In this document: positions 1 to 64,000 of the stretch, piece after piece
How positions within the stretch are numbered: the first letter of the stretch is position 1
Layout: every line of letters starts with the position of its first letter
Source: Onthophagus taurus
Lineage: Eukaryota; Arthropoda; Insecta; Coleoptera; Scarabaeidae
DNA length: 64,000 nucleotides
NCBI RefSeq assembly: GCF_036711975.1
Contig: NC_091968.1
Span: 27,389,001-27,453,000, forward strand
Direction: 5' to 3'
Made by a program: the position numbers and the translations under genes
The notes under the pieces: generated by a model
Seen by the model: only the letters and a program-made list of their open reading frames with translations
The model's database searches: none
What the model was told of the DNA's origin: nothing

Positions 1-607
1 AAGATGATTGGCATTCTTCGTTGCTGATGGTTTTCAAGGCGAGGTATTGCAAGTTATTTGGAGCAGATCCAGGGTAACTGGTGGTTCCCCATCCGGAGAT
101 GACACAATCTCCAGTTCCGGTAACATCGGATTCGGGTTCAATGGCTTTAACATTGTCGTTGAATTGAATTGGGGAGGAGACTCGGAGGAGGGCAATATCA
201 TTTTCGATGGTGTTAGGATTGTATCCGGAGTGGGCAATGATTTTGCTAACGCTGTATCTGTCACCACCACTGTTCAAAGTGGTAGATCCAGTAACAACGG
301 TGTAAGAACTAGCAGATCCACCATAAACGCAATGGGCAGCGGTCAAAACCCAGTTTTCGTTAAGGATGGAACCACCACAAGTGTGACTTCCGGAGGATCC
401 TCTCAAAGAGATTTGGTAAGGGAATTGACCAACAGCGGCATCATCACCACCAACGATACGCCAGTTGTAGCTGTCATCGATTTTGGTATCGATGGCGTAG
501 CCTGATATAAATGACAAAGTAAAAAAGCGAATCAAAAAAATTAAAAATTTTATCTTACCAAAGGCAACAGCGAAAAGAGCTGAGAATGCAACGATGAATT
601 TGACCAT
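1..607 (-). CDS. Chymotrypsin/collagenase-like serine protease, copy 1 (3' end outside window)
   Basis: Secreted S1-family endopeptidase, probably digestive. Exons: 607-559 (signal peptide) and 501-1, continuing past the window edge. The 57-bp intron has GT..AG ends. Exon 1 encodes a hydrophobic leader starting MVKFIVAFSALFAVAFG. A short propeptide follows and the activation site is R-IVGG. Seen motifs: TAAHC (His57) and ENDIALL (Asp102); Ser195 and the S1-pocket residues lie beyond the edge. The frame is open to position 1, so nothing suggests a pseudogene. It is a close paralogue of the gene at 3730-4543, with the same orientation, intron position and promoter, which indicates a recent tandem duplication. 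Trypsin-like cleavage cannot be excluded because residue 189 is not visible. Confidence 0.9.
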   Translation of the reverse strand, partial: MVKFIVAFSALFAVAFGKIKFLIFLIRFFTLSFISGYAIDTKIDDSYNWRIVGGDDAAVGQFPYQISLRGSSGSHTCGGSILNENWVLTAAHCVYGGSASSYTVVTGSTTLNSGGDRYSVSKIIAHSGYNPNTIENDIALLRVSSPIQFNDNVKAIEPESDVTGTGDCVISGWGTTSYPGSAPNNLQYLALKTISNEECQSS

Positions 608-642
608 TTTGAATATTCTGCCATTGGAATGAATTGGTGCCG

Positions 643-708
643 TTTATATAGTATATTTCAACAAAAAATTGAAATAGATTACATTGTTTTTAGGCGAAAC
701 CTTTATCA
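643..708 (-). promoter_or_regulatory. Promoter of protease copy 1: TATA box and upstream GATA-type site
   Basis: Read on the minus strand, CTATATAAA lies at 651-643, 36-44 bp upstream of the ATG at 607, so the 5' UTR must be very short. Further upstream is an 18-bp block (674-691) found identically at 4613-4630 in front of copy 2. A TGATAA site lies at 708-703; GATA factors are known to drive insect midgut genes. The TATA call is direct; the GATA role is inference. Confidence 0.65.
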
Positions 709-2035
709 GCATATCGGAAGCATAGAGTAAATCCCCTCATAAATCTATAAATAATAACTGACAAAATGAAGTGTTTTAAATGATGTGTACAGAAAAAATA
801 CTGAAAGATGACAATACAGTTTTGAAATGCATATATTGCACTAATAAAAGGAATAATTTCAAAATTGTAATCCAACACTTCAAGAATTACAACATCACAT
901 GAGTTCAAATTTAGGACTACATACTGAAGTATTCTTCCTTTATTTATGTCAAATGAGAATACATTTGTTCTGCGTGGAAGCCCTAAGAGTAAAAAAGGCT
1001 CATTTCGTGAATGACCAAACTTCATAGACATTATCAGAACGCCATGCCACAACGCCTCATATCATTGTGAACATTTTTGGTGAACTCTAAACAAAACTAA
1101 GGTGGAGATTATCTTCTCTTGCTTTTATGTCAACCCAGGTGGTACGAATAACGTTTAGAAAATGCTGGTTTTCTCGTTAACTCGCTTAGATTTGATTCGG
1201 TAACTCATTCAGAAACATACAAGGCTAGTGATCAGGATTTCGTTGCTTAATACATTTCCTTTACGACACAAACAGTTTATTTATGGCAGAGGTTTTTACC
1301 AACCGTTCTTTGACATTTCAGATTTCGCCAATTCTCTAATTTATTTAAATTAGCACAGCGTTTTGTGAATCCCAAACAAATCCAGAGTCATAACATCGTT
1401 GATAACATTGACAGAAAGATTCTCGATTTAGTGTATTTAGTGCCATTTATAGCATAAAGGATTCCTCCTTAGATGCAATATTCCAAATTTGAGCTACGCT
1501 TGTTGAAGTCTTCTTTAGATGTGACTAATCTATGGAAAGTATTCCTGCAGTCACCATTAAATCTGATTGCAACATTTTTACAAAGTTACGAATGGAGTAT
1601 AGTGAGATTGCCAAAACTATATAGTTTTGTAATGATGTGTTTTGGATACAATGAAAATTCATACTTCTAATCTTTAAAGATAAGCTACTCGCTACAGATA
1701 ACCTAAAACTTTTCCGGAAACAGCAGTTCCATTTAGGACGTCTCTGAACAATGTTTAGAAGCTTTATTGATAAAAAACCTTATTGTGCAAAAAGTTTCAA
1801 AAACTGTAAGAAATGGAAATAGCCAACATTTAAATACACACATGTATGCTAATGATTTAAAAACAAGATTTTCCCACATCTCCTCACCTCTTGATTGTTT
1901 GAGATTGCAATCTAATTTAAATAATCTTCATAAATTAACACTAATTCAATCAGTTATATGTATTTTTTATTGGAAACTTGCTTTATATTTTCAAGTTCAA
2001 GTAAATCAAATTTTATTATTATTTTAAAAAATTAA
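690..2035. other. Intergenic, unassigned; no convincing gene
   Basis: AT-rich DNA of about 1.3 kb. A 120-codon minus-strand frame (1052-690) and two short plus-strand frames (1473-1670, 1767-2027) are open, but none carries a motif I recognise and none has splice or promoter context. The stretch could be an old, decayed transposon or gene fragment. Confidence 0.4.
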
Positions 2036-3530
2036 AAACTTATACAGAGAATTTTAGTTAAGATGTAATATACAACAATAAAAATATACAACAATTTAGC
2101 GCTAAGTAACAAATAAAACTAGACTAACACTAGCACTAGAACTAACACTAGACCTACAACTAGAAACATTTGGGTTTAGCCGCACGTTTTTAAAGACGGC
2201 TAAACCCAAATGATTCTAGTTTTAGGTATAATGTTAGTTCTAGTTTTACACTAGCACTGTTACTATATAGAACTAACACTATACCTAGAAACTATATAGT
2301 AACAGTGCTAGTGTAAAACTAGAACTAACACTATACCTAGAACTAGAACCATTCGGGTTTAGCCGCACGTCTCTAAAGACGGCTAAACTCGAATGATTCT
2401 AGTTCTAGGTATAGTGTTAGTTCTAGTTTTATACTTGCACTCTCACTAGCACTAACACTATACCTAGAACTAGAATCATTCGGGTTTAGCCGCACGTCTC
2501 TAAAGACGGCTAAACTCGAATGATTCTAGTTCTAGGTATAGTGTTAGTTCTAGTTTTATTCTTGCACTCTCACTAGAACTAACACTATACCTAGGACTAG
2601 AATCATTCGGGTTTAGCCGTGCGTCTCATAAGACGGCTAAAGCCGGAGTTCTAGGTCTAGTGTTTAATTGTCATGCAACGCTAGATTGTTGTATATTTTT
2701 ATTGAACTAAAAGTAGAACACTAGACCAAGAACTAGAATCATTCGGCTTTAGCCGACTTATGAGACGCACGGCTAAACCCGAATGTTTCTAGTACTAGGT
2801 CTAATGTTAGTTCAAGTGACAGTTCAAGTGTAAAACTAGAACACTATACCTAGAACTAGAATCATTCGGGTTTAGCCGTCTTTAGAGACGTGCGGCTAAA
2901 CCCAAATGATTCTAGTTCTAGGTATAGTGTTAGTACTGCATAATAACAGTGCAAGTGTAAAACTAGAACTAACACTATACCTACAACTAGAATCATTCGG
3001 GTTTAGCAGTCTTTAAAGACATGCGGCTAAACCCAAATGATTCTAGTTGTAGGTATAGTGTCAGTTCTACATAATAATGCTAGTGTAAAACTAGAACTAA
3101 CACTAGATCTAGAACTAGAAACATTCGGGTTTAGCCGTACGTCATCAAACTTTATTATGCAGCGCTAGATTGTTGTATATTTTTATTGAACTAAAAGTTG
3201 AACTAACACTAGACCAAGAACTAGAATCATTCGGCTTTAGCCGTCTTATGAGACGCACGGCTAAACCCGAATGTTTCTAGTTCTAGGTCTAACATTAGTA
3301 ACATAACATAACTACTTTCTAGTATAGGATACTTTCTGATTCTAGATGTAGTGTCAGATCACTATCACTAAAACTAACACAAGACTTAGAATTAGAATCA
3401 TTCAGGTTTAGCTGTATTGAGAGAAGTGCAGCTAAACAAGAATCTTTTTTAATTCTAGGTCTAATGTTAGTTCTAGTTTTAATTACTATTCAGCGTTAGA
3501 TTATGGTATATTTCTATTTTTGTATTTTTA
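2036..3530. repeat. Array A of the hairpin (long inverted-repeat) family
   Basis: About nine head-to-head units. Each unit is a near-perfect palindrome: an arm rich in CTAGAACTAACACTA and TAGAACTAGAATCATTCG, then the core GGGTTTAGCCG, a variable centre containing ACGTCTYWWAAGACG, and the mirror image. Some units are bounded by TTGTATATTTTTATTGAACT and AGCGCTAGAT. The same family recurs at 8.69-9.6 kb, 12.36-12.78 kb, 17.6-18.3 kb and as fragments elsewhere in the window. No protein is encoded. It is probably a foldback-type mobile repeat or satellite. Confidence 0.85.
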
Positions 3531-3540
3531 TGTTACATTT

Positions 3541-3729
3541 TATTTGGGACAATGCAAGTGCATAGTAGTTTCGTAATTATGATTACTGCATTCATATGTT
3601 GCAAGTTATATCAAGTTCCCGGTATTAGGATATATATAATTAAAAACATCATTTATTATATTAAGCGTTTTTTATTTCTCTTTTATACATATACATACAC
3701 TTGGTTCATAAGAACTAAATAATTAAAAT
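3541..3729. other. AT-rich 3' flank of protease copy 2 with poly(A) signal
   Basis: On the minus strand AATAAA occurs at 3676-3671, 54 bp past the stop codon of the protease gene. The rest is AT-rich and featureless. Confidence 0.5.
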
Positions 3730-4543
3730 TTATTTAGTGTTGGTGTTGATCCAATCGATGAAAGAAGAAACTCTGGTAAAGACATCGGGAGTTCCCCTGG
3801 CGCATGGGTTACCCCAGGAAACGATACCGATTTGTTTTCCATTGGCGGCCAATGGACCACCAGAGTCACCATGGCAGACACCTTCACCGCTTTTGGTGAG
3901 GGTACAGATGTTGCTATCGAAGACGGAGTTGCTTCCCCAGGCAGATTGACATTGAGTGTTGGTGATGGTTTTCAAGGCGAGGAATTGCAAGTTGTTTGGT
4001 ACACTTCCTGGGTAACTGGTGGTGCCCCATCCGGAGATGATACAATCTCCAGCTCCGATAACAGTGGAATCGGGTTCAATAGCTTGAACATTGTTGTTGA
4101 ATTGAATTGGGGAGGAGACTTGGAGGACGGCAATATCGTTTTGAACGGTGTTAGGGTTGTATCCGGAGTGGGCAATGATTCTGCTAACGCTGTATCTGTC
4201 ACCGCCACTGTTCAAAGTGGTAGATCCAGTGACAACGGTGTAAGAACTAGCAGATCCACCATAAACGCAATGGGCAGCGGTCAAGATCCAGTTTGCGCTA
4301 AGGATGGAACCACCACAAGTGTGACTTCCAGAGGCTCCTCTCAAAGAGATTTGGTAAGGGAATTGACCAGCAGCGGCATTAGCACCACCAACGACACGCC
4401 AGCTAAAGCTATCATCGATTCTGGTATCGATGGCGTAGCCTGATAAAAATCATAAAATAAATAAAGGAATCGAAAAATTAAAATTTTATCTTACCAAAGG
4501 CAACAGCGAAAAGAGCTGAGAAAGCAACAACGAATTTAACCAT
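3730..4543 (-). CDS. Chymotrypsin/collagenase-like serine protease, copy 2 (complete)
   Basis: Complete S1-family protease of 252 residues. Exons: 4543-4495 and 4439-3730, separated by a 55-bp GT-AG intron after the signal-peptide codons. The protein starts MVKFVVAFSALFAVAFG, then a short propeptide ending FSWR, then VVGG as the mature N-terminus. The catalytic triad is intact: TAAHC (His57), QNDIAVL (Asp102), GDSGGPL (Ser195). Counting from the serine, residue 189 is Gly (GEGVCHGDS) and residue 226 is Asp (GTPDVFTRV). Gly189/Asp226 is the arrangement known from fiddler-crab collagenase (brachyurin), so broad or chymotryptic specificity is more likely than strict trypsin. Extracellular, probably gut lumen. 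AATAAA follows 54 bp after the stop. Tandem paralogue of the gene at 1-607. Confidence 0.95.
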
Positions 4544-4580
4544 TTTCGTTAGTTTGTGCCTTTAGATTGAATCGCGACCG

Positions 4581-4649
4581 TTTATATAGTGTGTTTTAAT
4601 AGAAAAAATGAGATAGATTACATTGTTTTTTTGATGAAACATTTTATCA
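4581..4649 (-). promoter_or_regulatory. Promoter of protease copy 2: TATA box and GATA-type site
   Basis: CTATATAAA on the minus strand at 4589-4581 lies 38-46 bp before the ATG at 4543. The 18-bp block ATAGATTACATTGTTTTT at 4613-4630 is identical to the one before copy 1. TGATAA lies at 4649-4644. Conserved spacing in both paralogues supports a shared control region. Confidence 0.65.
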
Positions 4650-4659
4650 ATATCTAGAA

Positions 4660-5320
4660 AAATACGCTTACGAACAAAAGGAATTGTCTAAATCGGTGGA
4701 CAGTTTAGAAACGGTCATTAAAAAAAATACAATATCAAGTATAGATTATTTAATCTCGATTTTTCTTAATCTTTTTTTGCCAACCCTTCCACCACTAATA
4801 GTTCTAAAAAAAAAACAGTTACAAAGAAAAAAATTGTCTATCTCGACTTTCGATCAACAATCTGCGGCGGTAAATCGATCCGAGTTTATTAGCATAATAA
4901 AATGGCCATTTTGTAATTTGTAGCGAACCGGGGAGCGATTATCTTAGTGTTTCGAGTGGTAACATGCAACAATGCCATTTGGCGTTGGTACGCGTTGGCT
5001 TAATCCTTCGGACAACGAGAGGGCAATTTAAAAACAGCTACAACGAAGCCCTTTACATTCGACCGTGCTCCGAGATTTTATCGAAACCACCCGATTTCAA
5101 CCCTCGATATTGTAATACGCTTCAGAGACTCGTAATGCGAGCACTCGATTAGACAATGATCACCGTATAAAAGACCATATGGTGTTGAAAAAATTATAAT
5201 GGTAATAGTAATCATGACAATAAGCTCCAATAAGCTTTGATATTAGTTAGATTAAGTAAATAATTTCTTGTTGCAATCATTTTTTAACTAGATAAATATA
5301 TAATATAGATGTATAATATA
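4660..5320. other. Intergenic, nothing recognised
   Basis: About 660 bp without recognisable genes or repeats. Two short open frames (4684-4923, 4964-5152) look like chance. Confidence 0.4.
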
Positions 5321-5980
5321 CAGGTGTCTCCGAAATGCGCGTACAACGGAAGACCACAAATTCCTTGACTCAAAATAGGTCGATTTAAGTTAAGTTATCT
5401 ATATCCAAAGTTGCTTCATTTCGCCGCTAGAGAACTTCAAAATTAGCAAAAAAAATTGTTTTATTTTTTATAACTCGAAAACGCGCAAATCAATTGAAAC
5501 CATTTTTCAGAAGTGTATTCACGTTAAACATAAATTGCAAATAGTTGAAATCATTGCCAAGTACGTTAAGGTAACTTTTGTAACTTCAATGACGTAAACA
5601 AAGCTTGCAGATATTTAAAAATACCTTTTTTCTGGCTTAACCACTTATGTAATCAAAATCTTATAAGAGACAAAAACGGTTTAGAACTAAATGGGCTATT
5701 CAGAAATTATAATAATGTAATTGTCGCCTGGCCAGAAAAAAAGATATGGAGTAATATCCGGTGAACACATGACATTTCTAGGAACTTACTTCTGAAAAAT
5801 GGTTTCAATTGATTTACACGTTTTCGAGTTATAAAAAATAAAAGAATTTTTTTTGCTAACTTTGAAGTCCTCTAGCGGCAAAACGAAGCAACTTTGGATA
5901 TAGATAACTTAACTTAAATCGACCTATTTTGAGCCAAGAAATCTGTGGTCTTCCGTTGTACACGCATTTCGGAGACATCC
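5321..5980. mobile_element. Non-autonomous TIR element (MITE) with ~195-bp inverted repeats
   Basis: Left end TATA|CAGGTGTCTCCGAAATGCG; the right end is the reverse complement (CGCATTTCGGAGACATCC|TATA). The arms, about 5321-5518 and 5787-5980, match over almost their whole length with a few differences. TA repeats flank both ends, as in Tc1/mariner insertions. The ~270-bp centre has no coding potential. Confidence 0.85.
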
Positions 5981-5993
5981 TATATAATATATA

Positions 5994-7941
5994 CAGGTGG
6001 TTCATTTAACATGATACAAGCGATTATCTCGAAAATGATTCATTTTACATAAAAATGAACCAAATGAAAGTTCTTCTGTGCGAAGGGAGAAATCATATGA
6101 CGATAACATTTTTTGACCGTAACCTTATTTTCAAGGTCATATGAAGGTCACGACCAATTTTTTAAATGGCACCCTATGTCTTTGATTGCAAAATGTAAAT
6201 CTATGGAAATTACCGTGTGGTTTTGCCAGTACGACGGCGAAACATCTTTTGTAGACAAAATCTAAATAATTTTTTTATTCAAATAGTTTTAAACACTTCA
6301 ATACATTTATTAACCCTTCTACTAAAATTTTCATTACATCTTAAAAGGTTTTCTTGGCTACTATTTCTGCATGCATTTCTTATCCGCTCTTTCAAGTTTT
6401 CTGGCGTAGTCGGTACTTCGCGATAAACATTATCCCTAAGGAGGTGTTAATTAAATCAGGTAATCTGGCAGGCCAGGAAATTGTACCTCCCCTTCCAATC
6501 CATCGCCTAGTACAATCCCGATTTAAAGCTTCACGTGCAATATGTGAAAATTCCCTTCATTTTGCATCCACATATTTTGTATTTCTTCCCTGCTCAAATC
6601 TACTAAGTAACGTTGGTAAGACGTTCTAAAAAATTTCGGTACTTCCCCCCATTCAACATTCCATCAATAAAGTATGGACCGATCAATTTATCACCAATTA
6701 TGCCACACCAAACATTAATCGACCAAGGTTGTTGATGTTCTACTTCACGCAATCTCGGATTTTCAACGTTCCAATAGTGCATGTTATGTCCTTTGTTTGT
6801 AAAAGTAAACTCATCCGAGAATAGCACGTTACCAAAGAAATTGAATTCGTTCTTGTGCCCATTGACAAAATATTAATCGATTTTCAAAATCACCTCCATA
6901 AAGTTGTTGATTCTTAAAATGCTGGTCTTCGATATTCCGGCGTCAATTGCAAGTCGTCGAGTGCTAACTTGAGGATTTACCTCAACGCTAGCTAATACGG
7001 CAATTTCCTTTTCTTCCTAAGGTTAGTTACAATTGCTCGCCGAGTTCTTTTTCTTGATTCCACATTTCCAGAGTTAGTGAAATCATTCACAACTTTGTAA
7101 AAGGTACTTCTCGAAGGCGTATTTCGATACAAAGCCTATACTATCAGCAACTTTTCTGCCACTTTCTCCATAAATAAAAATCATTTCGACTTTTTCTGCC
7201 ACACTTAGAGTAGCCATGATTTAATGACTTAATTTAAACACTTTGTCTTAATCTAAAATGATGAAATGAATTCAGAATTTGTTGCCAAGCAATTTTTATG
7301 GTAATTTAGTTTTACCTCTCACATTTTAAAACAATTCAACCAATTAAGTCTCTGAAAGCGATATTCTGAAAATGCTGACATAAGCAGTTCCACGAACTCT
7401 TGTTTTTTATGCGTTATTCTATTATCAAATTGACAAAGGCGGAGAAATGTCGGAACATTTTAGACCTCTTTCCAAAGGTATTTCCGACGAGACAGATCAC
7501 CCGATGTACCTCTTCTGGATTTTTTGTTGTTGAGCATTCTTAAATAGTATTCTAACAATTACAAACTAAAACCAATGTATCGAAGTGGGTAAGAAAATGT
7601 TTAAAAATTCATAAATGTTATTTGTTCTTGCTAGATTATAAACGTTAGTTAATTGTTACTTAAGAAGTTTCAATTTTTTTCAAAAGATGTTTAGCCATTG
7701 TACTGGCAAAACCACACAGTATAATTTTTGTATTTCTTTCTTGAACTACTTTACTTTTATCCACAGAAATAAAATACAGAATAAAATACAGAATAAAATA
7801 CATAGGGTGCCATTTAAAAAATTGGTCGTGACCTTCATATAACCTTGAAAATAAGGTCAAGGTCAATTTAAAGGTTCATTTTTATGTAAAATGAACCGTT
7901 TTCGCGATAATCGCTTGTCTCACGTTTAATGGACCATCCTG
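5994..7941 (-). mobile_element. Mariner-like transposon, full span, decayed
   Basis: Starts TA|CAGGTGGTTCATTTAACATG at 5994; the reverse-complement end at 7941 is followed by TA. The terminal inverted repeats extend roughly 190 bp, with a GGTCACGACCAATTTTTTAA block shared by both arms. It is the neighbour of the MITE at 5321-5980, inserted in the same TA-rich stretch. A minus-strand transposase pseudogene lies inside. Confidence 0.85.
6262..7217 (-). pseudogene. Mariner-like transposase pseudogene
   Basis: Translation on the minus strand from ATG at 7217 gives MATLSVAEKVEMIFIYGESG, then frameshifts. Recognisable pieces follow: a helix-turn-helix linker (TNSGNVESRKRTRRA, VNPQVSTRRLAIDAGISKTS), the catalytic-core segment FSDEFTFTNKG with HYWNVENPR and WCGIIGDKLIGPYF (longest open piece 6827-6603), and the C-terminal WIGRGGTISWPARLPDL followed by a Cys-containing tail. 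This order is typical of the insect mariner-type transposases that carry an N-terminal DUF4817-like region. Several frameshifts and stops make it non-functional. Confidence 0.85.
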
Positions 7942-7943
7942 TA

Positions 7944-8030
7944 TAACCCAACCCAACCCAACCCTATAATATACAGGGTTGAGTTGGGTTGGGTTAAGTT
8001 GGGTTGGGTTAAGTTGGGTTGGGTTAATTG
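7944..8030. repeat. Short (TTGGG)n / (CCCAA)n tract with inverted halves
   Basis: AACCCAACCCAACCC is followed by TATAATATACAGGG and then TTGGGTTGGGTTAAG-type repeats, so the two halves are inverted. It abuts the mariner element on its left. TTGGG resembles telomeric variants described in some beetles, but the position in the middle of a contig and the inverted layout favour a simple repeat or MITE end. Confidence 0.6.
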
Positions 8031-8035
8031 TTTCC

Positions 8036-8522
8036 ATAGCATACTACCTGAATAGTTTTCCCATTAAAAGAATAAATGGCTATAATTTATTTATTAATAA
8101 AAATATCTATGTCAAGTGGTATATCAATAGAATCGTTGAGAAAAGATCTTTTTTATAAAGTCATGGCCAACTATGGTTTCCATTAGAAAAATTACAAGTT
8201 TGTGTCATAACTCAAATATTATTGCTTAAACAAAAAAAATACAGTTAGACTGCTTTATTAAACATGTAATACCCCACAAATTTTTCCTTTACACATTTTT
8301 CCTAAAATCAATAATAGCAAAGCCATAGGTATCGAACGATATAACAAAAAAACGGTTTTTTCGAGATATCTAGTTAGCCATGCATTTTATTCAAAAAACA
8401 AAAAGCTCATTAAATTGAGTTCATGAAACTGCAATTCTTTCCTTATTTAATCGTCTCTCTATCTCCGCTAGTTTTCGAGATCCCCATGCTAAACATGGAA
8501 AAAGTCACCCTGTATATAATGT
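8036..8522. other. Intergenic with a mariner/MITE-like end
   Basis: AT-rich non-coding stretch. It ends in GTCACCCTGTATATA (about 8504-8518), a typical terminal sequence of Tc1/mariner MITEs, so part of this interval is probably a truncated MITE. Confidence 0.4.
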
Positions 8523-9828
8523 ACAGTGATACAATAAAGTGTACATACACTCCAGAAAATGATAATATCTCAGCTCCTGAAATGTAATTCAATGAATTTT
8601 TTAAACAAATGATATTAAAAGTCTATATTATTTTAATACAAAGTCGAAACACTTTGACTTGTGCTACGAAGTGAAGGCTACAGCAGTAGAGTTAGTCGCA
8701 CGTCTTCCAAGATGGTAAAACTCGAATTATTCTAGTTCTAGATCTTGTGTTAGTTCTAGTGATAGTGCTAGTGTAAAACTAGAACTAACACTAGACCTAG
8801 AAGTAGAAACATTTGGGTTTAGCCGCACGTCTCTCAAGACGGCTAAACCCGAATGATTCTAGTTTTAGGTTTTGTGTTAGTTCTAGGATAGTACTAGTGC
8901 AAAACTAGAACTAACACTAGACCTAGAACTAGAATCATTCGGGTTTAGCCGTCTTTAGAGACGTGCGACTAAACCCAAATGATTCTAGTTCTAGGTCTAG
9001 TGTTAGTTCTAGTTTTATTTCAATAAAAATATAGAACACAGTGATATCTTATGCTAACTAGCGCTACTTACCACAGTCTCTAGAACTAACATTAGACCTA
9101 GAACTAGAAATATTCGGGCTTAGCCGTACATCATTCAAGACGGTTAAACCCGAATTATTCTAGTTCTAGGTCTTGTGTTAGTTCTAGTGATAGTGCAAAA
9201 CTAGAACTAACACTAGATCTAGAACTAGAAACATTCGGATTTAGCCGCACGTCTTTCAAGACGGCTAAACCCGAATTATTCTAGTTTTAGGTCTTGTGTT
9301 AGTTCTAGTGATTGTGTTAGTGTAAAACTAGAACTAACACTAGACTGACAACTAGAAACATTCGGGTTTAGCCGCACGTCTCCCAAGACGGCTAAACCCG
9401 AATTATTCTAGTTCTAGATCTTGTGTTAGTTCTAGTGATAGTGCTAGTGTAAAACTAGATACTTTCTAGTTCTGGGTCTATTACACCTAAAAGTAGAAAC
9501 ATTCAGGTTTTGCCGTTTTAAGAGACACACGGCTAAACGGAATGTTTTTAGTTCTAGTGCTAGTGTTTAGTCTAGTTTTATTTGTTATTCAGCGCTAGAT
9601 AGTTGTATATTTCTATTGAGCTATAACGGACACTGATAGACATTTTTGAGTTAAATATGTGGTTATGGCGTATTCCCCTTGATTAATAATAACTTATATA
9701 GTTTTTATGTAAAATATAGAAATAATATCGACTTCTTACATGTTTTGTTAAAAAATTTCATTGAATTACATTTCGGGAGCTGAGATATTATCATTTTCCG
9801 GGCTGTATTGACTTTATTGTATCATTGT
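8523..9828. mobile_element. Foldback/TIR element enclosing hairpin-repeat array B
   Basis: About 80-bp inverted termini: ACAGTGATACAATAAAGT with AAAATGATAATATCTCAGCT at the left (8523-8609) and the reverse complement at the right (about 9750-9828). Between them, 8690-9600 carries about five units of the hairpin family seen at 2.0-3.5 kb. No transposase is visible, so it is non-autonomous. The hairpin array is cargo inside this element. Confidence 0.75.
8690..9612. repeat. Array B of the hairpin family
   Basis: Palindromic units with the GGGTTTAGCCG core and CTAGAACTAACACTAGA arms, like array A. It ends with the TTGTATATTTCTATTGAGCT boundary motif near 9603. Nested in the TIR element 8523-9828. 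Confidence 0.85.
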
Positions 9829-11240
9829 ATGATAATATAATATATAACATAATATATAATAATATAAATATATATATAAAAATATAGGTTTCAAAAATAT
9901 TAAACAATAAAGATTATAAATCTATTTCTGTGATTATAATTGTGATTTATAAATCCACTTCAAAAGTATTTTTATAAAAAGACAATATAGGTTTCATCAC
10001 AAAATTGTAACATTTTTATCGCCTCGAAATACTTTCTGCGTAGTAAACAAACGATATTTCCTATCTAAGATAAAATGAATTACACAAAATTCCCCGTCGT
10101 AATCTAATTTAATCTAAAACGATTAAAGTAGCTATTTGATTTAAGAGGTGATAAAAATGAATTTGAAGCGTATGCAAATGATTGCCTTGTATCTGCATTA
10201 TATCCCTTCCTGTACGGGGCCCCCCGTTAAGAGTAAAACGTAGTCTGCCATTGGCGTAGGGGGCACCGTGGAGTCTACACTTATTGGTCGATGACACCTC
10301 TTCCACGCTCCACCGCCTCCCGATGGAAGGAGACCGACCGGGGCGCCGTTTAAACGACGGGGCCCCACCCAAAAGCGACTACGATCGAGCGCGCGCCGAG
10401 CTTTAAAAGCTCTCTTTACACTTTATAGAAGAGAGAAGCTTTAAAAGACGACTTAATTTGCGCTCGCCGCGTTTATTTACCCTCTTATATTTAGTCCCGT
10501 ACCGGAAGTACCGGATACTTTACACTTCTCCTCGGCCCCCAACACCCACTTTACGACGCAATAGAAGGTAATGTTTATAAATATGCATGTGTAAATGTAA
10601 CGGCTTAGGTGGAGGCACGAAATGAACCCAACCCAAAACTCCGGGATGAAGGCAACGTTCTCTTTACTCTTTTCCGAGGTTTAAAACGCACAGGGTTGTA
10701 TTTATAAAAAAAATTTTAATTATTTATATCAAATAAATATTAACACAAATAATTTTACAATTTTTTATCAAAATCTAAATAATTTTCGAAAATCGCCTCA
10801 AAAAAAAATTTTTTTTCTTGTATCGGTGTTAAATACGGCCCTGTTTATACTTTAACAGCTTCAAGTCCCGCAGGGGGCGGCATCCACTCGCGCAAAAACC
10901 TAACTCTCCGACAGTCTACCGTTCCCGAATCGCCTCACGCCTCGTTTGCATAATTCGCTTACTTTATCTTCGAGCTGCCGCCTCCTCGCGACGACGACGA
11001 CGACTATGGGGATGGGTTCTCCTCGCCACCACCCTGCCGTTTTCCAACAACCCCTTTTACGTCCCTCTTTCGCGTAAACACTTTGCATCCATTTGAATCC
11101 TCCGCCCGGCACTCTAAATTTTCGTACCATGCATATGCATGCTGAGAGAGAGCTAAAACACTCTTCCACCACCAACACCCATATTCGCCACAAAGAAAAA
11201 GACGACAAAAAACGGTTGAGAAAAGGTTTTTAGGTTAGAA
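9829..11240. other. Intergenic; AT-rich then GC/CpG-richer unique-looking DNA
   Basis: 9829-10190 is AT-rich. 10200-10700 and 10860-11220 are markedly richer in G+C and CpG than their surroundings, with no repeat structure. Two minus-strand frames (10372-10109, 11208-10900) have low-complexity, unrecognised products and are probably chance frames. Such patches could be regulatory elements. Confidence 0.4.
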
Positions 11241-12094
11241 GAAAAAAATTGGTAAAGAAGCTATAAAGTGGAAGGCGCCGCGACGCCAAGATAAGCCGCT
11301 TACTTTCGACGACGTCGTCATCGGCCGCAATCCGGAGAGCACTTATCCTTTTATCCCTTTTCACAAAAGGGGTCACTTACTCGATTGTCCTGTTTTTTAA
11401 AATTTTATAAGTTAAGGATGGTAATACAAAAAGAATTCTTTCAATTGGTTCTCAATTTCTGCTGTATACAATAAAAGCATGGATTGATTAGCTCCAAGAA
11501 TGATATAATCCATAAAGTTCGGTATATCCTATATATGCTTGTTGTAAATGTTTCTACTAATTAAATGGGAACTGTGATGAAGAAATGGAAAAAGGACCAT
11601 AAAACTATATACTATATGCAATATCAAAATCTCATCAGTCATCTACATCGCAGTACAAGAGTTGAATGTTAGAGACTCTTCCAATCTCATAAATCTGGTA
11701 ACGTCTTTACTAAAACTCTCCTTAAAAGCCATTTGAGCATTTTCCTGAAGACGCACGGCTAAACTCGAAACTTTCTATTCCTAAGGCTTTCTATACAAAA
11801 TAAGATTTTTGTATATTTTTCATTGAACTAAATCTATTCCTAGCGTGCGACTTCAGACTCTTCGTCGTCGTCGTCTACTTAACGGTTTAGGCCTTGTTGA
11901 CCTTCAGACCACCTTTTTCTCGAGAGTTTCTCTCCTCTTAGTTTATACTGCAGTGCCAATTTTAGTATTCTGTCATCTTGCATTTTCTGCACGTGGTCCT
12001 CTTTGTATATCTTTTTATTTTCTTTGTAGTTCCTCTTTAATATCTTCGTTTCTGATATAATCTAATCTGTTACAGCCCTTGGTCTCTCTTAAGG
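11241..12094. other. Intergenic with a hairpin-family fragment
   Basis: Mostly unassigned. 11745-11835 carries a single half-arm of the hairpin repeat (GACGCACGGCTAAACTCGAA) ending in the TTGTATATTTTTCATTGAAC boundary motif. Confidence 0.45.
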
Positions 12095-12950
12095 TATGTC
12101 CACACCAAAGAAACACAGAGGAACATTTTGTTCCTGATTGTCACAACCTGTTTAGGAAGCAGAAGCAATAACAAATTTATCGTAAACGTTCTGTCCACAC
12201 CAAGAAAACTCATTTTAGTCACTCATCACCGTGTTGCTGCAACAAGAAACTTTCCGTCTCCATCACATTAGTGTATTATTATTATTTACAAGCATCACTG
12301 GCTGCAATTATTATTTTTTTGCAAAAACAGAAAAAGAAAAAGGCAGATTCTGATAGACATCTAAAATTAGAACTAACACTAGCAATAGAACTAGAAAGTT
12401 TCGTCCTCAGACGCACGGCTAAACCTGAATGTTTCTAGTTACTATTACTATGTAGAATATAACTACAGTGTGTTAATTAATTATCGTACCCGACGTCATC
12501 ATTGCAAGTATGCAACCAATATCACAGTGCAATACGCATCATACGCAAATCGTGTATTGCAATAAAAATACTGTGATATTGGTTGCATACTTGCAATGAT
12601 GATGTCGGGTACGATAACTAATTAACACACTGTATGTAATATTACTAGCAATGTTACTGTATAGAACTAACACTATAGCTAGAACTAGAATCATTTGGGT
12701 TTAGTCGCACGTCTCTAAAGACGGCTAAACCCGAATGATTCTAGTTCTAGATCTAGTGTTAGTTCTAGTTTCTAAATTTCCTAATGATATTTATCGCAAA
12801 ATACGGAAATAGCCAACTTGTGAAACATTTGTTTCTGCAACCATAAACAATAAGTAAGTAACATTTAGAAACTTTGAGATACAAGTTCCAGGAACAAACA
12901 ACATAAGCACAATGTTCCTTTGTGTTCCTTTCGGTGTGGACGTAACTTTA
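12095..12950. mobile_element. Inverted-repeat element with GTCCACACC ends, holding nested repeats
   Basis: GTCCACACCAAAGAAACACA plus GAGGAACA near 12099 is mirrored by the reverse complement near 12945 (GTCCACACCGAAAGGAACAC). Inside are hairpin-family fragments (12364-12440, 12660-12778) and a perfect-arm palindrome (12463-12638). No transposase is seen. Classification (hAT/Harbinger-like?) is uncertain. Confidence 0.55.
12463..12638. mobile_element. Palindromic MITE, arms ~75 bp
   Basis: Begins ACAGTGTGTTAATTAATTAT with CGTACCCGAC and ends with the reverse complement. The arms include TTGCAAGTATGCAACCAATA. A shortened relative lies at 15735-15845. Confidence 0.75.
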
Positions 12951-13255
12951 GAAACTTCATTTCCGCGCACTCTATCTTGCTTGGGTCCTTTTTCCTTGTC
13001 ACCCATGATTCCCTGCTACCATCATTCACATAGTGAATCATATTCGCTGATTCGTTGTTTCGGTCTTGTCTTCATTCGTCAATAGTTACTGTGAATTATG
13101 TTATGTGGTGTTCTTTCTTAAGTTACTGTATTGTCGACTCCAAGACTTACAATGAACGACTCACAATTCGAATCATGTTAATTGATTTACTGCTACTATG
13201 GTTCTTTAATTCATCAATAGATCCGTGAATCATGTAGTGCATTCATTCAGTCATG

Positions 13256-13720
13256 TAGTTTGAAAAATTGTCTAAACTTGTCTAAACTTGTCCAAAATTG
13301 TGTACAATTATGTAAACTTGTACTATAATTGTTTAAAATCGCAAATATTTGTTCAAATTCATCTAAACTTTTATAAGATTGTGTAACTATGTGTAACATT
13401 AGTACTAACACTAGAAATAACACTAAACCTAGCAACTTTCGAGCTTAGCCGTGCGTGTTTTGAAAAAGTGTTTGATTTTTCCGACACTTCTAACTTATTT
13501 CTGAAGAAGGTTGCAAAATGGCATCCGAAACGTCACACTTTTTTTAAAAGTCGAATCTTTCTAGTTCTAGGATTGTGCTTCTTCTAGTTATAGTTTAGTT
13601 GTCTAAAATTATTTAAAACTGTATCCAAAATTGCCTAAAATGATCAAAATTTGGGTAATACTGTCTAATATGTCAAAATGTCTAAAATTATTTTAGCGTA
13701 TTTTGTAAACTTTTACCAAA
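13256..13720. repeat. Degenerate ~12-bp minisatellite (TGTCTAAAATTG-like)
   Basis: 13256-13400 and 13595-13700 consist of imperfect repeats of TGTCTAAACT / TGTCTAAAATTG. A hairpin-family unit with an inserted structured element lies between them. Confidence 0.6.
13458..13550 (+). other. Insert with possible hammerhead-ribozyme-like core
   Basis: Sits in the centre of a hairpin-family unit. It contains CTGAAGA (13501-13507) and CCGAAACGTC (13525-13534) separated by 17 nt with weak self-complementarity. GAAAAAGTGT upstream (13462-13471) can pair with ACACTTTTTT downstream (13536-13545). CUGANGA...GAAA is the hammerhead core pattern; Penelope-like retroelements carry such motifs. Stem II is poor, so this is tentative. 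Confidence 0.3.
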
Positions 13721-13924
13721 TTTTAGAGACATGATTATTGAGAGATCTAACTTCCCGTCATTCCAAAGTTTGAATTTCCTATCATTCCAGATATACTATA
13801 TTACTCGCAACTTTTCGGTAAACTTGAAAGTAAACTGCTTGATGTTCTAGAACAACACTGCAGCGTATTATGATTAATGTCTTATTGTTAGTGTTGATTC
13901 ACCATTCGTTTTTCTGTTAATATT

Positions 13925-14270
13925 TCATTTGGGCGAATGAAACCATTCATGCAGGTCTCTGGTCGGTATTGCCATTGTCTTATAAAATTTCATTTGAGTA
14001 TCTTTTCTGCATTTATTACCCAAAATTCGTCTAATGGTTCCACATGTTCTTGTAAAGACTGTCAATTTGTGATGTGCGTCGCATCCTTGGTATTTAAAGT
14101 GCCTGATCTGTTCTAAGCGAGTGCTATCAATGTATATTTCATTTCCTATGAATGCCATTGTTTTTGTCTTAGAGATTTTGCAGTTGTAATCTCTACTTAT
14201 GCTATTGAGCAAGTATACGGTTTTTTGAAAGTTATCATCTGACGTAGCAAAAATTATTTGATTACTTTTG
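13925..14270 (-). pseudogene. LINE reverse transcriptase fragment
   Basis: Minus-strand translation includes IIFATSDDNFQ, SISRDYNCKISKTKTMAF, HFKYQGCD and RTCGTIRRILGNKCRKDTQM, in the order found at the end of non-LTR reverse transcriptases (after the YADD motif, before the thumb). There is no start codon context and no upstream RT core. An old, truncated copy. Confidence 0.75.
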
Positions 14271-15734
14271 GCGTGAACAAAAAATTCAATTTGAAATAAA
14301 AAAATCTCGACTCAGATTCGTTCGAATTTAAATTTTATCTGTGGTTTAAAAAAAGATGTCCATCGCCGTTTGAATATCGATTGGAGAAGTTTATCCTGTT
14401 AGTAGAGGGTTGGAGGGTGGTGGTACTTTTTTGCCTTTATAGGGGGTCCCTGGGGGTGTCGTGATTACACTGATTACTTGAACTGGAAATTTTTAAATTG
14501 GCTCTTTGACATGAAAATCTCTGATGGACGGCACCGCTACCAACCCCGATGTTTCATCGTCGCAACAACCCTTCAAATCATCACCAATATCTACCTTTAT
14601 GGTCATACACCTGAAATTATCTATACAGTTCTATGAGGAGTACCTAAAAAAATAAAAGGCAAAAATTTTCCTTTTTTAGTTGAATCTAAAGCATCGTTCT
14701 ACGGGGGACTGTAAATTAGATAGGAAATTGTAGGAGGATCCGGGTCATTTTAATCGAATTGTCCAACAGAGACAAAGAGGTGGTTCCGGATACCTTCGCC
14801 ACTAATTAGTGAAGTTCGGATCCAGTTGATTAAGGGGCCGATCGAATCTCGTTAATAAACCGGGCGTCGCGAAATCTCCCTTTATGTATTAATTGTCAGA
14901 CGCGGATCCGGATGTCGTCGAATCGGATTAGGCTAACTTTCGTGGAGACCCGTGATCAGTTTCGCTGATTTGCATCCGAATTCGACAACCAAATTGATTA
15001 CGTCTCTTCCAACAACGATTTTAAGTTCCCCAAATCGATAGAGAAAGAGAAGAGAAGACTTTATCGTGTGTATGTAGTAAATAAAATTTTTTGGCAACGG
15101 TCTCCGATGGATTTCCGGTCTTCTCCCTTCTCTTTTACAAGCCGAATTGCCCCCCACAATGGGGGCGTAAATGTCCCCCTAATACACAGAGAAAACCCAC
15201 CATCCTCGGAACGCTGTTATTGCCGGAAGCCGGGTATAGATAATGCTATTAGCATTCAGACGCTTTATGGACCGTGTATAAAAGTTTCCGTGAAGCTACG
15301 AATGGTCGGCTAATGTTCATCCTAGAAACGATTCACATTTTTGATTCAACCATCAGATAAATACCGCAATGCTGTAACGTCATAAATTACAAATCTAAAT
15401 GTTTACCCAATTATTTTCGTTAACCAACATCATGATTACTATAATCAGAACAAAACGTGATTACTATTTAGACCGGATCAAGTTACCACTTTTCCTAAGA
15501 AACAATTATCCTTATAAAACAAGCACACACAAAAGATGCTTTTGTCGTCGTCTAATTGCAACGGCGACAATTACCTTAATGATAAGGCAGTAACGATGAC
15601 TCCTAAGCACAATAAATTTGTTACAGTTGCTTAACCGTACAGAAAGCGTAATTCTAAGAATGAAATCGTCATCCGGAGAAAAGAACAATAATTGATTAAA
15701 TTACAACGTATTTAATATTTACAAAAAAAATTAT
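14271..15734. other. Intergenic; candidate regulatory patch 14.7-15.3 kb
   Basis: 14700-15310 is richer in G+C/CpG than its surroundings, is not repetitive, and contains the homeodomain-type palindrome CACTAATTAGTG at 14800-14811. Short open frames (e.g. 15157-14933, 15068-15313, 15399-15593) have no recognisable product. Enhancer function is only an inference. Confidence 0.35.
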
Positions 15735-15845
15735 TTCATCATCATTGCAAATATGCAACCAATATGACAGTATTGGTATTGCAATACGCGATTTGCGTAT
15801 TTGGTTGCATACTCGGGTACGATAATTAATTAACACAGTGTACAT
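15735..15845. mobile_element. Short relative of the 12463-12638 palindromic MITE
   Basis: Shares TTGCAAATATGCAACCAATA, the GCAATACGCGATTTGCGTAT centre and the GGGTACGATAATTAATTAAC terminal block with the element at 12463-12638, but one arm is shortened. Confidence 0.65.
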
Positions 15846-17028
15846 GTTTTTGCAAAATCATCATCATCTGTGCTAAAGTCAGTAAAATAGACTTCTCGTG
15901 CTGTTATGAAACTGTATAAATTTATCGTCAACGTGGGGTTCCCTTGGTTTTATTGTGGGGTCGCTTTTTTTTAAAAGGCAAGTTCTGTCCTGGGGGCGCG
16001 TTCAAGAGCCATGAAAAATTATTAATTGTCCTCGAAAATCGTGTGCAAGAAGCAAAGTGCCTCTTCGGCAGTTCAGAAGCGAAACCCGAATTCAAGCCGA
16101 GTCACGATGATTTTTGACTTTCTTCAATAAACCGTTGAAAGGGGTCTGTGATTTATAGTTTATAAAATTGTTTAGATTCGTGTCTCGTCTCGTGTGAACT
16201 ACCAGACGTTTATTTATACAAACTCTACATTTTCTGTTGTATTTTACAACAGAATGGAATTTTCTAAAACGAACCTAACCACGTGACGATTTAATAATAC
16301 ACCTATCGCCGACGTCGTCGTTGGACGTCGTTTGACATGACTTCGTTCCGCGTCCTCCGAGCATTAACTTCCTCCTTCAATGGGCCTACTTTCCCATCCG
16401 TAGTTGTTACGGCGGCGATTCACGCACGCACACCACTTAATGACACTAATTTAGAAGGAGCCGACGGCGGCTCGTTGATCTGTTGGGTTGTCGCGTGTAA
16501 TCTAATTAGCGAATCGAAGCTCCGCATTTTCAAACCAATTTTGAAAACAACAGTTGTTTCCTGTATACGTCACGAAGATAATTTACATTATTTATTCTTT
16601 GGTAAAATAATAATATTTTTCATTCAATTTGTCTAAAATATGCTGGATCAAAAAATAATACACACTATCAAAATATGATACTGAAGACGCACGATAAACC
16701 CGAAACTTTCTAGTTCTAGAATAAGGCATTCGTCCCGAAATATTGACCAACAACTTTGACTTTTCAGTCAATTCTCATTATAGCAAAAACGCTTCATTCT
16801 GGACACGAGAAACGCTTCATTCTGGACTATGATGTTCAGGATTAGATTAATGCCTTTCTGACTTTTCAGACATACCTAGAAGTAGGTAATGGTTGTCCTT
16901 ATGGACACACCCTTGTGCTTCGTTGATATCACAATCAACTCATCAGGGCCGACACAGGAATTAGGTGTTCGCTGATAGCATAGTCAGTGCCTGAATTAGG
17001 CATTCGTCCGAAATATTGATGAGAAACT
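15846..17028. other. Intergenic with a duplicated ~60-bp segment
   Basis: 15940-16560 includes CpG-richer non-repetitive DNA (ACGTCGTCG motifs near 16310). GGCATTCGTCCGAAATATTG with CTTTGACTTTTCA occurs at about 16725 and again near 17000, an imperfect direct repeat. A hairpin-family half-arm lies at 16683-16725. No gene is recognised. Confidence 0.4.
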
Positions 17029-17070
17029 TTGACTTTTCACTCAACTGTTTCTAGAATGTTTCTAGTTCTA

Positions 17071-17618
17071 GGTCCCATCGCGACGTACTGGATCATTACG
17101 TGGAGTGCATCTAGAGAGATGGAAGCCATTTTCGTTATGCAAAAGAAGGCAGTTCGGATACTGGCTGGACTAAAAAATCAAGAGAGTTGTAGAAGCCAAT
17201 TTAAAAAATTAAAAATACTTACCTTGCCGTGCTGTTTTATACGCTCCTGTCTAGAGCATACTCATAATAATAAAGATTTGATGCTGAAACACGTAGACCA
17301 TCACGAACACAACACCCGATACAAAGAAAATATTGTGACTCCATATCACCGAGTGGTCAAATCACAAAACACATACGATTATATAGCCGTCAAATTATAT
17401 AACGCACTACCAGTGGAAACAAGAAGCATGGAAGTAAAACAGTTTCGAATCACAGTCAAGAATTTCCTCTTGGAAAATGGAAATCGGAAATTGTTATATT
17501 TTATTATTTGTAGTTGGCATTTCCTTTATATGAACATTATTAATTGTTTTCTTTTCTTTTGACGTCAATACTGTACCATGCTGTACTTTGTTTAAATAAA
17601 GTTATTATTATTATAATA
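17071..17618 (+). pseudogene. 5'-truncated LINE 3' end (jockey/CR1-like) with TTA-rich tail
   Basis: The open frame 17029-17562 contains YWIITWSASREMEA, VMQKKAVRILAGLKNQESCR and FKKLKILTLPC, the characteristic post-RT thumb region of jockey/CR1-type LINEs, ending at a natural stop. AATAAAGTTATTATTATTAT follows (17595-17614), a microsatellite-type tail. On the left the element abuts a hairpin-family arm (17048-17070) and on the right hairpin sequence resumes, so it inserted into that repeat. Confidence 0.8.
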
Positions 17619-17624
17619 TTACTT

Positions 17625-18345
17625 CTAGTGAGAGTGCAAGTATAAAACTAGAACTAACACTATACCTAGAACTAGAATCATTCGGGTTTAGCCGTCTTTA
17701 GAGACGTGCGGCTAAACCCGAATGATTCTAGTTCTAGGTATAGTGTTAGTTATAGTGACAGTGCAAGTATAAAACTAGAACTAACACTATACCTAGAACT
17801 AGAATCATTCGGGTTTAGCCGTCTTTAGAGACGTGCGGCTAAACCCAAATGATTGTAGTTCTAGGTATAGTGTTAGTGCTAGTGAGAGTGCAAGTATAAA
17901 ACTAGAACTAACACATTCTAGTTCTAGATATAGTGTTAGTTCTATATAGTAACAGTGCAAGTGTAAAACTAGAACTAATACTATACCTAAAACTAGAATC
18001 ATTAGGGTTTAGCCGTCTTTAGTGACGTGGGGCTAAACCCAAATGATTCTAGTTCTAGGCATATTGTTAGTTCTAGTTTTACACTTGCACTCTCATTAGA
18101 ACTAGCATTAGACCTAGAACTAGAAACATTTGGGTTTAGCCGTACGTCCTTTAAGACGGCTAAACCCAAATGATTCTAGTTCTTGGTCTAGCACTGCATA
18201 ACAATTAAAACTAGAACTAACACTAGACCTACAACTAGAAATATTAGAAACTTTCTAGTTGTAGGTCTAGTATTAGTTCTAGTTTTAGTTCAATAAAAAT
18301 ATGCAACATGGTGATATCTAGCGCTAACTAGCGCTACCATCCTTG
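17625..18345. repeat. Array C of the hairpin family
   Basis: Four to five palindromic units with TTTAGCCGTCTTTAGAGACG centres and CTAGAACTAACACTA arms. Ends with the TTCAATAAAAATATGCAACA boundary motif and a GCGCTAACTAGCGCTA block. Confidence 0.85.
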
Positions 18346-20560
18346 ATTTATACATCGTATAGACAACTCGGGGAATCCCTGAGTTTATTTATGAACACGG
18401 AATAGAGCAATTTAGGGAATAACTCAATTTAAATTCTATCGAGCGCTAACATTTATATTTAAATATACTGATGTATTAAATATTAAATAGATAAAATTAA
18501 TAGTATCACTTAAAAATATTTTGTTCGTTATATCCGAACTCTTCTAGTTCTAAAGAGTTCCGTTATATGAAGGTTTGACTGTATAAGTAAGGTGAGAAAA
18601 AATAAGAATAAGCTTAAAATTTTCCTCTTTGAAGTTGTTGTGAAATTCCGTATGCAAATGATTAATTTTGAAGGGCTAAAAGCGGTCCCGTTTAAAAATT
18701 CCACGTAAGTTCGCGTTAACGTCACGTTAACACGTGTCGACGTCGAGAGGTGTCGAGAGGTGTCGGGGGTTCCCCCCGGGAGAGCGTAACTCGCCCGCGT
18801 TGGGGAGCCCTTATAGAAAGGCAGCCCCTCTCGACCGAGGTGTCGTTAATTTGTCTAAAGTGCAAATTTTATCGTGCGATCCAATTTAGGCTCACACCGA
18901 CGATATCGTTTGAAGTACACTACGACGCACATTAGGGCGACCTCTTTTAATATTTAACAGGCCATACATATTTATCTTGAAACGTGTTATTTTTTTCACC
19001 TTACATTCAAATGAGTACCTAATTTAGTCATTTCACTCATTTCCTGTCGTGTTTAGAACCTTAATGTTTAAAGTCTGAAACTAAAAAAAAAAACGTTCGA
19101 TTAGGGTTGCGTTAACCCAATCTTGTTTTTGAAGAAACTATTTCTTTTTGCTTCCAATCTAAAATAAAAATAAATAAATAGATGAGTGTATGAGATGAAG
19201 AATCATTGTTGAGAAAGAAAAAGACTCTGATATTCGAAGTCCGGTTGTCGGGATGAGTGCCAAATACGGTCCGTTCAGTCGAATAAACGAGAGGAAATTA
19301 GGTATAATGGCGTCGGTTATAAAGAGCGGCTCGTCCGTCGGAATGATTAAACATTTTTGTTGCTCGTTAGCGGTCGCTCTCCCGGTGTGATACAGCCAAT
19401 TTTCGAAGAAGAAGAAGAAGAAGCCGCCGCCGGCGCGTACTACACGAGAAAGGTCCGTGTCATTCGATTAAATACAAATTTAAGGGGGCACAATACCATC
19501 GACGACGTCAATTATCGAATCGAAAAAGTCCAACTCAAATTAGCACCAATAAAAAAAATTTTTAAAATTGTATTTAACCGAAAAAAAAAAAATAGTATGT
19601 AGTAGAAATCGGGGGATGAATAAAACATTTTGGGTTCGTCGGGTGGGCGTCAGAGCGAGGCTAATTCGGGCGTCGACATCCCCCTCCGCAACCCCACGCC
19701 CCGCTATCGTCGACGCCGTCACCGTGCTTTTAATTGCGGCGCGCCCCCCTCATCACATCGTATCCACCCGGTAAACTTACACCCTCTACGAATATTGAGC
19801 GCACAAAAGCCGACGACTTATTCGAAACCAACCTCCCCCATTCAAAATCTAATGAAGCCGACCTGCCGAGTAATTAATGGAAATTGAATCGAAAATACGA
19901 AATTTATTAGTCACAACAACCCTCAAGTTGATTCTTTTTATCAAAAAAAAAATTGAGTGGACATAAGAAAATTGAACCTAATGGGGGTTAAGAAAAAAGG
20001 AAGGGCGCAAAAAGGTTTCGGAGACGAAAAGAAACGTAATTCGTTAAAATGGCAGAGTCGCTAACTTTTAAAACACTAGTTAGAAGAGGACGGTGGGGTG
20101 AGGGTGTTTTTAAATTTGTCGTCGTCGGTTCGCGTTTTTAAAAGGGGTGGGTTCGGTAATCGAATTGGCCCGGAGTTCGTTAAAAATAAAATAAAAGTTT
20201 GGTTGCCACTCGACGAGACGCACACTCTCTTCCCCAAATGGATCTTTTAACGTTCGCGAGTTTTCGCCCTTTACAGGGAAACAGTTAATAAATCATACGG
20301 GGGTGTCTCTCTTTCTCGTTGAATGTGACCAGAATAAATAAATACACAACAATATAACCGACTAGAATTTAAAAAAAAATTAAAAATATTCCTACCAAAG
20401 AAATTAACAAAAAACAATTTTGGGATTAAAAAAAATGAAATAATGGAGTAAATCCTGTGTATAAAATCCGATTTAAGTTGGTTTTAAAAGTTACAGCAAG
20501 TCATCAAGGGACAATATCTCTTAAAAAAAGTATATAATACAATTGCACCCTAACGGAACC
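18346..20560. other. Intergenic; CpG-richer patches, no gene seen
   Basis: 18700-18920 and 19230-19870 are GC/CpG-rich and unique-looking inside AT-rich DNA, comparable to the 10-11 kb and 14.7-15.3 kb patches. Short frames (18750-18935, 19357-19602, 19630-19887) show no motif. 19900-20560 is AT-rich, with runs of A. Confidence 0.35.
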
Positions 20561-21423
20561 CAACCCAACCCTATTCAATTTCATAAGGGTTGTAAATAAT
20601 AAAATTCAAACAGAGATTATTTCATCACCTGTCTAAAGCATGAGTCAATATTTTTTTATGAATCTACATAAATTGAGATTCATAGAGGTTATTTAAAAAG
20701 ATTTCGTCATCTATTATAAAATATCTTGAAAGCTTTGATTTCCGTAATGAGGTTTATAGTGGTTTGTATTATTAAAAATGATATTTTATGTACTTTCGTA
20801 TTGTAGTGTGTTCTTGTAAACCTCTATGTACGAAATAGACCAAATAATAAAGAATATTGTGTCAGGTTAGGGATAGTGTACGGTACTGGGTTGATTGGGT
20901 AAGGTCAGTTATGTTTCCTTAGGTTAATAACCATGCCTCCCATGTAAAAAATGTTGGCTCAGGTTACTTATGTCTGTTAAGGTCAAGAATGTTAAGTTAG
21001 GTTGGGTTGTGTTTTTTTATAGAAGCATCACCTTTGGTGTCTTTCTTAATCATTAGCGATTTCATACAGCGTAACTATAAAAGGTTGTAGATCTTATAAG
21101 TAGATCTAAATGTGTATGGCTATAGAAGCGTGAGTTGCATATGTTACCATGTGTATGTTAGTGTATATTGGGTACAATCCGCTATATTTTACAGACTATT
21201 AATGTTTGGACGTGTGTGTTATAAGCGGGATGACTTTGCCTGTAAGTTTATAGGGTATGTGAGTACATGTTCATAGTTTTGCGTTTTAGTGTTAGATCTA
21301 GGACCATTTTGTTTCAGAATCGGATTTTAATGGTTTCAAAACATGTGGATATAAGTCTAAATAATGCATTGAATGTTTTGCTCTTGTTTTGAAGGTACTA
21401 GTGTATAGTGAATGCGTTGAAAT
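20561..21423. other. Intergenic, low-complexity GGTTAGG-like words
   Basis: 20860-21020 contains scattered GGTTAGG/GGTTGGG words but no regular array. Nothing else recognised. Confidence 0.35.
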
Positions 21424-21525
21424 GGGTCACTAATTAAACGCCACAATGTGGTATAGTCGACATTGTCGATAAATCTCATTATCATTTAGCCATCACTAAG
21501 AGTATGCTAATTACCGGCTTTCTTA

Positions 21526-22580
21526 CATTACATTACATTATATAGAATACATATCGGGTAGGCGGACCAACCAACCTTGCACCGCGACCCTAAGGATCTA
21601 TTGTACCCCGATAGATATCCTTATCAAATTTCACCGTGCAGTCCAATGCTCTTAACGAACATTAATACCTTGCTCGGCGAAAGGTCATTCAGATCTTTTG
21701 AGGAGATAAACTGCGACCCAAAAATCGAGAATCTGATACGGTTAACGGCAGGGCAGTGGCGTAAAACATGCTCAACCGTCTCTGCTTCCTCCGCACATAG
21801 TCGGCATTCAACATCGTCGGCTAAACCCAACAAGTTGAGGTGTGCTTTTAATCGGCAGTGCCCAGTAAAAACACCCATTAGAGCTTTTATGCTACTACGG
21901 GCAAGTCCCAAAATATTCCCGGGTTTGACAGTGGCGATGTTAATAAACACCTTAGCATGTCTCATTCCAGGAGAACTGGTCCACAGTAGGCGAAGTCTCT
22001 CTTCAGCCCACAGTCCAATCCTATATTTGGCCATCGCAAATGATACACCAACTGCTGGTTCCGGTCCCACAAACGCTTCAGCGCTGCCATCTCGTGCTAG
22101 CTTATCTGCCGCTTCATTGCCAGCAACACCAGAGTGACCCGGGACCCAGATCAGAGAGACTCTGTTATCACAACTCAGTGTGTTTAATGTTCTCTTACAA
22201 TCATTAACCAGAGCCGACACCGTTTTCACGGCTTGCAGCGCCTGGAGAGCGGCTTGACTGTCTGAGAAGATTCGTACTGTCATGTTCTTCACCCCTCTTT
22301 CAAGAAGGATTTTAGCACCCATGTCAATAGCAAATACTTCCGCCTGGAATACAGTACAGTACGTACCCAGGCTGTAGGCTTGCTTGATTCGAGGTGTCTG
22401 GCAGTATACTCCTGCTCCCACCCCTTCAGGCGTTTTTGATCCATCTGTGTACAAGCAAATGTCTGCCCGAACCAGAGAATTTTCATTTTCGATCCAGGAC
22501 TGCCGCTCAGGCAGTACAATCTGGTATCGAGCATTAATCACTGATAGTGATACCGCCAAATCTGACGGCATTGATAGCAC
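21526..22580 (-). mobile_element. 5'-truncated non-LTR retrotransposon with perfect 14-bp TSD
   Basis: Flanked by TACCGGCTTTCTTA at 21512-21525 and again at 22581-22594, a perfect target-site duplication. In minus orientation the insert runs from the truncated 5' end at 22580 through an open reading frame to the stop at 21624, then a short 3' UTR and a (TAATG)3 tail next to 21526. The intact frame and perfect TSD suggest a young insertion. Confidence 0.9.
21624..22580 (-). CDS. LINE ORF2 C-terminus: RNase H plus zinc-knuckle (truncated)
   Basis: 318 codons, open from the truncation point to the natural stop. Residues about 40-170 form an RNase H1-type domain with all acidic catalytic positions: YTDGSK (Asp), FQAEVFAI (Glu), FSDSQAAL (Asp) and HSGVAGNEAADKLAR (His/Asp). 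Near the C-terminus CRLCAEEAETVEHVLRHC is the CCHC motif common at the end of I/R1/LOA/jockey-type ORF2. The reverse transcriptase and endonuclease are missing because of 5' truncation. It is not a host gene; the first codon here is not a real start. Confidence 0.85.
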   Translation of the reverse strand: MLSMPSDLAVSLSVINARYQIVLPERQSWIENENSLVRADICLYTDGSKTPEGVGAGVYCQTPRIKQAYSLGTYCTVFQAEVFAIDMGAKILLERGVKNMTVRIFSDSQAALQALQAVKTVSALVNDCKRTLNTLSCDNRVSLIWVPGHSGVAGNEAADKLARDGSAEAFVGPEPAVGVSFAMAKYRIGLWAEERLRLLWTSSPGMRHAKVFINIATVKPGNILGLARSSIKALMGVFTGHCRLKAHLNLLGLADDVECRLCAEEAETVEHVLRHCPAVNRIRFSIFGSQFISSKDLNDLSPSKVLMFVKSIGLHGEI

Positions 22581-22870
22581 TACCGGCTTTCTTAGTACAA
22601 ACGCTGTTTGTGTCAGTTTACCACTTCATTACCAAAGCTGACACAATTTTTAAGGGTTGCAGTGTCTCAAGAATAGGTTCACTATCTTCACAATGTGGTA
22701 TAGTCGATATTGTCGATAAATCTTATTGACGTTTGAGTCAATTTTTTATTTAGCCATCACAGACAATATGCTTATTTTCCGGCTTTGTTAGTATAAACGC
22801 TGTTTGTGTCAGTTTTCCGCTTCATTATTAAACTGACTCAATTTTTAAAAGTTGCAGTGTCCCACTATGT

Positions 22871-24704
22871 AGGAGAAACATTGGTCTTCCCAACTCATTC
22901 CAGATATGTTCGATAAGATTCATTCCAAGACTGCGCGTTGGCTAATAAATTCCTACTTGATCCAGATATTCTATTGAGAACTATGGTAATGTGTGTTCAT
23001 CAACATCAAGTTCATCAGACTATAAAAAACAGAATATGATTTTTTTGATAGAGAGCCAATTTTCTCCTTTTTGGGTTTTTATTTTCTCTTCACTTCACTA
23101 AAAAATTAGATAAATATTAAATAAATTTCAATGGAATATAAATACATTATTAATAATATAGGCAACTAAACTTACCTAATACCATTTTTATGAATTAAAC
23201 CAAACTATACACAAAGTTGACTTAAAACTTTTATAAATTCAAATGGGCTTTTGAAAAGAGTTTTGTAGCAATTTCGGTGGTACCCGAGCGTCGCAAGTAA
23301 TAAATTAGCAAACGATTCGTTGCGTTTTCGACGCCGGATTTATAGTCGTGCCCATAAATCTCAGGCCATCTGAATGGCGCCGCCGATCGTCGAAAATTGG
23401 GAAAAAGCCAAAAACGCGGGGCGAAACGAACGGTCGTTTCGCATCCTCGTCTACATACACATAGGGAATTTGCAAAGAACCCAATTTCGAAAGGGGTCTT
23501 CGATTACTTCGAATCTCTTTCCCCAGATTTTCTCCGGACGCGGCTTTTAAGTTTCGAAAATGTATGCTAAAGCGAGCCGCCCTCCGAAAAGACGAACTTT
23601 TACCGATCGAGCAATAAAATTTCGCCCCCACACGAAATACGTATTATAGGGGAAGAAGGGAACAAGACAAATATGTGGAATATAGATTTCTACATCCGGG
23701 GAGGATGTTGTTGACTGAATTGATAATGTGGAATTTATACTATATAAAATCCCTCTCTTTCACTATCAAAATTCTAAAACCACCCTCAACCTTTTTAATG
23801 TTCGAGTAATGACATTGTTTACTGAAACGCAGCTGAGTTACAGAGTCAATTATCGTTGGTTTTGAGGTAATAAATAAATCGAACGGAGGGGGCGGATTAC
23901 AATGGAAGTCGAGTTTTGGCGTGAAATCAGTCTTGGAAAGTCGTCGGTACGAATAAGAGGCAATAAATCGATAGTCTTATGTGCACACGCGCCCGCTTTC
24001 AACGCCAAAGAATACTCCATTAGCCCTTAAATGTGTCGGGATTAGTCGCCGCAACCCCCGTGTCGAAATGGCTTACGCGTAATGCACTACATTAGCCCAA
24101 AATTGATTGTGGAGGAAGTCTATTGTCCACCACAAAGAATAAACGATGTATCAACTACAAATCCTTTTTTCTTTATTGAAAATTTATTTATATTTAATAA
24201 TAAACTTACCATAATAATGAGGGCTAAAATAAAAACCGTATTTTTTTGATTTCTTCTTAAATCTATTCTAAAATAAGAACCTAATTATTAATCTAACAAA
24301 TTTATAACGATTTTATAATAAACTTACGCATTAAACTCCACTAAACTTTTAAATTTAACACAATTTTGGGTCTAAAATAAACACTTGTCAAATTTTGACA
24401 CAAAACGTTTGTTGTGAGTCCAAACTTACTTGGTTTCCTAGCAACCAAGATATCCTCAAATTTAGAATTTAAAATAATCTTAAAAAATATATTAAATTAT
24501 CGTTAAATTAAAACATCAAAATCAATAAATTAAATCTACACACAAACTTACTTTTTAAAATTAAATTATGATCACTAGGATTATTAAATTAAAATATAAA
24601 AGTTATCAATCGAAACTCGCTCGATTTTGTTGAATCGAACGCTTCCTTTCTCCCCATGTGTTTGACAGCATACCTAACCTCACTTATTTATAACCTCAAC
24701 CCGA
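22871..24704. other. Intergenic upstream of DDX31; CpG-richer patches and an X-box-like motif
   Basis: 23280-23640 and 23880-24110 are CpG-richer and non-repetitive (CCATAAATC, GGGATTAGTC and ATCGATAG words, possible homeodomain-type sites). 24120-24660 is AT-rich. GTTTCCTAGCAAC at 24433-24445 fits the RFX X-box, about 260 bp before the DDX31 start codon. No gene is seen. Confidence 0.35.
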
Positions 24705-27700
24705 ATGAATAAAAAAGTTATAATGAAGACAAATTCAACACAAATTAAGGTAAATCGTTAATATTTTCACTAAACAATCTTATTTTTATTTCAAAATTTA
24801 ACGTTTTAGCCTAATACATCACGAAAAGATGATTCATCCTTTTCATTTAATTTCACAAAAAAATCGAAAACACAACCTAAAGGTACTGTTTTTAAAAAGA
24901 AAACGTTAAAAAATAACGATAATAAACGAGAGGGGAACGATGAAAGTAATAAAAATATGTTTCAAGACAAATTTAAAAGTGGTTATGTTAAACGTAAACA
25001 ACGGAAAGATAAGTTGTTGGTGAAACAAGGGGTTAATATTGAAGCTAAAGATAGAAATCAGAATCAAAAGAAAAATTTTTCATTATTTACGGATAAAAAA
25101 CGAGATTTTTATGTTGATAGTAAAAAAGGGGAATCTATTTCAGAGGTTGTTTTTACGAAAGGGACTAAATTTAATGATTTGGGGATTCATAAACATTTGG
25201 TTTCAAATTTGGAGAAAATTAATTTTAATGTTTTAACTAATGTACAAGAAAAATCAATCCCTGTTCTTTTAGAAAAGAAAAATGCTTTAGTAAGTTAATT
25301 AATTTGTTTCATAAATAATTTTTTATATCGAATAAATAATAGATTCGCTCACAAACCGGTTCGGGAAAAACTTTGGCTTATGCAGTTCCGATTTTAAATC
25401 GATTACTTGAATTAGAACCGCGTTTAAAACGCACCGATGGTATTCAAGTGTTGATTGTGGTTCCAACTCGGGAATTAGCACTTCAAACGAATGAAGAATT
25501 CAAAAAAATTAATGTATGTAAATGTGAAAAATTTATAGGGTTAGTTGTACAATATACTGATAAATCTATCTGATAACTATTCGGCCGATAAATTTGTCGG
25601 GAAGATAAAGATATTCGCTATCCAAGGTCCTAATTTTCCTAAAAAAAGATGACGTTTCATAAAATTGACATTTAATTTTGACAAATTGATGTGAAGTTGG
25701 TAACATTGAATTTGTGTCATCTTGACGTTTAAATTTTATTCTAAAATTTATTTAAAAATAATTATTTATACACTAAACAAGTGTTATTAAACTAAAGAAA
25801 TAAAGAGTTAAAACTAGAACTAACACTAGACCGTTTCGGCTTCTTCAGAAACTGGTTCGAAGTGAGAAACTTCGAAATTAATTAGGTTTTAGTATGGTTT
25901 TAGTTTGGATAAAATTGAGGTTGGCACCCCTTCCTTTCATTACGATTTTTGGACAGAAACGGTTCTTTTTCACGTTTTAATTACTTTATTATCATATAAT
26001 TGTGGTTAATTCCTTTGGTTACTTCTTCGTAAGTAGGTAGTTTTTATCGACTCAAAATTCTTTTTTTAAATAATCTTTGTTTTATTTAATCTTGGGTTGA
26101 GGTTAAAAATGATTATCAAGATTTTTGGGTTATTAACGTAGGGATTACTCCAATTGTTTAACGTAACAACAATTTTAATTTTAAATCAAAATTTTTTTAT
26201 TAATATATCTTTGAAAATTAATTAGTTTTTAGTTTGGATAAAATTGAGGTTGGCACTCCTTCCTTTCATTACGATTTTTTGACAGAAACGGTTCTTTTTC
26301 GCTTTTTAATTAATTTCTCATCAATTTTATAATAAATAAGTGTTTAATTGTGGTTAATCGTCAAAAATCGACTCCCTATTGGTTACTCCTTCGTAAGTAG
26401 TTAATTTTTATTGACTCAAAATTTTTTTTTTAAGTAATCTTTGTTTTAATTAATCTTGGGTTGAGGTTAAAAATGATTATCAAGATTTTTGGGTTTATTA
26501 ACGTAGGGATTACTCCAATTGTTTAACTTAACAACAATTTTAATTTTAAATCAATAATTATTTTATTAATAATTCTTTGAAAATTAATTAGTTTTTAGTT
26601 TGGATAAAATCAAGGTTGGCACTCCTTCCTTTCATTACGATTTTTTGACAGAAACGGTTCTTTTTCGCGTTTTAATTAATTTCTTATCAATTTTATAATA
26701 ATTAAGTGTTTAATTGTGCTTATTCATCAAGAATCGACTCCTTTTTGATTACTCTACAAAAATATCCATACATTGTAATTTGTAATACAGTACAAGCTTA
26801 CTTATGGGCCAGATAACGCTATCGGGAAGTTCATCGGTATATTGTACAACCGTCCCTTAATTAATTAATTAATAATTATTGTTTATTTTGTTAGACATTT
26901 CAATGGATTGTTACCGGTTATCTTTGCGGTGGTGAAAGTAGGAAAAGTGAAAAGGATCGTATTCGAAAAGGTGTAAATATTTTAATAGGAACCCCTGGGA
27001 GGATTTTAGATCACGTTTTACACACTTCAGCATTAGATTTAAGTAAAATAAAATGTGTAGTGCTCGATGAAGCCGATAGATTATTAGATATGGGATTTAG
27101 AAAGGATATTTTAAGTTTAATCGAAAAAATTGACTCATCAAAAATTCACAGTGATTATAACCCAATTGAAATGCTTTTCCAAAAATCACAAAATGATAAA
27201 AAAGTCACCAATAAAGAATATCAAACGATTTTATTATCGGCAACTTTAACTAAAGATATCGCTGAATTAGCCGATTTAACTATGAAAGATCACGTTTCGA
27301 TCGATGCGTTAGACGAAACTCAAAACGTTAACGAAAACGATTTTATTATCCCAAACACGGTAACCCAAGAGTGTTTAATTGTTCCGATTAAGCATAGATT
27401 GTTTACTTTGTCTTCGATGATCGTTTCGAAATCGAAGAAAAACGCGAAAATATTTGTTTTTATGGCGAGCACTCACATGGTCGAATTCCATTACGAATTG
27501 TTTTCGAACCATTTGGTGAATATGCCCAAAAATCGGGGGAGACAAAAAACTATGAATTTTAACGGCGAAAATGTCGTTGTTTTTGATGATAGCGATGATG
27601 AAAGTGATGAAGAATTAGTTGTTGACGTTGAATTTTTTAAATTACATGGTAATATGGATCAAAAGGAAAGGAAGGATGTTTTTGTTAGGTTCAAAAATGC

Positions 27701-30700
27701 TCGAAAAGGGGTTTTAATTTGTACCGTAAGTTTAAACATATTTAGAATTAAATTAAGCTCGAAATAACAGGTTTTTCGTTCTACTTAAGCCGAGGTCGCT
27801 TGCGGCCGAGGCTTTGGAGTTGAAACCATATTGATGCAATATTATACGACATACATCTTGTCTAGAAAGTTAAGCCGAGGTCGCTTGCGGCCGAGGCATT
27901 GGAGGTCAAAACATATTGATGTAATACTATACGACATACGGCTTCTCTATAAAGTTAAGCCGAGGTCGCTTGCGGCCGAGGCATTGGAGGTTAAAACATA
28001 TTGATGTAATACTATACGACATACCTCTTCTCTATAAAGTAAAGCCGAGGTCGCTTGCGGGTGAGGCATTGAAATTGAAACATATTGATGCAATATTATA
28101 CAACATACATCTTCTCTATAATGTTAAGCCGAGGTCGCTTGCGGCCGAGGCATTGGAATTGAAAACATATTGATACAATATTATACAACATACATCTTCT
28201 CTATAATGTTAAGCCGAGGTCGCTTGCGGCCGATTCATTGGAATTCAAAACATATTGATACAATATTATACGACATACATCTTCTCTATAAATTTAAGCC
28301 GAGGTCGCTTGCGGCCGAGGCATTGGAGGTCAAAATATATTCATGTAATACTATACGACATACGTCTTTTCTATAAAGTGAAGCCGAGGTCGCTTGCGGG
28401 CGAGGCATTGATGTTGAAAACCTATTGATGCAATATTATACGACATACATCTTCTCTATAAAGTCTCACTTCTCTACGACAGTGTTCGGAAAATGTTTTA
28501 AGTGTTTTTCTCTGCGAAAATTACAATCAATGCTAATGTATTGTACATCATTGGGTTCAGAAAAAAAATCTCTATCCAATAACGTGCAGAAAAACATACC
28601 GAGCAATTTGAGACTCAAAAGTTGATAATAGCTTGAAATTGAAGATGGCATTAGAAAAATTTTATTTGTACCATGAATCATAGCATTCATCAAACCATTT
28701 CATTTGATACCTCGTTCATGAAAATCGGAAGGTAAATGACAGAGTTACAGCTTGGGGCGTTTTTTGTGTGACAGCCTGTATATGATAAATATGATAATAA
28801 TAGATCTATGACATAGAACTATGATAGTGTAATACCGGGCTTAGTTTAGAATTAAACACGATTTTAATCTGATTTAAATCAAGTAATTTTTTTATATTAA
28901 TCAATAATTTAAATGGAAAGAAAAATGAAAATAAATATATTCTTTATACAGGGTGATTCATAAGTAATGGGCCAAATTGTAAATGTACGTTCAGGAGGCC
29001 AAAATAATAATATTTTCATTAACAATAATGGGTCTTAGTCTGCTCCTTACTGAGATACAGGATGTTAAAGCGAAAAAAATAAAATAGATTTTTGTTAATA
29101 GATCAGCTACTTTTCTACATAATGACTCATAGTTGACTTATAATTTTTGTAAGGGTAAACAATAATGTGTGAGAGGATTTGAGTTAACTCGTAGATGTCG
29201 CCACATGCGCCATATGAATTATGAAACGTCAATGAGCTTTTACGTTTAATGAATAGTTTAAAACATTTTTTGTTAAGTAAACTGATTCATTCTTGTCCTA
29301 ACATAAATCAAAATGCCGAGACATAATCACTTTTAAAACGAAGAAATGAGAGACATGTTATGCGTTTACGCACAAGAACGTTTTTCTGGGCAAGCAGCAT
29401 CCAGAAAATATCGTGAAATGTACCCTTACAGAAGGCAGCCAAACCGGAAGATATTTCAAAATATTTATAATCGATTGGGTGAAACAGGTTCATTTCGTCC
29501 AAAATATCATACAGGACGTCCTAAGATTATCACTCCGCAGCAAGAAGATGAAATTTTGGTAAGAATTGCGCAAAATTCTGAAATAAGCACTCGTCGATTG
29601 TCTGCAGCAACTGGAATAAGCCAACCATCCGTGACTAGAATTTTACACAAGGAAAATTTATATCCCTATCATTTTATACCTGTGCAAAATTTACTTCCAA
29701 CAGATTATCGAATCAGAGTTCAATTTTGTCAGTGGCTAAAAGGAAAATTGAATAATAATCCAACATTCCTAAATAACATTCTTTTCACGGATGAAGCAAC
29801 CTTTACCAGACGCGGAGTTTTTAATTGGCGAAATAGTCATGCCTGGAATAAAAAATTTGTAGCTGATTTCATCTAATTCATATGGCGCATGTGGCGATAT
29901 CTACGAGTTAACTCAAATCCTCTCACACATTATTGTTTACCCTTACAAAAACTATAAGTCAACTATGAGTCATTATGTAGAAAAGTAGCTGATCTATTAA
30001 CAAAAATCTATTTTATTTTTTTCGCTTTAACATCCTGTATCTCAGTAAGGAGCAGACTAAGACCCATTATTGTTAATGAAAATATTATTATTTTGGCCTC
30101 CTGAACGTACATTTACAATTTGGCCCATTACTTATGAATCACCCTGTATAAAAACTGGTAAACCAGGCAACTAAAAACTAAGACAAACAAAAACAATATA
30201 CAGCGTGTTCTTGTAAGTAGTGGCACAATTTCAATCACAAATATTAGAATTTTTGGACTAAACTCATAAAAGGGCTAAGATATGGGCTTTCAAAGTTAAG
30301 AAATTTTTAAATATTTTCAATATGGTTTGTCTTAGAAAGATAAAATTTGGTAAACAGTGCAATTTTATCATGAAAAATCGTTTAAGATCACTTTTGAAAA
30401 TATACAACTACAGAATCATACTATACAGGTGTTCACAAAGGTTATTTTCTTAAAACATTTTATTATGTCATAAACTCTTAAATTTTACAACTGATTTTAA
30501 AACCCTATTTCATTTTAAAATTATTTTCACTCTTAGAAATTTTTGTTTCGTTTCGAGTTATTCGCAAAAAGATACAACCTCGATTGGAAAATGTTTTCAT
30601 TAATCGTAGGTGCCTATAAAAACAAATTGTAACTGGAGCAGTAAAGCAGCTGTCAAATCATTACCCAACATTCGTCAGTCGGTAATAGCTGTTTAAAATG

Positions 30701-33700
30701 ACAAATAATTACAGTTTTGACATGCTTTTAACGTTGGAAGAGTATTTAGGCAATGCTAACGCAGTAGTGAGATAATATTACAAATAACTGATGATACTGT
30801 TGATATCAACAGTTCGGAACATCCAAAGGTCGGGTTTGGCATGTGCCACACGAACAGCAATTATATCCATAGTACTTATCGACAGTACAAGAATTAAAAA
30901 TTGCTGATCATCTGTTGCGAGTACAGTTTTGCCATACTATGATGGAAAAATGTACTATTGATGCTGCGTGTTTAGAAGAAATACTTTTTATTGATATAAA
31001 TAAAAACAAAAAGAAAACAATACTCAGGAATTATAAAATTTATATAAAAATACTAATTTTCTGGCTTTTTACACTCCTCATTTGTTGCACACATTGGAGT
31101 GGACGAGGCACCTTTTTGCAATTTGTCAAGTCCTTGGGATATTAGATTTAAGATATATAAGTAATCTTCTGCAAATCGTTTAGGATCAATATTAGATATT
31201 TTCAGTGCTCCATCTTACTGAAAGTAAATCTCGTCGTCATCACCAAACATCTCTGAAATTTGTGAACCGACTATCTCCTGAAGCAAGTTGAGGTATCTCT
31301 GACCAGTGACAGTTCTGACCTTGCACATTTTGCCAGCTACTATTCACAGAATTGATCTCTCCGATCAGGATCGTCTTCGTTGAAAGCATGGATTACAGTT
31401 GGAAACTGTCATTTCCAGTGCAGACGCTTCATGATGCGATAGGCGCTATCTTTTGAGATCAAGGAGTGTTTCCTGCACCTGCTCTTCTTTTCCAGGGCTT
31501 GTAGATGTCTGTGGTCGTCCAGAACGTTTTTTGTGGATGTTCTGGACGATTCCATTTGCTTCAAATTCGTCTCTGATGCGAGCAATGGTCCGTCGCGTTG
31601 GTGGCGTTTTCTCCCTTACAATACCATTTCAGGACAAACTTCCTCTCTTTCAAACTAAGTTGATTTCACAAGTTCTTTTTAAGCTAAATTAGACGTAATA
31701 CAATTTTAAACGACACATACTATAATGCCTCGCCCGCAAGCTATCTCTTCTTATTATTAAGTTTAAAATAGAAACTATATGTGATGCATGATGCCATAAT
31801 GTCAAATTAAATTAATGATTTTTAATTAATTAGGATGTTGCTGCTCGTGGTTTGGATGTCCCAGAAGCTGATTTAATTATACAATACACTCCACCTCAAA
31901 CTGATAAAGATTATTTACATCGAATTGGTCGAACGGGTCGCGCTGGAAAATCGGGAATCGCAACGATTTTTTTGACACCCGAAGAACAAGAATACATTTC
32001 TTATCTAAATAATCATAAAGTTTTGTAAAAAATGTTGCTTTTGATCGTTTCTAGATTGATTTAGAATTGTTTGATTTTTAGTTTAAAAAAGAAAGATACC
32101 CAAGAATATTTGAGACACCTTTGTGATGTGATGCGCGAAAAAGATGTTGAAGAAGCCGCAACCGCGCTTCAAAGACACTTTGAAAATGTTGTAAATAAAA
32201 ATGGGGTTTTAAAAAAAAGCGCGTGTTTTGGTACGTAAAAGAATTTTTTTTTTTTTGGTTTAATGTTTAAAAAAATCTTTTTAGCTTATTCTACATGGTC
32301 AAGATTTTATAATAGTTACTCATCTTCGTTAAAATCAATCTTTAATTATAAACAAATTAATTTAGGGCATTACGTAACTAGCTTTGCCTTAACGATAACT
32401 CCAACGGAAGTGTCTGGAATCGTTCGCGGGCAAATTGGAAAAACCGAAAAAACGAGATTAAACAAAAAACTAGCTAATCACGCGTAAGTGTTAATAAATT
32501 TTTAAAATTCCCTTCCTTTCATTACGATTTTTTTTTGACAGAAACATTTTTATAATCATTAAGTGTTTAATTGTGGTTAATCGGCAAGAATCTATTCCGT
32601 TTTGGTTAGGGATTACTCCAATTATTTAACTTAATAACAATTTTAATTAATAATTTTTTTATTAATTTTTCTTGGGAAATTAATTAGTTTTTAGTTTGGA
32701 TAAAATTGAGGTTGGCACTCCTTCCTTTCATTACGATTTTTTGACAGAAACGGTTCTTTTTCGCGTTTTAATTAATTTCTTATCATTTTTATAATAATTA
32801 AGTGTTTAATTGTGGTTAATCGTACAAAATCGACTCCCTTTTGGATACTCCTTCGTAAGTAGTTAGTTTTTATCGACTCAAAATTCTTTTTTTAAGTAAT
32901 CTTTGTTTTAATTAATCTTGGGTTGAGGTTAAAAATGATTATCAAGATTTTTGGGTTTATTAACGTAGGGATTACTCCAATTGTTTAAGTTAATAACAAT
33001 TTTAATTTTAAATCAATAATTTTTTTATTATTATTTCTTGGGAAATTAATTAGTTTTTAGTTTGGATAAAATTGAGGTTGGCACCCCTTCCTTTCATTAC
33101 GATTTTTTGACAGAAACTGTTCTTTTTCGCGTTTTAATTAATTTCTTATCAATTTTATAATAATTAAGTGTTTAATTGTGGTTAATCGTCAAAAATCGAT
33201 TCCCTTTTGGTTACTCCTTCGTAAGTAGTTAGTTTTTATCGACTCAAAAGTCTTTTTTTAAGTAATCTTTGTTTTAATTAATCTTGGGTTGAGGTTAAAA
33301 ATGATTATCAAGATTTTTGGGTTTATTAATGTAGGGATTACTCCAATTGTTTAATTTAAGAACAATTTTAATTTTAAATTAATAATTTTTTTATTAATAT
33401 TTCTTGGTAAATTAATTAGGTTTTAGTTTGGATAAAATTGAGGTTGGCACTCCTTCCTTTCATTACGATTTTTTGACAGAAACGGTTCTTTTTCGCGTTT
33501 TAATTAATTTCTTATCATTTTTATAATAATTAAGTGTTTAATTGTGGTTAATCGTCAAAAATCGACTCCCTTTTGGTTACTCTTTCGTAAGTATAGTTAG
33601 TTTTTATCGACTCAAAATTCTTTTTTATGTAATCTTTGTTTTAATTAATCTTGGATTGAGGTTAAAAATGATTATCAAGATTTTTGGGTTTATTAATGTA

Positions 33701-36093
33701 GGGATTACTCTAATTGTTTAACTTAAGAACAATTTTAATTTTAAATCAATAATTTTTATTAATATTTCTTGCTAAATTAATTAGTTTTTAGTTTGGATAA
33801 AATTGAGGTTGGCACCCCTTCCTTTCATTACGATTTTTTGACAGAAACTGTTCTTTTTCGCGTTTTAATTAATTTCTTATCAATTTTATAATAATTAAGT
33901 GTTTAATTGTGGTTAATCGTCAAAAATCGATTCCCTTTTGGTTACTCCTTCGTAAGTAGTTAGTTTTTATCGACTCAAAATTCTTTTTTAAGTAATCTTT
34001 GTTGTAATTAATCTTGGGTTGAGGTTAAAAATGATTATCAAGATTTTTGGGTTTATTAATGTAGGGATTACTCCAATTGTTTAAGTTAATATCAATTTTA
34101 ATTTTAAATCAATAATTTTTTTATTAATATTTCTTGGGAAATTAATTAGTTTTTAGTTTGGATAAAATTGAGGTTGGCACCCCTTCCTTTCATTACGATT
34201 TTTTGACAGAAACGGTTCTTTTTCGCGTTTTAATTAATTTCTTATCAATTTTATAATAATTAAGTGGTTAATTGTGATTAATCGTCAAAAATCGACTCCC
34301 TTTTGGTTACTCTTTCGTAAGTAGTTAGTTTTTATCGAGTCAAAATTCTTTTTTTAAGTAATCTTTGTTTTAATTAATCTTGGGTTGAGGTTAAAAATGA
34401 TTATCAAGATTTTTGGGTTTATTAACGTAGGGATTACTCCAATTGTTTAAGTTAATATCAATTTTAATTTTAAATCAATAATTTTTTTATTAAAATTTCT
34501 TGAGAAATTAATTAGTTTTTAGTTTGGATAAAATTGAGGTTGGCACCCCTTCCTTTCATTACGAGTTTTTGACAGAAACTGTTCTTTTTCGCGTTTTAAT
34601 TAATTTCTTATCAATTTTATAATAATTAAGTGTTTAATTGTGGTTAATCGTCAAAAATCGACTCCCTTTTGGTTACTCCTTCGTAAGTAGTTAGTTTTTA
34701 TCGACTCAAAAGTCTTTTTTTAAGTAATCTTTGTTTTAATTAATCTTGGGTTTAGGTTAAAAATGATTATCAAGATTTTTGGGGTTATTAATGTAGGGGT
34801 TACTCCAATTGTTTAACTTAATAACAATTTTAATTTTAAATCAATAATTTTTTTATTAATATTTCTTGGGAAATTAATTATTTTTTAGTTTGGTTAAAAT
34901 TGAGGTTGGCACTCCTTCCTTTCATTACGATTTTTTGACAGAAACGGTTCTTTTTCGCGTTTTAATTAATTTCTCATCAATTTTATAATAATTAAGCGTT
35001 TAATTGTGGTTAATCGTCAAAAATCGACTCCGTTTTGGTTACTCCTTCGTAAGTAGTTAGTTTTTATCGACTCAAAATTCTTTTTTTAAGTAATCTTTGT
35101 TTTAATTAATCTTGGGTTGAGGTTAAAAATGATTATCAAGATTTTTGGGTTTATTAATGTAGGGATTACTCCAATTGTTTAACTTAATAACAATTTTAAT
35201 TTTAAATCAATAATTTTTTTATTAATATTTCTTGGGAAATTAATTAGTTTTTAGTTTGGATAAAATTGAGGTTGGCACCCCTTCCTTTCATTACGATTTT
35301 TTGACAGAAACGGTTCTTTTTCGCGTTTTAATTAATTTCTCATCAAGTTTACAATAATTAAGTGTTTAATTGTGGTTAATCGTCAAAAATCGACTCCCTT
35401 TTGGTTACTCCTTCGTAAGTAGTTAGTTTTTATCGACTCAAAATTCTAGTTTGAGTTTCTAAGTGTGTTAATAAATTTTTAAAACCTTATTCACGAAGAA
35501 TAGACATTTTATTTGTTATCCGGCTGCGTTTCGATTAACCCACTACCTGTTATTATCCATATTATCGTTTCAAACCGCAACGGAGCCGTTCGAAAGTTGC
35601 GTTTCACGCGCAATTTCCGATTAAAACACTCGGGGCACCTTTTGTAAAGAACTGAAAAGTTAGTGGGGGATCAAAATAAGAAATAAACGTGTCGAGTTCA
35701 GTTTTCTAATGGTAATGGTTCGTCGGCGATCAATCACACACGAGGCGCTAATTACGAACCTTGTAATTGCGGGCGAATGACTACCGACGAAGAGACGGCG
35801 CCCCACGAGAGCGTCGTTATTAGACGGTAATTCGACGAATTACGTTCGGGATATGTACGATTGTGGGTACCAGTAATAACGAATGTAAAGCTAACTACGA
35901 ACTCGATACCTATCAATTCGAATTTTTAATTGATCCCCTACTAAAAAAGATTTTTAAATTTAATTTTTCTTTTTATTTTAGTGATGATGAATCAAAATTA
36001 AAGCAATCAAAGAAAAGGAAGAATTTGAGTGTTTCAACGTCAGAATATTCAAGCGGATTGGAATCGTTGAAAAAGAAAAGTAAAATGAATTAA
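24705..36093 (+). CDS. DDX31: ATP-dependent DEAD-box RNA helicase DDX31 (Dbp7 orthologue)
   Basis: Nucleolar helicase for large ribosomal subunit assembly. Exons: 24705-24749, 24810-25289, 25343-25513, 26895-27725, 31834-32024, 32082-32230, 32285-32483, 35982-36093. All junctions are GT-AG and in frame, giving 725 residues, usual for the family. N-terminus Lys-rich. Motifs in order: Q-motif region [19 protein letters not shown] (~177), [26 protein letters not shown] (DEAD, ~288), LSATLT, IFVFMAS, an acidic insert (~464, [10 protein letters not shown]), [11 protein letters not shown] (~509), [10 protein letters not shown]. The exon 6-7 region ([22 protein letters not shown]) is the DUF4217-type extension of the DDX31/Dbp7 class. 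A Lys-rich tail ends the protein. AATAAA lies at 36101-36106. Introns 3, 4 and 7 are enlarged by repeats; the others are 53-60 bp. An alternative start is ATG 24723. Confidence 0.95.
25538..26856. mobile_element. TIR-bounded element in DDX31 intron 3 carrying 365-bp satellite
   Basis: GTTGTACAATATACTGAT at 25544 is mirrored by ATCGGTATATTGTACAAC ending at 26850, with weaker match extending to GGG/CCC ends. Inside are about two and a half copies of the 365-bp satellite (TTTGGATAAAATTGAGGTTG word near 25910, 26232, 26600) and a hairpin-family fragment (25810-25850). No transposase. Confidence 0.6.
27785..28465. repeat. ~85-bp GC-rich tandem repeat in DDX31 intron 4, 8 copies
   Basis: Eight copies of AAGCCGAGGTCGCTTGCGGC followed by an AT-rich part (ACATATTGATGTAATACTAT, ACGACATAC, TTCTCTATAAAGT), starting near 27787, 27873, 27956, 28042, 28126, 28210, 28295 and 28380. 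A single inverted piece (CCTCGCCCGCAAGC) lies at 31729. The repeats give rise to several short similar open frames which are not genes. Confidence 0.9.
28466..28948. other. Remainder of intron 4: degenerate DNA-transposon end
   Basis: The stretch to about 28780 ends in GACAGAGTTACAGCTTGGGG, then GACAGCCTGTATA, which resembles the terminal part of a TA-flanked DNA transposon. No frame with a recognisable motif was found. Confidence 0.4.
28949..30146 (+). mobile_element. Mariner-like element with 272-bp near-identical TIRs (internal deletion derivative)
   Basis: TA|CAGGGTGATTCATAAGTAAT at 28949 and the reverse complement ending at 30146|TA. The left arm 28949-29220 and right arm 29875-30146 are each 272 bp and differ at only about two sites by eye. 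Between them lies a shortened transposase frame. High arm identity implies recent activity or recent arm homogenisation. It sits sense-oriented in DDX31 intron 4. Confidence 0.95.
29313..29876 (+). pseudogene. Truncated mariner-like transposase (DUF4817-type N-terminus)
   Basis: The frame starts at ATG 29313 but meets a TAA after seven codons; an open part follows from ATG 29346 to 29876 (176 codons). Features: N-terminal helix-turn-helix region ([20 protein letters not shown]), linker [18 protein letters not shown], second HTH ([20 protein letters not shown]), then VQFCQWLKG and the start of the catalytic core [20 protein letters not shown]. Right after HAW the coding sequence runs into the right TIR, so the rest of the DDE/D core is deleted. 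It cannot encode an active transposase. Confidence 0.9.
30426..31010 (+). pseudogene. Second mariner-like relic in DDX31 intron 4
   Basis: Begins at a TIR-like TATA|CAGGTGTTCACAAAGG (30426). Downstream translation gives [15 protein letters not shown] and, at about 30900-30985, [20 protein letters not shown] plus CLEEILFID, matching the same region of the same transposase class as 29346-29876. Truncated before the catalytic core. Confidence 0.7.
31200..31690 (-). pseudogene. Third mariner-like relic in DDX31 intron 4, opposite strand
   Basis: Minus-strand translation gives [20 protein letters not shown] and [10 protein letters not shown] (linker), an HTH/thumb piece ([29 protein letters not shown]) and [20 protein letters not shown] with a DGAP-like end. 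The order is correct, but frameshifts and missing parts show it is dead. Confidence 0.75.
32508..35464. repeat. 365-bp satellite array in DDX31 intron 7, ~8 copies
   Basis: The word TTTGGATAAAATTGAGGTTG recurs near 32696, 33061, 33429, 33798, 34159, 34524, 34888 and 35257 (spacing about 361-369). Copies are highly similar. The array is bracketed by the 20-bp direct repeat GTGTTAATAAATTTTTAAAA at 32488-32507 and 35465-35484. The same monomer is in intron 3. Confidence 0.95.
35485..35981. other. Rest of DDX31 intron 7: CpG-richer unique DNA
   Basis: 35520-35900 is non-repetitive and richer in G+C/CpG than the satellite beside it. The frame 35863-36093 only becomes coding at the exon-8 acceptor (35982). 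Possible regulatory element inside the intron; speculative. Confidence 0.4.
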
Positions 36094-36106
36094 AATTAAA
36101 AATAAA

Positions 36107-37130
36107 TTTATTTGTTTCTTCTTCTTCCACCTGTTTCTTTGTGGTTAATCGTTCGTTTAAACCCAGATCCTAATTAGCTTAATTCTGTTAATTACCAAAA
36201 GCCGCCTTAAGGAGGAAGATCATTAAGGGCCGCGGCAATTAAACACTAATTATTACCGAAGAAGAAGTAATATCAAGGAGAAGAAAGAGGTAGTACCGAT
36301 TTTGAAATAAAAAATAAATAAGAAAGAATGAAAGAGGGGGGTTCCTTCTTGGGAGTGATAGGGGTGTTGCGAGAGCAGGATTGGACATTAATAGTTAATA
36401 ATGAGGGCGTAATTATGGCGCGGTCCATCAATCAAACCGGTTGTCACTCGATCATAGCCCAGGAGCCCATTTGCGGGGTCCACAATAGGGAGCTACATGG
36501 ACCTCTTTTTTCCTCCCTTCTTGTTGTTTTTATTTCAATCAAAAAGAATTCGAATAAATTTTTAATATGATTTCTAATATTTCTTATCAAAAATGGGTTT
36601 AATGTAGGTGTTTTTGTATTGTTACGCGAGTCGACAGTAATTAATTGCATGAAAGGCAATCGGGGTGCCGAAGCGGGGCCACGGCCCCCAATGGGGGCCT
36701 AATAGCCCACTGCTCCCGCTCGGCAGACCACAAAGGGGTTCCGCGACACACCAAACATCATTAGTTATGTATTGTCTAAACTAATCTGGCGGAACCGCGC
36801 CCACGAAATAAATTTTCTTTATTTTCACGGCTTCTTTTTCTTCGACTTCATAAGTCTTTTCATTTCTTCATTGCCATGTCCTGCCGGTTTCCACCTCAGG
36901 GGGGCAATCAAACTGTCAATTACGCATTCCAGACGGTTCGGCGCGCTGAGATGGTGAGAAGAAAGAAGAAGAAACACTCGGTTTTAATATGCAATTAAGT
37001 CGACAAAAGCGGTCGGCCGCCGTATTGTGCCCGGCACAATGAACACAGGTAGTTGTATGGACGCTAATGAAACCTATTACCCTAATTGGAGTGAAATGCC
37101 GCGCCCTTTGCAATGGCTACACCCAACGGG
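36107..37130. promoter_or_regulatory. Candidate conserved regulatory block downstream of DDX31
   Basis: About 1 kb of unique-looking DNA with many homeodomain-type words (TAATTA, CTAATGAAACC, CCTAATTGG) and a 17-bp SOX-like inverted repeat ATTGTGCCCGGCACAAT at 37024-37040. No coding potential: frames 36328-36570 and 36772-36957 lack motifs. Enhancer identity is an inference from composition and site density only. Confidence 0.35.
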
Positions 37131-37354
37131 TAAAACTTATTTTTCTTAAATTAAAATTAAAAAGCACCTGTATTATTTAAACAACAAGAATCGTAATTAA
37201 TAGAAAAGATAAATATATTTTAAATAATAGAAAGAATAGGTTGAATTAGATTTTTATATTGTTGTTCAAATGATGTAAAGGTCAAATACTTTTTTATATT
37301 TGTTTGGGTTTAGATGTGCGTCTTTAATGCCAACGTAAGTATCGGCCGGTACTG

Positions 37355-40165
37355 AAGCTTAGATGCATAGATATCAAAAATTTGATGAAGTCCTTGTTTT
37401 TTGCAAGTTGTTGATGGTAGGTACCACTGGGAAATCTAAGCATATTACAAAAAAATGTTTAGAACAAAAGATGTAGCAAATTTTGTTGTTAACAATATTG
37501 CTCTGTTGCATTTTTGCTCTTAGATGAATAGATATCGAGAAAAATATGAAAATTTGATGAATTCCTTGTTTTTTGCAAGTTGTTGATGGTACCACTGGTG
37601 AATATAAGCATACTAGAAAAGAACTTTTAGAACAAAAGTTGTAGTAAATTTTATTCTTAACAATATTGCTCTCTTGCACTTTTACTCCTAGATGCATAAA
37701 TATTGAGAAAAATATGAAAATTTGATAATCCTTGTTTTTGCAAGTTGCTGATGGTAGGTACCACTGAGGAATCTAAGCATACTACAAAAAAACGTTTAGA
37801 ACAAAAGATGTAGCAAATTTTATTCTTAATAATATTGCTCTCTTGCACTTTTATTCCTAGATGCGTAAATATTGAGAAAAATACGAAAATATGGAAATTT
37901 GATGAATCCTTGTATTTTGCAAGTTGTTGATGGTACCACTGGGGAATCTAAGCATATTACAAAAAAACTTTTAGAATAAATGTTGTAGCAAATTGTGTTC
38001 TTAACAATATTGCTCTCTTGCACTTTTACTCCCAGATGCATAAATATCGAGAAAAATAGGAAAATATGAAAATTTGATGAATTCCTTATTTTTTGCAAGA
38101 TGTTGATGGTACCACTGGGGAATATAAGTATACTACAAAAAAACTTTTAGAACAAAAGATGTAGCAAATTTTATTCTTAATAATATTGCTCTCTTGCACT
38201 TTTACTCCTAGATGCATAGATATTGAGAAAAATATGAAAATTTGAGAATCCCTGTTTTTGCAAGTTGCTGATGATAGGTACCACTGAGGAATCTAAGCAT
38301 ACTACAAAAAAACGTTTACAACAAAAGATGTAGCAAATTTTATTCTTAATAATATTGCTCTCTTGCACTTTTACTCCTAGATGCATAAATATTGAGAAAA
38401 ATACGAAAATATGGAAATTTGATGAATCCTTGTATTTTGCAAGTTGTTGATGGTACCACTGGGAAATCTAAGCATATTATAAAAAAACTTTTAGAATAAA
38501 TGTTGTAGCAAATTGTGTTCTTAACAATATTGCTCTCTTGCACTTTTACTCCTAGATGCATAAATATTGAGAAAAATATGAAAATTTGAGAATCCTTGTT
38601 TTTTGCAAGTTGCTGATGGTAGGTACCACTGGAGAATCTAAGCATACTAGAAAAAAACGTTTACAACTAAAGTTGTAGCAAATTTTATTCTTAACAATAT
38701 TACTCTCTTGCACTTTTACTCCTAGATGCATAGATATTGAGAAAAATATGAAAATTTAAGAATCCTTGTTTTTTGCAAGTTGCTGATGGTAGGTACCACT
38801 GAGGAATCTAAGCATACTACAAAAAAAGTTTTAGAACAAAAGTTATAGCAAATTTTATTCTTAACAATATTGCTCTCTTACACTTTTACTCTTAGATGCA
38901 TAGATATTGAGAAAAATATGAAAATTTGAGAATCCTTGTTTTTTGCATGTTGCTGATGGTAGGTACCACTGGGGAATCTAAGCATACTACAAAAAACTTT
39001 TAGAACAAAAGTTGTAGCAAATTTTATTCTTAACAATATTACTCTCTTGCACTTTTACTCCTAGATGCATAAATATTGAGAAAAATACGAAAATATGGAA
39101 ATTTGATGAATCCTTGTATTTTGCAAGTTGTTGGTACCACTGGGGAATCTAAGCATATTACAAAAAAACTTTTAGTATTTTGCAAGTTGTTGGTACCACT
39201 GAGGAATCTAAGCATATTACAAAAAAACTTTTAGAATAAATGTTGTAGCAAATTGTGTTCTTAACAATATTGCTCTGTTGCACTTTTATTCCTAGATGCA
39301 TAGATATTGAGAAAAATATGAAAATTTGAGAATCCTTGTTTTTTTGTAAGTTGCTGATGGTAGGTACCACTGGAGAATCTAAGCATACTAGAAAAAAACG
39401 TTTACAACTAAAGTTATAGCAAATTTTATTCGTAACAATATTACTCTCTTGTACTTTTATTCCTAGATGCATAAATATTGAGAAAAATACGAAAATATGG
39501 AAATTTGATGAATCCTTGTATTTTGCAAGTTGTTGATGGTACCACTGGGGAATCTAAGCGTATTACAAAAAAACTTTTAGAATAAATGTTGTAGCAAATT
39601 GTGTTCTTAACAATATTGCTCTGTTGCACTTTTATTCCTAGATGCATAGATATTGAGAAAATCATGAAAATTTGAGAATCCTTGTTTTTTGCAAGTTGCT
39701 GATGGTAGGTACCACTGAGGAATCTAAGCATACTAGAAAAAAACTTTTAGAACAAAAGTTATAGCAAATTTTATTCTTAACAATATTACTCTTGCACTTT
39801 TACTCCTAGATCCATAAATATTGAAAAAAATACGAAAATATGGAAATTTGATGAATTCTTGTATTTTGCAAGTTTGTTGATGGTACCACTGGGGAATCTA
39901 AACACATTACAAAAAAACTTTTAGAATAAAAGTTGTAGCCAATTTTATTCTTAACAAGATTGCTCTCTTACACTTTTGCTCTTAGATGTACAAATATCGA
40001 GAAAAATACGAAATACGATATAATTGTTACTTTTTCAAGACATTAATGGTAACACTCGGAAATCGGAGCATGTCATAAAGAAGATTTAAAGCAATAGTTG
40101 TAGTAAATTTTATTTTTAACAATATTAACAAAAATATGAAAGTTTGATAAATTCATTGCTTTCTG
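37355..40165. repeat. 170-bp satellite array, ~16-17 copies
   Basis: Monomers contain GGTACCACTGGGGAATCTAA, GTTGTAGCAAATTTTATTCT, CTCTTGCACTTTTACTCCTA and GATGCATAGATATTGAGAAA. Spacing is mostly 165-176 bp, with one 60-bp partial duplication near 39133-39193. Copies degrade towards the right end (after 39970). Seven or more minus-strand open frames of 60-107 codons across it are by-products of the repeat. Confidence 0.95.
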
Positions 40166-40254
40166 CAAATTGTTGATACTAACATTGTCTCAAAGTGTCA
40201 TTAGCTCTCAGTTTGCCATAAACAAATCAATTATATCAAGGATTATTAAACGCT

Positions 40255-40590
40255 ACCTACAATGAAAGAGGTTTAGTAGTTAGCCCATTACGTTCTGGGC
40301 GACTACGAAAAACAACTAAAAGGGACGATAATTTGATTAAAAGAAAATGTTAGATTAACCCATTTTTGCCTACCAATAAAATAAAGACTCAACTTAGTTT
40401 CCTACTTAGTACAATTCAACGCCAAAGAAACCTTTGCTACAAAAAAAACAAAGAATTAGTCGATTAGCTTTTGCAAAAGAATATTTAAATTGGACCATCT
40501 AGAAATGGAAAGGGTGTTATTCAGTAATGAATCAAAGTTCAACATGATAAATACTAAGGCTGGATCTACGCTACTTACATTTTACAAAAC
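40255..40590 (+). pseudogene. Tc1-type transposase relic
   Basis: Translation in shifting frames gives ERGLVVSPLRSGRLRKTTKR, then LAFAKEYLNWTI and VLFSNESKFNMI-like peptides, in the order of Tc1 transposases (GRPRKTT hinge, FAKEHLNW, first catalytic Asp/Glu region). Several stops and frameshifts. Confidence 0.65.
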
Positions 40591-40601
40591 ATCTTGTATA
40601 C

Positions 40602-40665
40602 CAGTGGCGGCGCTACCGGGCGCCGCCTAAAAGGGGGCGCCGGCGCCTTTTTAATGTTTTTTCCA
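40602..40665. mobile_element. hAT-like terminus, fragment
   Basis: CAGTGGCGGCGCTACC followed by a GC-rich self-complementary stretch (GGGCGCCGCC, GGGGGCGCCGGCGCC) resembles the end of hAT transposons. Only one end is visible. Confidence 0.45.
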
Positions 40666-40689
40666 ACATATCTTATCTTAACAATATCT

Positions 40690-41230
40690 TATCTTTCTTT
40701 TGCAGTATTTAGACCTGTCAGCAGTAGTTAGTCTTCAGAAAGCAGTATTTAGTCTTCTAGAAACAGTATCTAATCTTCTGCCAAAGTTATGTATGTTTTC
40801 TCCAACAATATCTTATCTTTCTTTTGCAGTATTTAGACCTGTCAGTAGTATCTAGTCTTCAGAAAGCAGTATTTAGTCTCCACAAAGCAATTTTAGTCTT
40901 TAGAAAGCAGTATTTAGACCTGTCGGCAGTATCTAGTCTTCAGAAAGCAGTATTTAGTCTTCTAGAAGCAGTATCTAATCTTCTGCCAAAGTTATGTATG
41001 TTTTCTCCAACAGTATCTTATCTTTCGTTTGCAGTATTTAGACCTGTCAGCAGTAGTTAGTCTTCAGAAAGCAGTATTTAGTCTCCACAAAGCAATTTTA
41101 GTCTTTAGATAGCAGTGTTTAGGAGCATTTAGTGTTCCAGACGCTGTATTTCGACCTGTCGGCAGTATCTAGTCTTCAGAAAGCAGTATTTAATCTTCCA
41201 GAGCGGTATCTAGTCTTCAGAAGGTATATA
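40690..41230. repeat. ~22-bp repeat block, inverted relative of the 45.4-48.1 kb array
   Basis: Repeats of GCAGTATTTAGTCTTCTAGA / GCAGTATCTAATCTTCTGCC. Its reverse complement (GATTAGATACTGCTTC) matches the basic unit of the large array at 45.4-48.1 kb. Confidence 0.8.
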
Positions 41231-41234
41231 TGGG

Positions 41235-41992
41235 GTGGGGGGCAATGGGAAATTTATACTAGACACAGACGCTAGTAATGTAGGCCTGGGGGCGGTCTTG
41301 TCCCAAATCCAAAATGGTCAGGAAAAGATTATAAGATACTTGAGCAAGACTCTATCACGCAACTACTGTGTAACATGGAGAGAACTCTTGGCGGTTATAA
41401 AGGCAGTAGAGCATTTCCACAAATATCTCTACGGTCACAAATTTCTGCTAAAGGCTGACCACGCTACGCTAACATGGCTGCTATAGTTCAAAAATCCCGA
41501 GGGTCAAGTTGCGAGATGGATTAAGAGACTCCAAGAGTTCAACTTTGATACAGAGCATCGAACGGGCCGTAGACATTGCAACGCTGATACCCTATCAAGA
41601 AGACCATGTCCTGTAGACTGCAAGTATTGCCAACGAACTGAATTAAAGGAAGATCAAGTGTACAGGACAACTCTCGTAGATGACCACTGGAATGCTGAGG
41701 GCATGAGGAACCGACCAAGGTAACGATCACACCCTAAAATTGATTATCGAATGAAAAAGTACTTAAGTACTCACTGGCTGTGAAGACATGCTGGGCGCAA
41801 TGGAATTCTTTGGTGCTGACTCCTGATGGTGGGGACGTGAGGAGTTAGATTCCTCGTTGCAGAGTTTTAGAAGTCCTAACGGAAATCTATAATGGGATCA
41901 TCTCAGCGTAACGAAGACTAAGTAACAAGGCGTAACAAGTTAAGAGAGCGGTTTTATTGGGCGACTTGCAAGAATGACTGGTGCAGGAAGTG
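41235..41992 (+). pseudogene. Ty3/gypsy pol relic (RNase H and integrase zinc domain)
   Basis: 41235-41486 encodes FILDTDASNVGLGAVLSQIQ, then KIIRYLSKTLSRNY, ELLAVIKAVEHFHKYLYGHK and ADHATLTWLL, the gypsy-type RNase H. A TAG stop follows, and the same frame continues with FKNPEGQVARWIKRLQEFNF and ADTLSRRPC. After frameshifts, LRERFYWATCKNDWCRKC marks the integrase HHCC zinc domain. Stops and frameshifts make it inactive; no LTR found. Confidence 0.85.
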
Positions 41993-42034
41993 TTAATTTA
42001 TGCCCGACACTGTAGATATAAAGAATAATCTAAA

Positions 42035-42110
42035 GATGCAGGGCTAAACCCGAAATTTTCAATAGATAGATATAGGTTGTTGTATATTTCTATTGAACTA
42101 AAACTAAATA
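42035..42110. repeat. Hairpin-family fragment
   Basis: GCAGGGCTAAACCCGAAATTTTC plus GTTGTATATTTCTATTGAAC, a single half-unit, next to the gypsy relic. Confidence 0.6.
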
Positions 42111-43039
42111 AACCTCTTATTTAGTGGTTTAAAAATGTTATGATAAAAACTGGTTTTTAAATTAAATTATGATTAATTAATCCTTTGTATATGAATTATC
42201 TTCATTATCCGGATGAATATATACAAAGAAAAAAAAAAAGTTAGGAACATTTCGGAGTCAATCCCCTTTAAAGTTCATAAGTAATTTAGCATGGACCTTA
42301 TAGATCTCCGCCCCATTCGCATTTGTTGGGACTCGCGGTGATACATCAACGTAACGTTTTAATTCTAGAGGAAGAAAAAGACGCAGCACAAGGCTAATAA
42401 CGGCGCCGGAGACGCCCACAGTCGTTCACAGTCGAAAACTGACCGATGCCAACCAATTTATTTGAAAACGAAAAAAATAAGAAAAATCTCCCCGGTTAAT
42501 GTCTTCATTTTGGAGCCCCCGAAAACGAACGAGATCATCACCTGTTCCATTTTCGTTTTCTTTTCCGTGGGAACCTAAAAATTAAATAAATAACCAATTT
42601 TATTTACTCGAATAGAATAATCGAATGAAATTGTCTTATTGTATCGGGTATGTAAAGGGGGATAATCTTCTTATTTGCGTTAACATTAAGGGGGATGCGG
42701 ATCCCGTTCGCGTTTCTCCTCCTAACGTAATTATCCTATCGGAGGAATCCGCCGAAACGACGACTAACTAACCGCCGTATCACATCAAAGCCCTACACAC
42801 ACATGTCTAATGTCCTAAAGGGGGGCTCGCTTTGTTTCTCTCGTTTAGGGACCCGAGACTGCGAATAAGGAAAGTTTGAGGTTGAAAGGAAAATGAATTG
42901 AGTTAGTTCTTCGTCGTCTATTGGAAATTACATGAATACATTTTATATACGGCAAATTTGTTATGCTTTGTTGGGTTTTATTAGACCCTTATCAATACTA
43001 AATTTAAATAAACAAATTTATGTCAAAATTAACCTCAAA
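42111..43039. other. Intergenic; CpG-richer candidate regulatory patch
   Basis: 42240-42870 is unique-looking and richer in G+C; it contains a CGTGGGAA word (42566-42573) matching the Su(H)/CSL consensus. 42900-43039 is AT-rich. No gene. Confidence 0.35.
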
Positions 43040-43056
43040 TTACAAAAAAATGACGT

Positions 43057-43966
43057 TACAAATTTCGTTTTGATTGGTGTCGCCATCTATATGACAAACG
43101 CCTTTTAAAATATAAAAGAATATTAATATTTACTTTTTATTAATATTTAATAATGTTTATTTGTTATAATAAAAATTAATTTTATTTAAATTTTTAATTT
43201 ATAAATATATTCAAAGTTAATAATTTAAAATTTGAGGCGATATTCGTTTTGGTTTGTGTCGCCATCTATATGACAACATAATATTTTAAAAAAATATTAA
43301 TGTTAAGTTTTTATTTATATTCAATCATATTTATTTGTTATAATAAAAATTAATTTTATTTAAATTTTTACTTTATAAATTTATTTAAAGTTAATAATTT
43401 AAAATTTGAGACGATATTCGTTTTGGTTTGTGTCGCCATCTATATGACAGCATAATATTTTAAAAGAATACTAATATTTCGTTTTTATTTATATTCAATC
43501 ATATTTATTTGTTATAATAAGAATTAATTTTATTTAAATTTTTAATTTATAAATTAGTTATTTAAAGTTAAATTTAATTTAAAAATTGAGACGATATTCG
43601 TTTTGGTTTGTGTCGCCATCTATATGACAGATTAATATTTTAAAAAAATATTAATATTTCGTTTTTATTTATATTCAATCATATTTATTTGTTATAATAA
43701 GAATTAATTTTATTTAAATTTTTAATTTATAAATTTGTTATTTAAAGTTAATAATTTAAAAATTGAGACGATATTCGTTTTGGTTTGTGTCGCCATCTAT
43801 ATGACAGATTAATATTTTAAAAAAATATTAATATTTACTTTTTATTTATATTCAATCATACTTACTTATTATAATAAGACTTAATTTTATTTAAATTTTT
43901 AATTAATAAATTAGTTATTTAAAATTAAAGTTAATTTAAAATTTGAGACGATAATAAAGATTTCTG
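43057..43966. repeat. 178-bp satellite array upstream of SEC22, 5 copies
   Basis: GTGTCGCCATCTATATGACA recurs near 43079, 43258, 43432, 43611 and 43789 (175-179 bp apart). AT-rich monomers with ATATTCAATCATATTTATTT. Bracketed by TTACAAAAA(AA)TGACGT at 43040-43056 and 43967-43981. It ends about 75 bp before the SEC22 start codon. Confidence 0.9.
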
Positions 43967-44056
43967 TTACAAAAATGACGTGTGAACATGACGTGTAACT
44001 AACCTATAAAATTATTACTTTCATCGTCAAATTAAACAGAAATATTGGTTTAAAAA

Positions 44057-44869
44057 ATGGTTTTAATGACGATGATAGCTCGCGTAGCTGATGGGCTACC
44101 ATTGGCGGCTACAATGCAAGAAGACGAGCAGGTAAAGATATAATTTTGAATCAAATTGTTAACGTATTTATTATAATTTGTTGTTTAAGGCTGGTCGAGG
44201 TATATTAGATTATCAAAACCAAGCAAAAATGTTGTTTAGGAAGTTGGGACCACAATCACCAGCTAGATGTACCATAGAAACGGGACCCTATCTTTTTCAG
44301 TAAGGGATAAATCTGTTTATGTGTATTGTTTACTTTTTGTATTTGTTTATTTTAGTTATTTAATAGAACATGATATTTGTTATTTAGTTTTGTGTGAAAA
44401 AAACTATTCAAAACGTTTGGCCTATTCTTATTTAGATGATATAGCTCAAGAATTTCACACTCAATATGGAAAAAGAGTTAATACGGTTACAAGACCTTAC
44501 ACATTTATTGAATTTGATAATTATATACAGAAAGCAAAGAAAATTTTTACTGATTCGCGATCGAGAAGGAATTTAAATACTATTAATAATCAATTACAAG
44601 ATGTCCAAAGGATTATGGTACAGAATATTGATGATGTTTTACAACGTGGAACAGTTTTATCAGGTAATAAATAATAAATTTGTGATAACAAAATATATTT
44701 AAAAAAAAATATATTTATAGAGTTGGATGCAAAAACCCAAAATATTGCGATGTTAACGCAAAAGTACAAAAAAGATGCTACATATTTAAATATGAAATCG
44801 ATGTATGTTAAAGCAGCAGCTGGTTGTATCGTGGTTGTAGTGTTTATTCTTTATTTTTGGATTTTGTAA
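44057..44869 (+). CDS. Sec22: Vesicle-trafficking R-SNARE SEC22 (SEC22B type)
   Basis: R-SNARE for ER-Golgi membrane fusion. Exons: 44057-44131, 44190-44299, 44356-44663, 44721-44869; all introns 56-58 bp, GT-AG, phases consistent. The product is 213 residues, like animal SEC22B. Start [20 protein letters not shown] is the family N-terminus. Residues 1-120 form the longin domain ([37 protein letters not shown]). The SNARE helix contains [25 protein letters not shown], split here only by description: [12 protein letters not shown], then [11 protein letters not shown]-terminal membrane anchor ([17 protein letters not shown]) ends the protein. AATAAA at 45058-45063. No defects seen. Confidence 0.97.
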
Positions 44870-45399
44870 ATTAAAGGGACTAAATTACAACATCCTGAAC
44901 AAATTCCAATGATTCTGTTATGTATTTTAAGCAACAAATTAAAAAGAAACCCTATTTTTTTGCCAATGTGTGATATATTTCTTTTTAAGGGAGACAATTT
45001 GAGGTTAGGAATGCTTAATCCCAAAAATTCTTAGGTAAAACTGGTTAATGAATACACAATAAATTAATCTTTATTAAAACTTTAATTAGAGGTGATTTGT
45101 TCATTATTTTATTCGTGTAAAGGCGAAATATTTAAATAAATTTATTAATTCTTTTTTAATTTTATTATCGATAGATGGCGCTAGTTACTGTAACGTTTGT
45201 CCCTTATAAATCTATGGATATAACACTATACTCTTGTTTATAGATATATGTATATCTATAAAAAAAGGACTATACTCTATTTTTAATTTGGGAGGAGTAA
45301 AATGAAAAGTCACGTTTAGTAAGTGTAATTTTTCAAACCTATTTTTTGGCGGGAGTTTTAAAAACAGGATTTTAAGTAAACTAGAACTAAAAAGTTTAG
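44870..45399. other. SEC22 3' region and intergenic
   Basis: Poly(A) signal at 45058. ATAGATGGCG at 45171-45180 is one of a series of AGATGGCG words near gene ends in this window. Otherwise AT-rich. Confidence 0.5.
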
Positions 45400-48110
45400 G
45401 GTTAGATACTATTTCAAAAAGTTACCTACTACTTCTAACATGCTAGATACTACAGATAAAGACCACAACTTACTTGGAAAAGATTAGATACTGCTTCCAG
45501 AACGCTAAACGCTGCTGTTAAAGGTTTTGACCTACTTGGACAAGCGGAATACTGCTTCCAAGACTACTTATTGCTTTCAAAGACTTTAATAATTATTTGG
45601 AAAAGAAATATGCTTTCCAAAAAGCTACCTACTGCTTCCAGAATGTTAGATACTGCTGGAAAAGAGTAATAACTGCTTGGAAAAAAGAGATATGCTTCCC
45701 AAAAAGCTACCTAATACTGCCAAAATGCTAAATACTACTGGAAAAGAGTAGATACTGTTTTCAAAATAACACTTATTACTTCCAGAACGCTAAACACTGC
45801 TGTTAAAGGTTTTGTCCTACTTGGACAGGCGGAATACTGTTTCCAAGACTACTTATTGCTTCCAAAGACTTTAATAATTGTTTGAAAAAGAAATATGCTT
45901 TTCAAAAAGCTACCTATTGCTTCCAGAATGTTAGATACTGCTGGAAAAAAGTAATAACTGCTTGGAAAAAAGAGATATGCTTCCCAAAAAGCTACCTAAT
46001 GCTGCCAGAATGCTAAATACTACTGGAAAAGACGAAATATTGTTTTCAAAATAATACCTATTGCTTCTAGAACGCTAAACACTGCTGTTAAGGGTTTTGT
46101 CCTACTTGGACAGGCGGAATACTGCTTCCAAGACTACTTATTGCTTTCAAAGACTTTAATAATTGTTTGGAAAAGAAATAAGCTTTCCAAACAGCTACCT
46201 ACTGCTTCCAGAATGTTAGATACTGCTGGAAAAGAGTAATAACTGCTTGGAAAAAAGAGATATGCTTCCCAAAAAGCTACCTAATGCTGCCAGAATGCTA
46301 AATACTACTGGAAAAGACTAGATACTGTTTTCAAAATAATACCTATTACTTCTAGAACGCTAAACACTGCTGTTAAAGGTTTTGACCTACTTGGACAAGC
46401 GGAATACTGCTTTCAAAGGCATTAATTATTGTTTGGAAAAGAAATATGCTTTTCAAAAAGCTACCTATTGCTTCCAGCACATTAGATACTGCTGGAAAAG
46501 GCTAATAACTGCTTGGGAAAAATAGATATGCTTCCCAAAAAGCTACCTAATGCTGCCAGAATGCTAAATACTACTGGAAAAGACGAAATATTGTTTTCAA
46601 AATAATACCTATTGCTTCTAGAACGCTAAACACTGCTGTTAAAGGTTTTGTCCTACTTGGACAGGCGGAATACTGCTTACAAGACTACTTATTGCTTTCA
46701 AAGACTTTAATAATTGTTTGGAAAAGAAATAAGCTTTCCAAAAAGCTACCTACTGCTTCCAGAATGTTAGATACTGCTGGAAAAGAGTAATAACTGCTTG
46801 GAAAAAAGAGATATGCTTCCCAAAAAGCTACCTAATGCTGCCAGAATGCTAAATACTACTGGAAAAGACTAGATACTGTTTTCAAAATAATACTTATTAC
46901 TTCTAGAACGCTAAACACTGCTGTTAAAGGTTTTGTCCTACTTGGGCAGGCAGAATACTGCTTCCAAGACTACTTATTGCTTTCAAAGACTTTAATAATT
47001 GTTTGGAAAAGAAATAAGCTTTCCAAAAAGCTACCTACTGCTTCCAGAATGTTAGATACTGCTGGAAAAGAGTAATAACTGCTTGGAAAAAAGAGATATG
47101 CTTCCCAAAAAGCTACCTAATACTGCCAGAATGGTAAATACTACTGGAAAAGACGAAATACTGTTTTCAAAATAATACCTATTGCTTCTAGAACGCTAAA
47201 CACTGCTGTTAAAAGTTTTTTCCTACCTGGACAGGCGGAATACTGCTTCCAAGACTACTTATTGCTTTCAAAGACTTTAATAATTGTTTGGAAAAGAAAT
47301 AAACTTTCCAAAAAGCTATCTACTGCTTCCAGAATGTTAGATACTGCTGGAAAAGAGTAATAACTGCTTGGAAAAAAGAGATATGCTTCCCAAAAAGCTA
47401 CCTAATACTGCCAAAATGCTAAATACCACTGGAAAAAACGAAATACTGTTTTCAAAATAATACCTATTGCTTCTAGAACGCTAAACACTGCTGTTAGAGG
47501 TTTTGACCTACTTGAACAGGCGGAATACTGCTTCCAAGACTACTTATTGCTTTCAAAGACTTTAATAATTGTTTGGAAAAGAAATATGCTCTTCAAAAAA
47601 GTTACCTACTGCTTCCAGAATGTTAGATACTGCTGGAAAAGAGTAATAACAACTTGGAAAAAAGAGATATACTTCCCAAAAAGCTACCTAACGCTGCCAG
47701 AATGCTAGATACTGGTGGAAAGGATTATAATCTACTTGGAGAAGACTAAATAATGCTAACAAACATCTTCAAACTGATTGAAAAGACGAGATACTGCTTC
47801 CATAAGACTACTTGCTGCTTTCAGAGCGCTATATACTACTAGAAAAGATGACAACCTGCTTGCAGAAGATTAAATACTGCTGGTAGAAACTATTATCTGC
47901 TTGGAAAGACAAAATACTATATCCAAAAGACTATTAACTACTTTCAGAATGCTAAATATTGTTGGAAAGACTACTAATTGCTTGGAGAAAGCTAGATATT
48001 GTTGGCAAAGACTATTTAACGCTTTCAGAAGACTATATACTGCTGCCAAAACACTATTAAGTGCTTGGAGATCACAATACTACTGGCTGAAGACTATTAA
48101 CTAAAACTAT
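45400..48110. repeat. Higher-order repeat: ~22-bp subunits in ~285-bp units
   Basis: The basic word is like TACTGCTTCCAGAATGCTAG. About twelve diverged subunits form a ~285-bp unit repeated about eight times (CTAAACACTGCTGTTAAAGG near 45504, 45789, 46076, 46364, 46628, 46916, 47204, 47488). After about 47700 the order breaks down and single subunits vary. Small frames (e.g. 47901-48104) are by-products. Confidence 0.92.
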
Positions 48111-49034
48111 TCTTGTGTTGAGTGATATCTCTCTGTGTCTTTTTCACTAGATTTAAAAGTTGCTGCTACAACACTTGATTCTTTGCACCCAAATGCGACA
48201 TATGGTTTTAAAGCCCCAATCTTTAAAAATTACATTCGGATTCACCTGATTTACTGATTTATTTCAGAATTTTGTGTAGAAATTCCACTTTGAGTTAGGT
48301 TAATTAACATTTAAACCAGTGCGAATTTCTCAAATATTGGGTATGGAGCAGAGGGTGGGTTGTAAATTCCGTCTGAAGACGCACGGCTAAACCCGATATT
48401 TTATAATTCTAGGTCTAGTGTTAGTTCTAGTTTTACACTATCACTAGAACTAACACAAAATCTAGAACTAGAATCATTCATGTTTGACGTTTCATATTGA
48501 GACGTGCGGCTAAACCAAAACTGACCAATAGTGACCATTCTTTTTGGCGCTTCAATTTGAAAACACTTCTCCGAATTAAAAAAGATAGAATATAAGTAGC
48601 TACTACCACTTTACTTTATAAATCATTTATTAAAAGTAACTTATAAAACTTTATGAACATAACCTTAACTAATGACAGTCTCTTACTACTAGATGGCGTG
48701 ACCATATATGACAAATACGTTTTTAATATTTTTTTATTAATATAATTTAAAAATCATTCATATAATTAAATTAATTAATGTAATTATTACAACTACATTA
48801 ATTAATTTATTAAAAATATTAATAAAAAAGTTTAATATTAACGCCAAAAATGGATTTGAGGTTAAAAATTTTAGTTGTATCGATTAAAAATAGATGGCGT
48901 TACTTGGATGACATTTCTCATTGTTTTTCTATTTCGTAATCAAATTAAATCCAAAGTAACCTAAAACTTGATGTCAAAATGGACAAAGAAACGATTTAAA
49001 ATCATTAATAATCGTTGCGATTAATTAAAATAAG
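48111..49034. other. Intergenic and PLD3 5' region
   Basis: 48373-48520 holds a hairpin-family unit with diverged arms. AGATGGCG words lie at 48691 and 48892. A short upstream frame (ATGGACAAAGAAACG, ending in TAA after six codons) precedes the PLD3 start and could be a uORF if transcribed. Confidence 0.45.
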
Positions 49035-50818
49035 ATGAGAGTAAGTAAGCAATAAAATTTCGTATAGATTTTGTTAATGATACATTTTTATGTAGGGCGA
49101 TAATCGACCGAGTACGCTTTACGAAGCCCCACACGAAGATGATGGCCCCAATTTAAACTATTATTTCAACGGAAACGATGATCAAGTACAAATATTATCG
49201 ACGTCCCGTAAAAAACCGTTTACTAAAGTCCAATATATTCCTATGGTTATACTCGGAGTGTTGACTATTTTAATATTTTTCGTTCCGTTATTAGATCAGG
49301 TAGCACAAAATGCTTTGCACAAAGTTAATAATAAAATTAGAAACAATTCTTGTCCAGATACTTGTAGGTAAGATATAAAAAAAATTATAAAAAAACATTT
49401 TTTAATTTGTTTTTTTAGTTTTTCTTTAGTTGAAAGTATCCCCGATGGAGTTTTTTATAAAAATAATTCGCCGATTTTCCCCACAACGTTCGATACTTGG
49501 ATAAATTTGATAGAAAATGCGCAAAAATCGATTGAGATAGGTTCGTTTTATTGGACTTTAAGGGGCGTTGATGTTATTCCGCATCCAACAGCTAAACAGG
49601 TGAATAAAAATTATATTTTTAATCGTATCCTTGAAATTTAAGTACATCTTGATAAGATAATAAAATAAATAAATGATTACAGGGAGAAGAAATTTTCCAA
49701 GCTTTATTAGATGCAGGATCAATTCGAAAAATTAAAATTCGAATTGCTCAAAGTGCCCCAGATCCAAATTTAACCAGCAATGATACAAATATTTTAGAGG
49801 AGAATTCCGCGGAGGTTCGCTCAGTTAATTTTACCCAATTATTAGGAGGTGGGGTTTTGCATACTAAAATATGGATTATTGATGATGAGAATTTTTATAT
49901 TGGGAGTGCTAATATGGATTGGAGGGCTTTAACACAAGTGAAAGAGATGGGGGTTGTTGGGAGAAAATGTCGGTGTTTAGCAAAGGATTTAAAAAAAATT
50001 TTTGATGTTTATTGGGAATTAGGGAAAGATGCAATAATCCCAGATCATTGGGATAATAAATTTAGTACCAATATTAACAAGGAGAATCCAATTAAAATTG
50101 TTGATACCCAAAATATTTCTTATACAGGATTTTTATCGGTACAAAAACAATCCTTGAATTTTTTTTTTTCAAATAAATCACTTTTAGAGTTCACCTTTAC
50201 AATTAAACCCTCAAGGTCGTACAAACGACATCGATGCTATATTAAACACAATTCAAACGGCGAATAAATTCATTTACGTCGCAGTTATGGATTATTTACC
50301 TCTAATTTTATACACAAAAAGGATTCAATTCTGGCCAGTCATCGATGACGCTTTAAAATCCGCTGCAATTAACGGAATTGAAATAAAAATGCTAATCAGT
50401 CATTGGAAGCATTCGCGGGATTCTGAAGATAATTTTTTAAAATCACTTTTAATTCTAAATGAGTCATACAAATGGGTTTCTATTGAAATTGTAATTATTT
50501 TAATGACATTCTTTTTTATTAACTTTAAAATTAATTTTATAGAAACATTTCGTCGTTCCAACGTCGGAGGATCAAGAAAAAATCCCTTTCGGGCGTGTAA
50601 ATCATAACAAATACATGGTTACCGATAAAACGGCTTATATTGGGACTTCAAATTGGTCCGGGGATTATTTCATAAACACAGCGGGAGTTGGATTTGTTTT
50701 TGAGGACGATAAAAACCAAACAAACACCGAAAATTCAATAAGGAGCCAATTACAAAGCGTTTTCGAACGAGATTGGACTTCTAATTACACAATTCCCATT
50801 CAAACTTTAAAGCTTTAA
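49035..50818 (+). CDS. PLD3-like phospholipase-D-family exonuclease (5'-3' exonuclease PLD3/PLD4 type)
   Basis: Type II membrane protein of the lysosomal PLD3/PLD4 class; vertebrate members degrade single-stranded nucleic acid. Exons: 49035-49040, 49096-49367, 49419-49599, 49683-50138, 50188-50490, 50543-50818, all GT-AG and in frame, 497 residues. One membrane segment at residues 49-69 (IPMVILGVLTILIFFVPLL) after a short cytosolic tail. Both HKD motifs are intact: HTKIWIIDDENFYIGSANMD (His ~213) and HNKYMVTDKTAYIGTSNW (His ~427). Also IEIGSFYWTLRG and NPQGRTNDIDAIL, typical of the family. Exon 1 encodes only Met-Arg, chosen because it gives a donor and keeps the frame; an alternative first exon is possible. 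AATAAA at 50851-50856. Confidence 0.95.
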
Positions 50819-50856
50819 CTTAATTTAATAACTTTTTTAATTAATTAATTAATAAA

Positions 50857-51490
50857 GTGGGATTAAAACTGATTATTCGCTTATTAAATTCGTTATTTTT
50901 TTCTGATTACAAAAATATAGGGTTTAACAGGTCTATTTCTTATTGTTTTAGAATAAAACTAAAAATAAACTTTTTTTTAGTGTCTTCAGTCATCAATGAA
51001 ATTAAATTTACAGTTTCCTGTAAATTATAACAAAATTAAAAAATCATATTTTTGATATTTGAAACAAATACATTTGTTGAACTATTTAATTTATATTTGT
51101 TTTACACAAAAGTTGGAATAGATCGCATTATCTCACATTTTTTATTAATATTATTATTAAATGACGTAATAAATTATTGATAGATGGCGCTCATATATTT
51201 TTTTTTAATTAAAAATAAACAGCAACCAAGGTCCATTGAGTAAACATGCTGTATAAAAAGGTTATTCAACTCCATATGAACGCTGCTGTTATATATGAAC
51301 GTATCCCCCCGCAAAGGCCTTACTGTAACGTCATTGGAAAAATTGACATTTCTACGTTTTTATTTATACAGTGTATTTCACTTAAGAAGCAATTTTATAT
51401 TTTTGTATATAAAAGAAAAAAGATAAAGTAAAATTAAAAAAACATTAAAATATAAAGGGAAATATTAACGATTATAATTTTATTATTGTT
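50857..51490. other. Intergenic downstream of PLD3
   Basis: AT-rich. TAGATGGCGC at 51181-51190. The frame 51246-51431 has no recognised motif. Confidence 0.4.
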
Positions 51491-52385
51491 AGGTTATCCA
51501 ACTTCACTCGGTTACCATCGTTACCATGGTGATTAAGATCCAAATATTGTGCTTGTCAAAATTGAAATTGAATTTAAGTTTTTTTAAGGAAAAACAGATA
51601 ATTAATTGGATTTAAAGGTTGTATTTAACTCAAAATTGGTTTATCTAGGATATTATAAACAAGGTAAGTGGATTAAATCAAAAAAAGAGATTTTTAATTT
51701 ATTTCTCTTAATTAGAATCGATTTAAATTAACTACAATTAACGAATTTGCTATGAATGCGAGATAATCGTAAAGAATTCGAATTGTTTTAAAATTAATAA
51801 CAATTAGGTTAGAATTAATAAAAAAAAATCGGAATAAAATTTTATTATTTTAAGGTTATCCAACTTGACTCGGTTACCATGGTGATTAAGATCCAAATAC
51901 TATAGGTGCTTGTCAAAATTGAATTTAAGTTTTTTTAAGGAAAAACACATAATTAATTGGATTTAAAGGTTGTATTTAACTCAAAATTGGTTTATCTAGG
52001 ATATTATAAACAAGGTAAGTGGATTAAATCAAAAAAAGAGATTTTTAATTTATTTCTCTTAATTAGAATCGATTTAAATTAACTACAATTAACGAATTTG
52101 CTATGAATGCGAGATAATCGTAAAGAATTCGAATTGTTTTAAAATTAATACAAATTAGATTAGCATTAATAAAAAAAATCCGAATAAAATTTTATTATTT
52201 TAAGGTTATATAACTTGACTCGGTTACCATGGTGATTAAGATCCAAATATTGCAGGGGCTTGTCAAAATTGAAATTGAATTTAAGTTTTTTTAAAGAAAA
52301 ACACATAATTAATTGGATTTAAACGTTGTATTTAACTCAAAATTGGTTTATCTAGGGTATTATAAACAAGGTAAGTGGATTAAAT
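51490..52385. repeat. ~355-363-bp tandem repeat, 2.5 copies, each with a splice-donor-like end
   Basis: AGGTTATCCAACTTSACTCG starts copies near 51491, 51854 and 52203. Each copy has CGGTTACCATGGTGATTAAG and, about 170 bp further, ATATTATAAACAAG|GTAAGT. The third copy is truncated after that point. Open frames after the Kozak-like ATG are not conserved between copies, so the unit is non-coding. Confidence 0.85.
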
Positions 52386-52404
52386 CTTTTTAATTAATTA
52401 ATTA

Positions 52405-53165
52405 CAGCGTGAAGAAACTCCAATTATAGCGGAAGGAATGTTAGGATAGGTTAGTTTTGTTTTGAAATCCTAATTATAGCGTGAAGGAATGTCGCTTTTC
52501 TTTTGAACCCAAATTATAGCGTGAAGAAACTCCAATTATAGCGTGAAGGAATGTTAGGATAGGTTAGTTTTGTTTTGAAACCCTAATTATAGCGTGAAGG
52601 AATGTCGGCTTTCTGTTGAACCCTAATTATAGCGTGAAGGAATGTAGGCTTTCTTTTGAACCCAAATTATAGCGTGAAGAAACTCTAATTATAGCGTGAA
52701 GGAATGTTAAGATAGGTCAGTTTTGTTTTGGTACCGTAATTATAGCGTGAAAGAATGTCGGTTTTCTTTTGAACCCATATTATAGCGTGAAGGAATGTTA
52801 TGATAGGTCAGTTTTGTTTTGGTCCCTAATTATAGCGTGAAGGAATGTCGGTTTTCTTTTGAACCCAAATTATAGCGTGAAGAAACTCCAATTATAGCGT
52901 GAAGGAATGTTAGGATAGGTCAGTTTTGTTTTGGTCCCTAATTATAGCGTGAAGGAATGTCGGTTTTCTTTTGAACCCAAATTATAGCGTGAAGAAACTC
53001 CAATTATAGCGTGAAGGAATGTTAGGATAGGTTAGTTTTGTTTTGACACCCTAATTATAGCGTAAAGGAATGTCGGCTTTCTTTTGAACCCAAATTATAG
53101 CGTGAAGAAACTCCAATTATAGCGTGAAGAAATGTTAGGATAGGTTAGTTTTGTTTTGAAACCCG
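52405..53165. repeat. ATTATAGCGTGAAG minisatellite with higher-order structure
   Basis: About twenty copies of AATTATAGCGTGAAG followed alternately by GAATGTCGGCTTTCTTTTGA, AAACTCC or GAATGTTAGGATAGG. The alternation builds a unit of roughly 125 bp repeated about six times. Confidence 0.9.
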
Positions 53166-53395
53166 AATTGAAATCCTCACTGAGTCTTCGTGGTTTAACA
53201 CCCCAGTTCCTTCCAAGAAACATGAAACAAATCTGGTTTGCCATAATGTCTTTTTTCCTCACCTTGACTATGCTTAGGTTATATCTATAATAAACTCACA
53301 GTCAATAGATTTAGTTGGATTGGTTTGAAATCCTGATGCATTATCAATTGATGTTATTTTACAAAATGTATTAATTGCAGCGAGCAGGTTTTATT

Positions 53396-53500
53396 TGTTA
53401 TACATCGCCAGGTTGTTGTATATTTTTATTGAACTAAAACTAGAACTAAAAACATTTGGGTTTAGCCGTCTTTTGAGACGTTCGGCTAAACCACTAGGTA
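53396..53500. repeat. Hairpin-family unit with boundary motif
   Basis: TTGTTGTATATTTTTATTGA followed by CTAAAACTAGAACTAAAAAC, GGGTTTAGCCG and a short mirrored arm. The isolated unit shows the left boundary clearly. Confidence 0.7.
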
Positions 53501-55010
53501 CTATCCACAGCTGGGCAGTAGTTAACTACTTTTTGTGTAAAAGTAGTTGTATTCTAACTACTTTTGTTCTATTAGTAGTTATACTCGACTATTTTATGCT
53601 AGCATAAAATATTCACAGAAAGTAGTTAACTCCTCATTGTTAGCTACTTTAGGTATTCTAACTATTTTTGTTAATTTTAATTCCTTTTAAGTAATTTAGC
53701 TACTTTTAAGACAGTTTAAGTACTTCCAAATATCTAGTATGTACTTACATACACAAGCCCTCAAAAGAATCTGACTTTTAAGCATAATTTATATAGAACA
53801 TTTAATCATTATTAATGATTATTATTCACCGCTATTATTCACTCCGTGAAAAATGACTACCATTTTGTTTTAGAAAACTCATTTATAATAAAGTTTAAGA
53901 ATAATAAAGAATAAAGTTTAAACGTCAATGTGACACAAATTCAACTGTAACCAACTTCACAACAATTTGTCAAAATTAAACGTTAATTTTATAAAACGTC
54001 GTTTTCTTTACGAAAATTAATTAATTAATGCTTAAATTATACGAAAAATGGAATTTGTTTAGGTTTTTTAATGTCAAACCTTTAAAAACTCCCAAAAAAT
54101 TGAATTAAATTGACGTTTTTTGAAATTTTAACGTTTCAAATAATTATTATTAGTCTGTCAAGTTGGTTACCCGTGAATAATGATTATCATTCACCGCTAT
54201 TATTCACTCCGTGAAAAATGACTACCCTTTTGTTTTAGAAAACTCATTCATAAGGTATATATTATAAGTGATTATAAGGTGTAGTCGTGGACAAAAAAAT
54301 ATTACAGTTTAAGTAATTTGTTAGCGCCATCTAGCGGCGAATAAATGTAACTAATAGAGAAATTTACAGTAATTTACAATTCGAGATGAAAATGCTGATT
54401 TTACTTAGATATTATTAATACTAATTATTATATTATTTTTGTAAGAAAATCGTGAGAAGTACATGACAAATCGTGAGATTAAAGGTAATGTCATGAGATC
54501 TCACGATAAATCGTTTTGGGACTGATTGTATGTCGAAATCTACCGTAAGATGGCATTAGCATCTATACTGAAATAATTTAATTAAACCAACAATTTTATT
54601 ATTAATAATGGGAATGATGACAGACAGCAATAACAATTATTACCAGTATCATTCTTTTAATTTAAAAAGTAGAGATTCCAATTCGTGTTATATTTTTAAA
54701 TTTGTCGCTAACTTCAACTTTTTAAAAGTTGAATGATTGTTCAGAATGACAGATGAAAACGTCATTTTAAAGTGTTTTTTCGGTAAGAGTATAATAAAGT
54801 AATAATGGTATGATTAAATAATTACATTATAATTGACATTAAAGCTTTGTTTCAGCTAATGTGATAAGTTATTGAAAGCTCGTCAGATGCAATCTTACAT
54901 GTCATATGATGCAGTGTGATATTCAAATGTGTGGCATTATTTGACAGGTGTAATTGCCGTAATTTGTAAGTAATTGCATCTGAGGAATTCCCAATCAGTC
55001 GGAACGTTAA
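53501..55010. other. Intergenic with local direct repeats
   Basis: 53535-53700: AGTAGTTAACTACTTTT words. A ~70-bp direct repeat (CACCGCTATTATTCACTCCG, TTTTGTTTTAGAAAACTCAT) occurs at 53815-53884 and 54178-54247. 53900-54010 is an inverted relative of 25640-25740. TAGCGCCATCTAGCGGCG at 54322-54339 contains AGATGGCG in reverse. No gene. Confidence 0.5.
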
Positions 55011-55035
55011 TTGGAGCCACCATTAGTGGCTCCAA
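55011..55035. other. Perfect 10-bp stem, 5-nt loop
   Basis: TTGGAGCCAC - CATTA - GTGGCTCCAA. Isolated short hairpin with no flanking T-tract; function unknown. Confidence 0.5.
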
Positions 55036-55204
55036 ACAGTTATTCTGTGGTTGGAGTTTTTATATATAAACCCAATCCAACCGGTATTCTAGTGGTTCGG
55101 TTCTTAGCTGAATAATTCCGAAATATCCCCAACAGATGGCGGCACATGCGTTCAATTTTTTTTTTAGTACGCAGTTTCTTTTAAAGAGTTGCATTTCTAC
55201 GAAG

Positions 55205-57300
55205 CTATTTTCTATGGTGAGACCTGGAAACCTTTGTTGACCACATCCTTTACGTCAGTTCTTCTTCATAGGTCTTCATTTCGTATGTAGTCCCTCAGAG
55301 TTACACCCAGGATCGACCTCTACTTCTATCTTTGCGTTACTTGGACCCCCCTAGCAGTGGCTACCGTTAATGTTCAAGTTTTGGAGCCGTATGTCATAAC
55401 CGGAAACACGCATTGATTGAAAGCCTTTCTTGGCTTTTTCTCTTGGAAATGTCTCTAAGTTTCCCGTATTCTGCCCATACGAGTGTAATCCTTCTGTTTA
55501 GTTCGCTTGTTTGATTATCTCTATAAACGAATTTAATTTATTTAAAAAATGCGATTGCTTAAATTAAGATTGCTGAAATGTCAAATTTTAAATGAAATAG
55601 GAGCCATCTAGTTTCTTTTTATTGTATTAAATTAATAAACGAATTTAATTTATTTAAAATTTTGCGATTATTTAAATTAAGATTGATTAAATGTTTATAT
55701 CATTATTAATTTATTTGTTTATAATATATCAATATTTATTAAATATAAATATGTTTATTCGTATGGAGATGTTATGTTGGTTGCCTACTAAATGTAGTTT
55801 TGCCACACAATAACCAGAAATAACACTGACGTCGATTCGTTTGATGTTGACGGCACATCGTATTGTACAAAATCATTAACAATTAATAAACAAATTTATT
55901 TTATTTAAAATAATGCCATTGTTTAAATTAAGATTGCTAAAATGTCAAATTTTAAATGAAATAGGAGCCATCTAGTTTCTTTTTATTGTATTAAGTTAAT
56001 AAACGAGTTTAATTTATTTAAAATTTTGCGATTATTTAAATTAAGATTTATTAAATGTTTATATCATTATTAATTTATTTGTTCATAATATATCAATATT
56101 CATTAAATATATGTTTATTCGAATGGAGATGTTATGTTGGTTGCCTACTAAATGTAGTTTTGCCACAGAATTACCATAAATAACACTGACGTCGATTCGT
56201 TTGATGTTGACGGCACCTCGTTTTGTACAAAATCATTAACAATTAATAAACGACTTTAATTTATTTAAAATAATGCCATTGTTTAAATTAAGATTGCTAA
56301 AATGTCAAATTTTAAATGAAATAGGAGCCATCTAGTTTCTTTTTATTGTATTAAATTAATAAACGAATTTAATTTATTTAAAATTGTGCGATTATTTAAA
56401 TTAAGATTGATTAAATGTTTATATCATTATTAATTTATTTGTTTATAATATATCAATATTTATTAAATATAAATATGTTTATTCGTATGGAGATGTTATG
56501 TTGGTTGCCTACTAAATGTAGTTTTGCCACACAATAACCAGAAATAACACTGACGTCGATTCGTTTGATGTTGACGGCACATCGTATTGTACAAAATCAT
56601 TAACAATTAATAAACAAATTTAATTTATTTAAAATAATGCCATTGTTTAAATTAAGATTGCTGAAATGTCAAATTTTAAAAGAAATAGGAGCCATCTAGT
56701 TTCTTTTTATTGTATTAAATTAATAAACGAATTTAATTTATTTAAAATTTTGCGATTATTTAAATTAAGATTGATTAAATGTTTATATCATTATTAATTT
56801 ATTTGTTTATAATATATCAATATTTATTAAATATAAATATGTTTATTCGTATGGAGATGTTATGTTGGTTGCCTACTAAATGTAGCTTTGCCACGGAATA
56901 ACCAGAAATAACACTGACGTCGATTCATTTGATGTTGACGGCACCTCGTTTTGTACAAAATCATTAACAATTAATAAACGAATTTAATTTATTTAAAATA
57001 ATGCCATTGTTTAAATTAAGATTGCTGAAATGTCAAATTTTAAATGAAATAGGAGCCATCTAGTTTCTTTTTATTGTATTAAATTAATAAACGAATTTAA
57101 TTTATTTAAAATTTTGCGATTATTTAAATTAAGATTGATTAACTGATTATACTATCATTCATTATTATTAATTAAAGTGTCCTCTGTTTCTGTTTAGTTC
57201 GCTTGTTTGATTATCTCACTCATACACTTTCAAAAACCGATTTCGCTGCAGTATGAACATCTTTTATCCACACCTAAACATTTTTTTACATCTTTTTCCC
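55205..57300 (-). pseudogene. RTE-type LINE fragment split by a satellite insertion
   Basis: On the minus strand, 57300-57188 followed directly by 55491-55205 (removing the satellite and one duplicate) reads, in one frame, DNQTSELNRRITLVWAEYGK then LRDISK; later, in shifted frames, KAFNQCVFPVMTYGS and LGVTLRDYIRNEDL. This is the C-terminal RT/thumb region of RTE-clade LINEs. The central 1.67 kb (55522-57187) is satellite flanked by a 30-bp duplication. Frameshifts and stops show the LINE was already old. Confidence 0.75.
55522..57187. repeat. 364-bp satellite array (left of STE24), 5 copies
   Basis: AAATAGGAGCCATCTAGTTT recurs near 55597, 55960, 56320, 56685 and 57049 (360-365 bp). Monomers also contain TGTTGGTTGCCTACTAAATG and ACTGACGTCGATTCGTTTGA. 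Bracketed by a 30-bp direct repeat at 55492-55521 and 57188-57217 (includes CTGTTTAGTTCGCTTGTTTG). The right end is ATTATACTATCATTCATTAT then TAATTAAAGTGTC. Confidence 0.95.
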
Positions 57301-57408
57301 TAAACATTTTGTACATACATATATTAAATGAAACTTAACACATTATTTTTGCTAAAATCGATTTTTTATTCAAAATTCTACATCAAAAGATTTAGTACAA
57401 ATTCATTT

Positions 57409-58766
57409 TTACTCGAACTTTTTAAGCGCCTTCATTCGCTCTAATAAAGGCGGGTGAGAATGATGCCAACTAGAGTACAAATCATCATAAACGGGGAATC
57501 CCAAATTATCCTTATTCAACTTAATCAAAGCCCTTTGAAGCGGCTCAGCTTTTTTCAATTTAGCAGCGAACTCATCAGCTTGAAACTCAAAGTGTCTACT
57601 TAAACACGTCATAATAAACGATAACAAAGAATTATAAGGGGTCATAACATAAGTGGAAATAACCATAAGTCCCACTAAAACCGGCTGACACCCCGCGGGG
57701 AATCCCAACGCTTGATAAACCGGCGAAAATTGAAACATAAAAGAAAAAAATACAAAAACAAACAATAAATGAAGTTGCATTATGACTAAATTTTTAATGA
57801 TGTGCCCGTGACTCCAATGGCCCAATTCGTGACTCAAAACTGCGAGAATTTCGTCGTTTTTGCAACCGGAATCGTCATTTTGCAATAAAGTGTCAAATAA
57901 AACGATACGTTTTGATTTAAATAAACCGTAAAAATAAGCGTTACTATGCGAAGATCGTTTCGAACCTTCAACAACATATAATTGAGTCAATGGAAATTTT
58001 AAATCAGACGCTAACGTTTCAATATCAGCGCGTAATTCGCCTTCCGGTAGTGGAGTGTATTTATCAAACAAGGGGGCAATAAAAGCTGGGTAAATGGTGA
58101 TCATTAATAAAGCGATAACTCCAACAACCAACCATAACCAAACGAAAAAGAATGGACCTCCGTATTTAATAATAACAATTGTTAAGGATGATAAGGGTAA
58201 CGAAATGGCTTGTTGAAAAATAAACCATTTGATTTTATCAACAACGAAAAATTTAGGCGTTTGTTTGTTAAAACCATATTTTTCCTCCAACACAAAAGTA
58301 TAAAAAATTGTAAATGGGAGGTCGATAATCGTAGAAATAGTTGTAAATAAAAATATCCAAATACAACTAATCAATACTTCTCCTTCCCATGGATTAATAC
58401 TTTCAGAGTAACTCCATAACTTTGCCAAAACCCCGCAATAAATCATCATTGTAGTCACCGACAACGAAAAAATATCATGGATAAAATTAAATTTGCTTTT
58501 ATCCAAAGAGTACAAACGCGCCTTATTAAACGTTTCCTTTGTCATAACAGATTCAAGCTCCGCGGGGACCTCCTCCGTTTTTAAACACTTGGAATACTAA
58601 AAATAATCGATTTAGATAAAGTTTTAAACAAAAATTTTTGAGGTTAGATTACCTGTCTTGCCGCTAGGTAGAGTTCCCATAACGTTTCGATCCATAAAAA
58701 TGCTAGAATTGCGTATAAAACCGTCCGATCACTTATACTGCTTTCAAAAATTTCTTCTTTTTGCAT
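57409..58766 (-). CDS. STE24: CAAX prenyl protease 1 (STE24 / ZMPSTE24)
   Basis: Integral ER/nuclear-membrane zinc metalloprotease that removes the C-terminal tripeptide of prenylated CAAX proteins. Exons: 58766-58653 (38 codons) and 58596-57409; a 56-bp GT-AG intron, phase 0; 433 residues, near insect STE24 length. Exon 1 encodes MQKEEIFESSISD and the first membrane helix (AILAFLWIETLWELYL). Several further hydrophobic segments follow. Zinc motif VLSHELGHWSHGH (HExxH, residues ~294-298) and the third ligand in HFEFQADEFA (Glu ~375) are present, as are the family words LPFTIFYTFVLEEKYGFN and RSSHSNAYFYG. Minus-strand AATAAA lies about 40 bp past the stop. No defects. The gene is enclosed by two arrays of the same satellite. 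Confidence 0.97.
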
Positions 58767-58829
58767 TATTTCGGTATAAAAGAAATGTTTTTATTCAAGT
58801 TAACCTTTACGACTTTTTTGACAACGCTT

Positions 58830-60310
58830 AAATGTCAAATTTTAAATGAAATAGGAGCCATCTAGTTTCTTTTTATTGTATTAAATTAATAAACGAATTT
58901 AATTTATTTAAAATTATGCGATTATTTAAATTAAGATTGATTAAATGTTTATATTATTATTCATAATTATTAATTTTTTTTATAATATATCAATATTCAC
59001 TAAATATATGTTTATTCGTAGGGAAATGTTATGTTGGTTGCCTACTAAATGTAGTTTTGCCACAGAATAATCAGAAATAAGACTGACGTCGATTCGTTTG
59101 ATGTTGATGTCACCTCGTATTGTACAAAATCATTAACAATAATTAATAAACGAATTTAATTTATTTAAAATAATGGGATTGTTTAAATTAAGATTGCTAA
59201 AATGTCAAATTTTAAATGAAATAGGAGCCATCTAGTTTCTTTTTATTGTATTAAGTTAATAAACGAATTTAATTTATTTAAAATTTTGCGATTATTTAAA
59301 TTAAGATTGATTAAATGTTTATATCATTATTAATTTATTTGTTTATAATATATCAATATTCATTAAATATATGTTTATTCGTACGGAGATGTTATGTTGG
59401 TTGCCTACTAAATGTAGTTTTGCCACAGAATAATAAGAAATAAGACTTACGTCGATTCGTTTGATGTTGATGTCACCTCGTATTGTACAAAATCATTAAC
59501 AATAATTAATAAACGAATTTAATTTATTTAAAATGATGCGATTGTTTAAATTAAGATTGCTAAAATGTCAAATTTTAAATGAAATAGGAGCCATCTAGTT
59601 TCTTTTTATTGTATTAAATTAATAAACGAATTTAATTTATTTAAAATTTTGCGATTATTTAAATTAAGATTGATTAAATGTTTATATCATTATTAATTTA
59701 TTTGTTTATAATATATCAATATTCACTAAATATATGTTTATTCGTATGGAGATGTTATGTTGGTTGCCTACTAAATGTAGTTTTTCCACGGAATAATCAG
59801 AAATAAGACTGACGTCGATTCGTTTGATGTTGATGTCACCTCGTATTGTACAAAATCATTAACAATTAATAAACGAATTTAATTTATTTAAAATAATGCG
59901 ATTGTTTAAATTAAGATTGCTAAAATGTCAAATTTTAAATGAAGTAGGAGCCATCTAGTTTCTTTTTATTGTATTAAGTTATTAAACGAATTTAATTTAT
60001 TTAAAATTATGCGATTATTTAAATTAAGACTGATTAAATGTTTATATCATTATTAATTTATTTGTTTATAATATATCAATATTCATTAAATATATGTTTA
60101 TTCCTATGGAGATGTTATGTTGGTTGCCTACTAAATGTAGTTTTGCCACAGAATAAAATGAACACTGACGTCGATTCGTTTGATATTGACGGCACTTCGT
60201 TTTGTACAAAATCATTAACAATTAATAAACGAATTTAATTTATTTAAAATTATGCGATTATTTAAATAAAGATTGTTTTAATGATTATACTATCATTCAT
60301 TATTATTAAT
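58830..60310. repeat. 364-bp satellite array (right of STE24), 4 copies
   Basis: Same monomer as 55522-57187 (AAATAGGAGCCATCTAGTTT near 58850, 59220, 59584, 59944). It starts in mid-monomer about 65 bp upstream of the STE24 start codon and ends with the same terminal sequence ATTATACTATCATTCATTAT then TAATTAAAGTATC. Confidence 0.95.
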
Positions 60311-60412
60311 TAAAGTATCTTCTTTTTAATGCAAAAAGCTGTTTTGAAAAATCACTTTTAGTTCCTGAGAAATAAATTTTTGAAATAATCGACAATTTTC
60401 ATTTTAATCATA

Positions 60413-60900
60413 AAAGTTGCAATTTTTTTTACAATTGAGGTTATAACCTAATTATGAGTTAATTGTCAAATATTGACAGCTAACTTCAGCTAACTCATTG
60501 GTTTTTAGTTTGTATAGGTTATGTACCATTAAAATGAAGATAAATTTGATTCAAAAATTATTGCAGATAATTAATTAATAACATTTTTAACAACTAATGT
60601 TTATTTTATTTTGAGGTTATAACTTAAATTATGAGTTGTCAAATTTTGACAGCTAATTTCTTTCTAATTTGTGTAGGTTATGAGATGTGAAATTAAAATG
60701 AGGATACATTTGATTCAAAAATTAATAAAGATAATCCATTAATAACATTTCTAACAACAAATGTTTATTTTATTTCAATTATTTATGTAAATGTCTTTGT
60801 AACAAATTGATTTAAAAACTTGACATAACAAAATTCCCTGTTAATCTTACCAACTGTAACTAACTTTACAATTTGACAGATTTAATCTCAAATTGTAAGC
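60413..60900. repeat. ~177-bp repeat pair, copy left of CLPX
   Basis: GAGGTTATAACCTAA with ATTGACAGCTAACTTCAGCT at 60437 and again (diverged) at 60613, followed by TACCAACTGTAACTAACTTT. The same two-unit-plus-tail layout is at 62763-63245. Confidence 0.75.
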
Positions 60901-61388
60901 ATGGTAATCATTTTTACAATAAAAAATGTCATAAATACCTTTATTGAAGACCATTTGTATTAATTAGTGAGCATCAACCACTAAAGATATTCTTTGTGTT
61001 AATTACAGTAATGTTAATTAACTAATCTGGCAAAAAAAAAATTAATTAAAAATTAAGAAAAAAATGTTTCAACATTTTATTTAATATTAATTTTAACATT
61101 GGATATTTAATAATTTATTTTAGTACCTAAAAATCACCCATTCATCTAAACTCTCCTAGAAATAAAAAAACAATTTAAATTTCAAGTTAAAACTTTTCAG
61201 TTTGCTCTCTAATTGCGCAAAAAAATACAGAGGTAAAAATCTTTCGAAGGAAAAAAAATTTATATGCCTATGCCGTTCTTCTCGCTTTCGTATATTAATA
61301 TTATTTACACTTTTATTTATTTATTTCATATACTTTAATTATATTTTAAACCATCGTCGTTTTCTTCTAATGGTTATTAAAAAACCAA
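60901..61388. other. CLPX 3' flank
   Basis: AT-rich; TTTATT words near 61310-61325 give AATAAA on the minus strand within 80 bp of the CLPX stop. The plus-strand frame 61202-61399 is antisense to this and probably chance. Confidence 0.4.
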
Positions 61389-62719
61389 CTATATCCTGAT
61401 GGAAGTCTTTAAATCCTCTACATCCGCCGTCGGATCCGTTGTCGAACCTTTCACATAAACCGGACCGTTTGAACCTAAAACGTACTCCTCCGTTATATGA
61501 ACGCCACTTATTCCTGAACCGGGTATTTCAAACATTGGTTCTAACAACAACGACTCCTAAAACATTCATTAATTAATTAATAAAAATTCAAAAAGATACA
61601 AATTAATTTACTAAAATAGCCCTTAATCCTCTAGCTCCCGTTTTTCTTTCCATCGCTAATCTAGCAACGGCTTTCAACGCTTCTGGAGTGAACGTTAATT
61701 CGCATTGATCCATCGCCAATAATCTTTGATATTGCGGGATTAAAGCATTTTTTGGTTCCGTTAATATTCTAACGAGCATATTTTTATCTAAACTATGGAA
61801 AGGAACTAAAACGGGAAATCTTCCTACGAATTCCGGTATCATTCCAAAATCGATTAAATCTCTCGCTTGAACTTTCCTAAGCATTTGATCCTTTTCCCGA
61901 TTTTCATCTTCAGCGGAAAGATCGCTTTGAGCTTGTTGAGAAACCGCTCTTCGACCTTCACTACCTCCAGAAGCGGGAGCTCCAAATCCAAAGAACTAAA
62001 AATATTAAATAATAATAAAATTAATTTATTATTATTAATTAAATTAAAAGGAAATTTACATTTGCGTTATGTCTACGCGATATTAACCGTTCCAAACCAT
62101 TATAAGCACCGCTAGCAACAAAAAGGATATTTGTTGTATCAACTTGGATGGTTTCTCCGCGTAATTTTCTTGGGGAATTTCTTTCTGGTACATTAACAAT
62201 CGTGCCTTCAAGCATTTTTAACATTCCTTGTTGAACTCCTTCACCTCCAACGTCTCTTAATTGATGAATACCGGGTACAGCACCAATCTTATCAACCTCA
62301 TCCAAAAAGACAATTCCAATTTGAGCCCTATCGACGCTATATCCAGCATCTTGCAATAATTTCCCAATTACACTCTCGATATCTTCCCCTACATAACCGG
62401 CTTGCGTTAAAGTGGTGCAATCGCATATGGCAAAAGGAACATCTAAACATTGAGCTATTGTTTGTGCGAGTAAAGTTTTTCCTACCAAAAAATTAGTTTA
62501 TTAATAAATTTTATTAATTTTTTTTTAATTTACCTGATCCTGTTGGGCCTAATAAGAGTATGTTACTCTTTTCTAATTTGAGATCGTGAGTTGTTCTGTC
62601 TAAAATATCAGAGCCGACGGCCGAAGATGATCTATTCATGTTTCCGGTCGAGTCCCCGCCTTGATTTTGGAGACTAAAACCCAGGTTGTTATGGCCCATT
62701 CCTGTTATATGGATGAGAT
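61389..62719 (-). CDS. ClpX: Mitochondrial ATP-dependent unfoldase CLPX (N-terminal exons outside window)
   Basis: AAA+ unfoldase that feeds substrates to mitochondrial ClpP. Exons seen: 62719-62534, 62481-62060, 61995-61612, 61556-61389, GT-AG, in frame, about 386 codons. The first visible exon begins in the linker ([14 protein letters not shown]), so the mitochondrial targeting peptide and the zinc-binding domain lie to the right of the window. Motifs: [10 protein letters not shown] (Walker A, across the first intron), GYVGED (pore-1 loop), [11 protein letters not shown] (Walker B), [18 protein letters not shown] (sensor 1 and the RKH-type loop), [16 protein letters not shown] (box VII), [11 protein letters not shown] (sensor 2). 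C-terminus DLKTSIRI. A Ser/Gly-rich stretch ([17 protein letters not shown]) is usual for metazoan CLPX. The intron containing 62720-64000 exceeds 1.28 kb and is full of repeats. Confidence 0.96.
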
Positions 62720-62762
62720 CTGCACATTTTATATGTTCTCAGAAGAAATTATTTTTATTTTT

Positions 62763-63245
62763 CGTAAAAATTTTTAATTTGAGGTTATAACCTATAAATT
62801 ATGAGTTAATTGTCAAATTTTGACAGCTAACTTCAGCTAATTCATTGGTTTTTAGTTTAAATAGGTTAATTGCAATTAAAATTAGAATAAATTTGAATCA
62901 AAAATTAATAAAGATAATTGATTAATAACATTTTTAACAATTAATGTTTATTTTACTTTGAGGTTATAACCTAAATTATGAGTTAAATTTCAAATTTTGA
63001 CAGCTAACTTCAGGTAACTTATTGGCGTTTAGTTTATATAGGTTATGTGGAATTAAAATGAGGATAAATTTGATTCAAAAATTATTGAGGATAATTAATT
63101 AATAACATTTTTAACAATTAATGCTTATTTTATTTTAATTATTTGTGTAAATCTTAAATTGATTTAAAAACTTGACATAACAAAAATCCCTGCTAATTTT
63201 ACCAACTGTCACTAACTTTATAATTTGACAGATTTAACCTCAAAA
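62763..63245. repeat. ~177-bp repeat pair in CLPX intron
   Basis: Direct copy of the 60413-60900 block: GAGGTTATAACCTA units at 62781 and 62960, then TACCAACTGTCACTAACTTT. A further unit starts at 63833 and runs to the window edge. Confidence 0.8.
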
Positions 63246-63249
63246 TTAC

Positions 63250-63830
63250 AAAGAAATCAATTAAGTTAATAAAAGGCACACGGTTATAAGCTAAATGTAA
63301 GCTAATTACTAATTATAGTAGAAGAAAAGGCAATGATGATGAAGAGGAGATAACCGGAATTTAATATAAATCATAAAGTGTTGACTGAAGGAAGTAAAAA
63401 TAATAGAAAAGAAAAGTTATCAAACTTATATTGTGTAATTTGATGATGGAACTAGATTTATGTATGTAGATCCTTCGAAAATGGATAAGAATAAATCAAC
63501 ATAGTGAAAATATATCAGAGGATGAGAAGAATTTGAAGTATCAATGAAAGTTTACTAACACCAAAAGAGAAAAATGAAGATAAAACAGAAAATGAGATAA
63601 ATGTAATGGTAGCAACTAACTTACGTCGCTCTAAAAGAGTTATAAAGACATCACAAAAACTAGATTTGTAACAAAGGAGGAATTATGAATTATGTTATGT
63701 ATTTAGATGGACACGCACGCCCTCTACAATGTATGAAGCGTGCGTCACAGGAGTGACTTGTAAAACGTAAAAACTGTGTTATTAAAATACACAAGAGTTT
63801 TAATCGTAAAAATTACAACATTTTTAACAA
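63250..63830 (+). pseudogene. LTR-retrotransposon 3' fragment (possible pol end, PPT and LTR start)
   Basis: 63610-63671 translates as VATNLRRSKRVIKTSQKLDL then stop, like the end of Ty3/gypsy-type (or a copia linker) polyprotein. AAAGGAGGAA directly after the stop could be the polypurine tract, and TGTTATGTATTTAG (63692) the LTR start. The candidate LTR stops near 63825 where the 177-bp repeat resumes. No RT or integrase is seen, so the assignment is tentative. Confidence 0.4.
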
Positions 63831-63832
63831 TT

Positions 63833-64000
63833 TGAGGTTATAACCTAAATTATGAGTTAATTGTCAAATATTGACAGCTAACTTCAGCTAACTGTTATGT
63901 GGAATTAAAATGAGGATAAATTTGATTCAAAAATTATTGAAGATAATTAATTAATAACATTTTTAACAATTAATGTTTATTTTATTTTAATTATTTGTGT
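63833..64000. repeat. Further unit of the ~177-bp CLPX-associated repeat (cut by window edge)
   Basis: GAGGTTATAACCTAAATTAT and GACAGCTAACTTCAGCTAAC, then GAGGATAAATTTGATTCAAA, matching the units at 60437 and 62781. Confidence 0.75.

Follow-up and report, generated by a model that had tools for sequence, protein, structure and literature searches.

When a short satellite array turns up in gene-rich DNA, its route of arrival usually has to be inferred with no empty site for comparison. This question arises at a locus of the beetle Onthophagus taurus, within a window of 64,000 nucleotides of contig C3 (C3:27389001-27453000; the genome comprises 291 Mb in 33 contigs). The 30-mer TTCTGTTTAGTTCGCTTGTTTGATTATCTC occurs identically at 55492-55521 and 57188-57217, on either side of a 364-bp satellite array (array 1), and directly abuts it. 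These two sites are the only ones in the window in a search allowing up to five substitutions. The preliminary description had noticed this bracketing repeat, and we confirm it with perfect identity between the copies. The interrupted target is a LINE fragment that we take to belong to the RTE family, a name given on recognising its peptide and not from a library search. The elements of the insertion are as follows.

55235-55521, minus strand: left part of the target, an internal RTE-type LINE fragment whose last 30 bp are the left duplicate; copies at 88-93% identity.
55492-55521, no strand assigned: left copy of the target duplication, 30 bp, or 31 bp if the T at 55522 is counted.
55523-57163, plus strand: array 1, with four units measuring 364/360 bp plus an incomplete fifth; the unit pattern goes no further than 57163.
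57188-57217, no strand assigned: right copy of the target duplication, 30 bp, the same as the left copy.
57218-57227, minus strand: likely remnant of the RTE to the right of the insertion, ~10 bp, from alignment to RTE copies.

The T at 55522 is an RTE base that matches RTE copy L010, and the left duplicate probably includes it, giving 31 bp with one difference. TRF reported 4.5 copies of 364 bp in array 1, and a manual cut gave five units with the fifth partial; the insert is 1,666 bp long, which is ~4.6 units and not a whole number. Units 1 and 3 are 99.2% identical, and units 2 and 4 are 96.1% identical. These pairwise similarities suggest that the unit number may have changed after insertion, and the number seen in array 1 may thus differ from that originally inserted.

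A long word shared by the two flanks is exceptional among the arrays of this window. We surveyed 17 arrays hand-picked from 67 TRF rows, with the ends of array 1 and of a second array (array 2, below) set manually. The flanks of array 1 share a word of 30 nt, whereas shuffling gave at most 10; this is the sole such case among the 17 arrays, and the longest common flank words of the remaining 16 are 6-12 nt. Words of 11-12 nt were found in three of these 16; two are words of the array itself, and the third is marginal (array 43064-43953). In the latter, the 11-bp word AAAAATGACGT lies 7 and 17 bp from the edges; it slightly exceeds the shuffle maximum of 10 and is the one word among the 16 that does so without being part of its array.

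Other copies of the RTE fragment reveal the site before the insertion. A search of the same genome for the element without the satellite, as proposed in the preliminary description, scored 40 of 606 candidates and listed at least 39 further copies, 88-93% identical, of which 29 were fetched. Each of the 29 aligns over the site; the alignment reaches the last matching base in 19 and falls 10-13 bases short of it in the other 10. With up to four substitutions allowed, the 30-mer is single in 28 of the 29 copies and double in L013, which has two RTE pieces. The RTE continuation TCGATACAC, or a close variant, follows the 30-mer in 28 of 29 copies and is absent in L012. A single 30-mer and the RTE continuation occur together in 27 of 29 copies, and the claim that the LINE records the empty site is therefore borne out in these uninterrupted, paralogous copies. 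A peptide had also been said to read across the site only after removal of the array and one duplicate. This part does not hold: the codons of DNQTSELNRRITLVWAEYGK all fall within 55519-55460, to the left of the array, so nothing needs to be removed to read it.

The target itself is a short relic. The RTE piece is ~297 bp long and internal, without a natural element end. The earlier placement of both 30-mers within an RTE LINE is right for the left side, but past the right repeat RTE sequence extends over at most ~10 bp, and only a fragment is present. These ~10 RTE-like bases are diverged, and 0.5% of 8,000 random window positions match equally well. Beyond them, none of six tested copies aligned above the shuffled 95% point.

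The RTE reverse-transcriptase fragments have been spread inside a hAT-like element, as its cargo (L010-L038; L010:890-2292, for instance, given in RTE-sense orientation). In 12 of the 29 copies, the RTE piece lies inside an element with CAGTG-type ends and 8-bp duplications, nine exact and three with one mismatch. The carrier presumably belongs to the hAT superfamily, a name given on recognition and not from a library search. Neither of its two ends turned up in the window when up to five substitutions were allowed. Target duplications of the RTE family were rejected as a yardstick, since several apparent ones are 8-bp hAT-type duplications around the carrier, and a 39-bp match in L011 was rejected as an RTE duplication because it runs past the piece compared.

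The right end of array 1 indicates where the insert came from. The last unit is altered and fused to a fragment of a different satellite, with a 363-bp unit, and the same edge is found in array 2, on the other side of a gene for an STE24-type protease.

57143-57189, plus strand: right tail common to arrays 1 and 2, an altered unit end with 24-26 bp of the 363-bp satellite.
57409-58545, minus strand: main open frame of an STE24-type CAAX prenyl protease (Pfam PF16491 and PF01435), between arrays 1 and 2.
58653-58766, minus strand: inferred first coding exon of the STE24-type gene, an open frame of 38 codons followed by GT; the splice is inferred.
58828-60301, plus strand: array 2, the likely donor, made of the same 364-bp satellite, upstream of the STE24-type gene.
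60302-60399, plus strand: 363-bp satellite fragment fused to the right end of array 2, ~98 bp; at least 39 other matches, 96-98% identical.

The last 84 bp of array 1 (57106-57189) align without gaps to 60244-60327 of array 2, with 76 of 84 bases identical. The 363-bp satellite part of the array 1 tail is 57164-57189, and its last two bases overlap the right duplicate. Of the final 26 bases, 25 are identical to a copy of the 363-bp satellite; in the controls, unrelated loci reached 14 and shuffled tails no more than 16. The matches to the 363-bp satellite fragment come from a search in which 40 of 1004 candidates were scored, and tandem repeats with a period of 355-364 bp were found at most of the 14 loci fetched from it. 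The shared altered last unit and the same fusion indicate that arrays 1 and 2 most likely share a history. The foreign satellite extends over ~98 bp in array 2 but over 24-26 bp in array 1, where it is cut at the start of the target, and array 1 looks like a truncated, derived copy. Because it has another array's right edge and satellite fusion, array 1 did not grow from the target sequence. These observations support the earlier idea of a pre-formed satellite inserted with a target duplication; insertion of the whole array as one unit is unproven, given the 99.2% and 96.1% identities of its alternating units.

At the right junction, CTGTTT occurs twice (57184-57195) and is single in the RTE: the window reads CTGTTTCTGTTTAG, versus CTGTTTAG, once, in the RTE. 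The doubled motif could be a trace of the new end priming twice on the target.

The candidate donor is close. Scoring 40 of 320 candidates with array 1 as the query gave long matches (1.0-1.7 kb) at three loci, all on contig C3, and otherwise blocks no longer than 72 bp. The insert is thus found at two other loci, arrays 2 and 3, and its tail is common to array 2 only. A gap of 1,640 bp separates array 1 from array 2, which lies to its right in the same orientation; this distance is within the range for a local, non-adjacent donor (less than 5 kb and more than 50 bp). The chance of landing so close in 291 Mb is ~1e-5. By our own reading of the alignments, array 2 seems to be missing ~112 bp of unit sequence immediately ahead of the tail, and the donor would then be an earlier state of array 2. 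No single unit could be named as the donor, as units of arrays 1 and 2 are intermixed in the unit tree, in which one of nine inner branches, uniting the units of array 3, is well supported. Possibly, the donor lies in unassembled satellite DNA.

The duplication, the paralogous empty site, the shared fused tail, and the scarcity of donors in the assembly are what the sequence shows. We consider local repair-mediated duplication of a slice of array 2 into the RTE fragment to be the best explanation, and we hold it with moderate confidence. A staggered break would have opened in the old RTE-derived fragment beside the STE24-type gene, and repair synthesis, by synthesis-dependent strand annealing or polymerase-theta end joining, would have copied a stretch of array 2 from inside a unit to 24-26 bp past its right edge before the other end was rejoined. 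Filling of both staggered ends, offset by 30 bases, would leave the 30-bp target on each side. The new array 1 would later have changed its unit number, so that the initial number can only be supposed, and would have been partly homogenised. A linear, tailless slice that runs past the donor edge and sits in the same orientation 1,640 bp away, between two copies of its target, fits repair copying from nearby DNA. The direction from array 2 to array 1 would follow from the same scheme. No poly-A tail was found at the insert, which agrees with this reading. Against it stand the RTE remnant of only ~10 bp on the right, the left junction, where no microhomology was seen by eye, and the divergence of the tails: those of arrays 1 and 2 are 9.5% different, yet the two 30-mers are identical; if both had the same age, ~2.9 differences would be expected, and the chance of none is ~0.06.

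Events of this kind have been described in vertebrates. Pace et al. (2009) identified 824 proximal repair-mediated duplications in human via interrupted transposons (PMC2671141), and the vertebrate survey found target duplications in 6 of 39 inspected proximal cases and poly-A/T tracts in none (PMC2671141). The human proximal events have duplications of 4-21 nt and inserts of at most 619 bp, which are observed ranges and not definitions (PMC2671141). The present case resembles those events in the interrupted transposon, the relatives that record the empty site, the non-adjacent donor within 5 kb, the lack of poly-A, and the target duplication, which some of them have (PMC2671141). The interruption is documented here by the 27 of 29 copies, with a right RTE remnant of only ~10 bp. 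On the other hand, those cases are vertebrate, whereas this one is in an insect, and its insert is a tandem array with a fused edge, with longer duplication and insert (PMC2671141). Both the 30-bp duplication and the 1.67-kb insert exceed the reported human ranges, which counts against the reading, though the insert may have reached its size through growth of the array afterwards. The insertion itself is real and well documented; it is best explained by local repair copying, an event of a known kind, and not by a new mobile element.

The main rival to repair of a break is replicative template switching, by fork stalling or microhomology-mediated break-induced replication, in which a nascent strand would copy array 2 and return 30 bp behind its exit. 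The same donor and proximity evidence applies to it, and it would leave the same structure. The internal RTE piece of ~297 bp, with a right edge ~10 bp past the repeat, is odd for an independent target, and in a bolder version the RTE fragment itself would have been made in the same patchwork event. However, the left switch is without clear microhomology, no extra switch or inversion was seen, and none of the RTE copies listed (at least 39, from 40 scored among 606 candidates) is near-identical enough to be a donor, the best having 93% identity. We regard template switching as unlikely, though worth keeping in view.

The preliminary description had put forward capture of extrachromosomal circular DNA (eccDNA), retroposition, or an undescribed element. 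None of the three leads any longer, given the nearby donor at 1,640 bp, the linear slice ending past an edge, the lack of a tail and of a common pair of termini, and the failure to find a target duplication at array 2 or at array 3, the latter being cut off by another repeat and saying little. In retroposition, a transcript of array 2 with its tail would be reverse transcribed into the target by LINE machinery, with target duplication. A 30-bp duplication is long but possible for this route, in which target duplications vary in length, and the fixed right end with differing left ends in arrays 1 and 2 resembles 5' truncation. Yet the insert ends have no poly-A or simple-repeat tail, and 363-bp satellite sequence precedes the right duplicate. 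At array 2, no target duplication above chance was found (the best local match between its flanks scores 22; shuffled sequences average 20.1, with a 95% point of 26), and landing 1,640 bp from the source is unexpected for a diffusible RNA. Retroposition is a doubtful reading, with perhaps a small share of the probability.

Capture of a satellite circle at a staggered break has precedent in the dispersal of beetle satellites by circles, proposed in two studies (PMC3411249, PMC5844308), but the geometry of the insert speaks against it. The foreign-satellite edge sits at the very end of the insert, so the circle would need to be opened again exactly where it had been closed, and the insert is not circularly permuted relative to the donor, whose edge is terminal and not internal. 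Neither the fractional number of ~4.6 units nor the proximity of the donor is predicted by a circle, and we consider this route improbable.

A non-autonomous transposable element with internal tandem repeats would agree with a right end common to two loci and with the 41-72 bp block of each unit that is dispersed in the genome. Against this, long matches occur at three loci only (40 of 320 candidates scored), the left ends of arrays 1 and 2 differ, no common termini are seen, array 3 shares a gene flank with array 2 and hence reflects duplication, and no target duplication was found at arrays 2 and 3. Such an element is very improbable here. A Helitron/Helentron reading was rejected, there being no family and a target duplication being present. 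Comparison of the other array copies, suggested beforehand for flanking duplications and shared end points, thus gave a divided outcome: array 2 shares the right end, but no duplications were found at arrays 2 and 3 and the left ends of arrays 1 and 2 differ.

Array 3 (C3:26762350-26763364) lies ~684 kb from array 2. It has in common with array 2 some 120 bp from the region where the STE24-type gene is inferred to start, and 187 of 194 bases are identical over the stretch across the joint of gene start and array. From this shared gene-start sequence, we conclude that array 3 is a duplicate of the left side of array 2, and, as array 3 joins ~120 bp of gene start to the array, the array 2 locus was probably copied before. 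The whole copy, gene start and array, extends over 1.1 kb (L059:7732-8865, i.e. C3:26762231-26763364). The rest of the STE24-type gene was not found at array 3 by tblastn of the main frame against the 19.8 kb fetched. No target duplication was found at array 3 either, where the longest common flank word is 8 nt; its right edge falls exactly where an abundant repeat ends (40 scored among 1146 candidates), and array 3 is thus uninformative. A wider reading of these loci, tentative and in our view rather unlikely, is that array 2 is a recurrent donor copied at least twice, once to a site 1,640 bp away with a 30-bp target duplication and once ~684 kb away with a piece of the STE24-type gene, and that in this genome repair copying, and not circles or transposons, seeds new arrays of short satellites. 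In its boldest form, the RTE fragment and the array would have been laid down in one patchwork event.

Short arrays near genes are known from other animals. The satellite-like elements of Tribolium castaneum euchromatin are similar in being short, gene-near arrays for which insertion is the supposed origin (PMC3411249, PMC5844308). Their dispersal is explained there either by circles together with homologous recombination or by carriers resembling transposons, some with 3-bp duplications (PMC3411249, PMC5844308), whereas the present array has a local donor and a 30-bp duplication. Non-autonomous Helentron elements of the oyster are reported to carry satellite-like arrays, so that tandem repeats also move as a block (PMC7492417); unlike these, array 1 is without common termini or a dispersed family and has a target duplication. 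In the literature consulted, no satellite array was described that combines a long target duplication with a donor nearby, which is no proof of absence. Here the target belongs to a repeat with numerous uninterrupted copies and the donor has an identifiable edge, so that the likely source, the direction, and the end points of the arrival can be read, and the present case favours local repair copying over circles.

Several other repeats adjoin this locus. The right end of the window (60402-64000), together with L061:15-2881, is a repeat cluster with segments recurring about every 880 bp downstream. A repeat at 54516-55216 is also present in L061 (89-91%) and is broken here by ~225 bp. Full satellite units hold a block dispersed genome-wide (41-72 bp matches, CACAGAATAACCAGAA...), for example at 56891-56954 and in the same phase in other units. 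This block forms inverted pairs in L004 and lies near a 127-bp repeat in L004, L007, and L008. Its dispersal, its inverted pairs, and its proximity to the 127-bp repeat suggest that the satellite unit may include a transposon end.
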